A program made the translations under genes and the position numbers. This document shows, one piece after another, positions 1-64,000 of a DNA stretch of 64,000 bases (position 1 is its first letter; the number at the start of each line of letters is the position of its first letter). The notes under the pieces are model-generated. The model did not search any database. It saw only the letters and a program-made list of their open reading frames with translations, and was not told the origin of the DNA. The DNA is from an uncultured Bacteroidales bacterium. GTDB taxonomy: Bacteria > Bacteroidota > Bacteroidia > Bacteroidales > P3. The stretch spans positions 44,338-108,337 of the forward strand of contig ONJQ01000005.1 in the NCBI GenBank assembly GCA_900318175.1, given 5' to 3'.

Positions 1-111
1 GACATAGCACTCCTCGCATCCAAATATCGCGTCGGGCGCATCCAACCCGTCGACATGTTCCCGCACACACAACATGTCGAGAACGTCGCCGAACTCATCC
101 TAAACAACTGA
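1..111 (+). CDS. C-terminal end of a TrmA/RlmD-family rRNA (uracil-5-)-methyltransferase (partial)
   Basis: The window opens inside a gene; 36 codons are readable before a TGA stop at 109-111. The peptide contains VDMFPHTQHVENVA, which matches the conserved C-terminal signature (pvDmFPxTxHvE) of the TrmA/RlmCD/RlmD family, SAM-dependent enzymes that methylate C5 of uridines in 23S rRNA or tRNA. The glutamate of HvE is the conserved general base in this family. The SAM-binding domain and the catalytic Cys lie upstream of the window, so the exact target nucleotide cannot be decided. Confidence 0.85.
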   Translation, partial: DIALLASKYRVGRIQPVDMFPHTQHVENVAELILNN

Positions 112-182
112 CCTTCCCGACCCTCGAAATCCCAAAAACTCTCTATTTATAAAAAAAATATCTCCATTTCAAAAAAAAATAT

Positions 183-190
183 TATCTTTG
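183..190 (+). promoter_or_regulatory. Bacteroidetes-type -7 box
   Basis: TATCTTTG matches the phylum consensus TAnnTTTG about 93 bases before the ATG of the secreted protein at 283. The sequence between is AT-rich and without a clear hairpin. Confidence 0.6.
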
Positions 191-282
191 CATGTTGTTT
201 CTTTGCATACCGCATCGTACAACATGTATATTAATACACTGATAATAAATAAACAAAGGATAAACTAACAAATTTTCACACG

Positions 283-1962
283 ATGAAAAAAGCATTATTA
301 AGTCTGTTATTGGCCGTTGCCATCATGCCTTTGGCCTTAGCCCAGGACAACACACAACGCACCATTGTCACCAACAATTCCACAGCCTGTGGTACTTTCA
401 CATGGACTGCCAACGGTCAAACATACACCAGCGACACCGTGGTCCACTACATCAATCCCACCGACGACACCCTCTTCGTCCTCAACCTCACCATCAACCA
501 CCCCTACATCAACAATGAGACCGTCTACGGCACTCGCTGCACCTTCACTTGGCGCGGTACCGAGTATCTGCTCTCCGGCCTCTACAGCGACACCGTTGAC
601 GCTGCCGTCGGTTCTGGTGAATGCGACAGCATCTACAACCTCAACCTCACCCTCTCCAGCACCGAGACCGACTACGACACCGTCCACGCCTGCGGTTATT
701 ACATTTGGCTTGGCGACACCCTCACCGCTTCTGGCAACTACTTTGACTCCATCTACAATCCCTCTAACAATTGCATGCACTACGACAGATTGAATCTGAG
801 CATCGTCACCACCATCAACACCAACCTCCAAGTGTCCAACTGCGGTGACTATCACTGGTTCGACACCATCCTCACCACCACGGGCAACTACACCCATCTT
901 TATGAGGACACCGTCTCCGGCTGCGACACCCTCTACAACCTCAACCTCACCATCGTTGTCGACTCTGCTGCCATGATTAAAGACTCCGCCTGTGCTTCCA
1001 AGACCTGGCGCGGCAACACCTACACCGAGTCCGGCGTTTACTTCGTCCTCGACACCAACGCCACCACCCACTGCGTCACCTATCGTCCCATCACCCTCAA
1101 CATCAAAACGCCCCGCACCCCCGAATCCGACCACGTGCTTGAAGGCTGCAACAGCATCCTCTTCACCATCAACTCCCTCACTGGTTCCACTACCAAGCGT
1201 TTCACTGAAAACACCGACTTCGACACCGTCCTGATTGACCGCCGTTATGCCCGCTGCTACGACAGTGCCATCCACGTCCACGTCACCATCCACAAGTCTG
1301 GCCGTGACACCACTCACGTCATCGCTTGCGACAACTACACCTGGCCTCTCAATGGCGCCACCTACTACGCCACCCCCACCAAATATCCCTCCTATGCCTT
1401 CGCTACCGACACCTTCGGCTGCGACAGTCTGATGCTCCTTGACCTCACTATCAAGAAATCTCCCGTCATCACCGCCATCCGTGGCGAGTGGCATCTCAAC
1501 CAGGGCGAGACTGCCAAGCTTTATCCCGTCTGCACCAGTGGCGCCACTTTCAAATGGACCTATGGCAACCAGACCTCCACTGAGGACACACTCATTATCC
1601 CCAATGTTCAGGGCAACATCGATGTCGCTCTGCAAGCCACCCTCAACTACCCCGCCAACAACTTCGCCTGCCACGACACCAGCTGGATTACCATTGTCAC
1701 CTTCGTGGGCATCAACGATGTTGAGGGCACCAACGTCTCCCTCTATCCCAATCCTACCGTTGGCCAGCTCAACATCGAGAGCGCCGAAGCCATCAACCAG
1801 GTAGCCATCTTCAACGCCCTTGGCCAGCAGATCCTCCTCAACAACAACCTTGGCAACAAGGCCGTCATGGATCTCACCAACCTCCCCAAAGGCTCCTACT
1901 CCATGCGCCTCACCCTCCAGAACGGCGAGACCATCATCCGCAAATTCATTATCACCAAATAA
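283..1962 (+). CDS. Secreted repeat protein with T9SS type A sorting domain
   Basis: 559 residues. Residues 1-21 form a Sec signal peptide (MKKALLSLLLAVAIMPLALA, then Q). The body (about 25-470) is a run of divergent modules of about 60-75 residues, each with a Cys-x-x-Tyr/Phe-x-Trp start, an SGxY turn and a GCDS/T-LxNLNLTI strand, a pattern common in large Bacteroidetes surface proteins of unknown ligand. The last 75 residues are a type A T9SS C-terminal domain: SLYPNPTVGQLNIES, a FNALGQ segment, then NLPKGSYSMRLTL and a final KFIITK. The protein should cross the outer membrane by the type IX system and be anchored or released. Ligand unknown. It is a single transcription unit ending in the hairpin at 1983. 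Confidence 0.85.
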   Translation: MKKALLSLLLAVAIMPLALAQDNTQRTIVTNNSTACGTFTWTANGQTYTSDTVVHYINPTDDTLFVLNLTINHPYINNETVYGTRCTFTWRGTEYLLSGLYSDTVDAAVGSGECDSIYNLNLTLSSTETDYDTVHACGYYIWLGDTLTASGNYFDSIYNPSNNCMHYDRLNLSIVTTINTNLQVSNCGDYHWFDTILTTTGNYTHLYEDTVSGCDTLYNLNLTIVVDSAAMIKDSACASKTWRGNTYTESGVYFVLDTNATTHCVTYRPITLNIKTPRTPESDHVLEGCNSILFTINSLTGSTTKRFTENTDFDTVLIDRRYARCYDSAIHVHVTIHKSGRDTTHVIACDNYTWPLNGATYYATPTKYPSYAFATDTFGCDSLMLLDLTIKKSPVITAIRGEWHLNQGETAKLYPVCTSGATFKWTYGNQTSTEDTLIIPNVQGNIDVALQATLNYPANNFACHDTSWITIVTFVGINDVEGTNVSLYPNPTVGQLNIESAEAINQVAIFNALGQQILLNNNLGNKAVMDLTNLPKGSYSMRLTLQNGETIIRKFIITK

Positions 1963-1982
1963 TGTAATCATTCTTTAACCCT

Positions 1983-2018
1983 AAGCGTCCTGCACTCGGG
2001 TGCTGGACGCTTTTTTTC
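1983..2018 (+). terminator. Rho-independent terminator after the T9SS protein
   Basis: AAGCGTCC (1983-1990) pairs with GGACGCTT (2005-2012), with an inner GCAC/GTGC stem and TCGG loop, followed by a T run to 2017. Confidence 0.9.
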
Positions 2019-2031
2019 TTCACCATCGCAC

Positions 2032-3048
2032 ATGAAGCACCGCTTACCCCTCCTCGCCCTCCTGCTGCTGCTTGCTGCCGCCTGTTCCGCACCCAATGAA
2101 CCCACACGGCTGCAAGGTGAGGCACAAGGCACCTTCTACACCATCGCCTATTGCGACAAGCAGCACCGCGACCTCCGCCCTCAAATCGACTCGCTGCTGC
2201 ACGCCTTCGACCTCACGGCCTCGCTCTGGGAAGAGAACTCACTCATCCGCCAAGCCAACCTCCACCAGCCCACACACGTCAACAGCACCTTCTGCCACCT
2301 CCTCAACAATTCACTGCAAATGGAGCAATACACCCAAGGTGCCTTCAATTGCAAAATCGGCGCCCTGGTCAACCTCTATGGTTTCGGGTTCGAGAATCGC
2401 AGCGACATCACCGACGTGCAGGTCGACAGTCTTCTGCGCCTCATCCATCAGGGGCAATGCACCCTTACCCTCGACGCTGACAGCCTCCCCACCGTCATCC
2501 TCTCGCCTGGTGTCCAGTTGGACTTCAACGCCATTGCCCAAGGCTACTCCGTGGACCTCTTAGCCGCTCTGTTCGACAGTCTGGATGTCACCGACTACCT
2601 CATCGACGTGGGCGGCGAGGTGCGCGCCAAGGGTTCCAAACCCGATGGCACCCCCTGGGCCGTAGGCATCGAGCGTCCCGCGCAGAACAAATATAGCGCA
2701 CAGGAAATCGAAACCGCCATCGCCCTCACCAACCGCTCCGTAGTCACCTCCGGCAACTACCGTAAATACTACGAGCAGGACGGGGTGCGCTACTCCCACA
2801 CCATCGACCCTGCCACAGGCCGCCCTGTCAGCCACTCGCTCCTCAGTGCCTCCGTGGTCAGTGCCGAAGCATGGTATGCCGATGCCATGGCCACCGCCTT
2901 TATGGTCATGGGGCTGGAGCGCAGCCTCCAATTCATCCAAGACCACCCGGACAACCCCGATATCCAAGCCGCCTTTTTCATCTACCACGACGGCTCCGAA
3001 TACCGCACACTGGCCACACCGGCTTTTCAAGACATCATCATCCAATAA
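2032..3048 (+). CDS. apbE: FAD:protein FMN transferase (ApbE family) lipoprotein
   Basis: 338 residues, begins with a lipoprotein signal peptide ending LLAAACS. ApbE enzymes move FMN from FAD to a Thr in target proteins such as NqrB/C and RnfD/G, outside the inner membrane. Family motifs in order: FDLTASLWEENSLI near residue 60, GAFNCKIGALVNLYGFG near 105, LDFNAIAQGYSVD near 163 (usually A-x-K/Q-G-Y), LIDVGGEVRAKG near 190, HTIDPATGRPV near 247 and the DAMATAFMVMG segment near 285 that binds Mg2+. All key positions look intact. The gene lies close behind the terminator at 1983, and 23 bases before the YicC gene. No Nqr/Rnf partner is in the window. Confidence 0.93.
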   Translation: MKHRLPLLALLLLLAAACSAPNEPTRLQGEAQGTFYTIAYCDKQHRDLRPQIDSLLHAFDLTASLWEENSLIRQANLHQPTHVNSTFCHLLNNSLQMEQYTQGAFNCKIGALVNLYGFGFENRSDITDVQVDSLLRLIHQGQCTLTLDADSLPTVILSPGVQLDFNAIAQGYSVDLLAALFDSLDVTDYLIDVGGEVRAKGSKPDGTPWAVGIERPAQNKYSAQEIETAIALTNRSVVTSGNYRKYYEQDGVRYSHTIDPATGRPVSHSLLSASVVSAEAWYADAMATAFMVMGLERSLQFIQDHPDNPDIQAAFFIYHDGSEYRTLATPAFQDIIIQ

Positions 3049-3071
3049 CCCTTCAAAAACCTATCAAGCCT

Positions 3072-3935
3072 ATGAAATCAATGACTGGCTTTGCCAAACG
3101 CCAATGCACCATAGCCGACCGTAAATTCACCGTCGAAATCAAGACCCTCAACAGCAAGACCCTCGACCTCATCACCAAAATCCCCGCCACACTGCGGACC
3201 AAGGAGCTGGACATCCGCGCCCTTCTGTCCCCGCTTGAGCGCGGCAAAGTAGACCTCATCATCACCGAGGAGAACGGTCCTGCCACGGCGGCCCACGCCA
3301 ACAGCGAACTCATTAGCCAGCGTTTTGCCGACCTCTCGCGGCTGGCCCAAACCCTGGGACAGACCAATGACCACCTCCTCGACACCATCCTCGCCATGCC
3401 CGACGTGTGGGGCACTGCCAACAACGACGAACTCACCGACACCGAATGGGAAACCCTCGCACAAACCATCTCCCAAACCGTTGCCGATGTCGACGCCTTC
3501 CGTCTGCACGAGGGCGAGATACTGAAAAAAGACTTCATCAAGCATGTCGACCTCATAGAGCAAAAGCTCCAAGCCATTCCCCAGTACGAGTCCGAGCGCA
3601 TTGCCAACGCCAAAGAGCGCATCATGCGCTACTTTGCCGACGCCGCCATCAAGGAAATAGACCAGAACCGTTTCGAGCAGGAACTCATCTACTATCTTGA
3701 AAAACTCGACATCACCGAGGAGAAAATCCGCCTTGCCAAGCACATCGACTACTTCCGCCACACCATGGACACCGAAGAGAACAGCGGCAAGAAACTGGGC
3801 TTCGTGGCTCAGGAGATGGGGCGCGAAATCAACACCACCGGCTCAAAAGCCAACCATGTGGAGATTCAGAAACTCGTTGTCGGAATGAAGGACGAGTTAG
3901 AGAAAATCAAAGAGCAGCTGGGCAACATCCTCTAA
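3072..3935 (+). CDS. yicC: YicC/YloC-family endoribonuclease
   Basis: 287 residues, the normal length of the family. The ATG at 3072 is chosen because the protein then begins MKSMTGFAK, the hallmark N-terminus of YicC proteins; the open frame reaches further upstream but has no family similarity. The C-terminal part (GKKLGFVAQEMGREINTTGSKANHVEIQ, quoted in part: GREINTTGSKAN) is the conserved DUF1732-type region. E. coli YicC is reported to be an endoribonuclease acting on small RNAs; here the role is inferred by family only. It follows apbE with a 23-base gap and may be co-transcribed. Confidence 0.93.
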   Translation: MKSMTGFAKRQCTIADRKFTVEIKTLNSKTLDLITKIPATLRTKELDIRALLSPLERGKVDLIITEENGPATAAHANSELISQRFADLSRLAQTLGQTNDHLLDTILAMPDVWGTANNDELTDTEWETLAQTISQTVADVDAFRLHEGEILKKDFIKHVDLIEQKLQAIPQYESERIANAKERIMRYFADAAIKEIDQNRFEQELIYYLEKLDITEEKIRLAKHIDYFRHTMDTEENSGKKLGFVAQEMGREINTTGSKANHVEIQKLVVGMKDELEKIKEQLGNIL

Positions 3936-4502
3936 TCCGCTGCTCACCCCCTGCGGCCACCGCCACGTATGCGTGGCGGTGGCCGCTTGCTTTTCCCACG
4001 GTCCACACTTGCTCCATTCCCTCTCCCACAATTCACCCACATTTGTAGGTTCATTTGTCCAATGAAAAAGGAACAAATGAGGAACAAATGTTAGAGAACT
4101 GAGGAAAAAGGAGCGAAGCGAGAGCAAAGGTGGGTTGTAAGAGACAAGGTTTGCTATTGAAGAAAGCCTTGCCACCGAAAAAGCAAGCCCAAGCATGGCG
4201 TTGACTTCGAATGGTGTATCAGCCTACTATCCCGTCTATACTTACGCAGGATTGGCAGACAATCGGCAGGGGGTGAAAAAGCCCCGTATTGATCGATGTG
4301 GTCCGATGTCAACTCCTGAGGGATTGCCTCACGCCGCCCATGCGGGATTACGGGACGCTGAAGAGGCTCGGCATGGGCGACGCTCCGCCTACGCCTGACA
4401 ACCGCATTTGTACCCTGTGCGAACAGCCAGCACGCGTCATGTAGACCGCAGAGCCACTATTACCTGATGCGAGCTGTTATGCAATGGCCTATTCAAGGCG
4501 TA
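3936..4502. other. Gene-free spacer with repeats and a possible folded RNA
   Basis: No supported gene. It contains the triple 11-mer repeat at 4069-4101. Further on, at 4335-4343 and 4371-4379, CGCCCATGC and GCATGGGCG form a perfect 9-bp stem, and a small GGGG/CCCC hairpin lies near 4270-4290. Base composition is more GC-rich than neighbouring spacers. The open frame at 4195-4398 has no similarity I recognise. Confidence 0.4.
4069..4101 (+). repeat. Triple 11-mer intergenic repeat, copy 1
   Basis: Three contiguous 11-base units: AGGAACAAATG (4069), AGGAACAAATG (4080), TTAGAGAACTG (4091). Related triplets occur at 24230-24262 and, inverted, at 55395-55427. Confidence 0.7.
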
Positions 4503-4536
4503 TAAAAAACAAGCGAGGGGTTTTGCCCCTCGCTTG
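4503..4536 (-). terminator. Terminator of the 4573-7140 gene
   Basis: Stem CAAGCGAGGGG (4510-4520) / CCCCTCGCTTG (4526-4536); on the minus strand it is followed by a T run (4503-4509 as A on the plus strand). Confidence 0.9.
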
Positions 4537-4572
4537 TGTGGAGAATCAGATAACGATTTCTAAGCTCTGCTA

Positions 4573-7140
4573 TTAACGGACTATCAATTTCTCGACCTTG
4601 CAGAACTGGCTGTTGGTGATGCGGACAAAGTAGGCTCCCTTGGCAAGATTGCTCAGGTCTATTACATGGCCGCCCTCGGCATTAATGTGCTGACTGTAGA
4701 CTTCGCGGCCACTCATATCGATGAGTGCGCAGCGGACCAAGCCAGTAACACCGCTGAGACCAAGACGGACCTGCGAAGTGGCGGGGTTGGGCTGCAGCGT
4801 CATCTTCACGGCGTCGGCCACAGGGTTGATGCCAACAGACGGACGGTGCTGCGAGAAGACGAATTTGATGGTGTGGTCGGCAACAAGGTTGGTGAAACGG
4901 TAGCGGTAGGTGTAGGAATTGTCACTGCTGTTGTAGGTTTCGATCAGATTCATGTCGCCCTCATCGTTGTCCTCATCGTATGGCATGATTTCAACACCGT
5001 CGACATAACAATGGGCCACAGCGCAGTCTGGGGAGCTCTTGCCATAGATGTAGATTGAGGAGCCCTCGGCAGGGGTAATGACAGTGCCGCAGGCCGCCTC
5101 GTCACGATAGGTTGCGGAGCCGAAGTTGGCGCTGTCGCACTCCACACTGATGTTGACACGGTTGACGGGCTGTGCTGGGCCGACAAGAAGACGAATCATT
5201 GGATTGTCCTCACGCAATGCAAAGGAACCAAGCTGATTAGGACTGAATGGGTCGATAAAATAGTTCTGGTAGAAGTTGGGGATGTAGCTGTGTGCATATT
5301 TGGCCGTGGCAGGATCGTTGCGGAAATAGATGACGGTGTCATAGATTTCGGGATTGGTGGGAGAAGCAACACTGTATCTGTCAAGTGCCTCATGGGCGAG
5401 GGCGAAGTAGCCGTCTTCTTCCATACTGTAACCCACACGATAGGAGGTGTTAGGAGTGAGGGCGGGCTGCTCCGGGAAGGGGATGATGACGGTATTGTAT
5501 TGACCCAGCTCACGGTAGCCGTTGGAATTACGGCCAATAATGGTGCTGTCGTTGACTTCGGCAGCTGTTACTTCTTTTATGTTGGCTCCAGTGACGACTG
5601 TTTGGAAGGAGACGCTGTCGCCATAATAAACATCCTTCAGAAGAACGGAGGAGATTTTGGAGCCGGGGGTGTGGTAGCCCTCAACAGGGGAGGCGACCAA
5701 CTCAACCCCACGTATCACCCACCCTTCGGGGACAACGGCATCGGTTGTGAAACGGGTGGTCACCGTATAGCCTGCGTTATAGAAATGAACCTCTTCAGGG
5801 TCCTCGGTGATATACCAGTCGCCATTTGAATAAAGGTAGCCCGTCAACCAACAATTGTCCTTCATATAGGCGAGGACACCATTGTCATGACCCCAACGGT
5901 AGTAGCCGTCGGTTTGGGGAGTGACGTTGTAGTACATGGTGTCGTAGGTGAGGAGGACGGGGTCACTGCTGACAGTGGCGTAGATAAAATGGTCACCGAG
6001 AGTGTCGGTGGGCAAGCTGATGCCGGTACCACTGGGGGTATGGGTGGAGTATCCAAACCAGCCGCGATATTCGAGGCTGTCGATTGGCAACCAACCCGCA
6101 TGGTCAACGATAACGGGACGACGCATGCACGAAGATATGGACTGATTGTTGAAGGTGGCAATTGTGGTCTCGAAGTTCTGCTCAGCGTTGAGGTGATGGA
6201 GTGTGGCTGTGACATTGTTGCGGACGTTGATACCATTGTTCTCGACAAGGGTGTACCAAGCCGGATTGATTTGCATGCCTTCGGGTACGAGACCATAGTT
6301 GCCTTGGACATACTCGTCAGTATATTGCCGCATACGGTCGGGGCCACAGCTGACAAGGCTGACATCATCTACAAGCCACCAATAGCCGTAGTGCTGACCT
6401 TGGATGCCTAAGCTCTTCCAACGAATACGGACGCTGAGGTTGCTCCAGCCCGCAGCGGAGAGAGGGAGGCTGTAACGATAGAAACCGTGCATATTACCGC
6501 TTGATAAAACATCTATACCATTCACATTGACTTGTACCTCAATCCAGGTGGAAGCGTTGTCTGTAGAATAGTCAATGTAACATTCATCATAATAACTCTG
6601 ATAATACTGGTAGAAACGGATGTCAAGGGAAGAGGCTTGGGAGGCATCAATACTATCTATTTGGATAAAGGCATTGAAAATACCGGTATTGAGTTGACGC
6701 TGGTCGAGCATTGACATAAACATGAAACCGTTTTCGGCAGAGGAAACAGATGAGTCTGCCATGTCGCGTAATGTATTGGCAAAGGTACTATTGGAATAAC
6801 CTCCAAGATATTGGACAAGGTAAGGATAGACATCACTCTGTAATTCGAGAGTAGACTGCTCAACATTGGGGATACGACGCCAGTGGGCAAAATCATAGAA
6901 TTGTGTATGTGCGTGAAGTCCTCCGGTAACTATACCCACAGAGTAGTCGAGATTGTAGTCGCTAAAGTCAACATACTTGATGACCGTTTCATCCTTGGTG
7001 AAGAAATCGGAATGTCTGGGTTGGGTTGAAGTGGTCTTGACTTCGGCTTTGGCTGGGAGAACTTTAGAGAGGGAGACAGGCTGTGAAAATAGGATATTTG
7101 AACAGAGAGCCAGAATGAGGATTGTTAGCGTCTTTTTCAT
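4573..7140 (-). CDS. Secreted jelly-roll protein with T9SS type A sorting domain (paralogue A)
   Basis: 855 residues when started at the ATG whose complement is 7138-7140, which gives a clean signal peptide (MKKTLTILILALCSNILFS, then Q). The upstream in-frame extension would bury it. Residues about 130-265 form a MAM/jelly-roll-like domain ending YWWLVDDVSLVSC. Middle domains are unknown. The C-terminus (MTLQPNPATSQVRL, IDMSGREVYSQ, NLAKGAYFVRI, EKLIVR) is a type A T9SS sorting domain. It is the same length as paralogue B at 7418-9985 and similar over its whole length; both carry the conserved AELASPV-type core and YRELGQYNTVII. Own promoter at 7254-7261 and own terminator, so it is a monocistronic duplicate. 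Ligand or enzyme activity unknown. Confidence 0.88.
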   Translation of the reverse strand: MKKTLTILILALCSNILFSQPVSLSKVLPAKAEVKTTSTQPRHSDFFTKDETVIKYVDFSDYNLDYSVGIVTGGLHAHTQFYDFAHWRRIPNVEQSTLELQSDVYPYLVQYLGGYSNSTFANTLRDMADSSVSSAENGFMFMSMLDQRQLNTGIFNAFIQIDSIDASQASSLDIRFYQYYQSYYDECYIDYSTDNASTWIEVQVNVNGIDVLSSGNMHGFYRYSLPLSAAGWSNLSVRIRWKSLGIQGQHYGYWWLVDDVSLVSCGPDRMRQYTDEYVQGNYGLVPEGMQINPAWYTLVENNGINVRNNVTATLHHLNAEQNFETTIATFNNQSISSCMRRPVIVDHAGWLPIDSLEYRGWFGYSTHTPSGTGISLPTDTLGDHFIYATVSSDPVLLTYDTMYYNVTPQTDGYYRWGHDNGVLAYMKDNCWLTGYLYSNGDWYITEDPEEVHFYNAGYTVTTRFTTDAVVPEGWVIRGVELVASPVEGYHTPGSKISSVLLKDVYYGDSVSFQTVVTGANIKEVTAAEVNDSTIIGRNSNGYRELGQYNTVIIPFPEQPALTPNTSYRVGYSMEEDGYFALAHEALDRYSVASPTNPEIYDTVIYFRNDPATAKYAHSYIPNFYQNYFIDPFSPNQLGSFALREDNPMIRLLVGPAQPVNRVNISVECDSANFGSATYRDEAACGTVITPAEGSSIYIYGKSSPDCAVAHCYVDGVEIMPYDEDNDEGDMNLIETYNSSDNSYTYRYRFTNLVADHTIKFVFSQHRPSVGINPVADAVKMTLQPNPATSQVRLGLSGVTGLVRCALIDMSGREVYSQHINAEGGHVIDLSNLAKGAYFVRITNSQFCKVEKLIVR

Positions 7141-7253
7141 AGTTAGAAATATTTTTATGGGTTTAACAATAAAAGAAAGAACCAGATTCACGAATTCTTT
7201 TACAATTCTTTACATCAATGAAAGAAACCTGATGGACGAGGTGTTTCAGAATG

Positions 7254-7261
7254 CAAATATA
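7254..7261 (-). promoter_or_regulatory. -7 box for paralogue A
   Basis: On the minus strand TATATTTG matches TAnnTTTG, about 114 bases before the start codon at 7140. Confidence 0.55.
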
Positions 7262-7347
7262 CACAATTATTTTCACATGGTAGAGAAAAAATATAATTAA
7301 CAAAAAGCCGAAAAAAGAAAAGAGAGGTGATAGCAGATGATATGAAA

Positions 7348-7387
7348 AGACAAAAAAGAAGGCGGAATGCATTGCTGCATTCCGCCT
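7348..7387 (-). terminator. Terminator of paralogue B
   Basis: AGGCGGAATGCA (7360-7371) pairs with TGCATTCCGCCT (7376-7387); on the minus strand a T-rich tract follows (7349-7358). Confidence 0.88.
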
Positions 7388-7417
7388 GAAAAATCTTTAG
7401 AGAATGATGTTCAGCGA

Positions 7418-9985
7418 TTAGCGAACAATCAGCTTCTCAACTTTGCTGAACTGGTTGTTGGTGATGCGGACAAAGTAAGCACCCTTGGCAAGATTGCTCA
7501 GGTTGATTACGTTGTTGCTTTCAGCATTGATGTTCTGGTTGTAAACCACGCGACCGCTCATGTCGATAAGAGCGCAGTTGACCATACCGGTAACACCGTC
7601 GAGTTTCAGGTTGACCTGAGAGGTGGCGGGGTTGGGCTGGAGGTTCATCTTAACAGCGTCGGCGATAGGATCGATACCGATGGTCTGACGATTCTCGGAG
7701 AAGACGAACTTGACAGTGTGGTCAGCAGCCAGGTTGGAGAAGCGATACTGATAGGTGTAGGACTGGTTGACGCTATCATAGAGCTCAAACAGGTTGGGGT
7801 CACCTTCTTCAGTCTGTTCATCCCAAGGGAATACCTCGACACCGTCGATGAAGCAATGCTCAACATGGCAGCCGTTGGCACTCTCACCGTAGATAACGAT
7901 GGATGAGCCCTCAGCGGGAGTGAGTTCGGTACCGCAAACTTCCTCACCAGCATAGATGGCAGAACCGAAATCGGTGCTGTCGCATTCGATGTTGATATGG
8001 ACGCGGTTGACGGCCTGAGCGGGACCAACAAGAAGACGAATCATAGGATTGTCTCCGCGGCCTGCGAAGATGCTGGTACGATCCTGTCTGGTGGGGTCGC
8101 CAATGAAGGTCTGGTAGCCATTGGGGGTGAAGAAGTGAGAATACTTGGCAGTAGACTCATTGTTGCGGAAGCGGAGGATGGTGTCGTACTCGTCGGGACG
8201 AGAAGGAGAAGCAACACGGTAGCTGCCTTGAGCCTCGTGTGCAAGGGCGAAGTAACCGTCTTCCTCCATGCTGTAACCAACACGGAAAGTGGTGTTGGGG
8301 GTCAGAGCGGGCTGTTCGGGGAAGTTGATGATGACAGTGTTGTACTGACCCAGCTCACGGTAACCATTGGAGTTACGGCCAATAACGGTGCTGTCGTTGA
8401 CATCAGCAGCGGTGATTTCCTTCACGTTGGCACCGGTAAGAATGTTACGGAAACGAACTTCGCCACCATCGTACTCATCCTGCATCAGAATAGCAGAAAT
8501 CTTGGAACCGGTGTTGTGGAAGTTGGTGACAGGGGAAGCAACCAGCTCAACGCCACGGATGACCCAACCTTCGGGGACAACAGCGTCAGTGGTGTAGCGT
8601 GAGGTCACGAAGTAACCAGTGGAGTAGTAGTGAACGTCTTCACGATCTTCGGTCACATACCAATTTCCGCCAGACTGAACCCAACCATACAGCCAATGGT
8701 TAGTGGGAGTATAAACGAGGACACCATTGTCATGGCCCCAACGATAGAAACCGTCGGTGAGGGGAGTAACATTGTAGTACATGGTGTCATAGTTGAGGGT
8801 GAGAGCGTCGCTGCTGACAGTGGCATACATATAGTTGTCACCAACAGTGCTGGTGGGCAGGTTGATACCTGTGCCATTGGGGCTGTGGGTGATGTAGCCA
8901 TACCAACCACGATAGTCGAGAGAGTCTAAGAGCAGCCAACCATACTTGTCGACAACAATACCTTTGGTGGCCCCAGTGGGGAGAGACTGGTTGTTGAAGG
9001 AGGCAATTGTGGTCTCAGTGTCCTGAGCGGCATTGAGGTGGTGGAGAGTAGCGGTAACGTTGTTGCGAACGTTGGAACCATTGTTTTCAACGAGGCTGTA
9101 CCAAGCGGGGTTGATTTGGAGACCTTCGGGGATGAGGCCGTAGTTACCCTCGACATACTCGTCGGCGAACTGACGCATGCGGTCGGCTTCGCAAGAGATG
9201 ATGCTGACATCGTCGAGAATCCAAACATAACCGTAGGAGTTACCACGCTCGCCAATGCACTGCCAACGAACACGGACGCTCAAGCTGCTGGAACCTGCAG
9301 CGGCGAGAGGCAGAGTGTAACGGTAGAAACCTCTCAAAGCAGAGTTGACCTGAACGTCGACACCACCAATGTTGACCTCGGTGGAAACCCAAGTGGAACC
9401 GTTGTTGATAGAGTAGTCAACATAGTTCTGATCATAGTATTTCTGATACCACTGATAGAAGCGGATGTCGAGGACAGTGGCAGCGGAAGCATCGATGTTG
9501 TCGATACGGATGAAAGCGTTGAAGTTACCCGAGTTAGGAGTGGTCTGATCCAACATGTCCATGAACATGAAGCCATTCTCAGCAGAAGAGACAGAGGAGT
9601 CGGCCAAGTTGCGGAAAGTGTTGGCGAAAGAAGTAACATCTCCACCGCCGAACCAACGGACAACAGTAGGATAGGTTTCAGCCTGAGATTCGAGGGTAGA
9701 CTGCTCAACATTGGGGATACGGCGCCACTGAGCGTAGTCAAAGTTCTGGCTGTGGGCAGCAGCACCGGTGGTGACGATACCAGTGGTGTAGTCGAGGTTG
9801 TCGCCGCTGAAGTCGACATACTTGAGAACAGTTTCATCCTTTGTGAAGATGGAGCTGTTACTGTTCTGAGTAATGACAGCCTTGGAGGCAGCCTTAACTT
9901 CACGTCCTTGGTAAGGAGTGGCCGTCTGTGCGAAAGCGATGGATCCACACAGGGCAAAAGTTAGAACCATTAATGTTTTTTTCAT
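7418..9985 (-). CDS. Secreted jelly-roll protein with T9SS type A sorting domain (paralogue B)
   Basis: 855 residues from the ATG at 9983-9985, chosen because it begins a signal peptide (MKKTLMVLTFALCGSIAFA, then Q); the longer open frame adds 31 residues without a signal. Same architecture as paralogue A: N-terminal propeptide-like region with FTKDETVLKYVDFSGDNLDY, a MAM/jelly-roll-like domain ending WILDDVSIISC, two or more uncharacterised beta-rich domains, and a T9SS type A tail (MNLQPNPATSQVNL, IDMSGRVVYNQ, LAKGAYFVRI). The two genes have diverged by substitution with no net length change. Monocistronic, promoter at 10101-10108. Confidence 0.88.
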   Translation of the reverse strand: MKKTLMVLTFALCGSIAFAQTATPYQGREVKAASKAVITQNSNSSIFTKDETVLKYVDFSGDNLDYTTGIVTTGAAAHSQNFDYAQWRRIPNVEQSTLESQAETYPTVVRWFGGGDVTSFANTFRNLADSSVSSAENGFMFMDMLDQTTPNSGNFNAFIRIDNIDASAATVLDIRFYQWYQKYYDQNYVDYSINNGSTWVSTEVNIGGVDVQVNSALRGFYRYTLPLAAAGSSSLSVRVRWQCIGERGNSYGYVWILDDVSIISCEADRMRQFADEYVEGNYGLIPEGLQINPAWYSLVENNGSNVRNNVTATLHHLNAAQDTETTIASFNNQSLPTGATKGIVVDKYGWLLLDSLDYRGWYGYITHSPNGTGINLPTSTVGDNYMYATVSSDALTLNYDTMYYNVTPLTDGFYRWGHDNGVLVYTPTNHWLYGWVQSGGNWYVTEDREDVHYYSTGYFVTSRYTTDAVVPEGWVIRGVELVASPVTNFHNTGSKISAILMQDEYDGGEVRFRNILTGANVKEITAADVNDSTVIGRNSNGYRELGQYNTVIINFPEQPALTPNTTFRVGYSMEEDGYFALAHEAQGSYRVASPSRPDEYDTILRFRNNESTAKYSHFFTPNGYQTFIGDPTRQDRTSIFAGRGDNPMIRLLVGPAQAVNRVHINIECDSTDFGSAIYAGEEVCGTELTPAEGSSIVIYGESANGCHVEHCFIDGVEVFPWDEQTEEGDPNLFELYDSVNQSYTYQYRFSNLAADHTVKFVFSENRQTIGIDPIADAVKMNLQPNPATSQVNLKLDGVTGMVNCALIDMSGRVVYNQNINAESNNVINLSNLAKGAYFVRITNNQFSKVEKLIVR

Positions 9986-10100
9986 TGTTGTTTGTAATTT
10001 TGATGAATAATAAATTTCCATTTTAACATAGCCTACAACTCTCTTCCACAACATTTTGCAGTATTGTTTGGAGGGCATTCGGGTATATTGTTTTACAATG

Positions 10101-10108
10101 CAAATATA
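10101..10108 (-). promoter_or_regulatory. -7 box for paralogue B
   Basis: On the minus strand TATATTTG matches TAnnTTTG, about 115 bases before the start at 9985. The spacing resembles that of paralogue A, so the promoter was probably duplicated with the gene. Confidence 0.55.
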
Positions 10109-10280
10109 TATGATTTTTTTGACATGGAAAGTTTTTTTTGGTTTTTTAATTATTTTTCACCCTTAGCGTAGCAGAATGACGGGGAAGGGTAAGGTGGCGT
10201 CGGGAAGAAATGTTAGGGTTGGCACAATAAAAAGTAGAAATGTCAGTTAAAGGGGCGTGAGAAAAGAAAACAGCAAGACT

Positions 10281-11612
10281 ATGAGGAATAAAATCTATAA
10301 TATAATCTTTTTAGCCACCATTACAGCACTGATGGCATCATGTGTCGGGGGGAAGAAGGCTACAGAGACTAAGAATCCCTACCGAAGGGCTCCGATACGA
10401 GAGGTGACCGCGGAGGAGCTGAGCAACGATTCAGCCTTGATCGACGCCACGATGCAGCACCTGCTGGGGAAGGAGGAGGAGTCGGTGGATATGTACCAAG
10501 GGCTGCTGAAGAAGAGCCCCTTGTATTCCCCAGCGCACTATGGGCTGGGGAGACTGTATTTCTCGATGGGATGGTTGGACAGTGCCCTGTACCACACCCG
10601 CAGGGCTTGCGAGCTGGACGACAACAACGCTTGGTACAAAATACAGCTGGCAAGGATATACGAACAGATGCGCGACACGAAGAATGTGAAGGCCACATGG
10701 GAGGAGCTGGTGAAGAAGTATCCCGACAATACGGACTACTACTACAGCCTGTCGAACGCATACCTGTTCTGCAACGATGTGCCGGGGAGCATCGCGGTGT
10801 TGGACCGCGTGGAGAAGCGTTTCGGCATCAAAGAGGAGGTGTCGCTACAAAAGCAGAAATTGTGGAACGCTATCAACAAGCCGGACAAGGCGCGCAAGGA
10901 GCTGGAGAAACTGGCAGCAGCAGTGCCATCGGAGCCCCGATACAGCGCCATATTGGCGGAGAGCTATATGAACGAGAAGAACTACGAGAAGGCTCTACAA
11001 TATTATAATTACATCTTGGAGACAAATCCAACGGATGAGAACATACACATTTCGCTGGCCTCATGCCACCTGGCTATGGGAAACATGCGCGATGCCTACA
11101 TCCATCTGCGAAAAGGAGTGTTGAACCCAGCGTTACGCTGCCGCGACAGAATGGTGTTCATGACGGAGTTTTTGCACAACGAGGCTTTCTTCAACGCCTA
11201 CGGGAAGAAATGCTTTGCACTGGCTGACAGTATTGCCGGAGGATGCTCAGAGAGCGAGGGGTTTGCCGTGATGTACGGACAGATGCTGGCAGCACAGGAG
11301 CGTTTCCGCGAGGCGGCGGAGCAGTTTAAGACCCATCTGGCCACGGACAAGAGCCAGTATGGGATATGGGAGATGCTGCTGATTTGCGAAGGACAGTACG
11401 AAGAGGGCGAAGCAGAGATGCTGGAGCATGCACGCCAAGCATCGGAGTTGTTCCCGCTGCACCTGCGCCCATATCTTATTTTGGCTGAGGGGTACCTGAA
11501 GCATGGAAACTGTGAGAAAGCCCGCTTCTACCTTGACCGATGCATGATGATTGCTCCGAACGAGAAAGCAGTAAAAGACGTGAAACAAAAAATAGAACAG
11601 ACATGTCGTTAA
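10281..11612 (+). CDS. Tetratricopeptide-repeat lipoprotein
   Basis: 443 residues from the ATG at 10281; an upstream GTG in frame is possible but the ATG gives a good lipoprotein signal (MRNKIYNIIFLATITALMASC). TPR units are visible from residue about 60 to the end (SPAHYGLGRLYFSMGWLDSA, NYEKALQYYNYILETNPTD, HGNCEKARFYLDRCMMIAPN). TPR proteins act as binding scaffolds. It overlaps the next lipoprotein gene by 10 bases, and a third exported protein follows. This trio is similar to the Bacteroidales arrangement in which a TPR protein precedes a DUF4292 lipoprotein, so a role in envelope assembly is plausible but not shown. Confidence 0.85.
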   Translation: MRNKIYNIIFLATITALMASCVGGKKATETKNPYRRAPIREVTAEELSNDSALIDATMQHLLGKEEESVDMYQGLLKKSPLYSPAHYGLGRLYFSMGWLDSALYHTRRACELDDNNAWYKIQLARIYEQMRDTKNVKATWEELVKKYPDNTDYYYSLSNAYLFCNDVPGSIAVLDRVEKRFGIKEEVSLQKQKLWNAINKPDKARKELEKLAAAVPSEPRYSAILAESYMNEKNYEKALQYYNYILETNPTDENIHISLASCHLAMGNMRDAYIHLRKGVLNPALRCRDRMVFMTEFLHNEAFFNAYGKKCFALADSIAGGCSESEGFAVMYGQMLAAQERFREAAEQFKTHLATDKSQYGIWEMLLICEGQYEEGEAEMLEHARQASELFPLHLRPYLILAEGYLKHGNCEKARFYLDRCMMIAPNEKAVKDVKQKIEQTCR

Positions 11613-12115
11613 AGAAACACATACTCCCTATCTTGTTGGGATTAACTATAATGGCCACAGGATGCCGCAGCCAACGGGACGGCGCTACAACAGCGGACAC
11701 AAGCACCCCCACGACGACAAGCGCAAAGCTGTACACAGCCAACTTCAGCGTGAGTACCGATGGGCTTTCGGCCAACGGGCAGATGAGAATGATGGAGGAC
11801 AGCATCCTCTGGATTAGTGCCTCGAAGGTGCTGGAACTGGGACGGGCAAAGTTCACGCCCGACTCGGTGATGGTGTATGCCACGGTGATGAACCGCTATT
11901 TTAAGGGGACTTACGAAGAGCTGTACCGTCGTTTTCAGCTGCGGACGGATTTCAAAACGATGTCCGAGACGGTGCGTTCAGCCGATGCGGGAGCACGGCT
12001 TGCAGAAATGGCAAGACAATTCGGCTTCGATGCCACCATCGTGATGGAACCGTGGAAACAGGTGGACAACCTGGCCTTCCCCTTTGCAATACCCAAAAGC
12101 GTCAAACCGTTATAA
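11603..12115 (+). CDS. DUF4292-like lipoprotein
   Basis: 170 residues from the ATG at 11603, which begins MSLKKHILPILLGLTIMATGC, a lipoprotein signal with Cys at residue 20. The start overlaps the TPR gene by 10 bases, suggesting coupled translation. The middle (GQMRMMEDSILWISAS, LGRAKFTPDSVMVYATVMNR, YFKGTYEEL) matches my memory of the DUF4292 pattern (a LolA-like outer-membrane lipoprotein family restricted to Bacteroidetes). It is shorter than usual, lacking much of the C-terminal half, which may be supplied by the next gene (12125). Function unknown. Confidence 0.7.
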   Translation: MSLKKHILPILLGLTIMATGCRSQRDGATTADTSTPTTTSAKLYTANFSVSTDGLSANGQMRMMEDSILWISASKVLELGRAKFTPDSVMVYATVMNRYFKGTYEELYRRFQLRTDFKTMSETVRSADAGARLAEMARQFGFDATIVMEPWKQVDNLAFPFAIPKSVKPL

Positions 12116-12124
12116 TTAAAGGAT

Positions 12125-12910
12125 ATGAAAAGGAAACTGTTTTTATTACTTATGGCAGTATTGTTGTCGGCAGGAATGCAGGCACAGACCACGGCAGACT
12201 CGCTGAAGATTGACCCGACGAAGGGAGACACCTCCATGGCCGCCTCGATCATTGACAACTATCTGGGGTATGTAAACTTCAACCACCTGCTGAAAGACAG
12301 CATCCTGTTTGTGCAATCGTGGGTGGTGGAACGCGAGCATCCGGAGGACTCAATTAAAATACTAAGATGGTATGGGGCCAACCGACAGAACCGCATAGAG
12401 ATGTGGCAAAATGGACGTATGGAGGATGCATACTATTCTGACGGAAAGAAGCTGTTCAAGCGATTCTCACGGACCTACCGCACATGGCGAAACATGTCGC
12501 AACCTTCATACTATGACAACACCATGGCACTGGACATACGCGGTGCGCTATACGATTGGCGCAGCAAAGGTGCTGAAGCATATTACATGGGGCAATACAC
12601 CTACAATGACCACCCCGCATATAGGGTTTTCGTGATGTCGCCGGGCACCTATGACAGAAATTACTTCTTCGAAAAGGAGACAGGACTATTGTTTGTAGTG
12701 ACGGAGGAGGACCATCTGTTTGGCGATGCAGAACCTGCCTTGGATGCACAACGTGTGGACTGGAGAGGGTGGCATGAATTCACCCCTTTCAGAGGATGTC
12801 TGCTGCCCACAATAGAGTCGTACCAGATTGAGGGGCAATTATTCATTATTCACAACAAATATGAGATGGTGGCACCGAATAGTGCCTATTTCAACAAAAA
12901 CGTGTATTGA
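12125..12910 (+). CDS. Exported protein of unknown function, possibly LolA-like
   Basis: 261 residues with a signal peptide (MKRKLFLLLMAVLLSAGMQA, then Q). It starts 9 bases after the DUF4292-like gene and reads into tadA. The alternation of beta strands with YYMGQYTYNDHPAYRVFVMSP, an FFEKETGLLFVV segment and a closing LPTIESYQIEGQLFIIHNKY is the sort seen in LolA/outer-membrane lipoprotein-sorting folds. That is an impression from strand pattern and context, not a firm family match. No catalytic motif is visible. Confidence 0.6.
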   Translation: MKRKLFLLLMAVLLSAGMQAQTTADSLKIDPTKGDTSMAASIIDNYLGYVNFNHLLKDSILFVQSWVVEREHPEDSIKILRWYGANRQNRIEMWQNGRMEDAYYSDGKKLFKRFSRTYRTWRNMSQPSYYDNTMALDIRGALYDWRSKGAEAYYMGQYTYNDHPAYRVFVMSPGTYDRNYFFEKETGLLFVVTEEDHLFGDAEPALDAQRVDWRGWHEFTPFRGCLLPTIESYQIEGQLFIIHNKYEMVAPNSAYFNKNVY

Positions 12911-12912
12911 GC

Positions 12913-13362
12913 ATGAGCCTTTTCGACAATCCTGATGAATATTATATGCAGCAGGCTCTGCGCGAGGCCCGTACGGCTTTCGACGAGGACGAGATACCCG
13001 TGGGCGCTGTGATAGTGGGCAACGAGCGCATCATTGCACGTGCACACAACAACACGGAAAGGCTGCACGACGTGACAGCCCATGCCGAGATGCTGGCCTT
13101 CACGGCAGCAACCAACATGCTTGATGCCAAATACCTGACGGAATGCACGCTTTATGTAACCCTTGAGCCCTGTGTGATGTGCGCTGGCGCGGCTGGATGG
13201 ACTCAGATAGGACGCATCGTATACGGGGCTTCTGACCCCAAACGCGGTTTCGAACGCCTTGGACGTGGAATGTTGCACCCGAAGACAAAGGTGGAGAGCG
13301 GCGTGTTGAAAGTGGAGTGCGAAGCCTTGCTGAAAGAGTTTTTCATAAAGAAAAGACAATAG
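12913..13362 (+). CDS. tadA: tRNA-specific adenosine deaminase
   Basis: 149 residues from the ATG at 12913. TadA converts A34 to inosine in tRNA-Arg(ACG). Zinc/catalytic motifs: HAEMLAF (HAE, near residue 58) and LEPCVMCAGA (PCxxC, near 88). The usual Pro of PCPMC is Val here, which is seen in the wider CDA family and should not remove zinc binding. The proton-shuttle Glu is the E of HAE. It starts 2 bases after the preceding stop, so it is probably in the same operon. Confidence 0.93.
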   Translation: MSLFDNPDEYYMQQALREARTAFDEDEIPVGAVIVGNERIIARAHNNTERLHDVTAHAEMLAFTAATNMLDAKYLTECTLYVTLEPCVMCAGAAGWTQIGRIVYGASDPKRGFERLGRGMLHPKTKVESGVLKVECEALLKEFFIKKRQ

Positions 13363-13395
13363 ATTTCTCATCTCACCCATCACAACACAAGGATC

Positions 13396-14544
13396 ATGAA
13401 AGATTTTTTATCAAAGAACATCTCCACAACCCTGAACCCCACTAAAAGAATAGAATGGATAGACGCATTGCGTGGGTTCACTATGATACTGGTGGTGTTT
13501 TCACATATTGAGGTCTTTGGATTCGGGATACCCAGCAACACGGTAAACAGTTTCTTCTCACAGTTCAGAATGCCACTGTTCTTCTTCATCAGTGGGTTTA
13601 TTGCTTTCCGCGCAGGTGAGGTATGGGACAGGAAGTACTATACCCGTCAGATGTTGAAGAAGATGCGGATACAAATAATCCCCACATTGTTTTTTGGACT
13701 GCTCTTCTCCATCACCGTTTTCTCCCACTTGCACAACCAAACACCCTCCAGCAGCATTTTGATGTTCATTGACAATCCCGCCAAACTGGGATACTGGTTT
13801 ACTATCGCACTGTTGGCAATGTTTGTCGTCTACTACACGCTGTCATTTGCTCTTGCCCGATGCAAACTATCAACAAGACAGGTGGTATTGGCAGCCATAG
13901 CCCTAATCCTCTATCTGATAACACTGGCAGGAAGTACTACCATATATAGCTATCCCGTGGCTCGATGGTTTAGCATTTTCAACTTTATGCTTTACTTTCA
14001 ATTCTTTGTGTTTGGCAATATCTTTGCCTGTTATCAGGAGCGTATCTTTCGCTTTCTTCAACGCCCCAACATCATAGCCGTAATCATCCTGTTGTTATTT
14101 GGGCTCTTTATAGTCAATAGTTTCATTAAATCCTCCAGTCTGATAGATTCTTTAGTTTGGCGAGTAGTCAGTAAAATGCTTGTGGAGGTGATCCGTTATT
14201 TGGGGATCCTCAGTGTGGTGTCTGCTTTCAGACATTACGAGCACTCCTTCTCTTCAAATACCCGCATTGGGCGCAGTCTTCAATATATAGGGAAACGGAC
14301 ACTCGACGTATATTTGCTACACTATTTCCTTATACCTCAACTGCCTATGGTGGGCGATTTCTTCATGAAAGCAGAGAATACCGTACTTCTTGCTACTTGT
14401 GCCACGATTCTCGCGTTGCTTGTGATTGCCTTCTGTCTGATGATTAGCAACTTTATCCGAACCAGCCCTACCCTGGCCTATTACCTGTTCGGGGTGAAGA
14501 AAAACAAGCAAGGCACCCCAGCTTCAAACATTGACTTGAAATAA
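13396..14544 (+). CDS. Acyltransferase 3 family membrane protein
   Basis: 382 residues with about ten hydrophobic segments. The N-terminus KRIEWIDALRGFTMILVVFSH carries the family signature R-x10-H of integral membrane O-acyltransferases (OafA/NodX type), which acylate cell-surface glycans. C-terminal segment YIGKRTLDVYLLHYFLIPQ is the second conserved block. Substrate cannot be predicted. It lies 33 bases after tadA and 31 before the nucleotidyltransferase. Confidence 0.85.
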   Translation: MKDFLSKNISTTLNPTKRIEWIDALRGFTMILVVFSHIEVFGFGIPSNTVNSFFSQFRMPLFFFISGFIAFRAGEVWDRKYYTRQMLKKMRIQIIPTLFFGLLFSITVFSHLHNQTPSSSILMFIDNPAKLGYWFTIALLAMFVVYYTLSFALARCKLSTRQVVLAAIALILYLITLAGSTTIYSYPVARWFSIFNFMLYFQFFVFGNIFACYQERIFRFLQRPNIIAVIILLLFGLFIVNSFIKSSSLIDSLVWRVVSKMLVEVIRYLGILSVVSAFRHYEHSFSSNTRIGRSLQYIGKRTLDVYLLHYFLIPQLPMVGDFFMKAENTVLLATCATILALLVIAFCLMISNFIRTSPTLAYYLFGVKKNKQGTPASNIDLK

Positions 14545-14575
14545 ACAAATAAAACAACATAAAAAACACAATAAT

Positions 14576-15466
14576 ATGCAACCTACATTATTAGTTCTTG
14601 CTGCCGGAATGGGCAGCCGATATGGCGGTCTGAAACAAATGGACGGACTGGGCCCCAATGGTGAAATCATCATGGACTATTCCATCAACGATGCTATCCG
14701 CGCCGGTTTCGGGAAAGTGGTCTTTGTTATCCGCCACAGCTTCGAAAAGGAATTCAAGGAAAAAATCAATGCTGAACATTTCGGCAACCGCATAGCCGTG
14801 GAATATGTCTTCCAGGAGCTAGACTGCCTGCCAGAGGGTTTCAGCGTACCCGAGGGCCGCGAGAAGCCTTGGGGAACCAACCATGCAATCCTGATGGCAA
14901 AGGATGCCATCCACGAGCCTTTCGCCATCATCAATGCTGACGATTTCTACGGACGGGACGCATTCCAAGTGATGGCAGACCATCTGCGCACCCTCGATGG
15001 GACAAAAGGTCAATACTGCATGGTGGGTTATAGACTAGAAAACACGCTGAGCGAGAACGGCACCGTGTCCCGCGGAGTGTGCGAAGTGGATGCAAACGGT
15101 CTGCTTGCCGGCATGACGGAGCGGACCAGCATCGGTCGCACAGCCAATGGGATTGAGTACAAAGATACTGACGGGTCGATGCATCCCCTTTCTCCCGATG
15201 CAACCGTGTCCATGAATCTGTTCGGCTTCACACCAGACTACTTTGTGGAGAGCGAGAAGTTGTTCTTAACCTTCCTGCGCGAGCATGGCACCGAGATGAA
15301 ATCGGAATACTACATCCCATACGCTGTCAATACGTTCATCAACAATGGATACGCCACTATGCGAGTGCTGAAGACCACTGCCCAGTGGTTCGGCGTCACA
15401 TACAAAGAGGACCGTCCCATCGTGGTTGAGCGACTGAAAAGACTGCATGACGAGGGAGTTTATTGA
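14576..15466 (+). CDS. Sugar-nucleotide (NDP-sugar) nucleotidyltransferase
   Basis: 296 residues, GT-A/Rossmann nucleotidyltransferase fold. The N-terminus has LAAGMGSRYGGLKQM, the signature (GxGxRxx...K) that binds the NTP and catalytic Lys. GTNHAILMAKD near residue 98 and IINADDFYG near 117 supply the metal-binding Asp. Such proteins of about 300 residues are common in Bacteroidales, often beside small-molecule kinases of sugar salvage, but here no kinase is adjacent. The donor/acceptor pair is unknown. Its last 20 bases overlap the next gene. Confidence 0.8.
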   Translation: MQPTLLVLAAGMGSRYGGLKQMDGLGPNGEIIMDYSINDAIRAGFGKVVFVIRHSFEKEFKEKINAEHFGNRIAVEYVFQELDCLPEGFSVPEGREKPWGTNHAILMAKDAIHEPFAIINADDFYGRDAFQVMADHLRTLDGTKGQYCMVGYRLENTLSENGTVSRGVCEVDANGLLAGMTERTSIGRTANGIEYKDTDGSMHPLSPDATVSMNLFGFTPDYFVESEKLFLTFLREHGTEMKSEYYIPYAVNTFINNGYATMRVLKTTAQWFGVTYKEDRPIVVERLKRLHDEGVY

Positions 15467-16643
15467 TTTTGTAAGGGCACACTTAACGGAGGATACCTCG
15501 CGCCTGCTGCTGTCGGCTGCGAGGTATCCTTCTATTGATATGCACGACGCCGTACAGCAGATTGAAGGATTGCGCACCGCACGGGAAAAATGGCCATCGT
15601 TGCTGCAATATGACGGGTTCCGCTACCCCCCTCGACTCAACCGAGAACAGAGTTCTTCGGAACAGACTGCTAAGTACAAAGCCGATGTAGCAAAAGTATT
15701 ATGCGATGACAGGCTCTCCATCTCTATAGCCGACCTTACTGGCGGGATGGGCATAGACAGCCTTGCCTTTGCCCAGGAAGGGACCTGCAAGACCACGGTG
15801 GATTACGTAGAACAAAGTCCTGAACTATGCACCTTGATGGAGCAGAATATACAAGCTATGGGGACAGACAACCTTACCGTTCATCAAGGGGACAGCCTTG
15901 TCTGGCTGACCGAAACTAATCGCAAATTCGACATCATTTATATTGATCCTGCCCGTCGTTCCTCGTCGGGACGGAAAGTGACAGCCTTTGAGGATTGCGA
16001 ACCCAACATTCTGCAACAGATGCCCCTTTTGCTATCGCACTGCCAATGGCTGATGGTGAAGGCTTCGCCCATGATTGACCTCAATCTGGCACAATCCCAA
16101 TTAGGAGTGGTATCCCAAGTGCATATCATCTCAGTGAAAGGAGAGTGCAAGGAGGTTCTGTTTGTGTGCGGCGATCATGATGGCGAGACAACAATCCACT
16201 GCACTTCTATACAAGCCGTCGGCACATGCGAATGCACTTTTACAAAGAGCCAAGAAGCCACAGCCGAACCCGTGTTCTGCAGTCATGTGAAACGTTTCCT
16301 CTTCGAGCCCGATGCCGCCCTGATGAAAGGTGGCCCATTCAACCTGCTCTGCCAATGGACAGACATGGAGAAGCTGGCCCGCAATACCCATCTTTACACA
16401 GCAGACCATTATCCCGAAACAGTTGCGGGACGTACATTCCGTGTGCTAAAAGAGATCAAACCCACACGCAAAGAGATAGCCACCGCCATACCCTGCGGGA
16501 AAGCACATGTGGTGACCCGCAACTACCCCATCGAAGCAGCCACCCTGCAACGCCAATTAGGCCTCAAAGAAGGCGGCGACCTGTTTGTCGTGGCCACCAC
16601 CGTCGGCCAGCACAAAACAGCCTTACTTTGCAGTCTGCCCTGA
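15447..16643 (+). CDS. Class I SAM-dependent methyltransferase with THUMP-like C-terminal domain
   Basis: 398 residues. SAM-binding motif I is ADLTGGMGIDSLAFA near residue 96; motif IV is IIYIDPARRSSSGRK near 168, the DPxR type seen in a Bacteroidetes/Firmicutes family usually named THUMP-like domain methyltransferase. The C-terminal 90 residues (FRVLKEIKPTRKEIATAI and QLGLKEGGDLFVVATTV) are the THUMP-like domain. The substrate is probably RNA but is not established. The start overlaps the nucleotidyltransferase gene by 20 bases. Confidence 0.82.
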   Translation: MTREFIDFVRAHLTEDTSRLLLSAARYPSIDMHDAVQQIEGLRTAREKWPSLLQYDGFRYPPRLNREQSSSEQTAKYKADVAKVLCDDRLSISIADLTGGMGIDSLAFAQEGTCKTTVDYVEQSPELCTLMEQNIQAMGTDNLTVHQGDSLVWLTETNRKFDIIYIDPARRSSSGRKVTAFEDCEPNILQQMPLLLSHCQWLMVKASPMIDLNLAQSQLGVVSQVHIISVKGECKEVLFVCGDHDGETTIHCTSIQAVGTCECTFTKSQEATAEPVFCSHVKRFLFEPDAALMKGGPFNLLCQWTDMEKLARNTHLYTADHYPETVAGRTFRVLKEIKPTRKEIATAIPCGKAHVVTRNYPIEAATLQRQLGLKEGGDLFVVATTVGQHKTALLCSLP

Positions 16644-16704
16644 AGAGGAAAGCACTTTTTATAGAGAAAGTGAAAAAATATTTGGCTGGTTGAAAAAATG
16701 TTCG

Positions 16705-16712
16705 TAACTTTG
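16705..16712 (+). promoter_or_regulatory. -7 box of the rplM operon
   Basis: TAACTTTG matches TAnnTTTG, followed by GCA as in most promoters of this window. It gives a 5' leader of about 160 nt before rplM. Confidence 0.65.
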
Positions 16713-16732
16713 CAGTCTCCAAAAATGGTGCA

Positions 16733-16840
16733 AAAATGCTTGATTTACCCGTTCAAAGCATTCTGCATCAAGTTGATAAACAGGTAGGCCGTATATCCGT
16801 CGACGGCCGAAAAGTTGTTCAATCGGAGGAGTTATCAACA
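16733..16840 (+). ncRNA. Structured 5' leader of rplM-rpsI
   Basis: Stems that can be read directly: AATGCTT/AAGCATT (16735-16741 with 16756-16762); GTTGATAA/TTATCAAC (16772-16779 with 16832-16839), enclosing GGCCG/CGGCC (16787-16791 with 16804-16808). CTTGAT (16739-16744) can also pair with ATCAAG (16767-16772), which would compete with the first stem. Ribosomal protein operons are commonly autoregulated through such leaders, and L13 leaders are known in other bacteria. The regulator (L13 or S9) is an inference. Confidence 0.6.
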
Positions 16841-16878
16841 AGAAAACAAAAAAAACACCATCGTTAGTAAAATAAAAA

Positions 16879-17334
16879 ATGAGTACATTAAGTTACAAAA
16901 CAATCTCCGCCAACAAAAACACCGTCCAGAAGGAATGGGTGCTCGTTGATGCCGAGAATCAGACCGTAGGCCGTCTGGCTACCCGCGTAGCCAACATCCT
17001 GCGCGGCAAGACCAAACCTTGCTACACCCCGCATGTCGACTGCGGAGACAATGTCATCATCATCAATGCCGAGAAGATTGTCTTCACCGGCAAGAAAATG
17101 ACCGACAAAATCTACCAACGCTACACTGGATATCCCGGTGGCCAGCGCGAGACCACCCCTGCAAAGGTCCTCGCCACCCATCCGGAGCGCGTTCTCGAAC
17201 ACGCTATCCGTGGCATGCTTCCTAAAAACCGTCTTGGCGACGCCCTGTACCGCAACCTGCATATCTATGCCGGTCCCGAGCATCCCCATCAGGGTCAGAA
17301 TCCCAAAGCAATCAATATTAACGACGTTAGATAA
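16879..17334 (+). CDS. rplM: 50S ribosomal protein L13
   Basis: 151 residues, full length for bacterial L13. Conserved WVLVDAENQTVGRLAT near the N-terminus, KPCYTPHVDCGDNVIIIN near residue 50, TGYPGGQRETTP near 90 and HAIRGMLPKNRLG near 114. It begins the L13-S9-S2-EF-Ts cluster and is preceded by a structured leader. rpsI follows after 8 bases. Confidence 0.97.
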   Translation: MSTLSYKTISANKNTVQKEWVLVDAENQTVGRLATRVANILRGKTKPCYTPHVDCGDNVIIINAEKIVFTGKKMTDKIYQRYTGYPGGQRETTPAKVLATHPERVLEHAIRGMLPKNRLGDALYRNLHIYAGPEHPHQGQNPKAININDVR

Positions 17335-17342
17335 ATAAAGAT

Positions 17343-17729
17343 ATGGAAGTAATCAACACCATTGGTAGAAGAAAATGTTCCGTTGCCCGCATCTATATGA
17401 CCCCTGGCACCGGCAAGATTGTTGTCAACTCAAGAGACTATAAAGAGTATTTCCCCACTGGTCCGCTGCAGTTCATCGTCAACCAGCCTTTGCAGGTTGC
17501 CGGTGCTGAAGGCAAATGGGACATCAAAGCCAACCTCGACGGCGGTGGAATCACCGGTCAGGCTCAGGCTCTTCGCATGGCCATTGCCCGCGCACTCTGC
17601 GAGAACAACATCGAGGATCGTCCCGCTCTCAAGAAGGAAGGCTTCCTGATGCGCGACCCCCGTATGGTTGAGCGTAAAAAGCCCGGCCAGCCCAAAGCCC
17701 GTAAGCGCTTCCAGTTCAGCAAACGTTAA
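17343..17729 (+). CDS. rpsI: 30S ribosomal protein S9
   Basis: 128 residues. Conserved GRRKCSVARIYMTPGTGKI at the N-terminus, GGGITGQAQALRMAIARAL near residue 66 and the C-terminal tail ARKRFQFSKR whose final Lys-Arg reaches the ribosomal P site. Co-transcribed with rplM. Confidence 0.97.
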   Translation: MEVINTIGRRKCSVARIYMTPGTGKIVVNSRDYKEYFPTGPLQFIVNQPLQVAGAEGKWDIKANLDGGGITGQAQALRMAIARALCENNIEDRPALKKEGFLMRDPRMVERKKPGQPKARKRFQFSKR

Positions 17730-17786
17730 CCGTTGGAAAGCTGTAGCACTTAACAGAACAACAAAATTAAAGTTTAGAATCCAAAT

Positions 17787-17836
17787 CGGAGAGACGCTCC
17801 GCCTGGTTGCCAGTTCGGCAGCATAGGACCGCCGAA
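17787..17836 (+). ncRNA. Possible rpsB leader hairpins
   Basis: In the 172-base gap between rpsI and rpsB three successive hairpins can be drawn: CGGAG/CTCCG (17787-17791, 17797-17801), CTGG/CCAG (17803-17806, 17809-17812) and TTCGGC/GCCGAA (17814-17819, 17831-17836). No T run follows, so this is not a terminator. An S2-responsive leader is known in E. coli; a similar role here is inferred. Confidence 0.4.
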
Positions 17837-17901
17837 AAACCAAGCCCAAAGGACTACTCTACGATTGGTTCAAATTAGGAAAGTAAACAATATAAAAAGA
17901 A

Positions 17902-18723
17902 ATGACTGAATTAAAATTCGAAGAACTCCTTGAGGCCGGTTGTCACTTTGGACACCTCAAGAGAAAATGGAATCCCAAAATGGCTCCCTACATTTTCAAG
18001 GAGCACAACGGTATCCACGTTATTGACCTGCAGAAGACCATCGCCAAGGCTGACGAGGCTGCTGCTGCACTGAAACAGATTGCCAAGAGCGGCAAGAAAG
18101 TTCTGTTCGTGGCCACCAAAAAACAGGCTAAAGATATCGTAGGCGAGATGGCCAAGAGCGTTGACATGCCCTTCGTCACCGAGCGTTGGCCCGGCGGTAT
18201 GCTCACCAACTTCGCCACCATCCGCAAGGCTGTGAAGAAGATGAACAATCTCGACCAGCTGATGCACGACAAGGATTTCAACAATATCAGCAAACGCGAG
18301 CGCCTTCAGGTGCAGCGCGAACGTGCCAAGCTCGACAAGAACTTGGGTAGCATCGCCGACCTTACCCGTCTGCCCAGCGCCCTGTTCGTCATCGACATCA
18401 ACAAAGAGCACATTGCCGTCGCCGAGGCTCGCCGTCTGAACATCCCCACCTTTGCTCTGGTCGACACCAACTGCAACCCCGACCTTATCGACTTCCCGAT
18501 CCCCGCTAACGATGATGCTTCCAAGTCGATTGCCGCCATCCTGAAACACATGACGGAGGCTATCCAGGAAGGTCTTAACGAGCGCATGCTCGACAAAGAC
18601 GCCCAAAATGAGGAGAAGGACGAAGTTCAGGCCGAGGAGACTCCCGTTGAGAGAAAGACCCGTCCCCGCAGACCTCGTACCGACGCCCCCAAGGCAAAGG
18701 AAGAAGAGCCCAAGGCTGAATAA
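17902..18723 (+). CDS. rpsB: 30S ribosomal protein S2
   Basis: 273 residues. Conserved LLEAGCHFGHLKRKWNPKM near the N-terminus, VLFVATKKQAKDIV near residue 66, ERWPGGMLTNFATI near 95 and ALFVIDINKEHIAVAEA near 160. A charged C-terminal tail of about 45 residues (VERKTRPRRPRTDAPKAKEE) extends past the usual end and is typical of Bacteroidetes S2. tsf follows after 51 bases, as in most bacteria. Confidence 0.97.
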   Translation: MTELKFEELLEAGCHFGHLKRKWNPKMAPYIFKEHNGIHVIDLQKTIAKADEAAAALKQIAKSGKKVLFVATKKQAKDIVGEMAKSVDMPFVTERWPGGMLTNFATIRKAVKKMNNLDQLMHDKDFNNISKRERLQVQRERAKLDKNLGSIADLTRLPSALFVIDINKEHIAVAEARRLNIPTFALVDTNCNPDLIDFPIPANDDASKSIAAILKHMTEAIQEGLNERMLDKDAQNEEKDEVQAEETPVERKTRPRRPRTDAPKAKEEEPKAE

Positions 18724-18774
18724 AGAATTGGCTCTGCAAAACAATAATCATTAACAAGAAAGAATCTCATTACT

Positions 18775-19764
18775 ATGGCAAATATCACCGCAAAACAGGT
18801 AAACGAACTGCGCCAATTGACCGGTGTCGGCATGATGGACTGCAAGAAAGCCCTCGTCGAATGCGACGGCGACTTCGAGAAAGCTATCGACTTCCTCCGT
18901 CAGAAAGGCCAGAAGATGGCTGCCAAGCGTGCTGACCGCGACGCCAACGAAGGCTGCGTACTGGCTAAGAGCAATGGCAACTATGGTGCCGTCATCATGC
19001 TGAGCTGCGAAACCGACTTCGTGGCTACCAATGCTGACTTCGTGGCTTTCACCACCAGCATCCTCGACAACGCCATGGCCAAGCGCCTCACCACCAAGGA
19101 GCAGGTGCTCGACATGGATCTTGAAGGCCGCAAGGTGAGCGACTGCATCACCGACCAGATTGCCAAGATTGGTGAGAAGATTGAGCTTGCTCACTTCGAG
19201 ACCATCGAGGCCGCCAAGGTCTATGCTTACATCCACCCCGGCAACCGCATGGCTTCCATCGTTGGAATGTCCAAGGAAGGTTACGATGAGGTTGGCCACA
19301 ACATTGCCATGCAGGTTGTCGCCATGCGTCCTCTGGCACTCGATGCTGACAGCATCTCCCAAGAGATCAAGGACAAGGAACTGGCCGTCGCCGCTGAGAA
19401 GACCCGCGAGGAACTCATTGGCAAGGCTGTTGACGCTGCCCTGAAAAAGGCTGGCATCAACCCCGCCCACGTGGACAGCGAAGAGCACATGGCTTCCAAC
19501 TGCGCCAAAGGCTGGATTACCGAGGAACAGGTAGAACAGGCCAAGAAAATCAAAGAGGAAGAGAGAGCCAAGAAGGCTGCCGCCCTCAATGAGAACCAGA
19601 TTCAGCAGATTGCTCAGGGCCGCCTGAACAAGTTCTTCAAAGAGAACACCCTGGTTGAGCAGGAGTACATCATGGAAAGCAAGATGACCGTCCGCCAGTT
19701 CATCGAAAGCACCGACAAGGAGCTTACCTGCACTGGTTTCAAGCGTCTCGAACTGGGTGCTTAA
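18775..19764 (+). CDS. tsf: Translation elongation factor Ts
   Basis: 329 residues. EF-Ts exchanges GDP for GTP on EF-Tu. The N-terminal UBA-like domain has LRQLTGVGMMDCKKALVE, and the core contains MLSCETDFVATNADFV near residue 76 (the TDF motif that inserts into EF-Tu) and VAMRPLALD near 183. Last gene of the ribosomal cluster, closed by the terminator at 19783. Confidence 0.97.
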   Translation: MANITAKQVNELRQLTGVGMMDCKKALVECDGDFEKAIDFLRQKGQKMAAKRADRDANEGCVLAKSNGNYGAVIMLSCETDFVATNADFVAFTTSILDNAMAKRLTTKEQVLDMDLEGRKVSDCITDQIAKIGEKIELAHFETIEAAKVYAYIHPGNRMASIVGMSKEGYDEVGHNIAMQVVAMRPLALDADSISQEIKDKELAVAAEKTREELIGKAVDAALKKAGINPAHVDSEEHMASNCAKGWITEEQVEQAKKIKEEERAKKAAALNENQIQQIAQGRLNKFFKENTLVEQEYIMESKMTVRQFIESTDKELTCTGFKRLELGA

Positions 19765-19782
19765 TCACCCGTCTCAAACAAT

Positions 19783-19820
19783 AAGAAACGGGCTCTCTGT
19801 TTTGAGAGTCCGTTTCTTTT
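19783..19820 (+). terminator. Terminator of the ribosomal cluster
   Basis: AAGAAACGGGCTCTC pairs with GAGAGTCCGTTTCTT (one mismatch), loop TGTTTT, followed by TTT. Confidence 0.88.
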
Positions 19821-19831
19821 ACATTTTCTAA

Positions 19832-20134
19832 CTATCTTTTCCTCGCCTTTATCTCCAAGGAGATAGAGCTTGATGAGGAATACATCTTCAAATATGCTTC
19901 ATTTCCGGATACACTATAAATATCATACCGGTAATATTCCTTTCCATTCACATAGGTTACTATAGTACTTTCGTCGATTGTATATGTTCCATTACCTGTT
20001 CCAAAATAGCCAGTACCATAGTATGTCCCGTCTTCATGAAATGTAATGCTGAATTGATAGTCACGGTAGTAATAACTTGTAATATCAATCCAGCCACTAT
20101 TAGTCTTAACAGCAATACCATCCCAAGTTCCCAA
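19832..20134 (-). pseudogene. C-terminal fragment of a lipocalin-like lipoprotein
   Basis: About 100 residues can be read from a TTG (complement of 20132-20134) with a stop codon immediately before it, so no signal peptide is possible. The pattern GTWDG ... YQFSITFHEDGTYYGTGYF ... GTYTIDESTIVTY ... YYRYDIYSVSGNEAYLKM resembles the C-terminal strands of small Bacteroidetes lipocalin-like lipoproteins. I read it as a truncated relic; a short real gene starting at TTG is less likely. It sits next to the inverted-repeat element at 20188-20333, which may mark the break. Confidence 0.45.
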
Positions 20135-20187
20135 CTATTAATATACTCAATTAGTGCTGTAAATATATGCACATAAAAATAGCGTGG

Positions 20188-20333
20188 CACTTTTCAGTCT
20201 TCATTGGTTATTCTGAGGTCTTGGACTACCTTCTTTCCCCAATTACAACATACAAGCCCACGCCTGAGGCGGGAGCGTAGCTGCATTCTCTGGGGAAAGA
20301 CAACTGAAAAGTGTCCAAGTTTTCAGAATAACC
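20188..20333. repeat. Nested and crossing inverted repeats (possible MITE or folded RNA)
   Basis: GGTTATTCTGA (20206-20216) and CTTGGAC (20220-20226) pair with TCAGAATAACC (20323-20333) and GTCCAAG (20313-20319). Inside, TCTTTCCCC (20232-20240) pairs with GGGGAAAGA (20292-20300). CACTTTTCAGT (20188-20198) pairs with ACTGAAAAGTG (20303-20313), which crosses the first helix. The rest of the gap 20135-20439 shows nothing else. Confidence 0.6.
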
Positions 20334-20439
20334 AGATAAGCTTCTTCGCTATTTCCTAATCTATGATGTGCATATCAGTCTATGCGCTATGCTTTATTGG
20401 AAGTCGTTTTTGTTAATAATTTTGTTTATCAATTCTCGC

Positions 20440-20784
20440 CTACATCGTCGAGAGGATCTTTTCTATTTGTTCTTTCAACTGAGGAAGGTTCTCCCGTGCA
20501 GTCTGCCAAGCGGTTCGGGCATCAATGCTATAATAGTCATGCACCAACACGTGGCGCATACTTATCACATCCTTCCACTGCACTTCGGGATGCTGCGCTT
20601 GCAAGTCCTTTGTAAGGTTGTTGGCAGCCTCTCCTATTATCTCAATATTCTTCACCACAGCATAAAAGAGTATCTTATCTCGGCATAGGTCATCCAAAGT
20701 CTTGCCCTCAAGAAAACTCTGGACATTGCCAATAGCCGTTAGGATATGTTCCAACCTACCCGAATCTCTAATAACTTCTCTCAT
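20440..20784 (-). CDS. hepT: HepT-like ribonuclease toxin (DUF86)
   Basis: 114 residues. The RX4HXY catalytic motif is present as RHVLVHDYY near residue 75. HepT-family HEPN proteins are RNases neutralised when the MntA partner AMPylates the motif Tyr. The N-terminal helix has LEHILTAIGNVQSFLEG and EIIGEAANNL near 50, both typical of DUF86. Its start overlaps the end of the upstream nucleotidyltransferase gene by 17 bases, as in MntA/HepT pairs. The pair seems complete and probably functional. Confidence 0.9.
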   Translation of the reverse strand: MREVIRDSGRLEHILTAIGNVQSFLEGKTLDDLCRDKILFYAVVKNIEIIGEAANNLTKDLQAQHPEVQWKDVISMRHVLVHDYYSIDARTAWQTARENLPQLKEQIEKILSTM

Positions 20785-21067
20785 AGATCAGTTTTTTGTC
20801 ATGATTGGCAGTTTTTGCGGCAAAGGGCAGCAACGTGCCATCCTCAACTAAGTCCACCTGTCTACCAATGCGGTCGGAAAGTTCATTCATTATATGACAA
20901 TACTGCATCAACCCTACATTTGCATTTTCATGGTCAAACATGACCAATATATCCACATCGCTCTCAGGGGTCTCTTCGCCACGGGCATAGGAACCGAAAA
21001 GCCAAGCTTTCAGCACTGGCTGTGTCGCGAAATAGTCGCGGATAATATCAATCATCGCTTCACTCAT
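20768..21067 (-). CDS. mntA: MntA-like minimal nucleotidyltransferase antitoxin
   Basis: 99 residues. The exact GSX10DXD motif is GSYARGEETPESDVD near residue 25, and a third Asp occurs in RQVDLVEDG. Minimal nucleotidyltransferases of this kind AMPylate and silence HepT. It is the first gene of the two-gene minus-strand unit; the 17-base overlap implies coupled translation. Confidence 0.9.
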   Translation of the reverse strand: MSEAMIDIIRDYFATQPVLKAWLFGSYARGEETPESDVDILVMFDHENANVGLMQYCHIMNELSDRIGRQVDLVEDGTLLPFAAKTANHDKKLIYERSY

Positions 21068-21126
21068 ATTCGTCTACATACAATAACGGGGAAACTGCCA
21101 TTTTATTATACAAAGCTATCGTCACC

Positions 21127-21891
21127 CTATTCCGCGTGGACTTCCGAGCCACCACTGGTGCTGCAGTTCACCCGTGGGTTGCAACCAGGGATTGCCTTGT
21201 AGTAAAGGTCGCTCGCACCCGAAAGATCCCCCTTAATGCTTTCGCAGCAAGAGATCATGACGGTACTGGAACCGCTCACCTCTACCTTCGCCGCGCGGCA
21301 CTCCAACCCGTAGGCATTCACCTCGCTGGAGCCGGAAATATCCATATCTATCAGTCCATTGCAGCTCCCGGAGCCCTTGACCGTGGAGGAGCCGCTGAGG
21401 TCCATCTCAATCTCGTCGGCATTGATTTCGCCACTGAGGTCGGATGACCCTGACAGGTCAATGCTCACTTCCCGTCCCTGGATATTGCCGTAGAAATCGG
21501 AAGCTCCGGACAAATCCACCTCCACCTTGTCGCCCCGCAGATTGCCATGGAAGGTAGAGGCGCCTGAAAGCTCCACATCGCACAACTCGCTATTGACCGG
21601 CAGCAGCACCCGCGCCGCACCGTGGTACCAGTTAAACAGGCTCGACTTGAAGCCAACCCTCAGCGTGCCTTTCTCCACCTTTAGAATCAAGTTCCTGTGC
21701 TCTCCACCCTTCACCGAGACCATTGCCTCGCTCACCGTGTCGCACATCACTACCTCAAAGGCATCGCTCACATCCAAAGCGGTGTATCTCTCCGCAATAG
21801 GGTAACCGACAGTGATGCTGTCACTGAAATCTCTTTCACAAGCCACGCACAACAGGCACAGCATCGGGACAATCGAAACCAATCTATTCAT
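21127..21891 (-). CDS. Head GIN domain (DUF2807) lipoprotein
   Basis: 254 residues with a lipoprotein signal (LVSIVPMLCLLCVACE). From about residue 40 it shows a right-handed beta-solenoid pattern, with repeated DLSGASDFYGNIQG, DLSGSSDLSGEINA, DLSGSSTVKGSG and DISGSSEVNAYG units, diagnostic of the DUF2807 putative adhesin head GIN family. Function in Bacteroidetes is unknown. Single gene with a minus-strand promoter at 21921-21928, divergent from rnhA. Confidence 0.9.
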   Translation of the reverse strand: MNRLVSIVPMLCLLCVACERDFSDSITVGYPIAERYTALDVSDAFEVVMCDTVSEAMVSVKGGEHRNLILKVEKGTLRVGFKSSLFNWYHGAARVLLPVNSELCDVELSGASTFHGNLRGDKVEVDLSGASDFYGNIQGREVSIDLSGSSDLSGEINADEIEMDLSGSSTVKGSGSCNGLIDMDISGSSEVNAYGLECRAAKVEVSGSSTVMISCCESIKGDLSGASDLYYKAIPGCNPRVNCSTSGGSEVHAE

Positions 21892-21920
21892 AACTATCGT
21901 TTTTAAGTCATTTTATTTTG

Positions 21921-21928
21921 CAAAGATA
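21921..21928 (-). promoter_or_regulatory. -7 box for the GIN lipoprotein
   Basis: CAAAGATA on the plus strand, TATCTTTG on the minus strand, 30 bases before the start codon. Confidence 0.65.
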
Positions 21929-21960
21929 CAAATAAAAAACCAAATATGAGAAAAACTTCG

Positions 21961-21968
21961 TACCTTTG
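21961..21968 (+). promoter_or_regulatory. -7 box for rnhA-pnuC-prmC
   Basis: TACCTTTG followed by CA, 12 bases before the rnhA ATG, so the leader is nearly absent. Confidence 0.65.
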
Positions 21969-21979
21969 CACTCCCAAAT

Positions 21980-22639
21980 ATGGCGAAGAAACAAAAATAC
22001 TATGTTGTGTGGCAAGGCAATGCGCCCGGCATCTACGACTCCTGGGCCGACTGCCAGAAGCAAGTGACCGGCGTTGCCGGAGCTCAATACAAGTCCTTCG
22101 ACAGCCTCTCAGCAGCCCAATCGGCCTTCAACCGCCCCTACGCCGAAGTGAAAGGCACCCGCACCACCAAGGAGTCCATGGTCGGCATCGACGAAATGGG
22201 CATGACCGTGGTGCGCCAAGGCGACGTCCCCGGTCCCGTGCTCGACAGTCTGGCCGTCGACGCCGCCTGCAGCGGCAACCCCGGCGTGATGGAGTACCAG
22301 GGGGTCTACGTGGCCAACCGCCAGCAAGTGTTCCACTTCAAAACAGCGTTGGGCACCAACAACATCGGCGAGTTCCTTGCCATAGTCCACGGCCTTGCCT
22401 ACCTCAAAAAACACGGTCTCAACCAAATCATCTATTCCGACTCGGTCAATGCCATCAACTGGGTGCGCCGCAAAGAATGCCGTACCAAACTGCCCCTCAC
22501 CCCGCAGACCGCCGACCTCTGGAACATCATCCGCCGCGCCGAGGCCTGGCTGAACGCCAACACCTACACCACCGAAATACGCAAGTGGGACACCGACCAC
22601 TGGGGCGAAATCCCTGCCGACTTTAACCGCAAAAAATAA
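21980..22639 (+). CDS. rnhA: Ribonuclease H (type 1) with N-terminal RNA/DNA-hybrid-binding domain
   Basis: 219 residues. Residues 1-50 (KKQKYYVVWQGNAPGIYDSW) are the small hybrid-binding/viroplasmin domain found in eukaryote-like RNase HI. The catalytic core begins with the first Asp in DAACSGNPG near residue 94; the Glu is in NNIGEF, the second Asp in IYSDSVNAINW and the last in the C-terminal KWDTDHWGEIPADF. It removes RNA from RNA-DNA hybrids. First gene of a compact operon; pnuC follows after 5 bases. Confidence 0.92.
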   Translation: MAKKQKYYVVWQGNAPGIYDSWADCQKQVTGVAGAQYKSFDSLSAAQSAFNRPYAEVKGTRTTKESMVGIDEMGMTVVRQGDVPGPVLDSLAVDAACSGNPGVMEYQGVYVANRQQVFHFKTALGTNNIGEFLAIVHGLAYLKKHGLNQIIYSDSVNAINWVRRKECRTKLPLTPQTADLWNIIRRAEAWLNANTYTTEIRKWDTDHWGEIPADFNRKK

Positions 22640-22644
22640 CCACA

Positions 22645-23238
22645 ATGGACGCAATACTTACCATCCTTATCACCATTGCCCAAATCGCCACCGTCTACCT
22701 TGCCGCCCGCGGCAACCGTTGGACGTGGATTTTCAGCATCGTCACCGGCCTCATCCTGTGCTACAATTTCTTCACCGACCATCACTTCATGAGTTTCGCC
22801 TTCCAGGTCTACAGCCTGCTGGCCTCCATCGGCGGTGTTTTCATCTGGAAGAAAAAGGCCGAGGACAACCGTCGCACCATCTGTTGGGGCAACCCCCTGT
22901 GGCCGCTGCTGGCCGTTGTGGCCATTGCCGCCGCCACCTACATCTTCGATGCCCGTGTGCTCCACTCCAACCTCCCCATCCTCGACTGCACCATCTTCGC
23001 CCTCCAGGCCGTGGCCACCTACCTCATGGTGCGCAAGGACATCAACGCTTGGATTTGCTACCTCATCTGCGACGCCATCTATATCCCCCTCGGCATCATG
23101 GGCGGCAGCTATAAATGGCTCTTCATCAGCGCCTGTTTCCTCATCACCGCCACCTACGGCTTCATCACCTTTGTCAAAGCTTGGCGCCACATCCGCGCCA
23201 ATGCCGACGGCACCGACCCCTCCGCCAACGAGCAATGA
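22645..23238 (+). CDS. pnuC: PnuC-like nicotinamide riboside transporter
   Basis: 197 residues, seven hydrophobic segments, about the family length. Family features: WTWIFSIVTGLILCYNFFTDH near residue 25, FQVYSLLASIGGVFIWKKK near 54, and the duplicated block LDCTIFALQAVATYLMVRKD near 114 with INAWICYLICDAIYIPLG. PnuC proteins import nicotinamide riboside (or thiamine in related members) by facilitated diffusion. Without a neighbouring NMN kinase or TPP riboswitch the substrate remains open. The stop overlaps prmC by 4 bases (ATGA). Confidence 0.8.
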   Translation: MDAILTILITIAQIATVYLAARGNRWTWIFSIVTGLILCYNFFTDHHFMSFAFQVYSLLASIGGVFIWKKKAEDNRRTICWGNPLWPLLAVVAIAAATYIFDARVLHSNLPILDCTIFALQAVATYLMVRKDINAWICYLICDAIYIPLGIMGGSYKWLFISACFLITATYGFITFVKAWRHIRANADGTDPSANEQ

Positions 23239-24146
23239 ACACCACCAACATGCACATCCCCTCCAACCGCGTGCGCGACATCGAGAGGTATTTCCGCACC
23301 GAGCTGGGCTCACTCTACCCCGAAGGGGAGCTGCGCATGTTTGCCACCATGCTCTTCGAGGCCTTTCTGGGTTGGGACAAGACCCACCTGCTGCTGCACC
23401 GCGACGACACCATCAACCAGTCCGACCTGCTCCGGTTCCACTGGGCCGTAGAGGACCTGAAGCGTTTCCGCCCCATCCAGCACATCATCGGCTACGCCGA
23501 CTTCTGCTCCTGCCGCCTCCATGTTGGTCCCGACGTGCTCATCCCGCGCCCCGAGACCGAGGAGATTGTCACCCGCCTCATCGCCCATTTCTCCGCCCTG
23601 CCTCCGCGTCCCGCTGCGGCTCCCCTCCGCCTCCTCGACCTCTGTACCGGCAGCGGCTGCATTGCCATTGCCCTCAAGAAGCATCTGCCACAAGCCCAAG
23701 TCACGGCTGTGGACCTTTCGGAACCGGCCCTGCGCATAGCCCGCCAAAATGCCAAGGACAACCACGTTGAACTCTCGTTCATCCAGATGGAAGTTCTGGA
23801 CGACACCCAGGTGGCCACACTGCCCAACCACTACGACCTCATTGTCAGCAATCCGCCCTACGTCATGGAGCGCGAACGGGCCGACATGCAACGCAACGTG
23901 CTGGACTACGACCCCGCGATGGCCCTCTTTGTGCCGGACGACGACCCCTTGCGCTTCTATCGCGCCATAGGGCGCTGCGCCGCCGCACACCTCACGCCCC
24001 GCGGCATGCTGGCAGTTGAAATCAACCAAGCCCTCCCCGACCAAACCGCCCAACTGCTCCAATCCTTCGGCTTCATCACCGCCACCCACCCCGATTTCCG
24101 CGGCAACCCCCGCTGCATCACGGCCTCCCTACCCCCTACCCCATAG
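23235..24146 (+). CDS. prmC: Peptide chain release factor N5-glutamine methyltransferase
   Basis: 303 residues from the ATG at 23235, which overlaps the pnuC stop. PrmC methylates the Gln of the GGQ motif in RF1/RF2. SAM motif I is LLDLCTGSGCIAIALKK near residue 133 and the catalytic motif is IVSNPPYVMERE near 200. An N-terminal helical domain (residues 1-90) binds the release factor. Last gene of the rnhA operon, convergent with dtd. Confidence 0.94.
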   Translation: MNTTNMHIPSNRVRDIERYFRTELGSLYPEGELRMFATMLFEAFLGWDKTHLLLHRDDTINQSDLLRFHWAVEDLKRFRPIQHIIGYADFCSCRLHVGPDVLIPRPETEEIVTRLIAHFSALPPRPAAAPLRLLDLCTGSGCIAIALKKHLPQAQVTAVDLSEPALRIARQNAKDNHVELSFIQMEVLDDTQVATLPNHYDLIVSNPPYVMERERADMQRNVLDYDPAMALFVPDDDPLRFYRAIGRCAAAHLTPRGMLAVEINQALPDQTAQLLQSFGFITATHPDFRGNPRCITASLPPTP

Positions 24147-24229
24147 GCTGCTCAGGCCTGCATTCACCGTCGGTTCGCTCCTTATTGTACACTTAGCCAA
24201 CACATAATACCCATTTGTTCCTCCAAAGC

Positions 24230-24262
24230 TTAGATAAATGAGGAACAAATGTTAGATAAATG
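24230..24262 (+). repeat. Triple 11-mer intergenic repeat, copy 2
   Basis: TTAGATAAATG (24230), AGGAACAAATG (24241), TTAGATAAATG (24252), contiguous, in the spacer between the convergent prmC and dtd genes. Confidence 0.7.
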
Positions 24263-24410
24263 ACCTATAACGAGCGACGGAACAGCGAACCCGGACACAC
24301 TGTCGGGGGAGGTGAAAAAGGGTGTAGGGAATTGTTGCCGCCGCCACAGCGGACCGCAGCACACAATCCACCATTTCAGCATGCACAACCGCCCTTGGCC
24401 CAGCGTGGAG

Positions 24411-24866
24411 CTATTGGCGGTTCTTGCTGTCGATAAGGATGGTGACGGGGCCGTCGTTGACAAGCTCCACCTGCATGTTGGCCCCAAACTCGCCCGTCAG
24501 CACCTCCTTGCCGAAGAGGGCGGAGAGTTGGCGGACAAACTTCTCGTACATGGGGATGGCCACCTCGGGACGGGCGGCATTGATATAGCTGGGGCGGTTG
24601 CCTTTCTTGGTGCGCGCCATCAGCGTGAACTGGCTGACGAGCAGGATGCCGCTCTCAGGCACATCGGTGATGGGGAGATTCATCACCCCCTCGGCATCGT
24701 CAAAGATGCGCAGAGCCACAATCTTGCGGCAAAGCCAGTCGATGTCCTCGTCGGTGTCCGCCTCTTCAATGCCCAGCAGGATCATCATCCCCTGCCCTAT
24801 TTGGGATTTCAGCACACCCCCGATGGTCACGGAGGCGCGACGGCAACGTTGTATTACAATTCGCAT
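24411..24866 (-). CDS. dtd: D-aminoacyl-tRNA deacylase
   Basis: 151 residues. DTD removes D-amino acids (and glycine mischarged on tRNA-Ala). Conserved start MRIVIQRCRRASVTI, the SQFTLMA motif near residue 78 and the cross-subunit Gly-cisPro motif in NDGPVTILIDS near 137 are all present. It is 6 bases downstream of the helicase gene and probably the last gene of the yigZ-helicase-dtd operon. Confidence 0.95.
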   Translation of the reverse strand: MRIVIQRCRRASVTIGGVLKSQIGQGMMILLGIEEADTDEDIDWLCRKIVALRIFDDAEGVMNLPITDVPESGILLVSQFTLMARTKKGNRPSYINAARPEVAIPMYEKFVRQLSALFGKEVLTGEFGANMQVELVNDGPVTILIDSKNRQ

Positions 24867-24872
24867 GGTTGT

Positions 24873-27242
24873 TCAATCGTTAATTATCTCCAACTTGGCG
24901 AAAACCAACATCATGGTTTTCTGGCCCGCTTGCTCGAAGAAGATGGTGGCCTTGCGCTCCTGGCCTGCGCCCTCGACGGTGAGGACCTTGCCCTCGCCAA
25001 ACTTGGCATGGCGCACGCGCATGCCCACCTGGATGGCGTTGATGTCGGCTGCGGAATTGGGCACCGTGGGGCCTTTGACGGCGGAGGACATGGGCTGAAG
25101 GCGGCGAGGGGCTTTCGGCTGGGCTGTCTCGCGGCGTTTGAAGCCTTGCTCCACCTCGGGCGACCACCGCACACCCTTCACGCCCTGGAAAGCGCGGGGC
25201 AGCTCGCCGGGGCTGGGGAACGACGCCTTGCGGCGCGGCATCTCGATGTACTTGCTGTCAATCTCCTCGACAAAGCGGCTCATCTCCTGGCAGGAGGAGT
25301 TGCCATACTGGTAGCGCGTCATGGCGTAGGAGAGCGTGAGCTGTTTCTCGGCACGGGTCACGGCCACGTAGAACAGGCGGCGCTCCTCCTCAAGCTCCTG
25401 ACGGGAAGAGATGGACATGAATGAGGGGAAGAGGTTCTCCTCAAGTCCCGCCACATAGACGTAGGGGAATTCCAGACCCTTGGCGGCATGGATGGTCATG
25501 AGGCTGACCTTGTCGGCATCCTTGTCGTCGTCCTTGTCCTCGGAGGTGAGCAGGAGTACCTGTTGCAGAAACTGGTCGAGGGTCCTCACGGAAAGGTCCT
25601 GCGCGCTCTGCTCATCCTGACCGTCCTCTTCGATTTCGGCAAACTGGGCCTCCTTCTCGCAGAACTCTTTCACACCGTTCAGCAACTCCTCGATATTCTC
25701 GATGCGGTTGGGGTTCTCGGGGTCGTCGTCGTTGCGGAGCAGGGTGACGATGCCGCTGTTGTAGACAATCTGTTTGGCGAGGTCGTAAGCATTCATGGTG
25801 GGGAGCATGGCGGAGAAACGCTTAATCATCATGACGAACTCGCCCATCTTCTGGAGGGTGCCGCTGTTGATGCCGAGGCCAAAGGCGGCGACATTCTCCA
25901 GCACGGTCCAGACCGCCACATCGTTGTCGGCAGCGGCCACACGCACGCGGTCCAGCGAGGTCTGGCCGATGCCTCGGACTGGATAGTTGATGACGCGGAG
26001 CAGGGACTCCTCGTCATAATTGTTGACCACTAAGCGCATGTAGGCCAGCACATCCTTGATTTCCTTGCGTCCGTAGAAAGAGAGGCCTTGGTAGATGCGG
26101 TAAGGGATTTCGGCACGGCGGAGGGCTTCCTCCAAAGCGCGGGACTGCACATTGGTGCGGTAGAGGATGGCGAAGGAGCGGTAATCCAACTCCTCGCCGA
26201 TATGTGCCTCCTTGATGGATTCGGCTATCATGCGGCCCTCCTCCTTCTCGTCGGCGGCGCGGAGCAGCGCTATGCGGTTGCCCTGGGCGTTGTCCGTCCA
26301 AATCTCCTTCTCAATCTGTTCGACGTTCTTTGCAATGATGGAGTTGGCGGCATTGACGATGACCTTGGTGGAGCGGTAGTTCTGCTCCAGTTTGAAAAGG
26401 TGAAGGTTGGGGTAGTCACGGCGGAAGTTGAAGATGTTCTGTATGTTGGCACCGCGGAAGGCGTAGATGCTCTGGGCGTCGTCGCCCACCACGCAGATGT
26501 TCTGCAGCCGCGCGGCGAGCTTCTTGACAATGAGGTACTGCGAGTAGTTGGTGTCCTGATACTCGTCCACCATGATGTATTTGAAGCGGTTCTGGTATTT
26601 GAGCAGCACGTCGGGGAAGTCGCGCAGCAGGATGTTCATATTGAAAAGGAGGTCGTCGAAGTCCATCGCCATAGCGTTGCGAAGGCGGTGATTGTAGAGC
26701 TTGTAAATCTCGGCAATCATGGGCTTGTGGGCATCCTTGTCGGCCTGTTGGATTTCGGGGTTGCTGGCGTAATCCTCGGGCGAGAGGAGGTTGCTCTTGG
26801 CCATCGAGATGCGACCCATCACATAGCCGGGGCTGTAGGTCTTGGGGTCGAGGTTGAGGTTCTTGACAATCTGCTTGAGGGCCGACTTGCTGTCGTCGTT
26901 GTCATAGATGGTGAAGGTGTTGATGTAGCCAATCCGCTGCGCCTCGGAACGCAGAATGCGGGCGAAGACGGAGTGGAAGGTGCCCATCCAGATGTTGCGG
27001 GCCTCGCTGCCCACCAGCTTCATGATACGCTCCTTCATCTCGGCTGCCGCCTTGTTGGTGAAGGTGAGGGCAAGGATGTTGAAGGGGTCGACACCCAGGT
27101 CGATGAGATGGGCTATGCGATAGGTCAGCGTGCGCGTCTTGCCACTGCCCGCGCCGGCAATAATCATCACCGGCCCTTCGGTGCAGGCGGCAGCCTCGCG
27201 CTGCGATTCATTCAGTTGGGAAAGTATATCTTTGGTACTCAT
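24873..27242 (-). CDS. UvrD/PcrA/Rep-type superfamily 1A DNA helicase
   Basis: 789 residues from the ATG at 27240-27242; the longer frame adds 8 residues. Motifs in order: LNESQREAA (Q motif), IIAGAGSGKTRTLTYRIAH (Walker A), VDEYQDTN (motif II), VVGDDAQSIYAFRGA (motif III), LEQNYRST (IV), SLMTIHAAKGLEFPYVYVAG (V) and RRLFYVAVTRAEKQL (VI). It unwinds DNA 3'-5' in repair and replication restart. The C-terminal 60 residues (GMRVRHAKFGEGKVL) form the Tudor-like RNA-polymerase-interaction domain of PcrA/UvrD, supporting that subfamily. Confidence 0.94.
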   Translation of the reverse strand: MSTKDILSQLNESQREAAACTEGPVMIIAGAGSGKTRTLTYRIAHLIDLGVDPFNILALTFTNKAAAEMKERIMKLVGSEARNIWMGTFHSVFARILRSEAQRIGYINTFTIYDNDDSKSALKQIVKNLNLDPKTYSPGYVMGRISMAKSNLLSPEDYASNPEIQQADKDAHKPMIAEIYKLYNHRLRNAMAMDFDDLLFNMNILLRDFPDVLLKYQNRFKYIMVDEYQDTNYSQYLIVKKLAARLQNICVVGDDAQSIYAFRGANIQNIFNFRRDYPNLHLFKLEQNYRSTKVIVNAANSIIAKNVEQIEKEIWTDNAQGNRIALLRAADEKEEGRMIAESIKEAHIGEELDYRSFAILYRTNVQSRALEEALRRAEIPYRIYQGLSFYGRKEIKDVLAYMRLVVNNYDEESLLRVINYPVRGIGQTSLDRVRVAAADNDVAVWTVLENVAAFGLGINSGTLQKMGEFVMMIKRFSAMLPTMNAYDLAKQIVYNSGIVTLLRNDDDPENPNRIENIEELLNGVKEFCEKEAQFAEIEEDGQDEQSAQDLSVRTLDQFLQQVLLLTSEDKDDDKDADKVSLMTIHAAKGLEFPYVYVAGLEENLFPSFMSISSRQELEEERRLFYVAVTRAEKQLTLSYAMTRYQYGNSSCQEMSRFVEEIDSKYIEMPRRKASFPSPGELPRAFQGVKGVRWSPEVEQGFKRRETAQPKAPRRLQPMSSAVKGPTVPNSAADINAIQVGMRVRHAKFGEGKVLTVEGAGQERKATIFFEQAGQKTMMLVFAKLEIIND

Positions 27243-27262
27243 TGTTGTTCTGTTAGCGGAAG

Positions 27263-27859
27263 TCAATTAATTTCCAGTCCGTAGAGTTTGGAGAGCGTGT
27301 CGAAGACACGCACACTCTGCGACTGGCGGACGGAGATGTCGAGACGGCAATCGAGGTTGAACTCCTGGTTGCGGGGCTGGACACCCAGCTCTTTGAGGAG
27401 GCGCATCACATCGTTCATCAGGGCGTACTCGAAGTGGAGATGATAGGTGACGTCGATGGTCTTCTCAATGATGGTAGCGTTGCTGATGGCGTCGCGGGCA
27501 GCAGTCTTGTAGGCGTTGGCCAAGCCGGAAGCCCCCAACAGGATGCCGCCAAAGTAGCGCACCACGACGATGAGCGTGTCGGTGAGGTCGGCGGAGAGGA
27601 GCTGCCCATGGATGGGACGTCCGCCGGTGCCGGAGGGCTCGCCGTCGTCGTTGACGCGGTAGGCCTCCTTGGTGGGGCCGAGGATGTAGGCATAGCAATG
27701 GTGACGGGCATCGAAATACTCCTTGCGGAGGCGTTCCAAATGCTGTTTCACCTCGTCGGTGCTATGCACCGGGAAGGCGAAGGCAAGGAACTTGCTGCCC
27801 TTCTCCTTGTAGAGCCCCTCGGCGGGAGCCGCTATAGTATGATACGTATCATCGAACAT
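27263..27859 (-). CDS. yigZ: YigZ/IMPACT family protein
   Basis: 198 residues from the ATG at 27857-27859; the longer frame would need a TTG start. Family signatures: KGSKFLAFAFPV near residue 20, DARHHCYAYILG near 48, NDDGEPSGTGGRPI near 67 and VVVRYFGGILLGASGLANAY near 92. Homologues resemble eukaryotic IMPACT (UPF0029); the bacterial function is not settled, though the fold suggests nucleic-acid or ribosome binding. First gene of a three-gene operon with promoter at 27927-27934. Confidence 0.92.
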   Translation of the reverse strand: MFDDTYHTIAAPAEGLYKEKGSKFLAFAFPVHSTDEVKQHLERLRKEYFDARHHCYAYILGPTKEAYRVNDDGEPSGTGGRPIHGQLLSADLTDTLIVVVRYFGGILLGASGLANAYKTAARDAISNATIIEKTIDVTYHLHFEYALMNDVMRLLKELGVQPRNQEFNLDCRLDISVRQSQSVRVFDTLSKLYGLEIN

Positions 27860-27926
27860 GGTGCCTGTCAAAAACTACTTTATTATTAGGTCATAAGGCT
27901 TTCGCCCATGGCCACAGAATGCAATG

Positions 27927-27934
27927 CAAAGATA
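27927..27934 (-). promoter_or_regulatory. -7 box for yigZ-helicase-dtd
   Basis: TATCTTTG on the minus strand, 68 bases before the yigZ start. Confidence 0.65.
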
Positions 27935-28030
27935 AACAAAAAAAACGACATAGCAGGTAAAAACTATCGCCACCGCACCAAGAAAAAAAGCATCAATCCC
28001 CAAAAAACACGCAATATCGAAAAAAATGCG

Positions 28031-28038
28031 TATCTTTG
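28031..28038 (+). promoter_or_regulatory. -7 box of leader/small-ORF module 1
   Basis: TATCTTTG followed by CAG, 311 bases before the ATG of the 54-residue ORF. The equivalent box in module 2 is TATTTTTG at 49346, 308 bases before its ATG. Confidence 0.7.
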
Positions 28039-28044
28039 CAGTCG

Positions 28045-28341
28045 CTTTCAACAGTCAAGAAAGCAGTAAGCAAGAAAAGCATTGCGACATTGTCCTTACT
28101 TGTAAATTCGCCAAATTTCAGTGGGAGGACGGAGCAATTATGCTTTCGTTTGATGTGTATGCTATAGGCACTCATGCCTCGGCATATCCACAGGCGTGAG
28201 ATATGTTCCATCGACCCCGTTCCCACAAGGTGTTTGGCGATACCTACAAGTAAACGGACATGAGCACATAAGTCTCATGCCTTTCTTTATTTTATGAATT
28301 GCCTGTTGGGGACTTGGGGCGAACAAAAACATCAAATACTT
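28045..28341 (+). ncRNA. Conserved leader RNA, module 1
   Basis: About 300 nt with no gene, strongly similar to 49360-49653. Shared blocks in order: GCAAGAAAAGCATTGCG region (near 28069-28086), GCTTTCGTTTG plus TGTGTATGC (near 28142-28162), AGGCGTGAGA (28192-28201), GTTTGGCGATACCTA (28232-28246), TCTCATGCCT (28273-28282) and GCCTGTTGGGGACTTGGGGC (28301-28320). AGGCGTGAGA can pair with TCTCATGCCT over 10 bp with one G-U, enclosing the GCGATACC block. The nearly identical promoter-to-ATG distance in both copies suggests a functional 5' leader. Confidence 0.6.
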
Positions 28342-28506
28342 ATGAAGAAAACCGTCTACAATGCTCCCGTCGTGGAGACCCTCGCCGTAAAGGTTGAGGC
28401 TGGTATGCAAACCTCTGGCTCTGGGACACCCACGAACACCACTCGGTATGAGTCCGACAGCTGGGATACGCCTTCACCTAATAATGGTGCACCCCTGTAT
28501 ACTTGA
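28342..28506 (+). CDS. Small ORF (54 aa) of the leader module, MKKxxYNAPxVxTLAVKVEAG type
   Basis: Begins MKKTVYNAPVVETLAVKVEA and ends SGSGTPTN...NNGAPLYT. No signal peptide or membrane segment. The Met-Lys-Lys, the Tyr-x-Ala-Pro-x-Val core and the Ser/Gly/Thr-rich tail recall very short Bacteroidales proteins often found beside surface-protein genes, for which I know no established function. Conservation with the relic at 49654 (identical NAP.V.TLA.KVEAG core) argues that the frame was under selection. The fimbrillin-like lipoprotein follows after 168 bases that contain a palindromic repeat. A peptide signal, modified peptide precursor or attenuator leader peptide are all possible. Confidence 0.6.
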   Translation: MKKTVYNAPVVETLAVKVEAGMQTSGSGTPTNTTRYESDSWDTPSPNNGAPLYT

Positions 28507-28538
28507 TGCTCACAACGCTGTTTCATACCTCGGGGATT

Positions 28539-28628
28539 CATACCCCCCGGCTGCGCCGTACCCCTTTGGGAAAGGGGAGGTCGGGGTGGCGGGTTGGTCT
28601 TCCCCTCTTGAGAGGGGTTAGGGGTATG
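28539..28628. repeat. Short CATACCCC...GGGGTATG palindromic repeat element
   Basis: 90 bp bounded by the inverted ends CATACCCC and GGGGTATG, with internal hairpins CCCCTTT...AAAGGGG and CCCCTCTTGAGAGGGG. It is a short version of the 155-180-bp units at 49833-50355 and relates to the repeats at 63896-64000. Placed 46 bases before the fimbrillin-like gene. Confidence 0.75.
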
Positions 28629-28674
28629 AGAACAAAAAAGTCATTAGTAACAACAAACAAAACCTTTATTCATT

Positions 28675-31233
28675 ATGAAGAATCATTATCTCCTTGCGGT
28701 GGCTGCGGCCTCGCTGCTGTTGGCCACGGGCTGCCAAAAAGAGCAGGAGTTGGTCACCTTAGGGGCTGAAATCAGCCAGCCCACAAAGACCTATATCGAC
28801 AACCGTTACCCCTGCTGGAACGAGGGCGACGAGGTGTATGTCAACAGCGCAGTCTATCCGGTCTCGGCCATTTCCGGCTCCTCGGCACAGATTGTGGACG
28901 TGGTGGGTGCCGATGCCTATCGCGCCGTTTTCCCTGCCTCGTTGGTGACGCCGGGCAGCAATATTGAGACGGGTGCCACTATCCCTGTCACCCTGCCCGC
29001 CACGCAGAAGTACCAGGTGGTGGACGGACACCAGCGGGTGGATGCCCCGATGGGTGCCTACACCGACGGTGGCACGTTGCAGTTCTATAACCTCTGCTCC
29101 ATCGTGCATGTGGTGGTCAACAACAACACAGGCAGCGACATGACGCTCCGCAGCCTGAAGATGGAGACCGCCAGCGCCATGCTGAGCGGCACTGGCACCG
29201 CCACCGTCAACGGCACCTCGGACGACGGTATCACCCTCACCTCTGATGCCTCCCACTCGGTATCCCTCCGCCTGTCGGGAGCCACCAACGTGACGTTGGC
29301 TGCGGGAGGCCAGTCCGCTTTCGACATCTACGTCCCCTCCTTCGCCACTGACAACGTCACCCTCACCCTTACCACCAATGATGGCTACTACTATGAGCTG
29401 ACGAAGAGCAACGTAGCCCTGCGCCACAACACCTACACCTCCGTCACCCTCAACGTAGACCAACTGACCCAAATCCTCGCCGCCGAACTGGTAGACGGTC
29501 CGACATTCAATGACGCTATCCCGGACAACGCCACGGCGGTAGTGTTTGAATACAACAGCTCTGTCTCTTCCGGCACAGTGCTTTCCACTGCAAATTCTCC
29601 CGTCCCCATATATGGCAATTTAGACGGCACTACATGGCGGGTTTCCACCAGTGCCAGCATGATGAATGCCAATCCTGATTGTTGGTACATGTTCGCTTAC
29701 AAAACTAATCTTAATACTATTGACTTTGGAGAAGGCTTTAACACCGCCAATGTGACGGAGATGGGCCGGATGTTTTCGAACTGTAGCAGTCTGACAAGCC
29801 TTGACCTCTCCAACTTCAACACCGAGAATGTGGCGGATATGTTAGCCATGTTCTTTTTCTGCAACAACCTGACAAGCCTCGACCTCGCAAACTTCAACAC
29901 CGCCAATGTGACAGATATGAGTGGCATGTTTTTTGCATGTGATGGATTGACCAACATAGATGTTTCTTCTTTCAACACCGAGAATGTGACAAATATGAGT
30001 TCTATGTTTAGCAGTTGTAGTGGCCTAACGAGCCTCGACCTCTCCAACTTTAATACCGAGAATGTGACGAATATGTCCGGCATGTTTGCAGGTAATAGCA
30101 GCCTGACAAGCCTTAATCTCTCCAACTTTAATACCGAGAATGTGACGGATATGTCCGGGATGTTTTGGTGTAGTAGCAACCTGACGATACTTGACCTATC
30201 CAGCTTCAACACAGAAAATGTGACGGATATGCGCCAAATGATTGGTGGTTGTAGCGGATTGACAAGCCTTAATCTCTCCAACTTTAATACCGAGAATGTG
30301 ACGAATATGAGTATGATGTTTTATGATTGTAACAGATTGTCAAGCATTGACCTATCCAACTTCAATACCGAAAATGTGACGAATATGAGCGAGATGTTTT
30401 GTCACTGTAGTAGCCTGACAAGCCTTAACATATCCAACTTCAACACCGAAAATGTGACGAGTATAAACAACATGTTCTATAACTGCAGCAGCCTAACAAG
30501 CCTTGACCTCTCAAACTTCAACACCACGAATGTGACTAATATGGGCTTAATGTTTCATGGCTGTTGTAGTCTATCAAATCTCAACTTATCCAACTTTAAT
30601 ACGCAGAATGTAACGGATATAAGTGCCATGTTCTATGGTTGCACTAGCCTTACAAATCTTGACATTTCCAATTTCAACACCGAAAATGTGACGAATATGA
30701 GCTGTATGTTTTTGCGTTGCAGCAGCCTGACAAGTCTTGACCTATCCAGCTTCAACACAGAGAATGTAACGAATATGAGCAGTATGTTTTTGGGCTGCAG
30801 CAGCCTGACAAGTCTTGACCTATCCAGCTTCAACACCGAAAATGTGACGAATATGAACGAGATGTTCTCAGGTTGCAGCAGCCTGATGAGCTTGGACATC
30901 TCCAACTTTAATACTGCAAATGTGACGAGTTTGAACTCTATGTTCTCAAATTGCAGCAGCATGGTGAGCTTGGACATCTCCAACTTTAATACTGCAAATG
31001 CGACGAGTATGGGTGCGATGTTTTATTGTTGCAGCAGCCTGACGAACCTGGACCTCTCCAACTTTGATATGCGCAACGTGGCTTATAAGTACTATATGTG
31101 TTGTTTACTCGCCACGACTTCTGGTGCTTGCACCATTACCTGTCCGGCGGCGGTGCAGACTGAATTGGAAAACGGCACAGACCTGCCCACCAGCAGGGTT
31201 ACCTTCACTTGGTTGAGACCTACTTCCAAGTAA
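28675..31233 (+). CDS. Fimbrillin-like/DUF285 (BspA-like) repeat lipoprotein, fused form
   Basis: 852 residues. Lipoprotein signal MKNHYLLAVAAASLLLATGC. Residues about 25-260 resemble fimbrillin/Mfa-type N-terminal domains (KTYIDNRYPCWNEGDEVYV, AYRAVFPASLV, QRVDAPMGAYTDGG). From about 262 (AAELVDGPTFNDAIPDNATA) it matches the separate lipoproteins at 51331 and 53338. Residues about 345-795 are 17 near-perfect 26-residue DUF285 repeats (NFNTENVTNMSxMFxxCSSL then TSLDLS), encoded in 78-bp units. It ends with a CTITCPAAVQ segment and VTFTWLRPTSK, shared with the paralogues. No T9SS tail. Expected to be a lipid-anchored surface adhesin. Repeat number may vary by recombination. Confidence 0.87.
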   Translation: MKNHYLLAVAAASLLLATGCQKEQELVTLGAEISQPTKTYIDNRYPCWNEGDEVYVNSAVYPVSAISGSSAQIVDVVGADAYRAVFPASLVTPGSNIETGATIPVTLPATQKYQVVDGHQRVDAPMGAYTDGGTLQFYNLCSIVHVVVNNNTGSDMTLRSLKMETASAMLSGTGTATVNGTSDDGITLTSDASHSVSLRLSGATNVTLAAGGQSAFDIYVPSFATDNVTLTLTTNDGYYYELTKSNVALRHNTYTSVTLNVDQLTQILAAELVDGPTFNDAIPDNATAVVFEYNSSVSSGTVLSTANSPVPIYGNLDGTTWRVSTSASMMNANPDCWYMFAYKTNLNTIDFGEGFNTANVTEMGRMFSNCSSLTSLDLSNFNTENVADMLAMFFFCNNLTSLDLANFNTANVTDMSGMFFACDGLTNIDVSSFNTENVTNMSSMFSSCSGLTSLDLSNFNTENVTNMSGMFAGNSSLTSLNLSNFNTENVTDMSGMFWCSSNLTILDLSSFNTENVTDMRQMIGGCSGLTSLNLSNFNTENVTNMSMMFYDCNRLSSIDLSNFNTENVTNMSEMFCHCSSLTSLNISNFNTENVTSINNMFYNCSSLTSLDLSNFNTTNVTNMGLMFHGCCSLSNLNLSNFNTQNVTDISAMFYGCTSLTNLDISNFNTENVTNMSCMFLRCSSLTSLDLSSFNTENVTNMSSMFLGCSSLTSLDLSSFNTENVTNMNEMFSGCSSLMSLDISNFNTANVTSLNSMFSNCSSMVSLDISNFNTANATSMGAMFYCCSSLTNLDLSNFDMRNVAYKYYMCCLLATTSGACTITCPAAVQTELENGTDLPTSRVTFTWLRPTSK

Positions 31234-31266
31234 GGCAACTACCGTCCCTCTACTTTTGCAGCCTAT

Positions 31267-31367
31267 CCGTGCCGGAGGCACGGTATCCTATTAACCCCAC
31301 ACTAAGCGACCGAAGGAAGCGCAGTGTGGGGTTGCCGTAATCAGAAAAAAGCGTGCTGAAAGCACGC
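31267..31367. repeat. Three-stem REP element (left of the transposase)
   Basis: Stems CCGTGCC/GGCACGG (31267-31283), CCCCACACT/AGTGTGGGG (31295-31303, 31323-31331) and GCGTGCT/AGCACGC (31351-31367). It lies just after the DUF285 gene and 2 bases from the transposase stop. A similar three-stem copy is at 32800-32901 and a two-stem copy at 52852-52916. Confidence 0.8.
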
Positions 31368-31369
31368 CA

Positions 31370-31822
31370 CTACTCGTCTTTTAAAAAGTATCTTTCATCA
31401 ATTACCACACCATTCTCCTCAAGAAAAGAGCGGTACTCCTCAGCAAATGTCACCTTGCGGTGATGCTCCTTCTGGCGCATAATATACCCCACTATCACAT
31501 CCTTATCATGCAGACTATAACTGAAACCCGCATACTCATGACTCCAACCTCTAAAATTCTGGAACGACGGGTTTCCCTTCATCCACTTGCTTGAACTCGT
31601 TTTCACTCTCTGAACGAATTCAGCAACGGACAAAGAAGCAGGCAAAGACACAAAGATGTGAACATGATCAGGCATACCCCCTATGCGGTAGGTCTGACAA
31701 GAGAGGTTCTTTGCGATGCCATAGATATAGGCATACAACTCTCGTTCATGGTCAGTGGGAATAGTAGGTTCACTACGATAGGTACGAAGAACGATATGAT
31801 AGTAAGAGATTGTGTAACTCAT
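31370..31822 (-). CDS. REP-associated tyrosine transposase (RAYT, IS200/TnpA-like)
   Basis: 150 residues of the Y1 transposase (HUH) family. The HUH motif is DHVHIFVSLP near residue 51, and the presumed nucleophile Tyr lies in VIVGYIMRQKEHH near 112. Helix residues KTSSSKWMKG and the WSHEYAGFSYS block (near 92) are typical of REP-associated and IS200-like members. These enzymes cut single-stranded DNA at hairpins. There are no IS-type ends; instead the gene is flanked on both sides by REP palindromes and a seven-unit array, as expected of a RAYT that is resident and not transposing as an IS. The start is preceded closely by the array. Confidence 0.85.
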   Translation of the reverse strand: MSYTISYYHIVLRTYRSEPTIPTDHERELYAYIYGIAKNLSCQTYRIGGMPDHVHIFVSLPASLSVAEFVQRVKTSSSKWMKGNPSFQNFRGWSHEYAGFSYSLHDKDVIVGYIMRQKEHHRKVTFAEEYRSFLEENGVVIDERYFLKDE

Positions 31823-31840
31823 GACTGTTTAACGAAAACC

Positions 31841-32709
31841 TGCCTTTTTTATTGTGTATTGCTGTAGTGTACCTTCGGCACACTTGTTATCAGCATTTTA
31901 CCCCACACTGCGTCTTCCGACTTAGTGTGGGGTTAATAGGATAATGTGCTTTCTGCACATATCTACCTTTTTATTGTATATTGCTGTGGTGTACCTTCAG
32001 CACTCTTGTTATCAACATCCTTACCCCACACTGCGTCTTCCGACTTAGTGTGGGATTAATAGGATAATGTGCTTTCAGCACATATCTACCTCTTTATTGT
32101 ATATTGCTGTGGTGTACCTTCGGCACACTTGTTATCAGCATTCTTACCCCACACTGCGTCTTCCGACTTAGTGTGGGGTTAATAGGATAATGTGCTTTCA
32201 GCACATATCTACCCCTTTTATTGAACATTGCTGTAGTGTACCCTCGGCACACTTGTTATCAGTTTTCATACCCCACACTGCGTCTTCCGACTTAGTGTGG
32301 GGTTAATCGGATAATGTGCTTTCAGCACATATCTACCTTTGTTATTGTATATTGCGGTGGTGTACCTTCGGCTCTCACGCCATCAGCATTCTTACCCCAC
32401 ACTGCGTCTTCAGACCTAATGTGGGGTTAATAGGACAATGTGCTTTCTGCACATATCTACCTTTTTATTGTGTATTCCTGTAGTGTACCTTCGGTACACT
32501 TGTTATCCGTATTCATACCCCACACTGCGTCTTCCGACTTAGTGCGGGGTTAATAGGATAATGTGCTTTCTGCACATATCTACCTTTTTATTGTGTATTG
32601 CTGTAGTGTACCTTCGGCTCTCACGCTATCAGCATTCTTACCCCACACTGCGTCTTACGACTTAGTGCGGGGTTAATAGGATAATGTACTTTCAGCACAT
32701 ATCTATCAT
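31841..32709. repeat. REP/BIME array, 7 units of 123-124 bp
   Basis: The core palindrome CCCCACACT-(gcgtcttccgactt)-AGTGTGGGG begins at 31901, 32024, 32147, 32271, 32395, 32518 and 32641. Each unit also has a GTGTACCTTCGGCACAC-like hairpin and an ATGTGCTTTCAGCACAT-like hairpin. Units differ by scattered substitutions, some compensating (for example CTTTCTGCACAT versus CTTTCAGCACAT do not, while GTACCTTCGGTAC at 32487 does). Nothing codes for protein in 31823-33031. Confidence 0.9.
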
Positions 32710-32799
32710 ATAACATCTACACCTCTGCAAAAAAACTGTATCTCCAAATCCTATTTATCAGCGCCTTTACTTTTCCCATAACAATCTGTTTGCTTCATC

Positions 32800-32901
32800 C
32801 CGTGCTGAAAGCACGGAATCCTATTAACCCCTCACTAAGCGACCGAAGGAAGCGCAGTGTGGGGTACCTTATACCCCCTCTCTCGCGTATCGAAGATACG
32901 C
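32800..32901. repeat. Three-stem REP element (right of the array)
   Basis: Stems CCGTGCT/AGCACGG (32800-32816), CCCCTCACT/AGTGTGGGG (32828-32836, 32856-32864) and GCGTATC/GATACGC (32885-32901). Same order as 31267-31367, with different stem sequences but preserved pairing. Confidence 0.8.
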
Positions 32902-32946
32902 TACTATTCCATTAATTCAGTGTTCTTTGCTCAATTATACATACAG

Positions 32947-32981
32947 CATTATGCAAATTGCATAATGCAATTTGCATAATG
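32947..32981. promoter_or_regulatory. Perfect 35-bp palindromic operator
   Basis: Arms CATTATGCAAATTGCAT (32947-32963) and ATGCAATTTGCATAATG (32965-32981) are exact complements around a single A. Each arm is itself nearly palindromic (ATGCAAATTGCAT). It ends 15 bases before the -7 box at 32996, so it covers the place where the -33 element must lie. Best read as a binding site for a dimeric or tetrameric repressor. Confidence 0.75.
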
Positions 32982-32995
32982 TCGATAATTATTAG

Positions 32996-33003
32996 TATCT
33001 TTG
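32996..33003 (+). promoter_or_regulatory. -7 box of the ATPase gene
   Basis: TATCTTTG followed by CAG, 36 bases before the ATG at 33032. Confidence 0.7.
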
Positions 33004-33031
33004 CAGTCGGAAACTAAAGTTTACATCGATT

Positions 33032-34162
33032 ATGGAAGAGAATCCTTTTGTAGTGTCTGGGCGTATACGACCTGAGTATTTCTGCGACCGCAAGGCCGAG
33101 TCGGAACGGATGATTAAGTTGTTGACCAACGGGAATAATGTGGTATTAAAGTCTGACCGGCGCATGGGTAAAACAGGACTGATTCAGTATTGTTTTGACC
33201 AGCCTGTGCTGCACGATAATTACTATACGTTTTTCGTGGATATCCTTCACACCACCTGTCTGCAAGAGTTGGTGCATGAGTTGGGACGGACAGTGTATGA
33301 GCAGACTGTGCCCCGTGGTAAAAAGATGGTTCAGAACTTTGTCAAGGGCTTGCGCAGCATTGCGGGAAAGATGGGGTTTGACGCTAACACAGGGTTGCCG
33401 ACTTTCAGCGTTGGTCTTGGCGACATAGAACAGCCAGAGTATACGCTGGAAGAGATTTTCGGCTACCTGCAACAGGCCGATAAGCCGTGTATCGTTGCCA
33501 TTGATGAATTTCAACAAGTGGCGAAATATCCAGAGAAGAACATCGAGGCTTTGCTCAGAGGTCATATACAGCGGATAGGCAATTGCCGTTTTGTGTTCGC
33601 TGGCAGCGAGCGACACATGCTGGACCAGATGTTTGACAGCAGAAACCACCCTTTCTATAAGAGCGCAGACAACATGAACCTGGAGGCTATAGACAAGGAT
33701 GTGTATGTTGAATTCATGTGTCTGAAGTTTCAAGAGAAGGGAAGGTCATTGGATGCAGCAGTGGCCAAAAATGTGTATGACATGTTTGAGGGACATACGT
33801 ATTATGTGCAGAAGACAATGAATGAAGCCTTTGCCAACACTTCGAAGGGCGGCAGATGCACGGAGGAGACTTTGGAAACTGCCATTAGAGATATACTTGC
33901 AGGCAACGATTATTACTACAGAGAGTTGTTGTCGCGTATGACAATCAAGCAGAAAATGTTGTTGTATGCCATTGCAGAAGACGGATTGGCCAAGCAAATC
34001 ACGTCAGCCGACTTTATCAAACGGCACAAACTGCCTTCGGCCAGTTCGGTTCAATCGGCAGTGAAGAGGCTTCTGTCAGATGACTATGTCAATGAGGAGG
34101 CAAGAAGGTATCGTGTCAATGACCGGTTCTTCGGGTTGTGGATACGGAGGATGATGTCATAA
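33032..34162 (+). CDS. AAA/STAND-like ATPase of the archaeal-type ATPase family
   Basis: 376 residues, cytoplasmic. Walker A is KSDRRMGKTGLIQ near residue 49 and Walker B is CIVAIDEFQQVAKY near 152. A sensor-like FAGSERHMLDQMFDS follows near 190. The C-terminal 90 residues (LLYAIAEDGLAKQITSADF, SSVQSAVKRLLSDDYV) look like a winged helix-turn-helix. Such stand-alone ATPases are frequent in Bacteroidales and archaea, with unknown targets; some belong to defence or signalling systems. It is monocistronic behind the 35-bp palindrome, and its own wHTH could be what binds there, though that is a guess. Confidence 0.8.
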   Translation: MEENPFVVSGRIRPEYFCDRKAESERMIKLLTNGNNVVLKSDRRMGKTGLIQYCFDQPVLHDNYYTFFVDILHTTCLQELVHELGRTVYEQTVPRGKKMVQNFVKGLRSIAGKMGFDANTGLPTFSVGLGDIEQPEYTLEEIFGYLQQADKPCIVAIDEFQQVAKYPEKNIEALLRGHIQRIGNCRFVFAGSERHMLDQMFDSRNHPFYKSADNMNLEAIDKDVYVEFMCLKFQEKGRSLDAAVAKNVYDMFEGHTYYVQKTMNEAFANTSKGGRCTEETLETAIRDILAGNDYYYRELLSRMTIKQKMLLYAIAEDGLAKQITSADFIKRHKLPSASSVQSAVKRLLSDDYVNEEARRYRVNDRFFGLWIRRMMS

Positions 34163-34252
34163 CATCCGGGTTAAGGGAGCGGCCTATGGTGGGCAGAATA
34201 TGTAGTATGTAGCGAGATGCAAGTTTTTTCTTGTTATGTCGGAAAAAAGTTG

Positions 34253-34260
34253 TATCTTTG
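34253..34260 (+). promoter_or_regulatory. -7 box of rimP-nusA-infB
   Basis: TATCTTTG followed by CAG. The short leader that follows contains the hairpin GGGGAC-gtga-GTCCCC (34275-34290) before the rimP ATG. Confidence 0.7.
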
Positions 34261-34303
34261 CAGCGATTAAGTGCGGGGACGTGAGTCCCCTCTTTTATTG
34301 CTT

Positions 34304-34744
34304 ATGATAGACAAGTTCAAGGTTTTAGACATTGTAAAAGATGTGCTTGAGGGAAGCGACAAGTACCTCGTAAATATGAAAATCACTCCTGATAACCGCA
34401 TTTTTGTGGACATCGACGGTGATAACGGCATCAATATTGACGATTGTATTGAGGTGAGCCGTGCGATAGAGAACAGCCTGAACCGTGACGAGGAGGATTT
34501 CGAGCTGAATGTAAGCTCGGCGGGTGCCGACTCGCCGCTGAAGATGCCCCGCCAGTATCGGCGCCATGTGGGACGAGAGTTGAGCGTTGAGCCCTTTGAC
34601 GGCGAGAAGGTGGAAGGACGGCTGACAGAGGCTGGCGACACGCAGTTCACCATCAAGACCAAGGGTACCAAGAAAGAGGCTCCAAAGGAGCTGACTTTTG
34701 CCTACGAGGATGTAAAAACCGCGAGGGTGATAATACAATTTTAA
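34304..34744 (+). CDS. rimP: Ribosome maturation factor RimP
   Basis: 146 residues from the ATG at 34304, which begins MIDKFKVLDIVKDVLEG; the 11 extra codons upstream are leader. RimP assists 30S maturation. Family features: VDIDGDNGINIDDCIEVSR near residue 40 and FELNVSSAGADSPLK near 69 (the usual SSPGxdRPL, altered here). The C-terminal SH3-like domain follows. First gene of the rimP-nusA-infB operon, the standard order. Confidence 0.92.
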   Translation: MIDKFKVLDIVKDVLEGSDKYLVNMKITPDNRIFVDIDGDNGINIDDCIEVSRAIENSLNRDEEDFELNVSSAGADSPLKMPRQYRRHVGRELSVEPFDGEKVEGRLTEAGDTQFTIKTKGTKKEAPKELTFAYEDVKTARVIIQF

Positions 34745-34818
34745 ACGTGAGGATTGAAAAAGGATTCTCACGCTTTATATAAAAGAATTAACTCTTTCGA
34801 TATTAATATATAAGTCAG

Positions 34819-36156
34819 ATGAAGACATTAGACCTGATAGATTCCTTTTCGGAATTTAAAGAATTCAAGAACATTGACCGCGAGACTTTGATGCATATTC
34901 TCGAAGAGGTTTTCCGTGCTGCCCTGGCCAAGCGCTATGGCACCGAGGACAACTTCGATATTATTGTCAATATCGACAAGGGCGACCTTGAGATTTTCCG
35001 CAACCGCACCATCGTAGAGGATGGCGAGGTGAAAGACGAGAATCTGGAGATTGCATATAGTGATGCCATCAAGATTGAGTCTGACTTCGAGGTGGGCGAG
35101 GAGCTGTCGGAGCCCATCTATATGTCTGACTTTGGCCGCCGCGAGATTTTGGCCATCCGCCAGAACCTGGTGAGCAAGATTCAGGACTACGAGAAGTCTC
35201 TCATCTTCCAGAAATATAAGGAGAAGGTGGGTGAGATTGTTGTGGGTGAGGTCTACCAGCCTTGGAACAAGGAGATTCTGATCCTCGACGAGGAGAAGAT
35301 TGAGCTGGTGCTGCCCAAGACGGAGCAGATACCGAGCGACCGTTTCCGCAAGGGCGACACGGTGCGTGCCGTGGTGCTGAAGGTGGAGATGCGCAACAAC
35401 AACCCTGTGATTGTCCTGTCGCGCACGTCGCCCATCTTCCTGGAGCGTCTGCTCGAAGCCGAAGTGCCTGAAATCTACGACGGCCTCATCACCATCCGCA
35501 ACATTGTCCGCATCCCCGGCGAGCGTGCCAAGATTGCCGTCGAGTCCTATGACGACCGTATCGACCCCGTGGGATCGTGCGTGGGCATCAAGGGCGCCCG
35601 CATCCATGGCATTGTCCGCGAGCTGCGCAATGAGAATATCGATGTTTTGAACTATACCCCGCGTCTGGACATCATGGTTCAGCGCGCACTGGCTCCCGCC
35701 AAGGTCTCTTCCATCAAGGTGGACGAGGAGAACAAGAAGGTGGAAGTCTTCATGGAGCCCGACCAGGTGTCGCTGGCCATCGGCAAGGGTGGTTGCAACA
35801 TCAAGCTTGCCAGCAAGCTGGTGGGCTATGACATCGACGTGTACCGCAAGGGCGATGAGTATCCCGACGATGTGGACCTGCACGAGTTTGCAGACGAGAT
35901 CGACCCCTGGATTATCGATGTGCTGATCAACATTGGCTGCGACACCGCCAGAAATGTATTGGCCCTGAGCAAAGAGGACCTTATCAGCCGCACCGACCTG
36001 GAGGAGGAGACCATCGACGAGGTAATCCGTGTCCTCAAAGCCGAATTTGAGGATGAGCAGGAGGACACCGACGAGGCCGCCGCTCAGGAGGAACAGCCCG
36101 AAGAGGCCACCATGCCCGAAGAGGCTGAGCAACCCACCGAAGAGGCTGAGCAGTAA
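34819..36156 (+). CDS. nusA: Transcription termination/antitermination factor NusA
   Basis: 445 residues. N-terminal RNA-polymerase-binding domain (ETLMHILEEVFRAALAKRYG), S1 domain about residues 133-200 (GEIVVGEVYQPWNKEILILD), then KH1 (DPVGSCVGIKGARIHGIVREL near 252) and KH2 (VSLAIGKGGCNIKLASKLVGYD near 318). It ends with a short helical region and an acidic Glu/Ala/Pro-rich tail. Second gene of the operon. Confidence 0.96.
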   Translation: MKTLDLIDSFSEFKEFKNIDRETLMHILEEVFRAALAKRYGTEDNFDIIVNIDKGDLEIFRNRTIVEDGEVKDENLEIAYSDAIKIESDFEVGEELSEPIYMSDFGRREILAIRQNLVSKIQDYEKSLIFQKYKEKVGEIVVGEVYQPWNKEILILDEEKIELVLPKTEQIPSDRFRKGDTVRAVVLKVEMRNNNPVIVLSRTSPIFLERLLEAEVPEIYDGLITIRNIVRIPGERAKIAVESYDDRIDPVGSCVGIKGARIHGIVRELRNENIDVLNYTPRLDIMVQRALAPAKVSSIKVDEENKKVEVFMEPDQVSLAIGKGGCNIKLASKLVGYDIDVYRKGDEYPDDVDLHEFADEIDPWIIDVLINIGCDTARNVLALSKEDLISRTDLEEETIDEVIRVLKAEFEDEQEDTDEAAAQEEQPEEATMPEEAEQPTEEAEQ

Positions 36157-36285
36157 GCTCCCGTGCCGGCATGTGGGTTGAACGAGTGGAATTAAAAACA
36201 ATACGAATTGAATTGTGAAACTTGATTATTAACTCCAATATCACCTTTCACTTTCAAATGTCGAATAATAAAAAAGGAGTGTAAT

Positions 36286-39200
36286 ATGGCAGAAGAAAAC
36301 AAAGGAATACGACTGAAAAAAGCAGCTACCGAACTGAACGTCGGCGTTTCCACCTTGGTGGAATTTCTGGCCAAGAAGGGTCATCAGGTTGAGTCCAACC
36401 CCAACACCCGTCTTACCGCCGAGCAGTACGATATTGTAGCTACGGCTTTCCAGGCAGAACGTGCCGTGAAAGAGCAAGCCGACAAGATTGAAATCACCCC
36501 CAGCGGCAACAATGTAGTGGTCGAGGCAAACATCGAAGAGCGGAAAGATGAGACCGACGAGGTCATCATCAAGAATTACAACTCCTCGACTGTTGAGACC
36601 AAGGGCACCCCCAAACCCGTCGAATCTGCCGTCACTCCCGACGCTTCACAGGTGCCCGAGTCGAAACCCGAAGCCCCTGCTGAAGAGGTTCAGCAGCCCG
36701 CAGCCGAAGTCGCAGAAGTCCCGGCCGAGCCCGAGGCTCCCTCCGAGGTCCAGCCCCAAGCCGAGGAGACTCCCGTAGCCATTGAGGAGGCCCCTGCCGC
36801 CGTGGAAGCCGAGGCTCCGCAGGAAGAGATGCCCGCCGAGGAAGAAGAGCCCGCTTTCGACCCCATCCAGGTCGGCGAACTCCGCATCATCAACAAGATT
36901 GACCTCGACGCCATCAACACCAAGACCCGTCCCGACAAGAAAAAGAAGAGCAAATCGGAGAAGGCCGCCAAGGCTGACAAGACGGCCAAGAGCACCTCAT
37001 CCGAGACCAAGGCTGCCAAATCCACTCCTGCAACCAAGGAGAGCAAGCCCGCTGCCAGCAAGCAGAAGGCTGCCCCTGCCCCAACTCCCGCACCCGCACC
37101 CACGCCTGATCCTGCCCCCGTAGCTCCTGCTCCCGCGGCTCCTCCAACTGTCAAGGAACCCGAATTTATCGAGACCCAATATCAAAAACTTGAAGGCCCC
37201 AAGCTGGTCGGCATGGTGGACCTCAGCCAGTTCGAGAAACCCAAGGCGGGCTCAAGCGAGAAGCGCAAACGCAAACGTATCAAGAACAAAGGTGTGAAGG
37301 TCAACGATGTCACCGGCCAGCCCGAGAATGCATCCGCCGCTCATACCAACAATAATAAGAGCAGCTCGAAGAGCAAGAAGGCCGAAACTCCAGCTACCGG
37401 AACAGATGCCAAGAGCGAGAAAGCCGAGAAGAAAAAGAAGAAGGAGAAGAAAGTAGCCAAGGTCGAGATTGACGACTCCGAAATCGAGAAACAGATACGC
37501 GACACCCTTGCCCGTCTCAGCCCCATGGGCAAGTCCAAGACCTCCAAGCACAACCGCGAGAAGCGCCAGAAGGTGCACCAGCGCATTGAGGAGGAGCAGC
37601 TCAACGAGATGGAGAGCCAGAAGACGCTGCAGGTGACAGAATTCGTCACCGCCAACGAGCTGGCCACCATGATGAATGTCCCCGTCACTCAGGTCATCAG
37701 CACCTGCATGTCCGTCGGCATCTTCGTCAGCATCAACCAGCGTCTCGACGCCGAGACCATCAAGCTCATTGCCGGTGAATTCGGCTTCGAAATCAACTTC
37801 GCCAGTGCCGACGTCATCGACGAGCTCAACAAGATAGAAGAGGAAGACCGTCCTGAAGACCTCGTGACCCGCAACCCCATTGTCACCGTCATGGGTCATG
37901 TGGACCACGGTAAGACCTCCCTGCTTGACTACATCCGCAAGACCAACGTCATCGCCGGCGAGGCGGGCGGCATCACTCAGCACATCGGTGCTTACGAAGT
38001 CACCACCGCCGATGGCCGCAAAATCACCTTCCTCGACACCCCTGGCCACGAGGCCTTCACAGCCATGCGTGCCCGTGGTGCCAAGGTGACGGACATCGCC
38101 ATCATCGTCATCGCTGCCGACGACAAGATAATGCCGCAGACCGTCGAGGCCATCAACCACGCCCAGGCCGCCGGTGTCCCCATCGTTTTTGCCATCAACA
38201 AGATTGACAAGCCCGGTGCCGACCCCGACCGCATCAAGACCGAACTGGCCAACATGAACCTCCTTGTCGAGGAATGGGGCGGCAAATACCAAAGCCAGGA
38301 CATCTCCGCCAAAAAGGGTATCAACGTCGAGGAACTGCTCGAAAAGGTTATCCTTCAGGCCGACATCATGGAGCTGAAGGGCAACCCCAACAAGCGAGCC
38401 AAAGGCACCGTACTGGAAAGCTCTCTCGACAAAGGCCGCGGCTACGTCGCCAAACTCCTTGTCGAGAACGGCACCATCCGCAAGGGCGACCCCATCGTTG
38501 CCGGAGCCATCAGTGGCCGTGTCCGCGCCATGTACAACGAGCGCAACCAAGAGGTTATGTCCGCCGGTCCCTCGCAGCCTGTGCTGCTCCTCGGTCTCAC
38601 CGGTGCCTGCCAGGCTGGCGACACCTTCAACGTCACCGAGAACGAGAAGGAAGCCAAGGACATTGCCGCCAAGCGCACCCAGCTGCAGCGTGAGCAAGGT
38701 CTCCGCACGCAGACCCACCTTACCCTCGACGAGATTGGCCGCCGCATAGCCCTCGGCAACTTCAAGGAACTCAACGTGATTGTCAAGGGCGACGTGGACG
38801 GTTCCGTCGAAGCCCTCTCCGACTCCCTCCTCAAGCTCTCCACCGACGAGGTGCAGGTCAACGTCATCCATAAAGCCGTCGGCCAGATTACCGAGACCGA
38901 CGTCATGTTGGCCGAATCCTCCGATGCCATCATCATCGGCTTCCAGGTGCGTCCCTCCGTGGGTGCCCGCAAGATGGCCGAAACCGACCATATCGACATT
39001 CGTCTCTACAGCATCATCTACGATGCCATCAACGAACTCAAAGATGCTATCGAAGGTATGCTCTCGCCAGAGACGCAGGAGAAGATTGTCGCCAACCTCG
39101 AAATCCGCGAGACCTTCAAGATTTCCAAGGTCGGCACCATTGCAGGCTGTATGTGTCTCGATGGCAAGATCACCCGCAACCACAACGTCCGCATCATCCG

Positions 39201-39375
39201 CGACGGTATTGTGGTCTACACCGGCAAGCTGGCCTCCCTTAAGCGTTTCAAGGACGATGTCAAGGAAGTCGTCAGTGGTCAGGACTGCGGTCTGAACATC
39301 GAAGGCTTCAACGACATCAAAGTCGGCGACATAGTAGAAGCCTACGAGATAATAGAAATCAAACGAAAACTATGA
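36286..39375 (+). CDS. infB: Translation initiation factor IF-2
   Basis: 1029 residues. IF2_N domain at the N-terminus ([20 protein letters not shown]). Residues about 100-450 are a long Ala/Pro/Glu/Lys-rich linker of low complexity. The second IF2_N-like domain is near 455. The GTPase has G1 GHVDHGKTS near residue 535, G3 DTPGHEAF near 581 and G4 NKID near 637. Domains II-IV follow to [12 protein letters not shown]. It places fMet-tRNA on the 30S subunit. Last gene of the rimP operon. Confidence 0.97.
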
Positions 39376-39437
39376 TGAATGTGTTAACGTGTAAATTCGT
39401 TAATTCGTGAATCATTAAATACGTTAATTTGTTAATC

Positions 39438-39797
39438 ATGAAGGCACAAGGAATCATATACGACAAAAGCAAGATATTTGCCTTAGGCGTAATAGCCTTG
39501 TGTAACGAGTTGCGGGAAAAGGGTGAATATGTCATGTCCAAACAGATTCTCAAGTCGGGAACCAGCATAGGAGCAAATTATTGCGAGGCAGTATGTGCCG
39601 AGAGTCCACAAGACTTTATTCACAAAGTGTCTATCTCAATTAAAGAAGCGAATGAAACATATTATTGGTTAGACCTGCTTCACGATAGCAAGTATCTCGA
39701 CAACGAAAGATACGCCCAAATGAGCAATCAAGTGGAAGAGCTCTTCAAGATGCTCAATTCCTCAGCAATAACCGTCAAACAAAGACTATCACATTAA
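39438..39797 (+). CDS. Four-helix-bundle protein (S23/IVS-type)
   Basis: 119 residues from the ATG at 39438. Family features: YDKSKIFALGVIALCNELRE near the start, LKSGTSIGANYCEAVCAESP near residue 37, FIHKVSISIKEANETYYWLD near 60. This family was first noted in intervening sequences of 23S rRNA genes and is related to the Avd protein of diversity-generating retroelements, but stand-alone members have no proven role. It stands between infB and tRNA-Arg, with short A/T-rich direct repeats (CGTTAAT, TTAACGAATT) on both sides, suggesting an inserted cassette. Confidence 0.88.
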   Translation: MKAQGIIYDKSKIFALGVIALCNELREKGEYVMSKQILKSGTSIGANYCEAVCAESPQDFIHKVSISIKEANETYYWLDLLHDSKYLDNERYAQMSNQVEELFKMLNSSAITVKQRLSH

Positions 39798-39876
39798 CGA
39801 ATTCAAAAAGACTAACGAATTGACACATTCAAAAGGACTAACGAATTAACACATTAACGAATTAACACATTCAAAA
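39798..39876. repeat. Degenerate TAACGAATTAACACATT direct repeats
   Basis: The spacer is made of repeated ACACATT(C/A) and (AC)TAACGAATT segments; similar words occur at 39380-39437 and near 54490-54520. Confidence 0.6.
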
Positions 39877-39877
39877 A

Positions 39878-39949
39878 GCTCTGATAGTTCAATGGATAGA
39901 ATAACTCTCTCCTAAAGAGTAGATCCGGGTTCGATTCCCGGTCGGAGTA
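39878..39949 (+). tRNA. tRNA-Arg (anticodon CCU)
   Basis: 72 nt without encoded CCA. Acceptor arm GCTCTGA/TCGGAGT with G-U pairs, anticodon arm ACTCT-CTCCTAA-AGAGT (anticodon CCT), and T arm CCGGG-TTCGATT-CCCGG. Its 3' end is the attachment site of the mobile element at 39950-49174. Confidence 0.95.
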
Positions 39950-39950
39950 C
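39939..39950. other. attL core
   Basis: CGGTCGGAGTAC at the tRNA 3' end, repeated exactly at 49163-49174 (attR). The flanking bases TTCGATTCC versus TTTGATACT are also partly matched. Confidence 0.85.
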
Positions 39951-39976
39951 AAAAGTGGCTTAAAGGCCACTTTTTT
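39951..39976 (+). terminator. Terminator just inside attL
   Basis: AAAAGTGGC (39951-39959) pairs with GCCACTTTT (39966-39974), followed by TT. It replaces the chromosomal tRNA terminator now found beyond attR. Confidence 0.85.
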
Positions 39977-40122
39977 ATTTTGTTAAATGTCAAGTATATA
40001 TATTGTAAATCAATATTTTATATCAACCGTTTCCAACATGTTTATTTAGCGTTATTTTGCGTTATTTTGCCCTGTTTTATAGAAATGTTTCCCAAATGTT
40101 TCCCCAATTCAAAAATTATTCG

Positions 40123-40130
40123 TATCTTTG
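40123..40130 (+). promoter_or_regulatory. -7 box of the integrase
   Basis: TATCTTTG followed by CA, 30 bases before the integrase ATG and 19 after the left arm site. Confidence 0.65.
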
Positions 40131-40159
40131 CAAAATAACGAATATCAACAATAAGCAAT

Positions 40160-41319
40160 ATGAAAAAGACAAAATCTATCTTGTGGGGTGGCAACCCTTT
40201 TGTGGAAATCAGACCTGCCTCAAGCGATGGCAGGTGTAAACTGCGACTCGTAACACTGGTTGGCAGGGAAAAATTGGATAACGGAAAGTACAAACAGATA
40301 CGGAGATATGAAACAACACCCCTCTATCTGTGGAACAAATCAAACCTCTCATCTTTTGAAAGAGAACATAACCGTACCGTCAAAGAGGCTGCAAAAAAAT
40401 TACGGGAAAAAAGAGAGCGTGAACTTCAAACCATGAAGAACGGATATGAATTTGTGGAGGACAGAAAAAAAGTAAACTTCTTCGAATGGTTTGAAGATTA
40501 TATCGCAGACTACGATAAAGCGGACAAGCGCGTTATGGAAATGGCATTGAAACGTTTCAAGTCGTTCATATCCTCCAGCAAGAAATACGACATGTTCAAG
40601 GACACAATCAATCCCGACCAAATCACGGAAGAACTAATAAGCGGTTTTGTGGCTCGGCTCAAAAAAGACTGTAGGGGAACGGGAGCTGCATCAGTGTATA
40701 AGAGGTTTAAAAAGGCAGTAAAGTACGCAACAAAAAAACACATATTTCTCTCCAATCCTGTGATGGCATTTCCATAAAAGAAGATGACGGAAAAAGATTA
40801 CTGAAAGATGTGCTGACAGATGATGAAATAATAACTCTTCTACATTGCAGGTATGAAGGACAAAGTGAAGAAGTACGAAGAGCCTTTATTTTCTGTCTAT
40901 ATACGGGACTTCGTTTCTGTGACGTAAAGGAATTGCGGTATGTGAATATGGACTATAACGGGATGCAGCTCACCTTTAGACAAAGCAAAACTGGGAAAAT
41001 AAATGTTGTGCCTATCCGTGAAGATTTACTGCCTGTTATCGGTGATGGAGAAAGTAATAGTCCTATCTTTCGTCTTGGCTCTGCCAACGGCTGTAACAAG
41101 TCGCTCCAACATTGGGTAGCCCGTGCTGGCATTGACAAACATATAACTTGGCATTGCGCCCGCCACTCATTCGGTGCGAACACCTATTACAAACTCAAAG
41201 ACCTACGAGCCACAAGTGAACTATTAGGGCATTCGTCCACCAAGATAACACAGGTTTATACGCAAGTGTTTGATGTCAGAAAACGTGAATTAGTCAATAG
41301 TCTGCCCGCAATCGAATAA
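40160..41319 (+). pseudogene. int: Tyrosine recombinase/integrase, frameshifted
   Basis: Two frames read as one protein of about 386 residues. The first (40160-40777) holds the N-terminal arm-binding region and SAM-like core-binding domain and ends early at NPVMAFP-stop. The second holds the catalytic domain and can be read from about 40767 (ISIKEDDGKRLLKDVLTDDE). A single missing base near 40764-40766 (GATGGCATT, probably once GATGGGCATT) explains the break. All catalytic residues are present: Arg in TGLRFCDV, HCARH (H-x-x-R), LGHSS and the Tyr in ITQVYTQV. A sequencing error is possible; otherwise the element cannot excise itself without help. Confidence 0.85.
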
Positions 41320-41373
41320 ATAAGTGGGATGCTGCCCATGTAGATGTTCAATGCAAAGAAACACCTTTTTGTA

Positions 41374-41622
41374 TTACTCCCTTTTCTTCTTTGGGTAGCA
41401 CCATTTGCAAGGGGTGCGGTCTTTGCTCACTGCGTATGCCTTGGTAACTTTGATTACCTCCTTGCTGCATCGGTCGAGCCCTTGGCAGTTCTTTGTCTTG
41501 TGGTAGCATTTTGACTTGGGGCCAGTGCAAATATAGACGTACTCCGTCTTGGGCATGGGTTCTGGCACTGCCGACAGCTGCCCAAAGAGGAGGAAGAGAG
41601 ATAGTAGTAGTAATCGTTTCAT
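41374..41622 (-). CDS. Small secreted Cys/His-motif protein
   Basis: 82 residues with a signal peptide (MKRLLLLSLFLLFGQLSA). The mature part is YVYICTGPKS, then CYHKTKNCQGL, then TPCKWCY: a His-x4-Cys followed by Pro-Cys-x-x-Cys about 30 residues later. The spacing recalls Ada-like zinc-binding modules. Last gene of the minus-strand series in the mobile element. Two other secreted proteins of the element (42874, 43226) carry a related layout. Function unknown. Confidence 0.7.
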   Translation of the reverse strand: MKRLLLLSLFLLFGQLSAVPEPMPKTEYVYICTGPKSKCYHKTKNCQGLDRCSKEVIKVTKAYAVSKDRTPCKWCYPKKKRE

Positions 41623-41636
41623 GTCACCAATAGCCT

Positions 41637-42854
41637 TTATGAATCTATTTCCGTGTTCGTGGCTGTGGCGGGCGTTTCCGCTTGCTGCGGGGGTCTCGCC
41701 TCATGCTCCTGCCGTCTCAACGCATCGGCATACTGCTGCAAGTCCGCAAGGGGAATAGACGCTTCTTCCATTTCTCCGTCAGCAAACTGCACAATCACGT
41801 TGTCACCCTCAACACTCTTGACAATGCCCTGTCTGCCCTCCGGCGTGACGAAAGGCGTATTGGGTGCTACATTGACCTTGCCCGTTGCGTTGTCAATCTC
41901 CTGCTGCACCTCGGCTTGGCTCTGCTGCTCGTTGTCGGCTAAGTAGTCCTCCATGCTGACAACATCGCACACCGACAGCACACCAGCACCGCCAAATGGG
42001 TCTAATTCGTGCGTGTCGCCCGTCTCGGGGTCGTACACATATATCGTCTTGTCCGTACCCTCGCGTGATAGTCCGTTGCCGTTAGGCTCAATGGCTATCG
42101 AGCCGTTCACAAGGTACACGGTTTTCTTCATGCGCTCGCCCGTTTCGGGGTCTATCTCCTTGCTCAGCTCCTTGATGGTTAAGGGGATGATTTTGCCGTT
42201 CATATCGCCCTTACCATTGAACATCATCTGCTTCAATTTAATTTGCTCAATATTCTTTGTTGCTTCTTCGTGTATAGACATAACAGACACATAAGCGTTA
42301 AAAATCTGTTCTACTTTTAAGTTCGCCTTTACTCTTAATGTGCTACCGTTATTGGATGAATTTGCCACTTTTTCAATGCAAGCATTAATGTGTTGCAATA
42401 TATCTTCTTTTGTGTGGGTACTAATTGGATAATAGTTTTTACTATACAAAAGATTCCCAAATTCTTGCAACTCCTTTGGATTATTAACAATCTCAGAGAG
42501 AATGCCACTTATTATTCTATCATAGGTTTGTTTGAATCCGTGAGGTTGTATCTTGCCAATCCTATCTTTGTTATGCAGCCTTGCAAAATAATTTTCCCCA
42601 TTGACTGCTTCATATTCAGCCAAAGAGGTTTTCCCATTGTAAGGGAAACAACATGCAGATATGAAACACAGGATGAATTCTCCTACCGGTATAACAACAA
42701 TGTTCCAATACCCCCAATTAGCATAGTAAAATCCCCAAATAAATGCAATTGAGACAATCAAATACATTGATTTAAAACCTTTTGATGTGGGCTTAAAATA
42801 TTGTGATAGGAAAATTAGTACTCCTAGTACAATTCCAATAATGTAACCAGTCAT
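41637..42854 (-). CDS. Membrane-anchored protein of unknown function
   Basis: 405 residues. Two or three hydrophobic segments at the N-terminus (MTGYIIGIVLGVLIFLSQYF, then YLIVSIAFIWGFYYANWGY and VVIPVGEFILCFISACCF), then a long soluble part. Near residue 335 a small beta domain reads TPEGRQGIVKSVEGDNVIVQF, like an SH3-type or KOW-like fold, followed by a Gln/Ala/Thr-rich tail. I recognise no family. It lies between the Cys/His-motif genes, 15 and 20 bases from its neighbours, so probably in one operon with them. Confidence 0.65.
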   Translation of the reverse strand: MTGYIIGIVLGVLIFLSQYFKPTSKGFKSMYLIVSIAFIWGFYYANWGYWNIVVIPVGEFILCFISACCFPYNGKTSLAEYEAVNGENYFARLHNKDRIGKIQPHGFKQTYDRIISGILSEIVNNPKELQEFGNLLYSKNYYPISTHTKEDILQHINACIEKVANSSNNGSTLRVKANLKVEQIFNAYVSVMSIHEEATKNIEQIKLKQMMFNGKGDMNGKIIPLTIKELSKEIDPETGERMKKTVYLVNGSIAIEPNGNGLSREGTDKTIYVYDPETGDTHELDPFGGAGVLSVCDVVSMEDYLADNEQQSQAEVQQEIDNATGKVNVAPNTPFVTPEGRQGIVKSVEGDNVIVQFADGEMEEASIPLADLQQYADALRRQEHEARPPQQAETPATATNTEIDS

Positions 42855-42873
42855 AATTTAAAAATTAAATTTT

Positions 42874-43176
42874 TCAATAGTCCTCGTTAGGGTCAAACAG
42901 ATAATCCTCCTCTACGCAGGTAGCACACACGTTATTGTATGCCACATCGTCAATCATGCCGATGGGGTATACTTGCACTGGCTTTGTACCGACTTCTTTT
43001 ATTACTGCGATATTGGGACATTCTTTGTCGAAATGCAAGGTCTTCGTCCAATCAATGTAAATGTATTCGACTTCGTGTTTCGGGCGCGTGTAGCCCTCGT
43101 TTTCCTGCTTGTTCCCGCACGATGCCGCCAGCAGCACAGCGGCAATACATGCCATTTTTAAAACCGTTGTTTTCAT
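42874..43176 (-). CDS. Lipoprotein with H-x4-C ... C-x-x-C motif
   Basis: 100 residues, lipoprotein signal MACIAAVLLAASC. Mature part: YIYIDWTKTLHFDKECPNIAV, quoted as YIDWTKTLHFDKECPNI, then VCATCVEEDYL. The His and three Cys follow the same order as in the protein at 43226 (IDDKNIIHSCYDCPKIG then HICRECI). Probable metal site on the periplasmic or surface side. Unknown function. Confidence 0.65.
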   Translation of the reverse strand: MKTTVLKMACIAAVLLAASCGNKQENEGYTRPKHEVEYIYIDWTKTLHFDKECPNIAVIKEVGTKPVQVYPIGMIDDVAYNNVCATCVEEDYLFDPNEDY

Positions 43177-43225
43177 TTATATAGTTATTTATTATTTATT
43201 TATGGTGATTATATTATATATCTTC

Positions 43226-44074
43226 TTAGTACTCTTGCATTTGTTCCCCATAGTCTTGATAGTCTTCCAACTCTTCCAAAAATCCATCCCAATACTCTTC
43301 TATACATTTTTCCTCATTAGGCTCAATCATCATCCTAAGAAATGCTTCCCAATTATCAACAATTCCCAACTCCAAGCTTTTATTATAGTATTTCAAAAAT
43401 CCTTTATTTGTCTGAATGCTCTTTTTGAAATCCAAGAAAGTGCCAGTATTAACTCCCGCATCACGCAAACCAATATACAGCCATGCGATATTATCCAAGT
43501 TCCATTGTACGAGACACGTGTCATTGATAGCAAATCGGTTGCGTATTGTATCTTGTTTTTTTCGCATAGCTGATTTAACAGCCAGATAGTCATTGGGTAA
43601 ATAACCATTCTCAGACAAAACATCCATGAATTTACTAGAAAAGGTACTGCCATTGATAAAGCTCTGGTAAGTTTCAAAATCACCCCACGAATTTATGCCC
43701 ATAATGCACAATGTTCTGTATTCTTCTCTAAGACGCTCTATCTTTTCTCTAAGACGCTCTATCTTTTCCTTTTGCTCCTCTTTGTATTTTCTGACATAAT
43801 TAAGGATTTTCCCATAATCATCAGAATTTATGCACTCCCTGCATATATGGTTCCAATGTTCGTTAGTATTATCCATTAGTTTGCAAAAATCATCAATACC
43901 CATGTCTGCAATAAACTTATCTCCAATCTTAGGGCAGTCATAGCATGAATGAATAATGTTTTTATCATCTATAAAGAACTTGCGGTTCTCTAACTTTTCA
44001 AATTTACTACTTTTTGTTGAGCAAGAAAGCAGAAGTGCGGAAAAGGCAAATGCTATTATGGTGTTTATTTTCAT
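43226..44074 (-). CDS. Lipoprotein with Cys/His motif and coiled coil
   Basis: 282 residues; lipoprotein signal IAFAFSALLLSCS. Residues about 30-85 carry FFIDDKNIIHSCYDCPKIG and, after 35 residues, HICRECI, related to the module in 42874-43176. Residues about 95-120 form a charged helix with an exact internal repeat EKIERLRE-KIERLRE (coded by a 21-bp DNA repeat at about 43731-43768). The C-terminal 150 residues are helical with no known match. Leader: the folded RNA candidate at 44201-44400 and promoter at 44483 lie upstream. Confidence 0.65.
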   Translation of the reverse strand: MKINTIIAFAFSALLLSCSTKSSKFEKLENRKFFIDDKNIIHSCYDCPKIGDKFIADMGIDDFCKLMDNTNEHWNHICRECINSDDYGKILNYVRKYKEEQKEKIERLREKIERLREEYRTLCIMGINSWGDFETYQSFINGSTFSSKFMDVLSENGYLPNDYLAVKSAMRKKQDTIRNRFAINDTCLVQWNLDNIAWLYIGLRDAGVNTGTFLDFKKSIQTNKGFLKYYNKSLELGIVDNWEAFLRMMIEPNEEKCIEEYWDGFLEELEDYQDYGEQMQEY

Positions 44075-44200
44075 TGTTTTTTACTTTTTTTTGGGGGGGC
44101 AATTACTTTTGTCGAGTTCTATGCAATCAAACAGGATGTAATAAGAAAAAAACATTTTCATAAGAATTAATGTAATAATCTAATCTCTGTTTAATCGTAA

Positions 44201-44400
44201 GCTACTTATCGAGGGGGCATGTGGCTAGACACCTACAAATACGAAGAAAGCGTGGAACGCTTATTGGCATCCGAGGTACTTGGTCTGACCCGCATCCCCT
44301 AATAAGTTTATTGTGTCCACGCTTAGCGCAGACGCTTGAAACTTATTCGGAGGATGCACTCTATTAACGACCAAGTTTTCGGAATGCCTCGAAAAGTAGC
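44201..44400 (-). ncRNA. Large folded RNA candidate in the mobile element
   Basis: Nested helices readable by eye (plus-strand positions): GCTACTT/AAGTAGC (44201-44207, 44394-44400) and CGAGG/CCTCG (44210-44214, 44387-44391); GGCATCCGA/TCGGAATGCC (44266-44274, 44379-44388, one bulge); ACTTGGTC/GACCAAGT (44278-44285, 44369-44376); GCATCC..AATAAGTTT/AAACTTATT..GGATGC (44292-44309, 44339-44357). AAGCGTGGA (44248-44256) can pair with TCCACGCTT (44316-44324) as a 9-bp pseudoknot, or fold locally as AAGCGT/ACGCTT. A minus-strand promoter at 44483-44490 points into it. The rest of 44075-44667 holds no gene. Confidence 0.65.
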
Positions 44401-44482
44401 AAACGCTATATTTATAATTTATTATTTTTCTATTTGTCTATATGTTGTTTTGATTAATAACTATTGTTGTTGTTTGACGGTG

Positions 44483-44490
44483 CAAAGATA
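44483..44490 (-). promoter_or_regulatory. -7 box upstream of the folded RNA
   Basis: TATCTTTG then CA on the minus strand, 83 bases before the first base of the folded region. Confidence 0.65.
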
Positions 44491-44667
44491 CGTGTTTTTT
44501 TTGAAATACGAATAAAGGTTACTTAATAATCTTAGTTAGCCTATCGTGCTATCTTCACATTATATGCCTGATTGTTGCAATAATCGCCCATATCCTCGCA
44601 TCAACAGCTTTCGGGGCGTAGTCCTTGCCACGTTCCGCATGGTCGTTGCGTGTATTGCGTTTCTCGG

Positions 44668-44868
44668 CTAACTGCTCATCAGGTCGTAGTCTGTGTTGCA
44701 ACTCTTGTCCCAACGTGCCCACGCTTCCGCTTTTTCCTCTTCCGTCAGTTCCTCCACTTTCTTGTTGAGTTCTTTCGCCATTGGTGCGTACACTGCGTTC
44801 TGTGCTGTCAGTACACTCTCATCCCGAACTTCTTCCGATGCGAATTGCATTAGGTCTTTTAAGTCCAT
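44668..44868 (-). CDS. Small hypothetical protein
   Basis: 66 residues, charged and helical (KELNKKVEELTEEEKAEAWA), no signal peptide. Its own -7 box (TATCTTTG, minus strand) is at 44933-44940, 65 bases upstream. No family recognised. Confidence 0.5.
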   Translation of the reverse strand: MDLKDLMQFASEEVRDESVLTAQNAVYAPMAKELNKKVEELTEEEKAEAWARWDKSCNTDYDLMSS

Positions 44869-44932
44869 TGTCGTTGTTGTTTAATTGATAGTTGTCAATC
44901 CCGCTGAATGGTCGAGTTGGTTTTTCTCTTTG

Positions 44933-44940
44933 CAAAGATA
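44933..44940 (-). promoter_or_regulatory. -7 box for the 66-residue protein
   Basis: CAAAGATA on the plus strand, preceded by GCAA; TATCTTTG on the minus strand. Confidence 0.6.
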
Positions 44941-44971
44941 CCCGTTTTATCCTACCTCCCCTTTGGGTGTG

Positions 44972-45142
44972 CTATTGTTCCTGTGGCTGGCTGCTCGGCT
45001 TGCTCTCCGCCTGCATCTTCTCCCACTCCTCGCGTATCAGTTGCCGAAGTTGGAATTTCGACACTCTCTGCGGTGTTTCCTTGCAACGTTGAAGCACTCT
45101 CTGACGTAGTGCCTCCATTGTCTGTTTCTGTTGTTCGTTCAT
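44972..45142 (-). CDS. Small hypothetical protein, paralogue 1 of a tandem pair
   Basis: 56 residues from the ATG at 45140-45142: MNEQQKQTMEALRQRVLQRC then VSKFQLRQLIREEWEKMQ. Its layout matches the 49-residue protein at 45187 (MNEEQKQMLAIASNRVLKRL then LTLAKMVNEETEKLMQ). Helical, no signal. Function unknown. Confidence 0.55.
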   Translation of the reverse strand: MNEQQKQTMEALRQRVLQRCKETPQRVSKFQLRQLIREEWEKMQAESKPSSQPQEQ

Positions 45143-45186
45143 TGCTATTTGCAATTATGGCTCATTACACCTCGTCTTTTAGGGTG

Positions 45187-45336
45187 CTACTGCTCCATTT
45201 TCTTCTGCTGCATCAGCTTCTCCGTTTCTTCGTTCACCATTTTGGCTAACGTCAGTCTCGGCACTTTCTTTCCGTTCAGTCGTTTCAGCACCCTGTTGCT
45301 AGCAATTGCCAGCATTTGTTTCTGCTCTTCGTTCAT
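45187..45336 (-). CDS. Small hypothetical protein, paralogue 2 of a tandem pair
   Basis: 49 residues from the ATG at 45334-45336, chosen to align with the MNEQQKQ start of the neighbour at 45142. The start lies inside the end of the MuF-C gene (38-base overlap). A two-helix layout is likely. Function unknown; a partner or immunity role towards the MuF-C protein is only a thought. Confidence 0.5.
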   Translation of the reverse strand: MNEEQKQMLAIASNRVLKRLNGKKVPRLTLAKMVNEETEKLMQQKKMEQ

Positions 45337-46246
45337 TGTCTTGTGGTATTTTTTTTCTATAACGTTCGTTTCTCTCGTATAGTATGACCGTATTGTAATA
45401 TTCCTCAGCATTCATGCCGAATAACACAGGCTCCTCCTCCCCACGGAAACGCAAATTATTGTCGCTCTTCTGATACTTTACTCTATTTTTTTCTCTCTCT
45501 GTGTCAATGTTTTCCGAAAAACTTTCCCTTGAAATTTGCGGGTTTTCAAAATTATTTAGTATCTTTGCAACCGAAAGTTCTTGATTAGTTAAGGAGGGCG
45601 ACCCCTTGGGAGGGTCTAATCCGAGCCAATCAAGGACTTTCTTTTTATCCCCAATATAACGTAGTGCGTTAGCAAGTCCACCGCCCTTTGCGTTATTCAT
45701 TTCGTTTATGAAATACTCCGCCTCTTTGCCGTGTACACTTGCAATTTCGTTCACTTCAGCACGTTTTCCTTGTCGCTCTAATTTAATTGCTGCCGTTATC
45801 TTGCGTCCGTCAGAAGTAGTTAGTTCTGTAATGACTATCAAAGACTTTGCCTGTGTACCCCACTCATAAACCATAAGAGGGTTGCTCATTGCTTTGGGTA
45901 AGTCCTTAATATCCTCTATTGTCAGTCCGTGCTTGTTAAGATGCTCCCGTAGTACACGGGGTTTGATAAACATTTCAGTGCTATCAATCCCACAGGCTCG
46001 TAGTATTCTGCTCGGATAGCCAAGATGCAAGTTCCCTCGTTCGCCTTTGTCAAACGCCTCTAATTCCTCATTAAACCGCGCGTTCACCGCCTCAATCTCG
46101 TTGTTCGGATTAACCCCTCCCACCAAGTCAGCCAGCACCATGTCCGCGTAGTCCTCTTTGCTCTTGTCCTCGGCAATCTTGCCGCCAAACAACGCCCTCG
46201 CAGCGTCCCAAAACTTCCGTAGTGCATCGCGCAAGGTCTCAAACAT
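45299..46246 (-). CDS. MuF-C-like domain protein, fragment of a polyvalent protein
   Basis: 315 residues from the ATG at 46244-46246. The N-terminus FETLRDALRKFWDAARALFG, then YADMVLADLVGGVNP, is a linker type seen in very large polyvalent proteins of Bacteroidetes conjugative elements and phages. Residues about 75-205 (LHLGYPSRILRACGI, LREHLNKHGLTIEDIKDLP, SNPLMVYEWGTQAKSLIVIT, AAIKLERQGKRAEVNEIASV) fit the phage MuF-C domain, thought to be a toxin or nuclease-like module. Here it stands alone and is short. A plus-strand small-RNA candidate (45573-45646) is encoded opposite its codons for residues about 200-224. Confidence 0.65.
   Translation of the reverse strand: MFETLRDALRKFWDAARALFGGKIAEDKSKEDYADMVLADLVGGVNPNNEIEAVNARFNEELEAFDKGERGNLHLGYPSRILRACGIDSTEMFIKPRVLREHLNKHGLTIEDIKDLPKAMSNPLMVYEWGTQAKSLIVITELTTSDGRKITAAIKLERQGKRAEVNEIASVHGKEAEYFINEMNNAKGGGLANALRYIGDKKKVLDWLGLDPPKGSPSLTNQELSVAKILNNFENPQISRESFSENIDTEREKNRVKYQKSDNNLRFRGEEEPVLFGMNAEEYYNTVILYERNERYRKKIPQDNERRAETNAGNC
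45560..45567 (+). promoter_or_regulatory. Antisense promoter inside the MuF-C gene
   Basis: TATCTTTG with TTTG 21 bases upstream (45535-45538), which fits both the -33 and -7 consensus and their spacing in Bacteroidetes. Confidence 0.65.
45573..45646 (+). ncRNA. Antisense small RNA candidate with terminator hairpin
   Basis: Starts 6 bases after the -7 box. GAAAGTTCTTGATT (45573-45586) pairs with AATCAAGGACTTTC (45628-45641) over 14 bp with one G-U, closed by inner pairs such as AAGG/CCTT (45591-45594, 45604-45607), and is followed by TTTTTAT. GATTAG/CTAATC gives an alternative inner stem. The product would be about 70-75 nt, opposite the MuF-C coding strand. Confidence 0.6.
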
Positions 46247-46317
46247 GGCAATCACCTTTGCCTTGCCTACGACAATAAAGAAAGCCCCTATTCGGGGCTA
46301 TTCTGTGCGTGATGGGG

Positions 46318-46620
46318 CTAATTCTCGTCCTTGGGGACATCCTCACCTCTTGCCAACCTTGCCAATCTTTCTGTTAGGCTCATATTGGCGTGTCTTGCCG
46401 ATACCTCGGCATTCACTGCCTGTTGCTTGGGTACGACATACTGCATCAGCCTTTCAAACATCTGCACTCTGTCTTTCGGTTCTAACGCTTTCAAATCGTC
46501 CTCAATCTGCTCTCGGTTGTTATCAATCAATGCAGAAATCCACTCTCGCATATTTTGTGTTACCTTGTTTGGAATCCCCTTCGGTCTGCCGTTGGGATTG
46601 TTCGTGTGTCCTTTTGCCAT
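46318..46620 (-). CDS. Small GRPKG-motif protein of mobile elements
   Basis: 100 residues: MAKGHTNNPNGRPKGIPNKV at the start, followed by a helical region (MREWISALIDNNREQIEDDL) and a basic tail. The N-P-N-G-R-P-K-G start is shared by many phage and mobile-element proteins (DUF5681-like) that may bind DNA. It precedes the MuF-C gene by 71 bases. Confidence 0.6.
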   Translation of the reverse strand: MAKGHTNNPNGRPKGIPNKVTQNMREWISALIDNNREQIEDDLKALEPKDRVQMFERLMQYVVPKQQAVNAEVSARHANMSLTERLARLARGEDVPKDEN

Positions 46621-46743
46621 GTCTGTAAATCTTTGTTGTTTTCAAAATACCTTTTTATTCCAAGTCTCGAAAAAGAATCTTCGGGCGCGCGTTGTTTGTC
46701 ACCCCTCGTTTACGTTCTTTTGTTTTATTATTCTTTGTTTATT

Positions 46744-47012
46744 ATTCTTTGTTTAAGTTACACCCATAATACAACCTACTTCCCACGCATAATACAATTC
46801 ACTTTACATTTTTCCTTTATTAAGTTACACGATTCCACATCTGGCTCTTTATTAAGTTACAAATATTGCCTATCGCCTCCTTTATTAAGTTACAAACTTA
46901 TCGTAATAAGCGAGTTTTCAAATCATTATACACTACTTTTTCTCTTTTATTAAGTTACAATTATTGTTTGTTGCCCACTTTATTAAGTTACAATACCCTT
47001 TATTAAGTTACA
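46744..47012. repeat. Iteron array CTTTATTAAGTTACA
   Basis: Copies at 46815, 46847, 46880, 46946 (TTTATTAAGTTACA), 46978 and 46998, with a degenerate copy near 46750. Starts are 32, 33, 66, 32 and 20 bases apart, so most sit on the same DNA face at multiples of about 33 bp. The surrounding DNA is AT-rich. The last copy supplies the TAA stop of the 47008-47727 gene. Iterons suggest a replication origin or a repressor/initiator binding region. The remainder of 46621-47007 has no gene. Confidence 0.8.
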
Positions 47013-47727
47013 CGCCCACCTTATGTTGTATTGCCTTTATCGTCTCTTTCAGTGCTTTACGTTTTGCAGCGTTCCCTCTTGCCCCCATTGTGGCAATCAT
47101 CATCTTTATATAGGTCTCTCTTGGGTGTTCACTCCCAAATGTAAACACATATCCACGTTTACCCTTTTGGCTGTAACAATGGAAATTGTTGAATCTGTTC
47201 ATAAGGTCTAGTCGCAACATTGCACCATAACGAGACATCGTGCGTTTGTCTTTCATGTACCTATGTAACTTTGCTCCCTCGCCATATTTGACCTCACCAC
47301 TTTTCAGCATTTGTGGCTTTGGAAGGAATGCGGGCTTTCTGTAACCCGCCATGCGGGCAAACATGAACTCCGAGTTGGTGCTCCTTATATCACCATGTCT
47401 CCCTCCGATGGTCTTGTGTGCCAACAATGCAAGTAGCAAAAGGTTGTCCCATTCCGTTTTGGTGTCCTTGAGGTAATCCCAAAATAATTTCCTCGGAATG
47501 TCAAAACACAATCCACAGTACTTGCTTTTTTTGCCACGCAATTCCACACCTCGCTTTTTAGTCTCTTCCCATGAGCCATAACTTACCCCCAACGCTTCTT
47601 CCGCCTGTTCCTTTGTACTGTATGCTGCTGTTTCGAATGCCAATACATCATTCAGTATTTTGTCAGGTTCTTCCATGAAACCACGCCACAATTCAATAGG
47701 GGCAATATAATAGTAGTTCTTTCTCAT
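47008..47727 (-). CDS. Hypothetical protein next to the iterons, possible initiator
   Basis: 239 residues, no signal. Middle part LLLLALLAHKTIGGRHGDIRS, quoted as LLLALLAHKTIGGRHGD, then NSEFMFARMAGYRKP could be a winged helix-turn-helix; the C-terminus is basic (GNAAKRKALKETIKAIQHK). I do not recognise a family. The position beside the iterons, and the likely DNA-binding fold, make it the best candidate for a replication initiator of the element, but no Rep motif is visible. Its start overlaps the VRR-NUC stop by 4 bases (ATGA), so they are co-translated. Confidence 0.6.
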   Translation of the reverse strand: MRKNYYYIAPIELWRGFMEEPDKILNDVLAFETAAYSTKEQAEEALGVSYGSWEETKKRGVELRGKKSKYCGLCFDIPRKLFWDYLKDTKTEWDNLLLLALLAHKTIGGRHGDIRSTNSEFMFARMAGYRKPAFLPKPQMLKSGEVKYGEGAKLHRYMKDKRTMSRYGAMLRLDLMNRFNNFHCYSQKGKRGYVFTFGSEHPRETYIKMMIATMGARGNAAKRKALKETIKAIQHKVGV

Positions 47728-48200
47728 TTCTTAAATGTATTTATATACCATTCAACAAAACTTTCAAAGTCCCTTGCAATGTAATACAAGCCCCCTGCAC
47801 GCTCTATGTCGGCCTGGTACTTGCGTTGTGTATCGCTCTGCCTGTCGGCTCCTGCCTTTACCTCAATCTTCACAGAACAACCATGTATCGTTGCTGAAAT
47901 GTCAGCCGTGCCAACTGTCATGTGGGAAGTGCGCCATATTGTGTTGCCGTAAACGTCCCTCTTTTTCGTAGGTATGCCTGTGATGCTGATGCGCTCTGCT
48001 TGCCCACCACGCAACTTGATGAAGTCAATTATGCACCTCGTCAGTCCGTTGGCGGAGGTGTCCTCTCGGCTCGGCATAGGGATATATGCTTGCATCGGAA
48101 AAGGCGTTTCTGATGCATGTTGCACCAATGCAGGATGCATGTCGCACTCATGCTGCCACAAGTCCATTTCAAGTTGCTTGACTGCGTTACTCTTTTTCAT
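47724..48200 (-). CDS. VRR-NUC domain nuclease
   Basis: 158 residues from the ATG at 48198-48200. The C-terminal half is a PD-(D/E)XK nuclease of the VRR-NUC type: VGTADISATIHGCSVKIEVKAG (quoted as GTADISATIHG and IEVKAG; Asp and E-x-K), then QRKYQADIERAGGLYYIA. Phages and mobile elements often carry such stand-alone nucleases, thought to resolve branched DNA. It overlaps the upstream HTH gene by 14 bases. Confidence 0.8.
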   Translation of the reverse strand: MKKSNAVKQLEMDLWQHECDMHPALVQHASETPFPMQAYIPMPSREDTSANGLTRCIIDFIKLRGGQAERISITGIPTKKRDVYGNTIWRTSHMTVGTADISATIHGCSVKIEVKAGADRQSDTQRKYQADIERAGGLYYIARDFESFVEWYINTFKK

Positions 48201-48438
48201 GCTCACCCCCTTTCGTTGTCAAGTGCTGCGAAATCCAATACACCTTGTAACGTGTGCCATCGCTTCGGTAATGCCACTCGTCCTGTACGTCTGCCCCTCC
48301 GCTTATTCCGTCCCGATAGTAGGCTCTTAATCGGCTAATAATCTTCCGCGCATCGCCAGTGTTCGCTCTGCGATTGAGGTCTATTGCCGTGAACCTGCCA
48401 CTTTCGAGTAAGTTCTTGATGTGCTCTTGCCTGTTCAT
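48187..48438 (-). CDS. Helix-turn-helix (HTH_39-like) DNA-binding protein
   Basis: 83 residues. LLESGRFTAIDLNRRANTGD followed by ARKIISRLRAYYRDG fits the HTH_39 pattern common in phage and element regulators (G-x-Ta-x-L, then d-R-x-I-S-x-L-R). C-terminal YRSDGTRYKVYWI is a short wing. Start overlaps the excisionase-like gene by 4 bases. Likely regulator of the element. Confidence 0.7.
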   Translation of the reverse strand: MNRQEHIKNLLESGRFTAIDLNRRANTGDARKIISRLRAYYRDGISGGADVQDEWHYRSDGTRYKVYWISQHLTTKGGEHEKE

Positions 48439-48662
48439 GATTTCCTCCTCGCAATCTCGTTTGCCATTTGTTCTGTCTCGCAGACACTCGCCACATGACC
48501 TTTTTCAATAAAGGCGTATAAGTCCTCTTTCTTGAAATACAATTTCCGTCCTGTTGGTCGGTAATAAGGAAAGAGTTTTCGATGGGTGTAGTTGTACATT
48601 TGCGCTCTTGATATTCCTAATATCTTCCGAGCCTCTTCGATGGTAATGAATTGATTTTCCAT
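48435..48662 (-). CDS. Excisionase-like MerR-type HTH protein
   Basis: 75 residues: FITIEEARKILGISRAQMYN, then KLFPYYRPTGRKLYFKKEDL, the helix-turn-helix plus wing of the excisionase/DNA-binding family. It begins the minus-strand operon at the right end of the element, near attR, where Xis proteins belong. Two tandem -7-like boxes lie in the 60-bp repeat upstream. Confidence 0.8.
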   Translation of the reverse strand: MENQFITIEEARKILGISRAQMYNYTHRKLFPYYRPTGRKLYFKKEDLYAFIEKGHVASVCETEQMANEIARRKS

Positions 48663-48687
48663 GCGCTTATATTTTTTATTCTTTTAA

Positions 48688-48807
48688 ATTGTTATTGCAA
48701 AACTACTACACAACTATACTTGCCCAATTATATCCGTTGTAATTGTTTATTGTTTTGCAAAATTACAATATATCTACAACTGCCCAGTTATATCCGTTGG
48801 AATTGTT
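48688..48807. repeat. 60-bp tandem duplication upstream of the excisionase-like gene
   Basis: TGCCCAxTTATATCCGTTG and AATTGTT occur at 48721-48747 and 48781-48807, exactly 60 bases apart; the preceding TTGCAAAA segments (48696, 48756) also match. Each copy holds a minus-strand TAnnTTTG box (TAGTTTTG at 48698-48705, TAATTTTG at 48758-48765). The following 48808-49040 is AT-rich with nothing identified. Confidence 0.65.
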
Positions 48808-49040
48808 ATATAATTGCCATTCAGTGGGATAAACAATGGTTAAATTAATCTACATTAATAGAATCAATAGTCAAATTATTGTTTTTAAGCGATTTAATTC
48901 GCTATCCCAAATGTTAATTATTGAAAGCGACATGTTATAATTGCAGGAATAATGAATGTTTTTATTCATATCCAATGGATGCTAACAGGAAGTCTTTGTG
49001 CAATAAGGTGTTTTTTTTCTGTGAATCGTGAAAAAAGTTG

Positions 49041-49048
49041 TATCTTTG
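49041..49048 (+). promoter_or_regulatory. Outward-facing -7 box near attR
   Basis: TATCTTTG followed by CA, reading across attR. In the integrated state it meets the terminator at 49181; in a circular form it would read across attP towards the integrase. Confidence 0.6.
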
Positions 49049-49100
49049 CACCATAATTGAGAGGAAACGAAATGTTAAAAAACACATCGCTGTTTAAATG

Positions 49101-49119
49101 TGTTTCCCAAATGTTTCCC
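49101..49119. other. Right integrase arm-site repeat
   Basis: TGTTTCCCAAATGTTTCCC, identical to 40086-40104; internally a direct repeat of TGTTTCCCA. Confidence 0.7.
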
Positions 49120-49162
49120 AAAACCTCTGCAAACAACTAATAATCAGTATCAGTTTGATACT

Positions 49163-49174
49163 CGGTCGGAGTAC
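49163..49174. other. attR core
   Basis: CGGTCGGAGTAC, exact copy of the tRNA-Arg 3' end at 39939-39950. Confidence 0.85.
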
Positions 49175-49180
49175 TAAAGG

Positions 49181-49208
49181 GACGGCCAGAAATGGCTGTC
49201 TTTTTTTT
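49181..49208 (+). terminator. Original chromosomal terminator of tRNA-Arg
   Basis: GACGGCCA (49181-49188) pairs with TGGCTGTC (49193-49200), loop GAAA, then eight T. Its position just outside attR fits a tRNA unit split by the element. Confidence 0.85.
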
Positions 49209-49345
49209 GTGACTTCCTGTTCGAAGAGACAGAATTATGCAGAGATGCCCCATGCCCACGCATCAAATTGCATTTTATGTCACTGACATTCTAACCGTTG
49301 CAATGTAGAGCATGAATTTCTGTCTCCTAATCGGATTATTCTCCG

Positions 49346-49353
49346 TATTTTTG
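49346..49353 (+). promoter_or_regulatory. -7 box of leader/small-ORF module 2
   Basis: TATTTTTG followed by CAG, aligned with 28031-28038 of module 1. Confidence 0.6.
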
Positions 49354-49359
49354 CAGTTG

Positions 49360-49653
49360 CTTACAAGAGCAAAGCAAGTAATTGCAAGAAAAGCATTGCG
49401 TTAAGGTCCCTTTTACCGGATTTCGCCAAAGTTCATCCGGAGGGATGAGCATTTTGCTTTCGCTTGTTGTGTATGCTCACGTTTCCCGCTTAAAGCATAT
49501 CATCAGGCGTGAGACATGTTCCATAAACACCGTTCAGGTAAAGGCGTTTGGCGATACCTATTATAAGACGGACAAGAGTACATAAGTCTCATGCATTTCT
49601 ATATTACAATAACGCCTGTTGGGGACTTGGGGCAAACAAACAATTAAACACTT
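49360..49653 (+). ncRNA. Conserved leader RNA, module 2
   Basis: Aligns with 28045-28341 along its length: GCAAGAAAAGCATTGCG (49383-49399), GCTTTCGCTTG, AGGCGTGAGAC (49505-49515), GTTTGGCGATACCTA (49546-49560), GTCTCATGC (49586-49594) and GCCTGTTGGGGACTTGGGGC (49614-49633). GCGTGAGAC pairs with GTCTCATGC over 9 bp with one G-U. The stem is preserved although neighbouring bases differ from module 1. Confidence 0.6.
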
Positions 49654-49722
49654 ATGAAGAAAAACGAATACAACGCACCCGCAGTGAAGACCCTCGCCAT
49701 CAAGGTGGAGGCCGGCTTGTGA
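49654..49722 (+). pseudogene. Broken copy of the module small ORF
   Basis: MKKNEYNAPAVKTLAIKVEA then GL and TGA. After the stop the same frame continues with TSSTETTSNTTLYAPD and WLTPSLN, aligning with the tail of the intact ORF at 28342, so a nonsense change cut it at residue 22. The original stop is also lost. The rest of 49723-50385 holds only the tandem repeats. Confidence 0.65.
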
Positions 49723-49832
49723 ACCTCCAGCACCGAAACCACTTCCAACACCACACTGTACGCCCCCGACATCTGGCTCACACCTTCACTAAATATATGG
49801 AGCACTCCAGTATACATGATGTCCTCACGCTG

Positions 49833-50355
49833 CATACCCCCGACCCCTTTCAAAAGGGGAGGTCGCGGTAGCGGGTCAGTGTCTACCCAATGGATTGCAT
49901 CATATTTGCACAACGGATTGCATCATATCTGCCTGTGAAATACAAGTGGTGCGCCAGCCGTCCCCTCTTGAGAGGGGTTAGGGGTATGAAAAGAGCAGAA
50001 ACAACATACCCCCGACCCCTTTCAAAAGGGGAGGTCGCGTTAGCGGGTCAGTGTCTACCCAATGGATTGCATCATATTTGCACAATGAATAGCATTCATA
50101 TCTGCCTGTGAAATACAAGTGGTGAGCCAGCCGTCCCCTCTTGAGAGGGGTTAGGGTATGAAAAGAGCAGAAACAACATACCCCCAGCCCCTTTCAAAAG
50201 GGGAGGTCGCGGTGGCGGGTCAGTGCTTACCCAACGGATTGAACCTCGTCGGTATAACGGTTCGCTCCATGCCTGCACTACGGATTGCATCATATCTGCC
50301 TGTGAAATACAAGTGGTGCGTCAGCCGTCCCCTCTTGAGAGGGGCCAGGGGTATG
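49833..50355. repeat. Three tandem 172-bp palindrome-ended repeats
   Basis: Units at 49833-49988, 50005-50160 and 50177-50355 start with CATACCCC(C) and end with GGGGTATG, separated by an identical 16-base linker (AAAAGAGCAGAAACAA). Each has hairpins CCCCTTTCAAAAGGGG and CCCCTCTTGAGAGGGG around a core with GGATTGCATCATAT. The third unit has a 23-base insertion in its core. Related to 28539-28628 and 63896-64000. Confidence 0.88.
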
Positions 50356-50385
50356 AAATAAAACATACAAAAACCTTCACTCATT

Positions 50386-51227
50386 ATGAAGAACCATTAT
50401 CTCCTTGCAGCAGCCATCGCCACCTTGATGGCTTCGGGCTGCCATAAAGAGCAGGAATTAGTCACCCTTGGAGCAATCATCAACCAGCCTTCCAAGACAT
50501 ATATCGACAACCGCCACCTTTGCTGGAACGAGGGCAACCAAGTGTTTGTCAACACCGCCGCCTACCCTGTCTCCGCCATCTCGGGCTCCTCGGCACAGAT
50601 TGCCGCTGTGGCGGGTTCCGACTCCTACCGCGCCCTTTCCCCCGCCTCATTGGTGACATCAGGAAGCGACATCGCCACGGGCGCCACCGTCCCCATCACC
50701 CTGCCCGCCACGCAGAACTACCGGGTCGTTGACGGCCACCAACGCGTGGATGCCCCCATGGGAGCCTATACTGAAGGCAGCACACTGCAGTTTTCAACCT
50801 CTGCTCCATCGTGCATGTGGTGGTCAACAACAACACAGGCAGCAATATGACGCTCGGCAGCCTGAAGATAGAAACTGCCAACGCCTACCTGAGCGGCACA
50901 GGTACTGCCACGGTCAACGGCACTGACGACGACGGCATCACCCTCTCATCCAATGCCTCCCACTCCGTCTCCCTATGCCTGTCGGGTTCCTCTGATGTCA
51001 CCCTTGCCTCCAGAGCCCAGTCCACATTCGACATCTACGTCCCTGACTTCCCCACGGACAACATCACTATCACCCTCTACACCACCAACGGCCACTACTT
51101 CCAACTGCCCAAGAATGGCATAGCCATCACCCCCAACAAATACAATACAATCACCCTCAACGTCACTTCCACCGCAATCTTGCAATGCAACTGCAAATTA
51201 CATAAATCTTTTCAATTAAACAATTAA
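50386..51227 (+). pseudogene. Fimbrillin-like lipoprotein, frameshifted and without DUF285 repeats
   Basis: The first frame (50386-50850) reads MKNHYLLAAAIATLMASGCHK and matches the N-terminal domain of the 28675 protein (TYIDNRHLCWNEGNQVFVN, QRVDAPMGAYTEGS). A base is missing near 50793-50797 (CAGTTTTCAACC against CAGTTCTATAACC), after which the match continues in another frame (VHVVVNNNTGSNMTLGSL ... NTITLNVTSTAIL) to a stop at 51227. No DUF285 part follows; that lies in separate genes at 51331 and 53338. Either a recent pseudogene or an assembly error. Confidence 0.8.
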
Positions 51228-51301
51228 TATTTTCATTTGCCTTAACCCTAATGACGATTGAAGGGAAACACAACAAAATGCGCTACTTCTGAATTTTTTT
51301 G

Positions 51302-51309
51302 TATATTTG
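51302..51309 (+). promoter_or_regulatory. -7 box for the 51331 lipoprotein
   Basis: TATATTTG followed by CA, 29 bases before the start. Same arrangement at 53309-53316. Confidence 0.6.
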
Positions 51310-51330
51310 CACCCATAAACATACATCATT

Positions 51331-52818
51331 ATGAAAAACAGAATTACTATTAACGCCCTGATATTGGCTGCTATAACCATGTTGGCAGTAAGTTGCAAGA
51401 AAGACTATGAGACCCTCCACGCCGAATTGGTTGACGGTGAGTCTTTCAATAGTACCATTCCAGCGAATGTCACGACCGTGGTGTTTGAATGCAACAATTC
51501 CAGCGTCAGAAGCGGGGTAAGTCTTTCTTCTCCCTCATCGCCCGTTCCCGTCTTTGGAATTTTTGAAGGCCAGGTGTTGAGAGTCATCACCTGGGCAGGT
51601 TTCATTGATGCCAATCCCAACAGTGGAAAGATGTTCTATAACCGTTCTAAGTTGACTTCCATAGATTTCGGTAAAGGATTCAACACCTCCAATGTGACCG
51701 ACATGAGTGAAATGTTTCAAGGATGTAGCAAACTGACCGCTCTTGATGTCTCCAATTTCAACACCTCCAACGTGACCGACATGAGTGAAATGTTTCAAGG
51801 ATGTAGCAAACTGACAGCTCTTGATGTCTCCAGCTTCAACACTTCTAATGTAAATAGTATGGCTGCCATGTTCAAGTCGTGCAGTGGTTTGACCGGCCTT
51901 GATGTCTCCAGTTTCAGAACCTCGAATGTGACCGATATGCATGATATGTTTCGAGGGTGTAATAAACTGACAAGTCTTAATGTTTCGAGCTTCAACACCT
52001 CCAATGTCAAACGCATGGATGCCATGTTTTATGGCTGTAGTGGCTTGACAAGCCTTGATGTCTCCAATTTCAACACCTCCAATGTCGTCAGGATGACCAG
52101 AACTGTAGATACGGTATTAAATTACTATACTGGTTATAGCAGTGGTGAAGAGGTTCAAATCCCGGAATCTAATAAATTGATACGGTTCGGTATGTTTGCC
52201 CAATGCAGCAGTCTTACAAGCCTCGACCTTTCCAGCTTCAACACCTCCCAAGTGACCGACATGCGTGGACTGTTTGAAGGATGTAAGAAACTGACAAGCC
52301 TGAATGTCTCCAGCTTCAACACCTCGAATGTAAAATACATGGATGGCATGTTTAAGGATTGCAGTAGTTTGACGAGCCTTGACCTCACCAATTTCAACAC
52401 TTCTAATGTTGTTTCCATGGGCACTGTGCATCGTTTTTTTTATAATTGGGGCTCTGCGGGTCAATATGGAAATTACCGTTATGAGGCAAATGGCGGTATG
52501 TTTGAGAATTGCACTGGTTTGACAAGCCTTGACCTCTCCAATTTCAACACCTCTAATGTGACCCGTATGTATAATATGTTCAATAATTGCACCCACTTGA
52601 CATATCTCAACCTTTCCATTTTTGATATGAGTCATCTGGAGGTTACCGATTATGATATTACTTATACAGGGAAAGAGGAAATGTGTTGGAAACTGGCTTC
52701 TGCTTCGGGCAGTTGTACCATCGTTTGTACACAGTCGGTACAAAACAGTCTGTTGAATGGCACAAGTATTCCCGCGGGTCAGGTGACCTTCACATGGGTG
52801 AGACCTACATCCAAGTAA
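51331..52818 (+). CDS. DUF285 (BspA-like) repeat lipoprotein
   Basis: 495 residues; lipoprotein signal ITINALILAAITMLAVSC. After a short domain (HAELVDGESFNSTIPANVTT) shared with the 28675 and 53338 proteins come ten 26-residue repeats (NFNTSNVTDMSEMFQGCSKL then TALDVS). Two of the ten carry insertions of about 25-30 residues after the NVVxM position. It closes with CTIVCTQSVQNSLLNGTS and VTFTWVRPTSK. Expected at the cell surface as an adhesin. A two-stem REP element follows at 52852. Confidence 0.87.
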   Translation: MKNRITINALILAAITMLAVSCKKDYETLHAELVDGESFNSTIPANVTTVVFECNNSSVRSGVSLSSPSSPVPVFGIFEGQVLRVITWAGFIDANPNSGKMFYNRSKLTSIDFGKGFNTSNVTDMSEMFQGCSKLTALDVSNFNTSNVTDMSEMFQGCSKLTALDVSSFNTSNVNSMAAMFKSCSGLTGLDVSSFRTSNVTDMHDMFRGCNKLTSLNVSSFNTSNVKRMDAMFYGCSGLTSLDVSNFNTSNVVRMTRTVDTVLNYYTGYSSGEEVQIPESNKLIRFGMFAQCSSLTSLDLSSFNTSQVTDMRGLFEGCKKLTSLNVSSFNTSNVKYMDGMFKDCSSLTSLDLTNFNTSNVVSMGTVHRFFYNWGSAGQYGNYRYEANGGMFENCTGLTSLDLSNFNTSNVTRMYNMFNNCTHLTYLNLSIFDMSHLEVTDYDITYTGKEEMCWKLASASGSCTIVCTQSVQNSLLNGTSIPAGQVTFTWVRPTSK

Positions 52819-52851
52819 GGCGACTGGCATCCATCTACTTTTGCAGCTTGA

Positions 52852-52916
52852 CCGTGCCGGAGGCACGGCATCCTATTAACCCCACACTAAGCAACCACAA
52901 GGAGCTCAGTGTGGGG
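52852..52916. repeat. Two-stem REP element after the DUF285 gene
   Basis: CCGTGCC/GGCACGG (52852-52868) and CCCCACACT/AGTGTGGGG (52880-52888, 52908-52916), as after the 28675 gene. Confidence 0.8.
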
Positions 52917-53017
52917 TTTCTTGTCTTCACTCCTTAATGACCTATTCTCACCGCCTGTTTATCATAGTGCACAATGTCATTTATGCAATCTTGCAATGCA
53001 ACTGCAAAATTACATAA

Positions 53018-53202
53018 GGGGTCTTCTATAAATCACCTCGAAGAGGTGAGACCTTTAATAACACGGTACAAGCCGTTAGGCGCAGTGCCGTGACAATCAG
53101 CAACTATTGTAAAGCGTCCCGAAGTGAAGAAGTGCCAGTGGCACTTCGATAGCGTCAGCGGAGAAGAAAAAACGACAGTGAAAACGAATTAATAGAGCCC
53201 AC
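53018..53202. mobile_element. 185-bp MITE-like insertion with 5-bp target duplication
   Basis: Interrupts the duplicated promoter region: the empty sequence ATTACATAAATCTTTTC is at 51191-51210, and here CATAA occurs on both sides (53013-53017 and 53203-53207). Ends GGGGTCTTCTATAA and TTAATAGAGCCCACC are imperfect inverted repeats. Internal hairpins include CACCTC/GAGGTG and GAAGTGCCA/TGGCACTTC. No coding capacity. The rest of 52819-53337 holds the REP and the promoter of the next gene. Confidence 0.75.
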
Positions 53203-53308
53203 CATAAATCTTTTCAATTGAACAACTATTATTTTCACCTGCCCTAAACCCTAATGAGCGATTGATAGAAAAAAAACAACAAAATCCGCTACATCTGAAT
53301 ATTTTTTG

Positions 53309-53316
53309 TATATTTG
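53309..53316 (+). promoter_or_regulatory. -7 box for the 53338 lipoprotein
   Basis: TATATTTG, 29 bases from the start codon's upstream side, duplicated with the gene. Confidence 0.6.
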
Positions 53317-53337
53317 CTCCCATAAACACACATCATT

Positions 53338-54486
53338 ATGAAAAACAAAATTACTATTAACACCCTGATATTGGCTGCAATAACCCTGTTGGCAGTGAGC
53401 TGCAAGAAAGACTATGAGACCCTCCACGCCGAATTGGTTGACGGTGAGACTTTCAATAGTACCATTCCAGCGAATGCCACATCTGTGGTATTTGAATGCA
53501 ACAATTCCTATCACAGAAACCGTATTAATCTTTCTTCACCTTCATCGCCAGTTCCTGTCTATGGACATTTAGAAGGCGAAGTGTGGTATGTCACCACCCG
53601 GGCCGGTTTCCTTGATGCCAATCCCAATAGTAGAAAGATGTTCTGTAATTGTTCAAAGTTGACCTCCATCAAGTTTGGCAATGGCTTCAACACCTCCAAT
53701 GTAGAACACATGGATGCCATGTTTTATGGCTGCAGTGGCTTGACGAGCCTTGATGTCTCCAATTTCAACACCTCCAATGTCGTCTCCATGTCCTATGCTG
53801 TAGATTCAGTTTTTTACTCTACTGCCCCAGATGGACGACGATACAAATGGTACAATAAATATATGCTAATGGGTATGTTCGCCGGTTGTAGCAGTCTCAC
53901 AAGTCTCGACCTTTCCAGTTTCAACACCTCCCAAGTGACCGACATGCGTGGACTCTTTGATGGGTGTAAGAATCTGACAAGCCTAAATGTATCCAACTTC
54001 AACACCTCGAATGTAAAACACATGGATGCCATGTTTAGGGGTTGCAGCAGATTGACAAGCCTTGACCTCTCCAATTTCAACACCTCCAATGTCGTTTCCA
54101 TGAGCTATAGGGTTAAGGTATTCCGCAACAACGGTTCGTGGGGACAGAGGCCAGGCAGTGGTTATAATTGGGATGGCGGCATGTTTATGAATTGCAATAG
54201 TTTGACAAGCCTCGACCTTTCCAATTTCAACACTTCGAATGTGACCTGTATGTGTAAGCTGTTCTGCAATTGCACCCATTTGACATTCCTCGACCTTTCC
54301 AATTTCGATATGACCTTGACAAATGGTTTCTCCCAGAAACAGGATATGTGTAGTGGATTGTCTACATCTTCGGGAGTCTGCACCATCGTTTGTACAGAGT
54401 CGGTACAAAACAGTCTCTTAGATAATAATGGTTACATTACAGGTATTCCCGTCGACGAGGTGACGTTCACCTGGGTGAGACCTTAG
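53338..54486 (+). CDS. DUF285 (BspA-like) repeat lipoprotein, shorter paralogue
   Basis: 382 residues; signal ITINTLILAAITLLAVSC. Same leading domain (AELVDGETFNSTIPANATS) and closing VTFTWVRP as the 51331 protein, but only six DUF285 repeats. Two of these have insertions of about 25 residues after NVVSM (AVDSVFYSTAPDGRRYKWY and KVFRNNGSWGQRPGSGYNW). The upstream DNA from about 52984 copies 51177-51330, so gene and promoter were duplicated together, then the MITE entered. Confidence 0.87.
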   Translation: MKNKITINTLILAAITLLAVSCKKDYETLHAELVDGETFNSTIPANATSVVFECNNSYHRNRINLSSPSSPVPVYGHLEGEVWYVTTRAGFLDANPNSRKMFCNCSKLTSIKFGNGFNTSNVEHMDAMFYGCSGLTSLDVSNFNTSNVVSMSYAVDSVFYSTAPDGRRYKWYNKYMLMGMFAGCSSLTSLDLSSFNTSQVTDMRGLFDGCKNLTSLNVSNFNTSNVKHMDAMFRGCSRLTSLDLSNFNTSNVVSMSYRVKVFRNNGSWGQRPGSGYNWDGGMFMNCNSLTSLDLSNFNTSNVTCMCKLFCNCTHLTFLDLSNFDMTLTNGFSQKQDMCSGLSTSSGVCTIVCTESVQNSLLDNNGYITGIPVDEVTFTWVRP

Positions 54487-54602
54487 AGAATTCGTAAATG
54501 TGCTAATTCGTAAATTCGTGAGTCTTTGATGCACCAATGATTAACACATTCAAGCGTTCAAACAATCAAGCAATATTTGACGTTGTTTACCGTTATAGGG
54601 GC

Positions 54603-55316
54603 ATGAATAGGTTGATGAATGCTATTGTGGCGCTTCGCGACGAGGCACAGGCTGCACACCTGTCCCGTTTTTTCAAGACGGGACAGGGCGAGTACGGCGA
54701 GGGCGACCGTTTCCTTGGCATCAAGGTCCCGGTCACCCGCTCAGTGGTGAAGGAACACTGGAAAGAGTGCGGTTGGGACGACCTTGAGGAGTGTCTGGCC
54801 TCGGAGTGGCACGAAGTGCGGCTGGCGGGTCTGCTGGCCTTGGTCCAGCGTTTTCACCACGCCAAGAAAGACCCCGCCGAGCAGCAGCGGTGCGTCGACT
54901 TCTACCTCGCCCACCTGCCGGCGGTGAACAACTGGGACCTCGTCGACCTCTCCTGCTACGAAATCCTCGGCACCTGGTACCTGACCCACGACGCCGCGCC
55001 GCTCTACACCCTCGCCCGCGAGGGCCGCACCATCTGGGAGCAACGCATCGGGATGGTGAGTACCATGATGTTCCTACGCCACGGCCGTTTAGACGACACC
55101 TACGCCATTGCCGACATCCTGCTGCACCATCAGCACGACTTGATACACAAAGCCGTGGGTTGGCTGTTGCGCGAAGCCGGCAAGCGGGACAAAAACCGTC
55201 TGCGCCGGTACCTCGCGTCGCGCATCCAATCCATGCCGCGCACCACCCTGCGCTACGCCATAGAGCGCTTCTCCCCTGCCGAGCGCGCGGCCTTCCTTGC
55301 CACACCCCAAAAGTAG
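54603..55316 (+). CDS. AlkD-like DNA alkylation repair protein
   Basis: 237 residues from the ATG at 54603; a longer frame from 54537 would add 22 residues unlike the family. Family signatures: HLSRFFKTGQGEYGEGDRFL, GIKVPVTRSVVK, and later VNNWDLVDLSCYEILG, all typical of AlkD HEAT-like repeat glycosylases that remove 3-methyladenine and 7-methylguanine. The catalytic Asp region is WDLVD near residue 120. Single gene between the lipoprotein locus and the PBP2 operon, with strongly higher GC than the lipoprotein genes. Confidence 0.9.
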   Translation: MNRLMNAIVALRDEAQAAHLSRFFKTGQGEYGEGDRFLGIKVPVTRSVVKEHWKECGWDDLEECLASEWHEVRLAGLLALVQRFHHAKKDPAEQQRCVDFYLAHLPAVNNWDLVDLSCYEILGTWYLTHDAAPLYTLAREGRTIWEQRIGMVSTMMFLRHGRLDDTYAIADILLHHQHDLIHKAVGWLLREAGKRDKNRLRRYLASRIQSMPRTTLRYAIERFSPAERAAFLATPQK

Positions 55317-55394
55317 CCGCCACCCAGCCTCCAGCCCCCCGCGCCGCCCCAATAGGACACCCCTTCCCTAACCCTTGGTCCAGTAGTTCTTCCT

Positions 55395-55427
55395 CATTTA
55401 TCTAACATTTCTCTAACATTTGTTCCT
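55395..55427 (-). repeat. Triple 11-mer intergenic repeat, copy 3 (inverted)
   Basis: On the minus strand AGGAACAAATG (55427-55417), TTAGAGAAATG (55416-55406), TTAGATAAATG (55405-55395). It also shares TCCAATGAAAA next to the repeat with copy 1. Confidence 0.7.
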
Positions 55428-55539
55428 TTTTCATTGGATAAATGGAGGTACATGTGACATACAACAGGACGAGAAGGAGCGAACTTAGAGTGACGAAACA
55501 AATGTGGAGCAGGAAACCGTCTAATTGGATTTTTTTATG

Positions 55540-55547
55540 TATCTTTG
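55540..55547 (+). promoter_or_regulatory. -7 box of mrdA-rodA
   Basis: TATCTTTG followed by CA, 24 bases before the ATG at 55571. Confidence 0.65.
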
Positions 55548-55570
55548 CAATTTAGTTTTTTCGAGATAAA

Positions 55571-57421
55571 ATGTCAAACAAGTATACTCATCGCAGTGGC
55601 ATTGTGAAGATTATCTTCTTGGCGGTCGGAGTGATATTCGTGCTTCGGCTGTCGATGTTGCAGCTGTTTGACAAAGAGTATAAGGAAAAGGCCAAGAACC
55701 AGTCGCTGCGCAACATTACGCAGTACCCGGCGCGAGGGCTGATGTACGACCGCAACGGCAACCTGCTGGTCTACAACGAGGCGGTGTACGACCTGATGGT
55801 CATTCCCCGCATGGTGAAGGACTTGGACACAGCAGCCTTCTGCCGCTCGGTGGGCATCACGCGGGAAGAATTCCTCGCCCGCATGGAGAAGGCCTACACC
55901 TATTCGCCCTACTCGGCTTCGATATTCATGAAGCAAATCTCCAAAGAAGATTTTGGCCGATGGGAGAACGTGTTATACAAATTCAAAGGCTTCTACATCT
56001 CCAAGCGCACACTGAGGATATACGACCGTCCCATCGCGGCCCATGTGCTGGGGTATGTGGGCGAGGTGAACGAACACGACCTGGAGACCAACCCCTACTA
56101 CAAGCGCGGCGACTATATAGGCAAGAGCGGTTTGGAGGCCTCGTATGAGGAGGAGCTGCGCGGCGTGAAGGGCAAGAAAATCATGCAGGTGGACGTGCAC
56201 AACCGCGAGATAGGCCCCTACATGCACGGGCAGATGGACACAATGGCCGTTGAGGGGATGAACCTCTACACCACCATCGACGCCGACCTGCAGGAGTATG
56301 CCGAGAAGGTGATGGCCAACAAGCGCGGATGCATCGTAGCCATAGAGCCGTCGACGGGCGAGGTGCTGACCCTACTCTCCGCGCCCTGCTACGACCCCAA
56401 CCTGCTGGTGGGCCGCATCCGAGGCGAGAACTTCAAAAAACTGAACAGCGACATATCCAAACCCCTCTTCAACCGAGCCTTGCAGGCACAGTATCCGCCG
56501 GGCTCGATATTCAAGGTGGCACAGGCCATGATAGCCCTGCATCTGGGAGTGATAACGCCGCAGACGGGTTTTGTGTGCGACAAGGTGATCGGGTGCCACA
56601 ACCACCCGAGTGCCCGCAGCGTGCAGGAGGCCATCAAGATGTCCTGCAACCCATACTTTTACTACACCTACCGCCGTGTCATCCAGCAGGGCAAGTTCAA
56701 AAACATCTACAAGGACAGCCAGTATGGGCTGACCGTGTGGCATGACTATATGACCCGTTTCGGCTTCGGCTACCGGCTGCCCATCGACCTGCCCAACGTG
56801 AAGAAAGGCAACATTCCGGACACGGCCTTCTACAACAAATGGTACGGCCGCGAGCGGTGGGCCTTCACCACCATCTATTCCAACAGCATCGGGCAGGGCG
56901 AGGTGGAGGTGGTGCCGCTGCAGATGGCCAACCTGGCATGCATTGTGGCCAATCGCGGCTACTTCTACACCCCGCACTTGGTGCGGTTCTACGGCCCCGA
57001 TTCCATCAGGCCGCCGGAGTTCTACGAGAAGCACGAGACAGGCATCGAGAAGGAGTACTTCGACATTGCCGCCCGCGGCATGTACGACGTGGTGCACGGG
57101 GCCGGCGGTACGGCCCACAAGGCCAACATCCCGGACATAGACGTGTGCGGCAAGACCGGCACCGCCGAGAACTACGGCAACGACCACTCCGTCTTCATAG
57201 CCTTCGCGCCCAAGGACAACCCCAAGATTGCCGTGGCCGTGTATGTGGAGAATGCGCAGGGCGGCGGCGGCACGTGGGCCGCCCCCATTGCCAGCCTGAT
57301 TATTGAGAAGTACATCCGCGGCGAAGTGAAGCGCAAGGATGTGGAGAAATATTATACCGAAATCAATCCCTGCCAGAAGCTGCCGCTGACGCGCAGGGTT
57401 AAGAAACCCCGCAAGAGATAA
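55571..57421 (+). CDS. mrdA: Penicillin-binding protein 2
   Basis: 616 residues. Single transmembrane helix near residues 11-30 (IVKIIFLAVGVIFVLRLSML). The dimerisation domain contains RNITQYPARGLMYDRNGNLL. Transpeptidase motifs: YPPGSIFKV (SxxK, Ser near residue 307), MSCNP (SxN near 357) and CGKTGTAEN (KTG near 526). It crosslinks peptidoglycan for side-wall elongation with RodA, whose gene overlaps its stop (TAATG). Confidence 0.95.
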   Translation: MSNKYTHRSGIVKIIFLAVGVIFVLRLSMLQLFDKEYKEKAKNQSLRNITQYPARGLMYDRNGNLLVYNEAVYDLMVIPRMVKDLDTAAFCRSVGITREEFLARMEKAYTYSPYSASIFMKQISKEDFGRWENVLYKFKGFYISKRTLRIYDRPIAAHVLGYVGEVNEHDLETNPYYKRGDYIGKSGLEASYEEELRGVKGKKIMQVDVHNREIGPYMHGQMDTMAVEGMNLYTTIDADLQEYAEKVMANKRGCIVAIEPSTGEVLTLLSAPCYDPNLLVGRIRGENFKKLNSDISKPLFNRALQAQYPPGSIFKVAQAMIALHLGVITPQTGFVCDKVIGCHNHPSARSVQEAIKMSCNPYFYYTYRRVIQQGKFKNIYKDSQYGLTVWHDYMTRFGFGYRLPIDLPNVKKGNIPDTAFYNKWYGRERWAFTTIYSNSIGQGEVEVVPLQMANLACIVANRGYFYTPHLVRFYGPDSIRPPEFYEKHETGIEKEYFDIAARGMYDVVHGAGGTAHKANIPDIDVCGKTGTAENYGNDHSVFIAFAPKDNPKIAVAVYVENAQGGGGTWAAPIASLIIEKYIRGEVKRKDVEKYYTEINPCQKLPLTRRVKKPRKR

Positions 57422-58695
57422 TGAACGCCAACCGAATGCCCGCAACCGAGAAGAAACGCTACGACTGGGTGCCCATACTGCTGTACCTGGGCATAGTGCT
57501 GTTTGGCTGGTTGAACATCTATGCCGCCTGCTACGACGAGTACCACGCGCAGGTGTTCGACTTTTCGCGCCAGCATGGCAAACAGTTGCTGTGGATGGGC
57601 GTGGCCTTTCTGATGGCTGTGTGCGTGCTGCTGATACACCCACGGGTGTTTTCCAACGGGTCGTACATCATCTATGGCATTGTGCTTGTGCTACTTGTGG
57701 CCACACTGTTTATTGGCACGGTGACCAACGGCGGCCAGTCATGGATTAATTTCGGGGCGTTCAAGTTGCAGCCCTCGGAGTTTGCCAAGTTTGCCACCGC
57801 CTTGGCCTTGGCCAAGTATATCAGCGCCATCGACATAGATCTTACGTTGCCGCGCACGCGCCTCACCCTGGCGCTGATTGTGCTGGTGCCTGCGGGCCTC
57901 ATCTTCTTGCAGCACGACACGGGTTCCGCCCTCGTCTTCCTGGCCTTCCTGCTCCCCTTCTTCCGCGAGGGACTGTCGCACTACATCCTGCTGATAGGCC
58001 TGTTGGCCATCGTGCTGTTTATATCGGCCTTGCTCATCAACAAGTTCCTGCTCATGGGCATCCTGCTGGCCATTTGCCTGTTGTACCTCTTTGTGTGGCT
58101 CTCCAAGCGCACGTCGAAGAACTATTGGCACACGGCCATCTTCTTTGTGGTGTGCAGCCTCTTCACCCTCTCGGTGGACTTCACCTTCGAGAACATCCTG
58201 GAGACCCACCAACGCAACCGCATCTACGTGCTATTAGGCAAGGTGGAAGACCCCCGCGGCGTGGGCTACAACGTCAACCAGGCCAAGATAGCCATCGGCT
58301 CGGGAGGGTTGTTGGGCAAGGGCTTCCTCAACGGCACCATCACCAAGGCCGATTTCGTCCCCGAACAGGAGACGGACTTCATCTTCTGCACCGTGGGCGA
58401 GGAATGGGGCTTTGTGGGGAGCCTGCTGCTGATTGCAGCCTACGTGTGGCTGCTGGTCCACCTGATAACCATGGCGGAGCGACAACGATCGCCCTTTTCG
58501 CGCTTTTATGGCTACTGTGTGGCTTCCATCCTCTTCTTCCACTTTGCGGTAAACATCGGCATGGTGCTGGGCTTGGTGCCCGTCATCGGCATCCCACTTC
58601 CATTCTTCAGCTATGGAGGCTCGTCCCTCATAGCCTTCACGCTGCTGCTGTTCATCTTCATCCGTCAGGATGCCGACCGCAACGCGCTGATATAA
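57421..58695 (+). CDS. rodA: Rod-shape SEDS glycosyltransferase RodA
   Basis: 424 residues with about ten transmembrane helices. SEDS features: GGQSWINFGAFKLQPSEFAK (quoted as SWINFGAFKLQPSEFAK) near residue 107, and ETDFIFCTVGEEWGFVGSL near 315, with the catalytic Asp region at VEDPRGVGYNVNQAKIAIGSGG (in part). It polymerises glycan strands with PBP2. The ATG overlaps the mrdA stop by one base, so the two are translationally coupled. Confidence 0.95.
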   Translation: MNANRMPATEKKRYDWVPILLYLGIVLFGWLNIYAACYDEYHAQVFDFSRQHGKQLLWMGVAFLMAVCVLLIHPRVFSNGSYIIYGIVLVLLVATLFIGTVTNGGQSWINFGAFKLQPSEFAKFATALALAKYISAIDIDLTLPRTRLTLALIVLVPAGLIFLQHDTGSALVFLAFLLPFFREGLSHYILLIGLLAIVLFISALLINKFLLMGILLAICLLYLFVWLSKRTSKNYWHTAIFFVVCSLFTLSVDFTFENILETHQRNRIYVLLGKVEDPRGVGYNVNQAKIAIGSGGLLGKGFLNGTITKADFVPEQETDFIFCTVGEEWGFVGSLLLIAAYVWLLVHLITMAERQRSPFSRFYGYCVASILFFHFAVNIGMVLGLVPVIGIPLPFFSYGGSSLIAFTLLLFIFIRQDADRNALI

Positions 58696-58747
58696 AGAAC
58701 CCCCTCGAAACTCAGAACAAAAAAACACCTAATACCACTTCAAAAAC

Positions 58748-60007
58748 ATGGCTAAGAATACTGACAATCAACGTGTGTGCTCCTTCTGTGGCCGTCGGGA
58801 GTCGCAGGTCAACCTGCTTTTTTCGAGCCCGGGAGGCAACTGCATTTGCGATAGGTGCGTGACGAATGCTTACGACATACTGAAAGAGAATATGGCGCAG
58901 GAGGCCTCCTCTGCAAGCCCCTTGGCCAAGATGGAGCGCATACCCTCGCCCGCCGAAATCAAGGCGCATTTGGACCAATATGTCATAGGGCAGGAGGATG
59001 CCAAGCGCACCCTCTCCGTAGCCGTCTACAACCACTACAAGCGCATCAAATATGCCGACCAGAAGCACGATGCCGACGACGTGGAGATTGAGAAATCGAA
59101 CATCATCATCGTCGGCGAGACGGGCACTGGAAAGACCCTCCTGGCACGTACCATTGCGCGGGTGCTCGAAGTCCCCTTCTGCATAGCCGACGCCACCACA
59201 CTGACCGAAGCGGGCTACGTGGGCGACGACGTGGAGAACGTCCTTGTGCGGCTGCTCCAGGCGGCGGACTACAACGTGGCCGCTGCCGAGCGGGGCATCG
59301 TCTTCATCGACGAGATTGACAAGATAGCCCGCAAGAGCGACAACCCCTCCATCACGCGCGACGTCTCCGGCGAGGGCGTGCAGCAAGCCATGCTCAAACT
59401 GCTCGAAGGGGCCGTGGTCAACGTACCCCCGCAGGGCGGACGCAAACACCCCGAGCAACCCATGATACAGGTCAACACGCGGAATATCCTCTTCATTGCC
59501 GGCGGCGCATTTGACGGCATTGAGCGCTCCATCGCCTCACGCCTCAAATCCAACGTCATTGGCTACAATGCCACCGAGACCCGCCGCGAGCTGGACCGCC
59601 ACAACCTGCTCAGATACATCCTGCCCATGGACCTCAAGCACTATGGGCTCATCCCCGAGCTGGTGGGGCGCTTCCCCATGCTCACCCATCTGCAGCCCCT
59701 TGACTCCGATGCACTGCTGCGCATCCTCACCGAGCCCCGCAATGCATTGGTAAAGCAGTACCATGCCCTCTTCAAGATGGACGGCGTGGAGCTTCAGTTT
59801 GACGACGATGCCCTGCAGGCAGTGGTGGACACCGCCGTGCATTATAAGCTGGGAGCCCGCGGCCTGCGCTCCATCATGGAGAGCATCATGACGGACTACA
59901 TGTACACCCTGCCCCAGATGGAGGCTGGCAGCACCTTGCGCATCACCCGCACGATGGCCCTGGACCACATCAACAAAGCCAATATCAACACATCATTATT
60001 ACAATAA
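58748..60007 (+). CDS. clpX: ATP-dependent Clp protease ATPase subunit ClpX
   Basis: 419 residues. N-terminal C4 zinc domain (CSFCGRRE, then CICDRCV). Walker [12 protein letters not shown] near residue 119 (Pro of the usual GPTGSGKT is Glu here), pore loop GYVGDD near 157, Walker [11 protein letters not shown] near 184, RKH-type loop [10 protein letters not shown], and sensor/Arg finger LVGRFPML. It unfolds tagged proteins for ClpP, which is not in the window. Confidence 0.95.
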
Positions 60008-60020
60008 AAAACACACACTC

Positions 60021-60743
60021 ATGAAAAAAGCAATTGCATTAGTCCTCCTCCTCGTCCTCGTTGCCGGGGGTGTGCAGGCACAGAATCGCGGCAACAACAA
60101 GAACAGCCGCAAGGTTCCCCCCTCAATGGTCAACAGCAATGCCCCCAAAAGCATAGCCAACGCCACCACCGATGTACGCCAGCTGCCCGCACCCGTAGAG
60201 GGGATGGACGCCCCCCTGATCTTCGCTCTGCAGCAGCGCCGCACCATCCGCAACATCCGTGAAGAAGAGCTGCCCATCGGCCTTGTCTCGTCGCTCCTGT
60301 GGAGTGCCTACGGCATCAACCGCCCAGAAGAGGGACGCCGCGTGGCCCCCTCGGCGGTCAATGTGCAGGAATTTGATGTCTACCTCTTCGACCGTCAGGG
60401 CATCTATCTATACAATGCCGAAAAGAATACCCTCAGCATGGTTACAGAGGGCGACCACCGCGCCGAGATCAGCCAGCAGAAACACTTTGCCCAAGCCCCC
60501 GTGTCGATAGTCCTGGTGGCCAATTATGACCGCATGAAGGTGTTCAAGGAGAAGGATGTGCGCGACTTCTACGCTGCCGTCGACTGCGGCTACATCAGCC
60601 AGAACATCTACCTGTTCTGCTCCTCAGCCAAGCTGGCCACAGTGGCTTGCGGAGCCATAGAGCGCGAACACCTCGAAAAACTCATTGGCATCAAGAACGG
60701 CAAGGCCCTCATCGCCCATCCCGTGGGATTCCCGGAGGATTGA
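60021..60743 (+). CDS. Exported nitroreductase-family protein (SagB/ThcOx-like)
   Basis: 240 residues with a signal peptide (MKKAIALVLLLVLVAGGVQA, then Q). The nitroreductase fold shows LQQRRTIRNIREEELPIGLV near residue 75, LLWSAYGINRPEEGRRVAPSAVN (in part: RRVAPSAVNVQEFDVYLF) and a C-terminal FCSSAKLATVACGAI then PVGFPED. FMN-binding Arg residues (QRRTIR) are in place. Secreted nitroreductase-like proteins are common in Bacteroidales; substrate unknown. It follows clpX after 13 bases. Confidence 0.85.
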   Translation: MKKAIALVLLLVLVAGGVQAQNRGNNKNSRKVPPSMVNSNAPKSIANATTDVRQLPAPVEGMDAPLIFALQQRRTIRNIREEELPIGLVSSLLWSAYGINRPEEGRRVAPSAVNVQEFDVYLFDRQGIYLYNAEKNTLSMVTEGDHRAEISQQKHFAQAPVSIVLVANYDRMKVFKEKDVRDFYAAVDCGYISQNIYLFCSSAKLATVACGAIEREHLEKLIGIKNGKALIAHPVGFPED

Positions 60744-60816
60744 TTGGAAAAGTGAACTGTGAAAAGTGAATAGTTAAATAGGAGTCACACAATTAAAAGA
60801 TTTTCAATCTTAATAC

Positions 60817-61284
60817 GTGAAACTGCGACTTACAAAACAATTCAGCTTCGAGATGGCGCACGCCCTGCCCCTTTATGAGGGCAAGTGCCACAACATCCAC
60901 GGCCACTCATACAAGCTGTTTGTCACCGTTGAGGGCACAGCCCCTCTGCCGGACACAGGCACTGCCATCGGTGCCACCCGTGGCGGTGCACCTGTGGGCA
61001 TGGTAATGGATTTCAGCCAGATAAAGCGCGTGGTCGAAGAGAACATCATCTCCCGCTTCGACCACGCCCTGGTGTTGCCCGAGATGGGGACGGGCAGCAG
61101 CGACGCAACCGACAGCCTTGGCGGCTATCCCGCCAACCTGATGCGCGTCTCCTTCCAACCCACAACTGAAAATCTGCTGCTGCATTTCGCCTCCCTGCTT
61201 GAAGGCAAACTGCCGGACGGCACGAGGCTCTATTCCCTCAAACTCTTTGAGACCGAGACCTCCAGCGCCGAACTGCTGTTCTAA
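60817..61284 (+). CDS. queD: 6-carboxytetrahydropterin synthase / PTPS family (QueD)
   Basis: 155 residues, starting with GTG at 60817 because the protein then begins KLRLTKQFSFEMAHAL, the family start. Zinc ligands: His of MAHAL and CHNIHGHSYKL (HxH; the Cys before it is the usual catalytic Cys). VMDFSQIKRVVEE, FDHALVLPE and TTENLL follow, then the terminal ETETSSAELLF. QueD makes 6-carboxytetrahydropterin for queuosine. A 20-residue insertion (DTGTAIGATRGGAPVG region) lies near residue 50. Ends tail to tail with the Rieske-like gene (4-base overlap). Confidence 0.9.
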   Translation: MKLRLTKQFSFEMAHALPLYEGKCHNIHGHSYKLFVTVEGTAPLPDTGTAIGATRGGAPVGMVMDFSQIKRVVEENIISRFDHALVLPEMGTGSSDATDSLGGYPANLMRVSFQPTTENLLLHFASLLEGKLPDGTRLYSLKLFETETSSAELLF

Positions 61285-61718
61285 TAATTGCTGATGTGGA
61301 GCAGTAAGCCATCGTAATAGGTGGGATACTGGTAGAGCGGACAGGAGGTCAGGCTCCCATCCAACGGGAACCCATCGCCGAAAGTGCTGAACTTGGACCC
61401 GCATTCCGGGCACGCCAGCACAAGATTGCCGTAAGCCTCGTCCATCTCCAGCAATTCATGGTCGTGAGGGCAGGTGCGCTCGTAGGCCACAAACTCATCC
61501 CACGCGGTGCGGATGACCACAATGCCCTGATGCCCGCCATAGATGTATTCATAGCTGCTCATGGTGTTCAGCCCCGGATAGAGGGGTGAATTGGGGTCGA
61601 TCTGGCAGGTGGCATCCCCCACCGGGACATCACAAAAATACTCCTTTCCGCAGCCGCAAAACGCGGAAACGGAAAGGAGCATCATTATTGCCGCAAGGGC
61701 TCTACTGCTTTTGGCCAT
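61281..61718 (-). CDS. Rieske-like [2Fe-2S] lipoprotein with CxH...CxxC ligands
   Basis: 145 residues from the ATG at 61716-61718, with lipoprotein signal AAIMMLLSVSAFCGC. The cluster motifs are RTCPHDHELLEM near residue 83 and LACPECGSKF near 101: the second box, CPxHGS in normal Rieske proteins, here has Cys in place of the second His. A TSCPLYQYPTYYDG segment near the end matches the G-P-x-x-x-L-Y strand of Rieske folds. Related lipoproteins occur in Bacteroidetes; their redox partner is unknown. It overlaps the M28 gene by 17 bases. Confidence 0.8.
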   Translation of the reverse strand: MAKSSRALAAIMMLLSVSAFCGCGKEYFCDVPVGDATCQIDPNSPLYPGLNTMSSYEYIYGGHQGIVVIRTAWDEFVAYERTCPHDHELLEMDEAYGNLVLACPECGSKFSTFGDGFPLDGSLTSCPLYQYPTYYDGLLLHISNY

Positions 61719-62733
61719 AGTCGCCATACAGCGTTTTGAGCAGCACAACACCAATAGCCTCTAAGCTCTTCTTGTCCATGTGCTCCATATTGTCGCCCAT
61801 GGTGTGCCAGTGTTTGAAGAAACTGCAGCCAGAAGTGTTCTGCACAATATCAATCATAGGCGTGTTGGACAGGCGGTTCACATAATAGTGGTCGTCGAGG
61901 ATGGGATCGGTCTCAACATTCTGGAACATCTTGCCATAGCCCACGGCATCGGCCACGCCCCATATCTTGTTTAAGATGCCCGAAGCATACTGGCGGCTGA
62001 ACTCCTCCTTCGTGTAGCGGGGAGCCTCGGTGCCCACCATGTCCAACAGCACACCGAAAGTGGCGCTGTAGAAAGGCATGTGCGGGTTGCGGCTCCAGTA
62101 TTGGGAGCCCTTGCACCAGCTGTCGGCGACGTAGTCGGCGGCCCATTCGGGAGTGCCCTGGTCCTCCACATCGAAGAAGATGATGTCGACAGGCACATCA
62201 AGGCGGTCCGTGGCCAAAGCCCTTGCCAACTCCATCAGCACACCCACACCGCTGGCACCGTCGTTGGCACCGTCGAAGGGCTTGCGGTGGTTGTCGGGGT
62301 TGGGGTCGTGGTCAGCCCACATGCGGCTGTCCCAGTGTGCACCCAACAGCACCCTGCCCGTAGCCGTCGAACCCGGACGGGCATTGATGGTGGCAATGAT
62401 ATTCTTGCCGTGCACCTCGCTGCCGTCCCACAACGTAGCGGGGAAATCCTGCACTATGACGGTGTCGCACCAGCGGCGCATCTGCCTTACCAGATAGTCG
62501 GCACAACGGCGCTGACCCTCGCTGCCGGGCGTGCGGTAGCCACAAGCCACCTGCGCGGCGACAAAGCTGTAGGCGCTGTCCGCATCGAAATGCGGCGTGG
62601 CCACACTGCTGTAATTTATTGTATTAGCTGCGGACTGCCCCTTCTTGTCGGCTCCGCCATGGCACGCCGCCATCAGCAGCAACGCCATGCAAACTATTGT
62701 AACCTTAACCCTGTTCAATTGTTGGATTGCCAT
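61702..62733 (-). CDS. M28-family metallopeptidase-like lipoprotein (glutaminyl cyclase type)
   Basis: 343 residues from the ATG at 62731-62733; lipoprotein signal ITIVCMALLLMAAC (approximately). Metal-site motifs: LLGAHWDSRM near residue 140, FDGANDGASGVGVLMELAR near 167 (Asp), FFDVEDQG near 200 and the C-terminal FKHWHTMGDNMEHMD with a His. The GAHWDSR and PDNHRKPFDGANDGASG-type blocks are closest to the secreted glutaminyl-peptide cyclotransferase branch of M28, frequent in Bacteroidetes, which caps N-terminal Gln of exported proteins. Peptidase activity cannot be excluded. Confidence 0.87.
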   Translation of the reverse strand: MAIQQLNRVKVTIVCMALLLMAACHGGADKKGQSAANTINYSSVATPHFDADSAYSFVAAQVACGYRTPGSEGQRRCADYLVRQMRRWCDTVIVQDFPATLWDGSEVHGKNIIATINARPGSTATGRVLLGAHWDSRMWADHDPNPDNHRKPFDGANDGASGVGVLMELARALATDRLDVPVDIIFFDVEDQGTPEWAADYVADSWCKGSQYWSRNPHMPFYSATFGVLLDMVGTEAPRYTKEEFSRQYASGILNKIWGVADAVGYGKMFQNVETDPILDDHYYVNRLSNTPMIDIVQNTSGCSFFKHWHTMGDNMEHMDKKSLEAIGVVLLKTLYGDYGQKQ

Positions 62734-62804
62734 TATAGATTGAAAAATGAAATAAGACTCATACATTAATACGTTTACACATCAACGTACTAACACACTA
62801 ACAC

Positions 62805-63368
62805 TTACTTCAAGCGCTCAGCATACTCGCAAGTGCGGGTATCCACCTTGATGCGTTCGCCTTCCTTGATAAACAGAGGTACGCGCACCTGCACGCCGGG
62901 TTCCACGGTGGCATCCTTCATGGCGTTGGTAGCGGTGTTGCCGGCAAAACCAGGTTCGGTGTAGGTCACCACGGTCTCAATGAACGGGGGAAGTTCGCAA
63001 ATCAGCGGGGTCTCCGTGTCGGCAGCCACAGTGATTTCAACATACTGACCATCCTTCAGGAACTGGGGGGCGTTGATGATATTCTCCGGGATGTAGATCT
63101 GCTCATAAGTCTCCGTGTGCATAAACACGTGCATGTCGCCCTCTTTGTAGAGATAGGTGTACGGACGACGCTCCACACGCACCACGTCAATCTTGGCACC
63201 GCTGGGGAAAGTGTTCTCCAGCATACGGCCAGTCTTCACGCTGCGCATCTTGGTACGCACAAAAGCAGCTCCCTTGCCGGGTTTCACATGCAGGAACTCG
63301 ACAATCGTGTAGATGTCATTGTTGAAATTAATGCAAAGTCCATTTTTAATATCAGTGGTTGTTGCCAT
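62805..63368 (-). CDS. efp: Translation elongation factor P
   Basis: 187 residues. N-terminal KOW-like domain with FLHVKPGKGAAFVRTKMRS; the Lys of KPGKG at the loop tip (near residue 33) is the position modified in many EF-Ps. OB domains 2 and 3 follow with EQIYIPE and GVQVRVPLFIKEGERIKVDT. It relieves stalling at polyproline. No lysyl-modification genes are nearby. Confidence 0.96.
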   Translation of the reverse strand: MATTTDIKNGLCINFNNDIYTIVEFLHVKPGKGAAFVRTKMRSVKTGRMLENTFPSGAKIDVVRVERRPYTYLYKEGDMHVFMHTETYEQIYIPENIINAPQFLKDGQYVEITVAADTETPLICELPPFIETVVTYTEPGFAGNTATNAMKDATVEPGVQVRVPLFIKEGERIKVDTRTCEYAERLK

Positions 63369-63427
63369 TGGAAAATAGAGTTTTAATGATTATTAATTGA
63401 TTGAATAAATTCGATTTACAATGCTTG

Positions 63428-63703
63428 CTATTCCGCCTTGCCCTCGGCCTTTTTGCGGGCTTCGGCATAAAGCTGGGTGAGCCTGCGCAAGTCGTTCTTC
63501 AACTCATCGTTCTCGGCATCGGCGGCCTGACGGCGAGTGCGCTCCATCATCAGGCGCGAAAACACTGCCACCACCAAGATGCACAACGTGAGGTTCAGTG
63601 CGCCGGCACCACGGCTGCGAAGCACAAAATACACCACCGTGGCAGCGATAATCAGGATATACGAAATCCACTCGTAAATGCGTAGCGTTCTTTGATAATT
63701 CAT
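63428..63703 (-). CDS. Small membrane protein of unknown function
   Basis: 91 residues from the ATG at 63701-63703. Two transmembrane helices (ISYILIIAATVVYFVL, then LNLTLCILVVAVFSRLMM) and a charged C-terminal coiled coil (AENDELKNDLRRLTQLYAEA). It is 59 bases upstream of efp on the same strand, with a promoter at 63820-63827, and may be co-transcribed with efp. Confidence 0.75.
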   Translation of the reverse strand: MNYQRTLRIYEWISYILIIAATVVYFVLRSRGAGALNLTLCILVVAVFSRLMMERTRRQAADAENDELKNDLRRLTQLYAEARKKAEGKAE

Positions 63704-63819
63704 AGTCACTATGCAGCAAACAGCTGCGATGTTGTTTGTTGTTATTAATCCATATTACCGTGAACCTCTGCAAGATACAAACCTCATACCCTGCCGAAGC
63801 CACGTTATTTCCAATCTGC

Positions 63820-63827
63820 AAAGATAC
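63820..63827 (-). promoter_or_regulatory. -7 box for the membrane protein-efp unit
   Basis: TATCTTTG then CAG on the minus strand, 117 bases before the start codon. Confidence 0.6.
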
Positions 63828-63895
63828 GAAAAAACTATCAATTATTAATTAAAAATTTGTGTATCATGTTTCCAGACTCGGAATTGTCCCCCCGA

Positions 63896-64000
63896 TAAAG
63901 TGCAACAGAAGAGAAAGAGCGACATACCCCCGACCCCTCTGAAGAGGGGAGGTCGCTAAATAAAGTGCAACAGAAGAGAGAGAGCGACATACCCCCGGCC
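63896..64000. repeat. 65-bp tandem repeat with CATACCCC palindromes, cut by the window end
   Basis: TAAAGTGCAACAGAAGAGA recurs at 63896 and 63961, each followed by GAGCGACATACCCCC; the first has the hairpin CCCCTCTGAAGAGGGG. Same family as 28539-28628 and 49833-50355. Confidence 0.75.

Follow-up and report, generated by a model that had tools for sequence, protein, structure and literature searches.

The window analysed here, a 64,000-nucleotide stretch from an uncultured Bacteroidales bacterium, carries on its minus strand a conserved structured RNA element of about 200 nucleotides, followed by a gene for a 282-residue lipoprotein-like protein. None of the four window proteins encoded behind the RNA matched a Pfam family, and no confirmed homologue of the 282-residue protein was found in viral contigs. 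The surroundings belong to a tRNA-Arg mobile element, whose integrase is split over two plus-strand ORFs (40160-40777 and 40810-41319), one with a Phage_int_SAM_5 and one with a Phage_integrase match. One minus-strand gene (45299-46255), near other small element genes, encodes a phage MuF C-terminal domain, and two long proteins that resemble each other and carry NTSNVTDM-type repeats (51331-52818 and 53338-54486, plus strand) are probably surface repeat proteins. The features of the RNA locus are as follows.

44483-44490, minus strand: -7-like promoter box TATCTTTG, found in the sequence; the same box lies upstream of homologues
44195-44410, minus strand: structured leader RNA, the whole conserved element as alignable in the window (model R1 positions 1-173, E = 8.7e-24)
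44394-44400 with 44201-44207, minus strand: outer helix GCUACUU/AAGUAGC, present in the sequence
44397-44408, minus strand: segment A1, near-invariant 5' hairpin UAGC-GUUU-GCUA, also complementary to the 3' end of the leader
44379-44388 with 44266-44274, minus strand: segment B, 5' arm of helix B:I, GGCAUUCCGA/UCGGAUGCC; four of four counted pairs vary on both sides
44369-44376 with 44278-44285 (segment H), minus strand: segment C, 5' arm of helix C:H, ACUUGGUC/GACCAAGU; six of seven counted pairs vary on both sides
44349-44357 with 44292-44300, minus strand: segment D, which forms the 5' side of D:G, the variable inner helix, GCAUCCUCC/AGGGGAUGC; the strongest cognate signal
44340-44347 with 44301-44308, minus strand: segment E AAUAAGUU with segment F AACUUAUU, stacked on D:G, from the co-variation and cognate-duplex analyses
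minus strand: central hairpin GUCUGCGC/GCGUGGAC, present in the sequence
44326-44335, minus strand: segment S1 (GCGUCUGCGC), partner S2; eight counted pairs, 100% of cells paired
44316-44324, minus strand: segment S2 (AAGCGUGGA...), partner S1 or alternatively S4
44248-44256, minus strand: segment S4 (UCCACGCUU), a U-rich stretch coming next; pairs alternatively with S2 or S3, from co-variation
44210-44247, minus strand: segment Y, degenerate in the window copy; in relatives it pairs with X and H, displacing C:H
43226-44074, minus strand: first gene now behind the leader, the lipoprotein-like protein without a Pfam match

For the minus strand of 44195-44405 the predicted folding energy is -84.8 kcal/mol, compared with -52.5 ± 3.9 kcal/mol for shuffled sequences (z = -8.2; none of 200 shuffles was as good), and the longer interval 44190-44480 gave z = -6.6. 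The plus strand of the same region also folds well (z = -5.7), because the element is an inverted repeat. The initial annotation had described nested long-range helices with more pairing than chance allows, a competing pseudoknot helix and a -7 box pointing into the RNA, and each of these was recovered. The comparison with shuffles bears out the excess pairing, the nested helices are present and formed by the minus strand, and the pseudoknot helix AAGCGUGGA/UCCACGCUU joins 44316-44324 to 44248-44256. The box reads 44490-44483 on the minus strand, and by its consensus we take it to be a Bacteroidota -7 box of the TAnnTTTG type. The structure in the window is real, and the ornate RNA is confirmed. 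Its functional form appears to be the minus-strand RNA, because two neighbouring pairs keep wobbles on that strand (U.G in 58 and G.U in 64 of 67 homologues) that would be A.C mismatches on the opposite one. The element also extends beyond the span originally annotated, as conserved pairing partners reach the start codon in relatives.

When 148 related genomes were searched at the DNA level, seven had matches, the window's own genome counted; the closest, in G021, shares 85% identity over 287 nt and the next, in G088, 81% over 192 nt. A three-block pattern derived from these matches occurs in 14 of 120 genomes of the genus, with none for reversed controls, and in at least 119 stretches of named genome contigs; taxa among the matches listed include Prevotella, Porphyromonas, Bacteroides, Alloprevotella, Parabacteroides, Paludibacteraceae and others. 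Viral contigs contained one pattern match (L148). From 120 pattern places, five with identical cores were dropped, and 6 of the 115 loci (L041, L071, L073, L110, L113 and L148) had no ORF under the rule used. The 114-row alignment includes the window and omits L071 and L113, which were too short. Removal of L030, L129, L148 and near-identical rows gave a set of 67 sequences; a 65-sequence set omits L073 and L110, and a 64-sequence set additionally omits L072. A few matches to the same loci fall on the opposite strand.

A covariance model built from 67 dereplicated cores found relatives across the order (134 of 393 sampled genomes, representing 83 of 206 genera) and the phylum (31 of 395 sampled genomes). 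Because seven candidates were scored per genome in both searches, copy numbers per genome are lower bounds. By a strict two-block pattern, one genome holds 13 copies and another 10, and the reversed pattern gave none. The window's own genome contains two further divergent copies, at G000:C36:124061-124227 (E = 1.3e-7) and C64:4078-4251 (E = 3.0e-7). A plasmid- or phage-borne element was considered and rejected, the L044 leader, used as sole query in blastn distant mode, finding no match in annotated plasmid and phage records. A tandem, integron-type cassette array was also set aside, as a second, short copy was present at only 2 of the 98 loci searched. Each of these short (110-nt) second model matches, L041:6588-6697 and L145:7319-7428, precedes the main copy by about 1.1 kb. 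Among 20 other stretches, two (L225 and L240) showed a second, weak match on the same strand. In G591, G104, G684 and G135 many model matches sit close to a contig end, a few hundred bases away at most, which would fit a leader or flanks that are repeated in these genomes.

The position of the homologues relative to genes is regular. Where upstream sequence sufficed, a TAnnTTTG box preceded 86 of 109 homologues by at most 170 nt, compared with 12 of 104 control stretches taken 200 nt further up, and a start codon follows GCGTTTGCT at 200-270 nt in 102 of the 109 loci with an ORF. With an upstream promoter box, a fixed distance to the start codon and competing helices that co-vary, the homologues are 5' leaders of the cis-regulatory kind. 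An upstream peptide may be encoded between the -7 box and the RNA, since 32 of the 86 stretches between them contain an ATG.

Within the window's subfamily, 96 of 109 first genes fall into nine restriction-modification (R-M) BLAST clusters. Pfam analysis of 107 first genes (L030 and L087 omitted; memberships overlap) yielded MmeI methylase in 26, EcoRI methylase in 18, N6_Mtase in 14, N6_N4_Mtase in 12, HsdR N-terminus in 9, D12 methylase in 8, Eco57I in 6, C5 methylase in 5 and ResIII in 4; PADLOC on the same 107 was concordant, with R-M types I, II, IIG and III. Seven of the 96 R-M genes (L036 type) show weak methylase similarity only, with no hit for the three scanned with Pfam and the two scanned with NCBIfam. 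Two more first genes look related, one with Mrr and ResIII (L096) and one PAPS reductase with weak DndC similarity (L144), and the non-R-M exceptions include lipoprotein-like, PAP2, MBOAT, SIR2 and hexapeptide proteins. Among 86 upstream neighbours, five are YhcG-type nucleases, and no R-M methylase appears among the best 25 of 145 families. The initial annotation had suggested a 5' regulatory RNA for the secreted-protein operon of the window; the 5' leader with its promoter-like box stands, and the link to that operon gives way to the R-M partners of the subfamily and to the orphan state of the window copy described below. With R-M genes as the usual partners, a tie to the tRNA-Arg element in particular finds no support either.

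Outside the subfamily the first genes are mixed. For 36 distant members (42 places minus five without an ORF and minus L173), Pfam identified a TonB plug domain in 11, RibD_C in three and a reverse transcriptase in one. The order-wide model search added 69 loci, two without an ORF and six with a misplaced start anchor; the resulting 67 first genes comprise N6_Mtase (6), BspA repeats (4), MmeI, HsdR and N6_N4 (3 each), C5 methylase (2) and many single families. The family therefore reaches beyond R-M genes; the R-M association is a trait of the subfamily with S1 = GYCUGCGC and does not hold for the superfamily as a whole. On a tree of 96 leaders, R-M type changes at least 38 times, compared with 57.4 ± 2.2 times for shuffled labels (minimum 51 in 200), and different R-M types stand behind leaders that are 80-84% alike. 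Judged from these sequences, leader and gene appear to travel partly together, yet to be often re-paired.

Co-variation supports the helices throughout. Across the 67 homologues 96.8% of cells were paired, compared with 82.9% after shuffling and 25-46% when the partners were slid. When S2:S4 was substituted for S1:S2, 96.1% of cells were paired, and both of these mutually exclusive helices co-vary. Against a tree-aware null (60 simulations, 114 sequences), nine column pairs reached E ≤ 0.033; seven of these top nine are mostly standard pairs, six of them in B:I and C:H, and the other two are not base pairs. Comparison of cognate with shuffled duplexes in 65 sequences gave z scores of -33 for D-G, -21 for B-I, -17 for C-H, -14 for X-Y, -9 for both S2-S4 and H-Y, and -7 for both S1-S2 and S3-S4.

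Structure prediction indicated how these pairings may succeed one another. In pseudoknot-free folding, run without a shuffled-leader baseline, C:H was predicted in 63 of 64 leaders cut at the U-run and in 4 of 64 full leaders, and X:Y in none of the 64 cut leaders and in 59 full ones. S3:S4 was predicted to form in 33 of 64 truncated leaders, and the stretch after S4 is U-rich, with five or more T among 10 nt, for 107 of 114 sequences. The helices thus seem, according to these models, built to exchange partners in the manner of a genetic switch. Predicted start-codon accessibility changed little (0.45 vs 0.52; lower in 43 of 62), lending weak support to a model in which the start codon is masked.

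The copy in the window departs from this picture. Its C:H helix is weaker than in 95% of relatives and its X:Y2 helix weaker than in 83%, S2:S4 is ordinary, and S3:S4 is a weak six-pair stem (-1.6 kcal/mol). It has one terminator-like site, compared with 0.5 ± 0.6 in shuffles, and its predicted full-length minimum-energy fold remains the early nested one. In the sister copy L062 (G021), MSTINWIGKKRGYH followed by a stop leaves a 14-codon methylase stub. This stub is similar to the N-terminus of the type III methylase (MPTLNWIGK...) encoded behind the leader in L069 and L046; the window copy therefore most likely lost a methylase gene of this kind. It is an orphan, and its predicted switching has been lost.

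On balance we favour the view that these RNAs form a phylum-wide family of structured 5' leaders, that the window's subfamily stands before many unrelated types of R-M operon, and that the leader acts as a strand-exchange attenuator. At the level of comparative sequence, homology, structure, leader position and gene association are established, as are both competing sets of helices through co-variation. RNA polymerase would start about 50-110 nt upstream of the RNA, and the nested fold (B:I, C:H, D:G, E:F and S1:S2) would be made first. The emerging S4 would then either pair with S3 to give a terminator-like hairpin beside the U-run or be captured by S2 in a pseudoknot, opening S1:S2. Once polymerase had passed the U-run, segment Y would draw X and H off C, and, just ahead of the start codon, the 3' end of the leader would pair with the 5' hairpin. 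The choice of branch would set the amount of R-M mRNA; we infer that the U-run terminates, that S2:S4 antiterminates and that some external signal tips the choice.

The same strand exchange could instead hide or free the ribosome entry region, with the U-rich stretch merely structural. We regard such a translation switch as conceivable, if unlikely, since the predicted accessibility of the start region barely changes and a U-rich stretch unneeded for translation control is kept directly after S4 in 107 of 114 sequences. A stable small RNA acting in trans and ending at the U-run, with the downstream gene as a passenger, would suit the mixed genes outside the subfamily and the core up to the U-run, which is best conserved and sufficed for the covariance model to reach the phylum's other families; conserved partners beyond the U-run, the fixed start-codon distance and the R-M genes behind 96 of 109 subfamily leaders make it improbable.

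The frequent changes of R-M type on the leader tree, fewer than with shuffled labels, and the different types behind closely similar leaders could also reflect a DNA element for cassette exchange, the shared leader serving as a homology or recombination anchor for swapping R-M genes. However, the one-strand wobbles and the -7 box speak for an RNA, the copies lie scattered, with a second, short one in only 2 of 98 loci, and swapping may be a by-product compatible with a switch, so that we consider this explanation very improbable. A retron-, guide- or ribozyme-type RNA is hardly credible: size and pseudoknots would fit, and one distant leader (L158:1501-1663, minus strand) is followed, after about 600 nt, by a reverse-transcriptase gene picked up by several PADLOC models of defence RTs, but the downstream genes are diverse, no protein partner is constant, and Rfam gave no hit at E up to 5. 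An adjacent RT gene, as expected of a retron, was found for 1 of 36 Pfam-scanned distant members, and RVT_1 was absent among the best 25 of 35 families in the subfamily (107 loci). The earlier idea of a retron-like or guide-like RNA thus did not survive, neither a reverse transcriptase nor an RNA-guided nuclease being a regular partner. The replication or packaging signal proposed alongside it was dropped too, as nothing in its support was found and the chromosomal contexts are mixed.

Beyond the attenuator itself, a wider reading in which the leader is a common Bacteroidota RNA sensor, open to any newly acquired defence system, strikes us as distinctly doubtful. Such a sensor would keep R-M genes, along with accessory genes of other kinds, at a safe level and refold on a shared physiological signal, for which phage infection, the level of nucleotides or S-adenosylmethionine, or elongation speed would be candidates. 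If true, one RNA class would coordinate otherwise unrelated immune operons.

Searches of known families agreed with the initial impression that the RNA belongs to none of them. Rfam release 15 returned only tRNA for the whole window at the gathering threshold, and 44050-44550 had no match at E up to 5. Among 18 distant loci at the gathering threshold the only matches were to the rteR small RNA (RF04181), elsewhere in two stretches that also carry a leader copy (L178:39-121 and L188:1492-1572); six loci searched at E up to 1 gave two weak matches, both outside the leader. No description of this RNA was found in openly licensed PubMed Central papers, a collection without preprints. As far as Rfam 15 and the open literature reach, this RNA family with many members is apparently undescribed.

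Control of R-M levels is known mostly from protein regulators, and unbalanced R-M can kill the host. C-protein control has the regulation of R-M gene expression in common with the present leader and, contrasted here by description only, relies on a protein and its operator, not on an RNA leader. Riboswitches and attenuators as a kind have a 5' leader, a conserved core, competing helices, a U-rich stretch, a variable 3' expression part and several copies per genome. All these features recur in the present leader, which differs in fronting genes without a common metabolism and in a size and strand exchange unlike any Rfam family searched. If a single switching RNA fronts nine unrelated R-M gene types, it would constitute a shared layer of defence regulation in gut, rumen and oral Bacteroidota.

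The closest precedent found comes from the pneumococcal tvr (SpnIV) restriction locus, whose transcriptional attenuator is a simple hairpin and five U before the recombinase gene tvrR (PMC6265443). There, too, a terminator-like RNA hairpin limits transcription at an R-M locus; it is a single hairpin before tvrR in one species (PMC6265443), whereas the present leader is about 215 nt long, pseudoknotted, placed before the methylase or restriction gene itself and found in many Bacteroidota genera. Similarly phylum-specific structured RNAs are the Bacteroidetes motifs Bacteroidales-1, Bacteroides-1, Flavo-1, Bacteroid-trp and 6S-flavo, which the available portion of a list of 104 candidate RNAs includes (PMC2864571). 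Candidates with an RF number in that portion are covered by Rfam and gave no match; Bacteroides-2 and GUCCY-hairpin carry no RF number there and lie outside the comparison (PMC2864571). Among the relatives described here, those that precede TonB receptor genes in L175, L176, L181, L183, L186 and L187 have, between leader and ATG, an extra long hairpin of the GGCCCTCT...AGAGGACC type, roughly 60-80 nt before the start codon.
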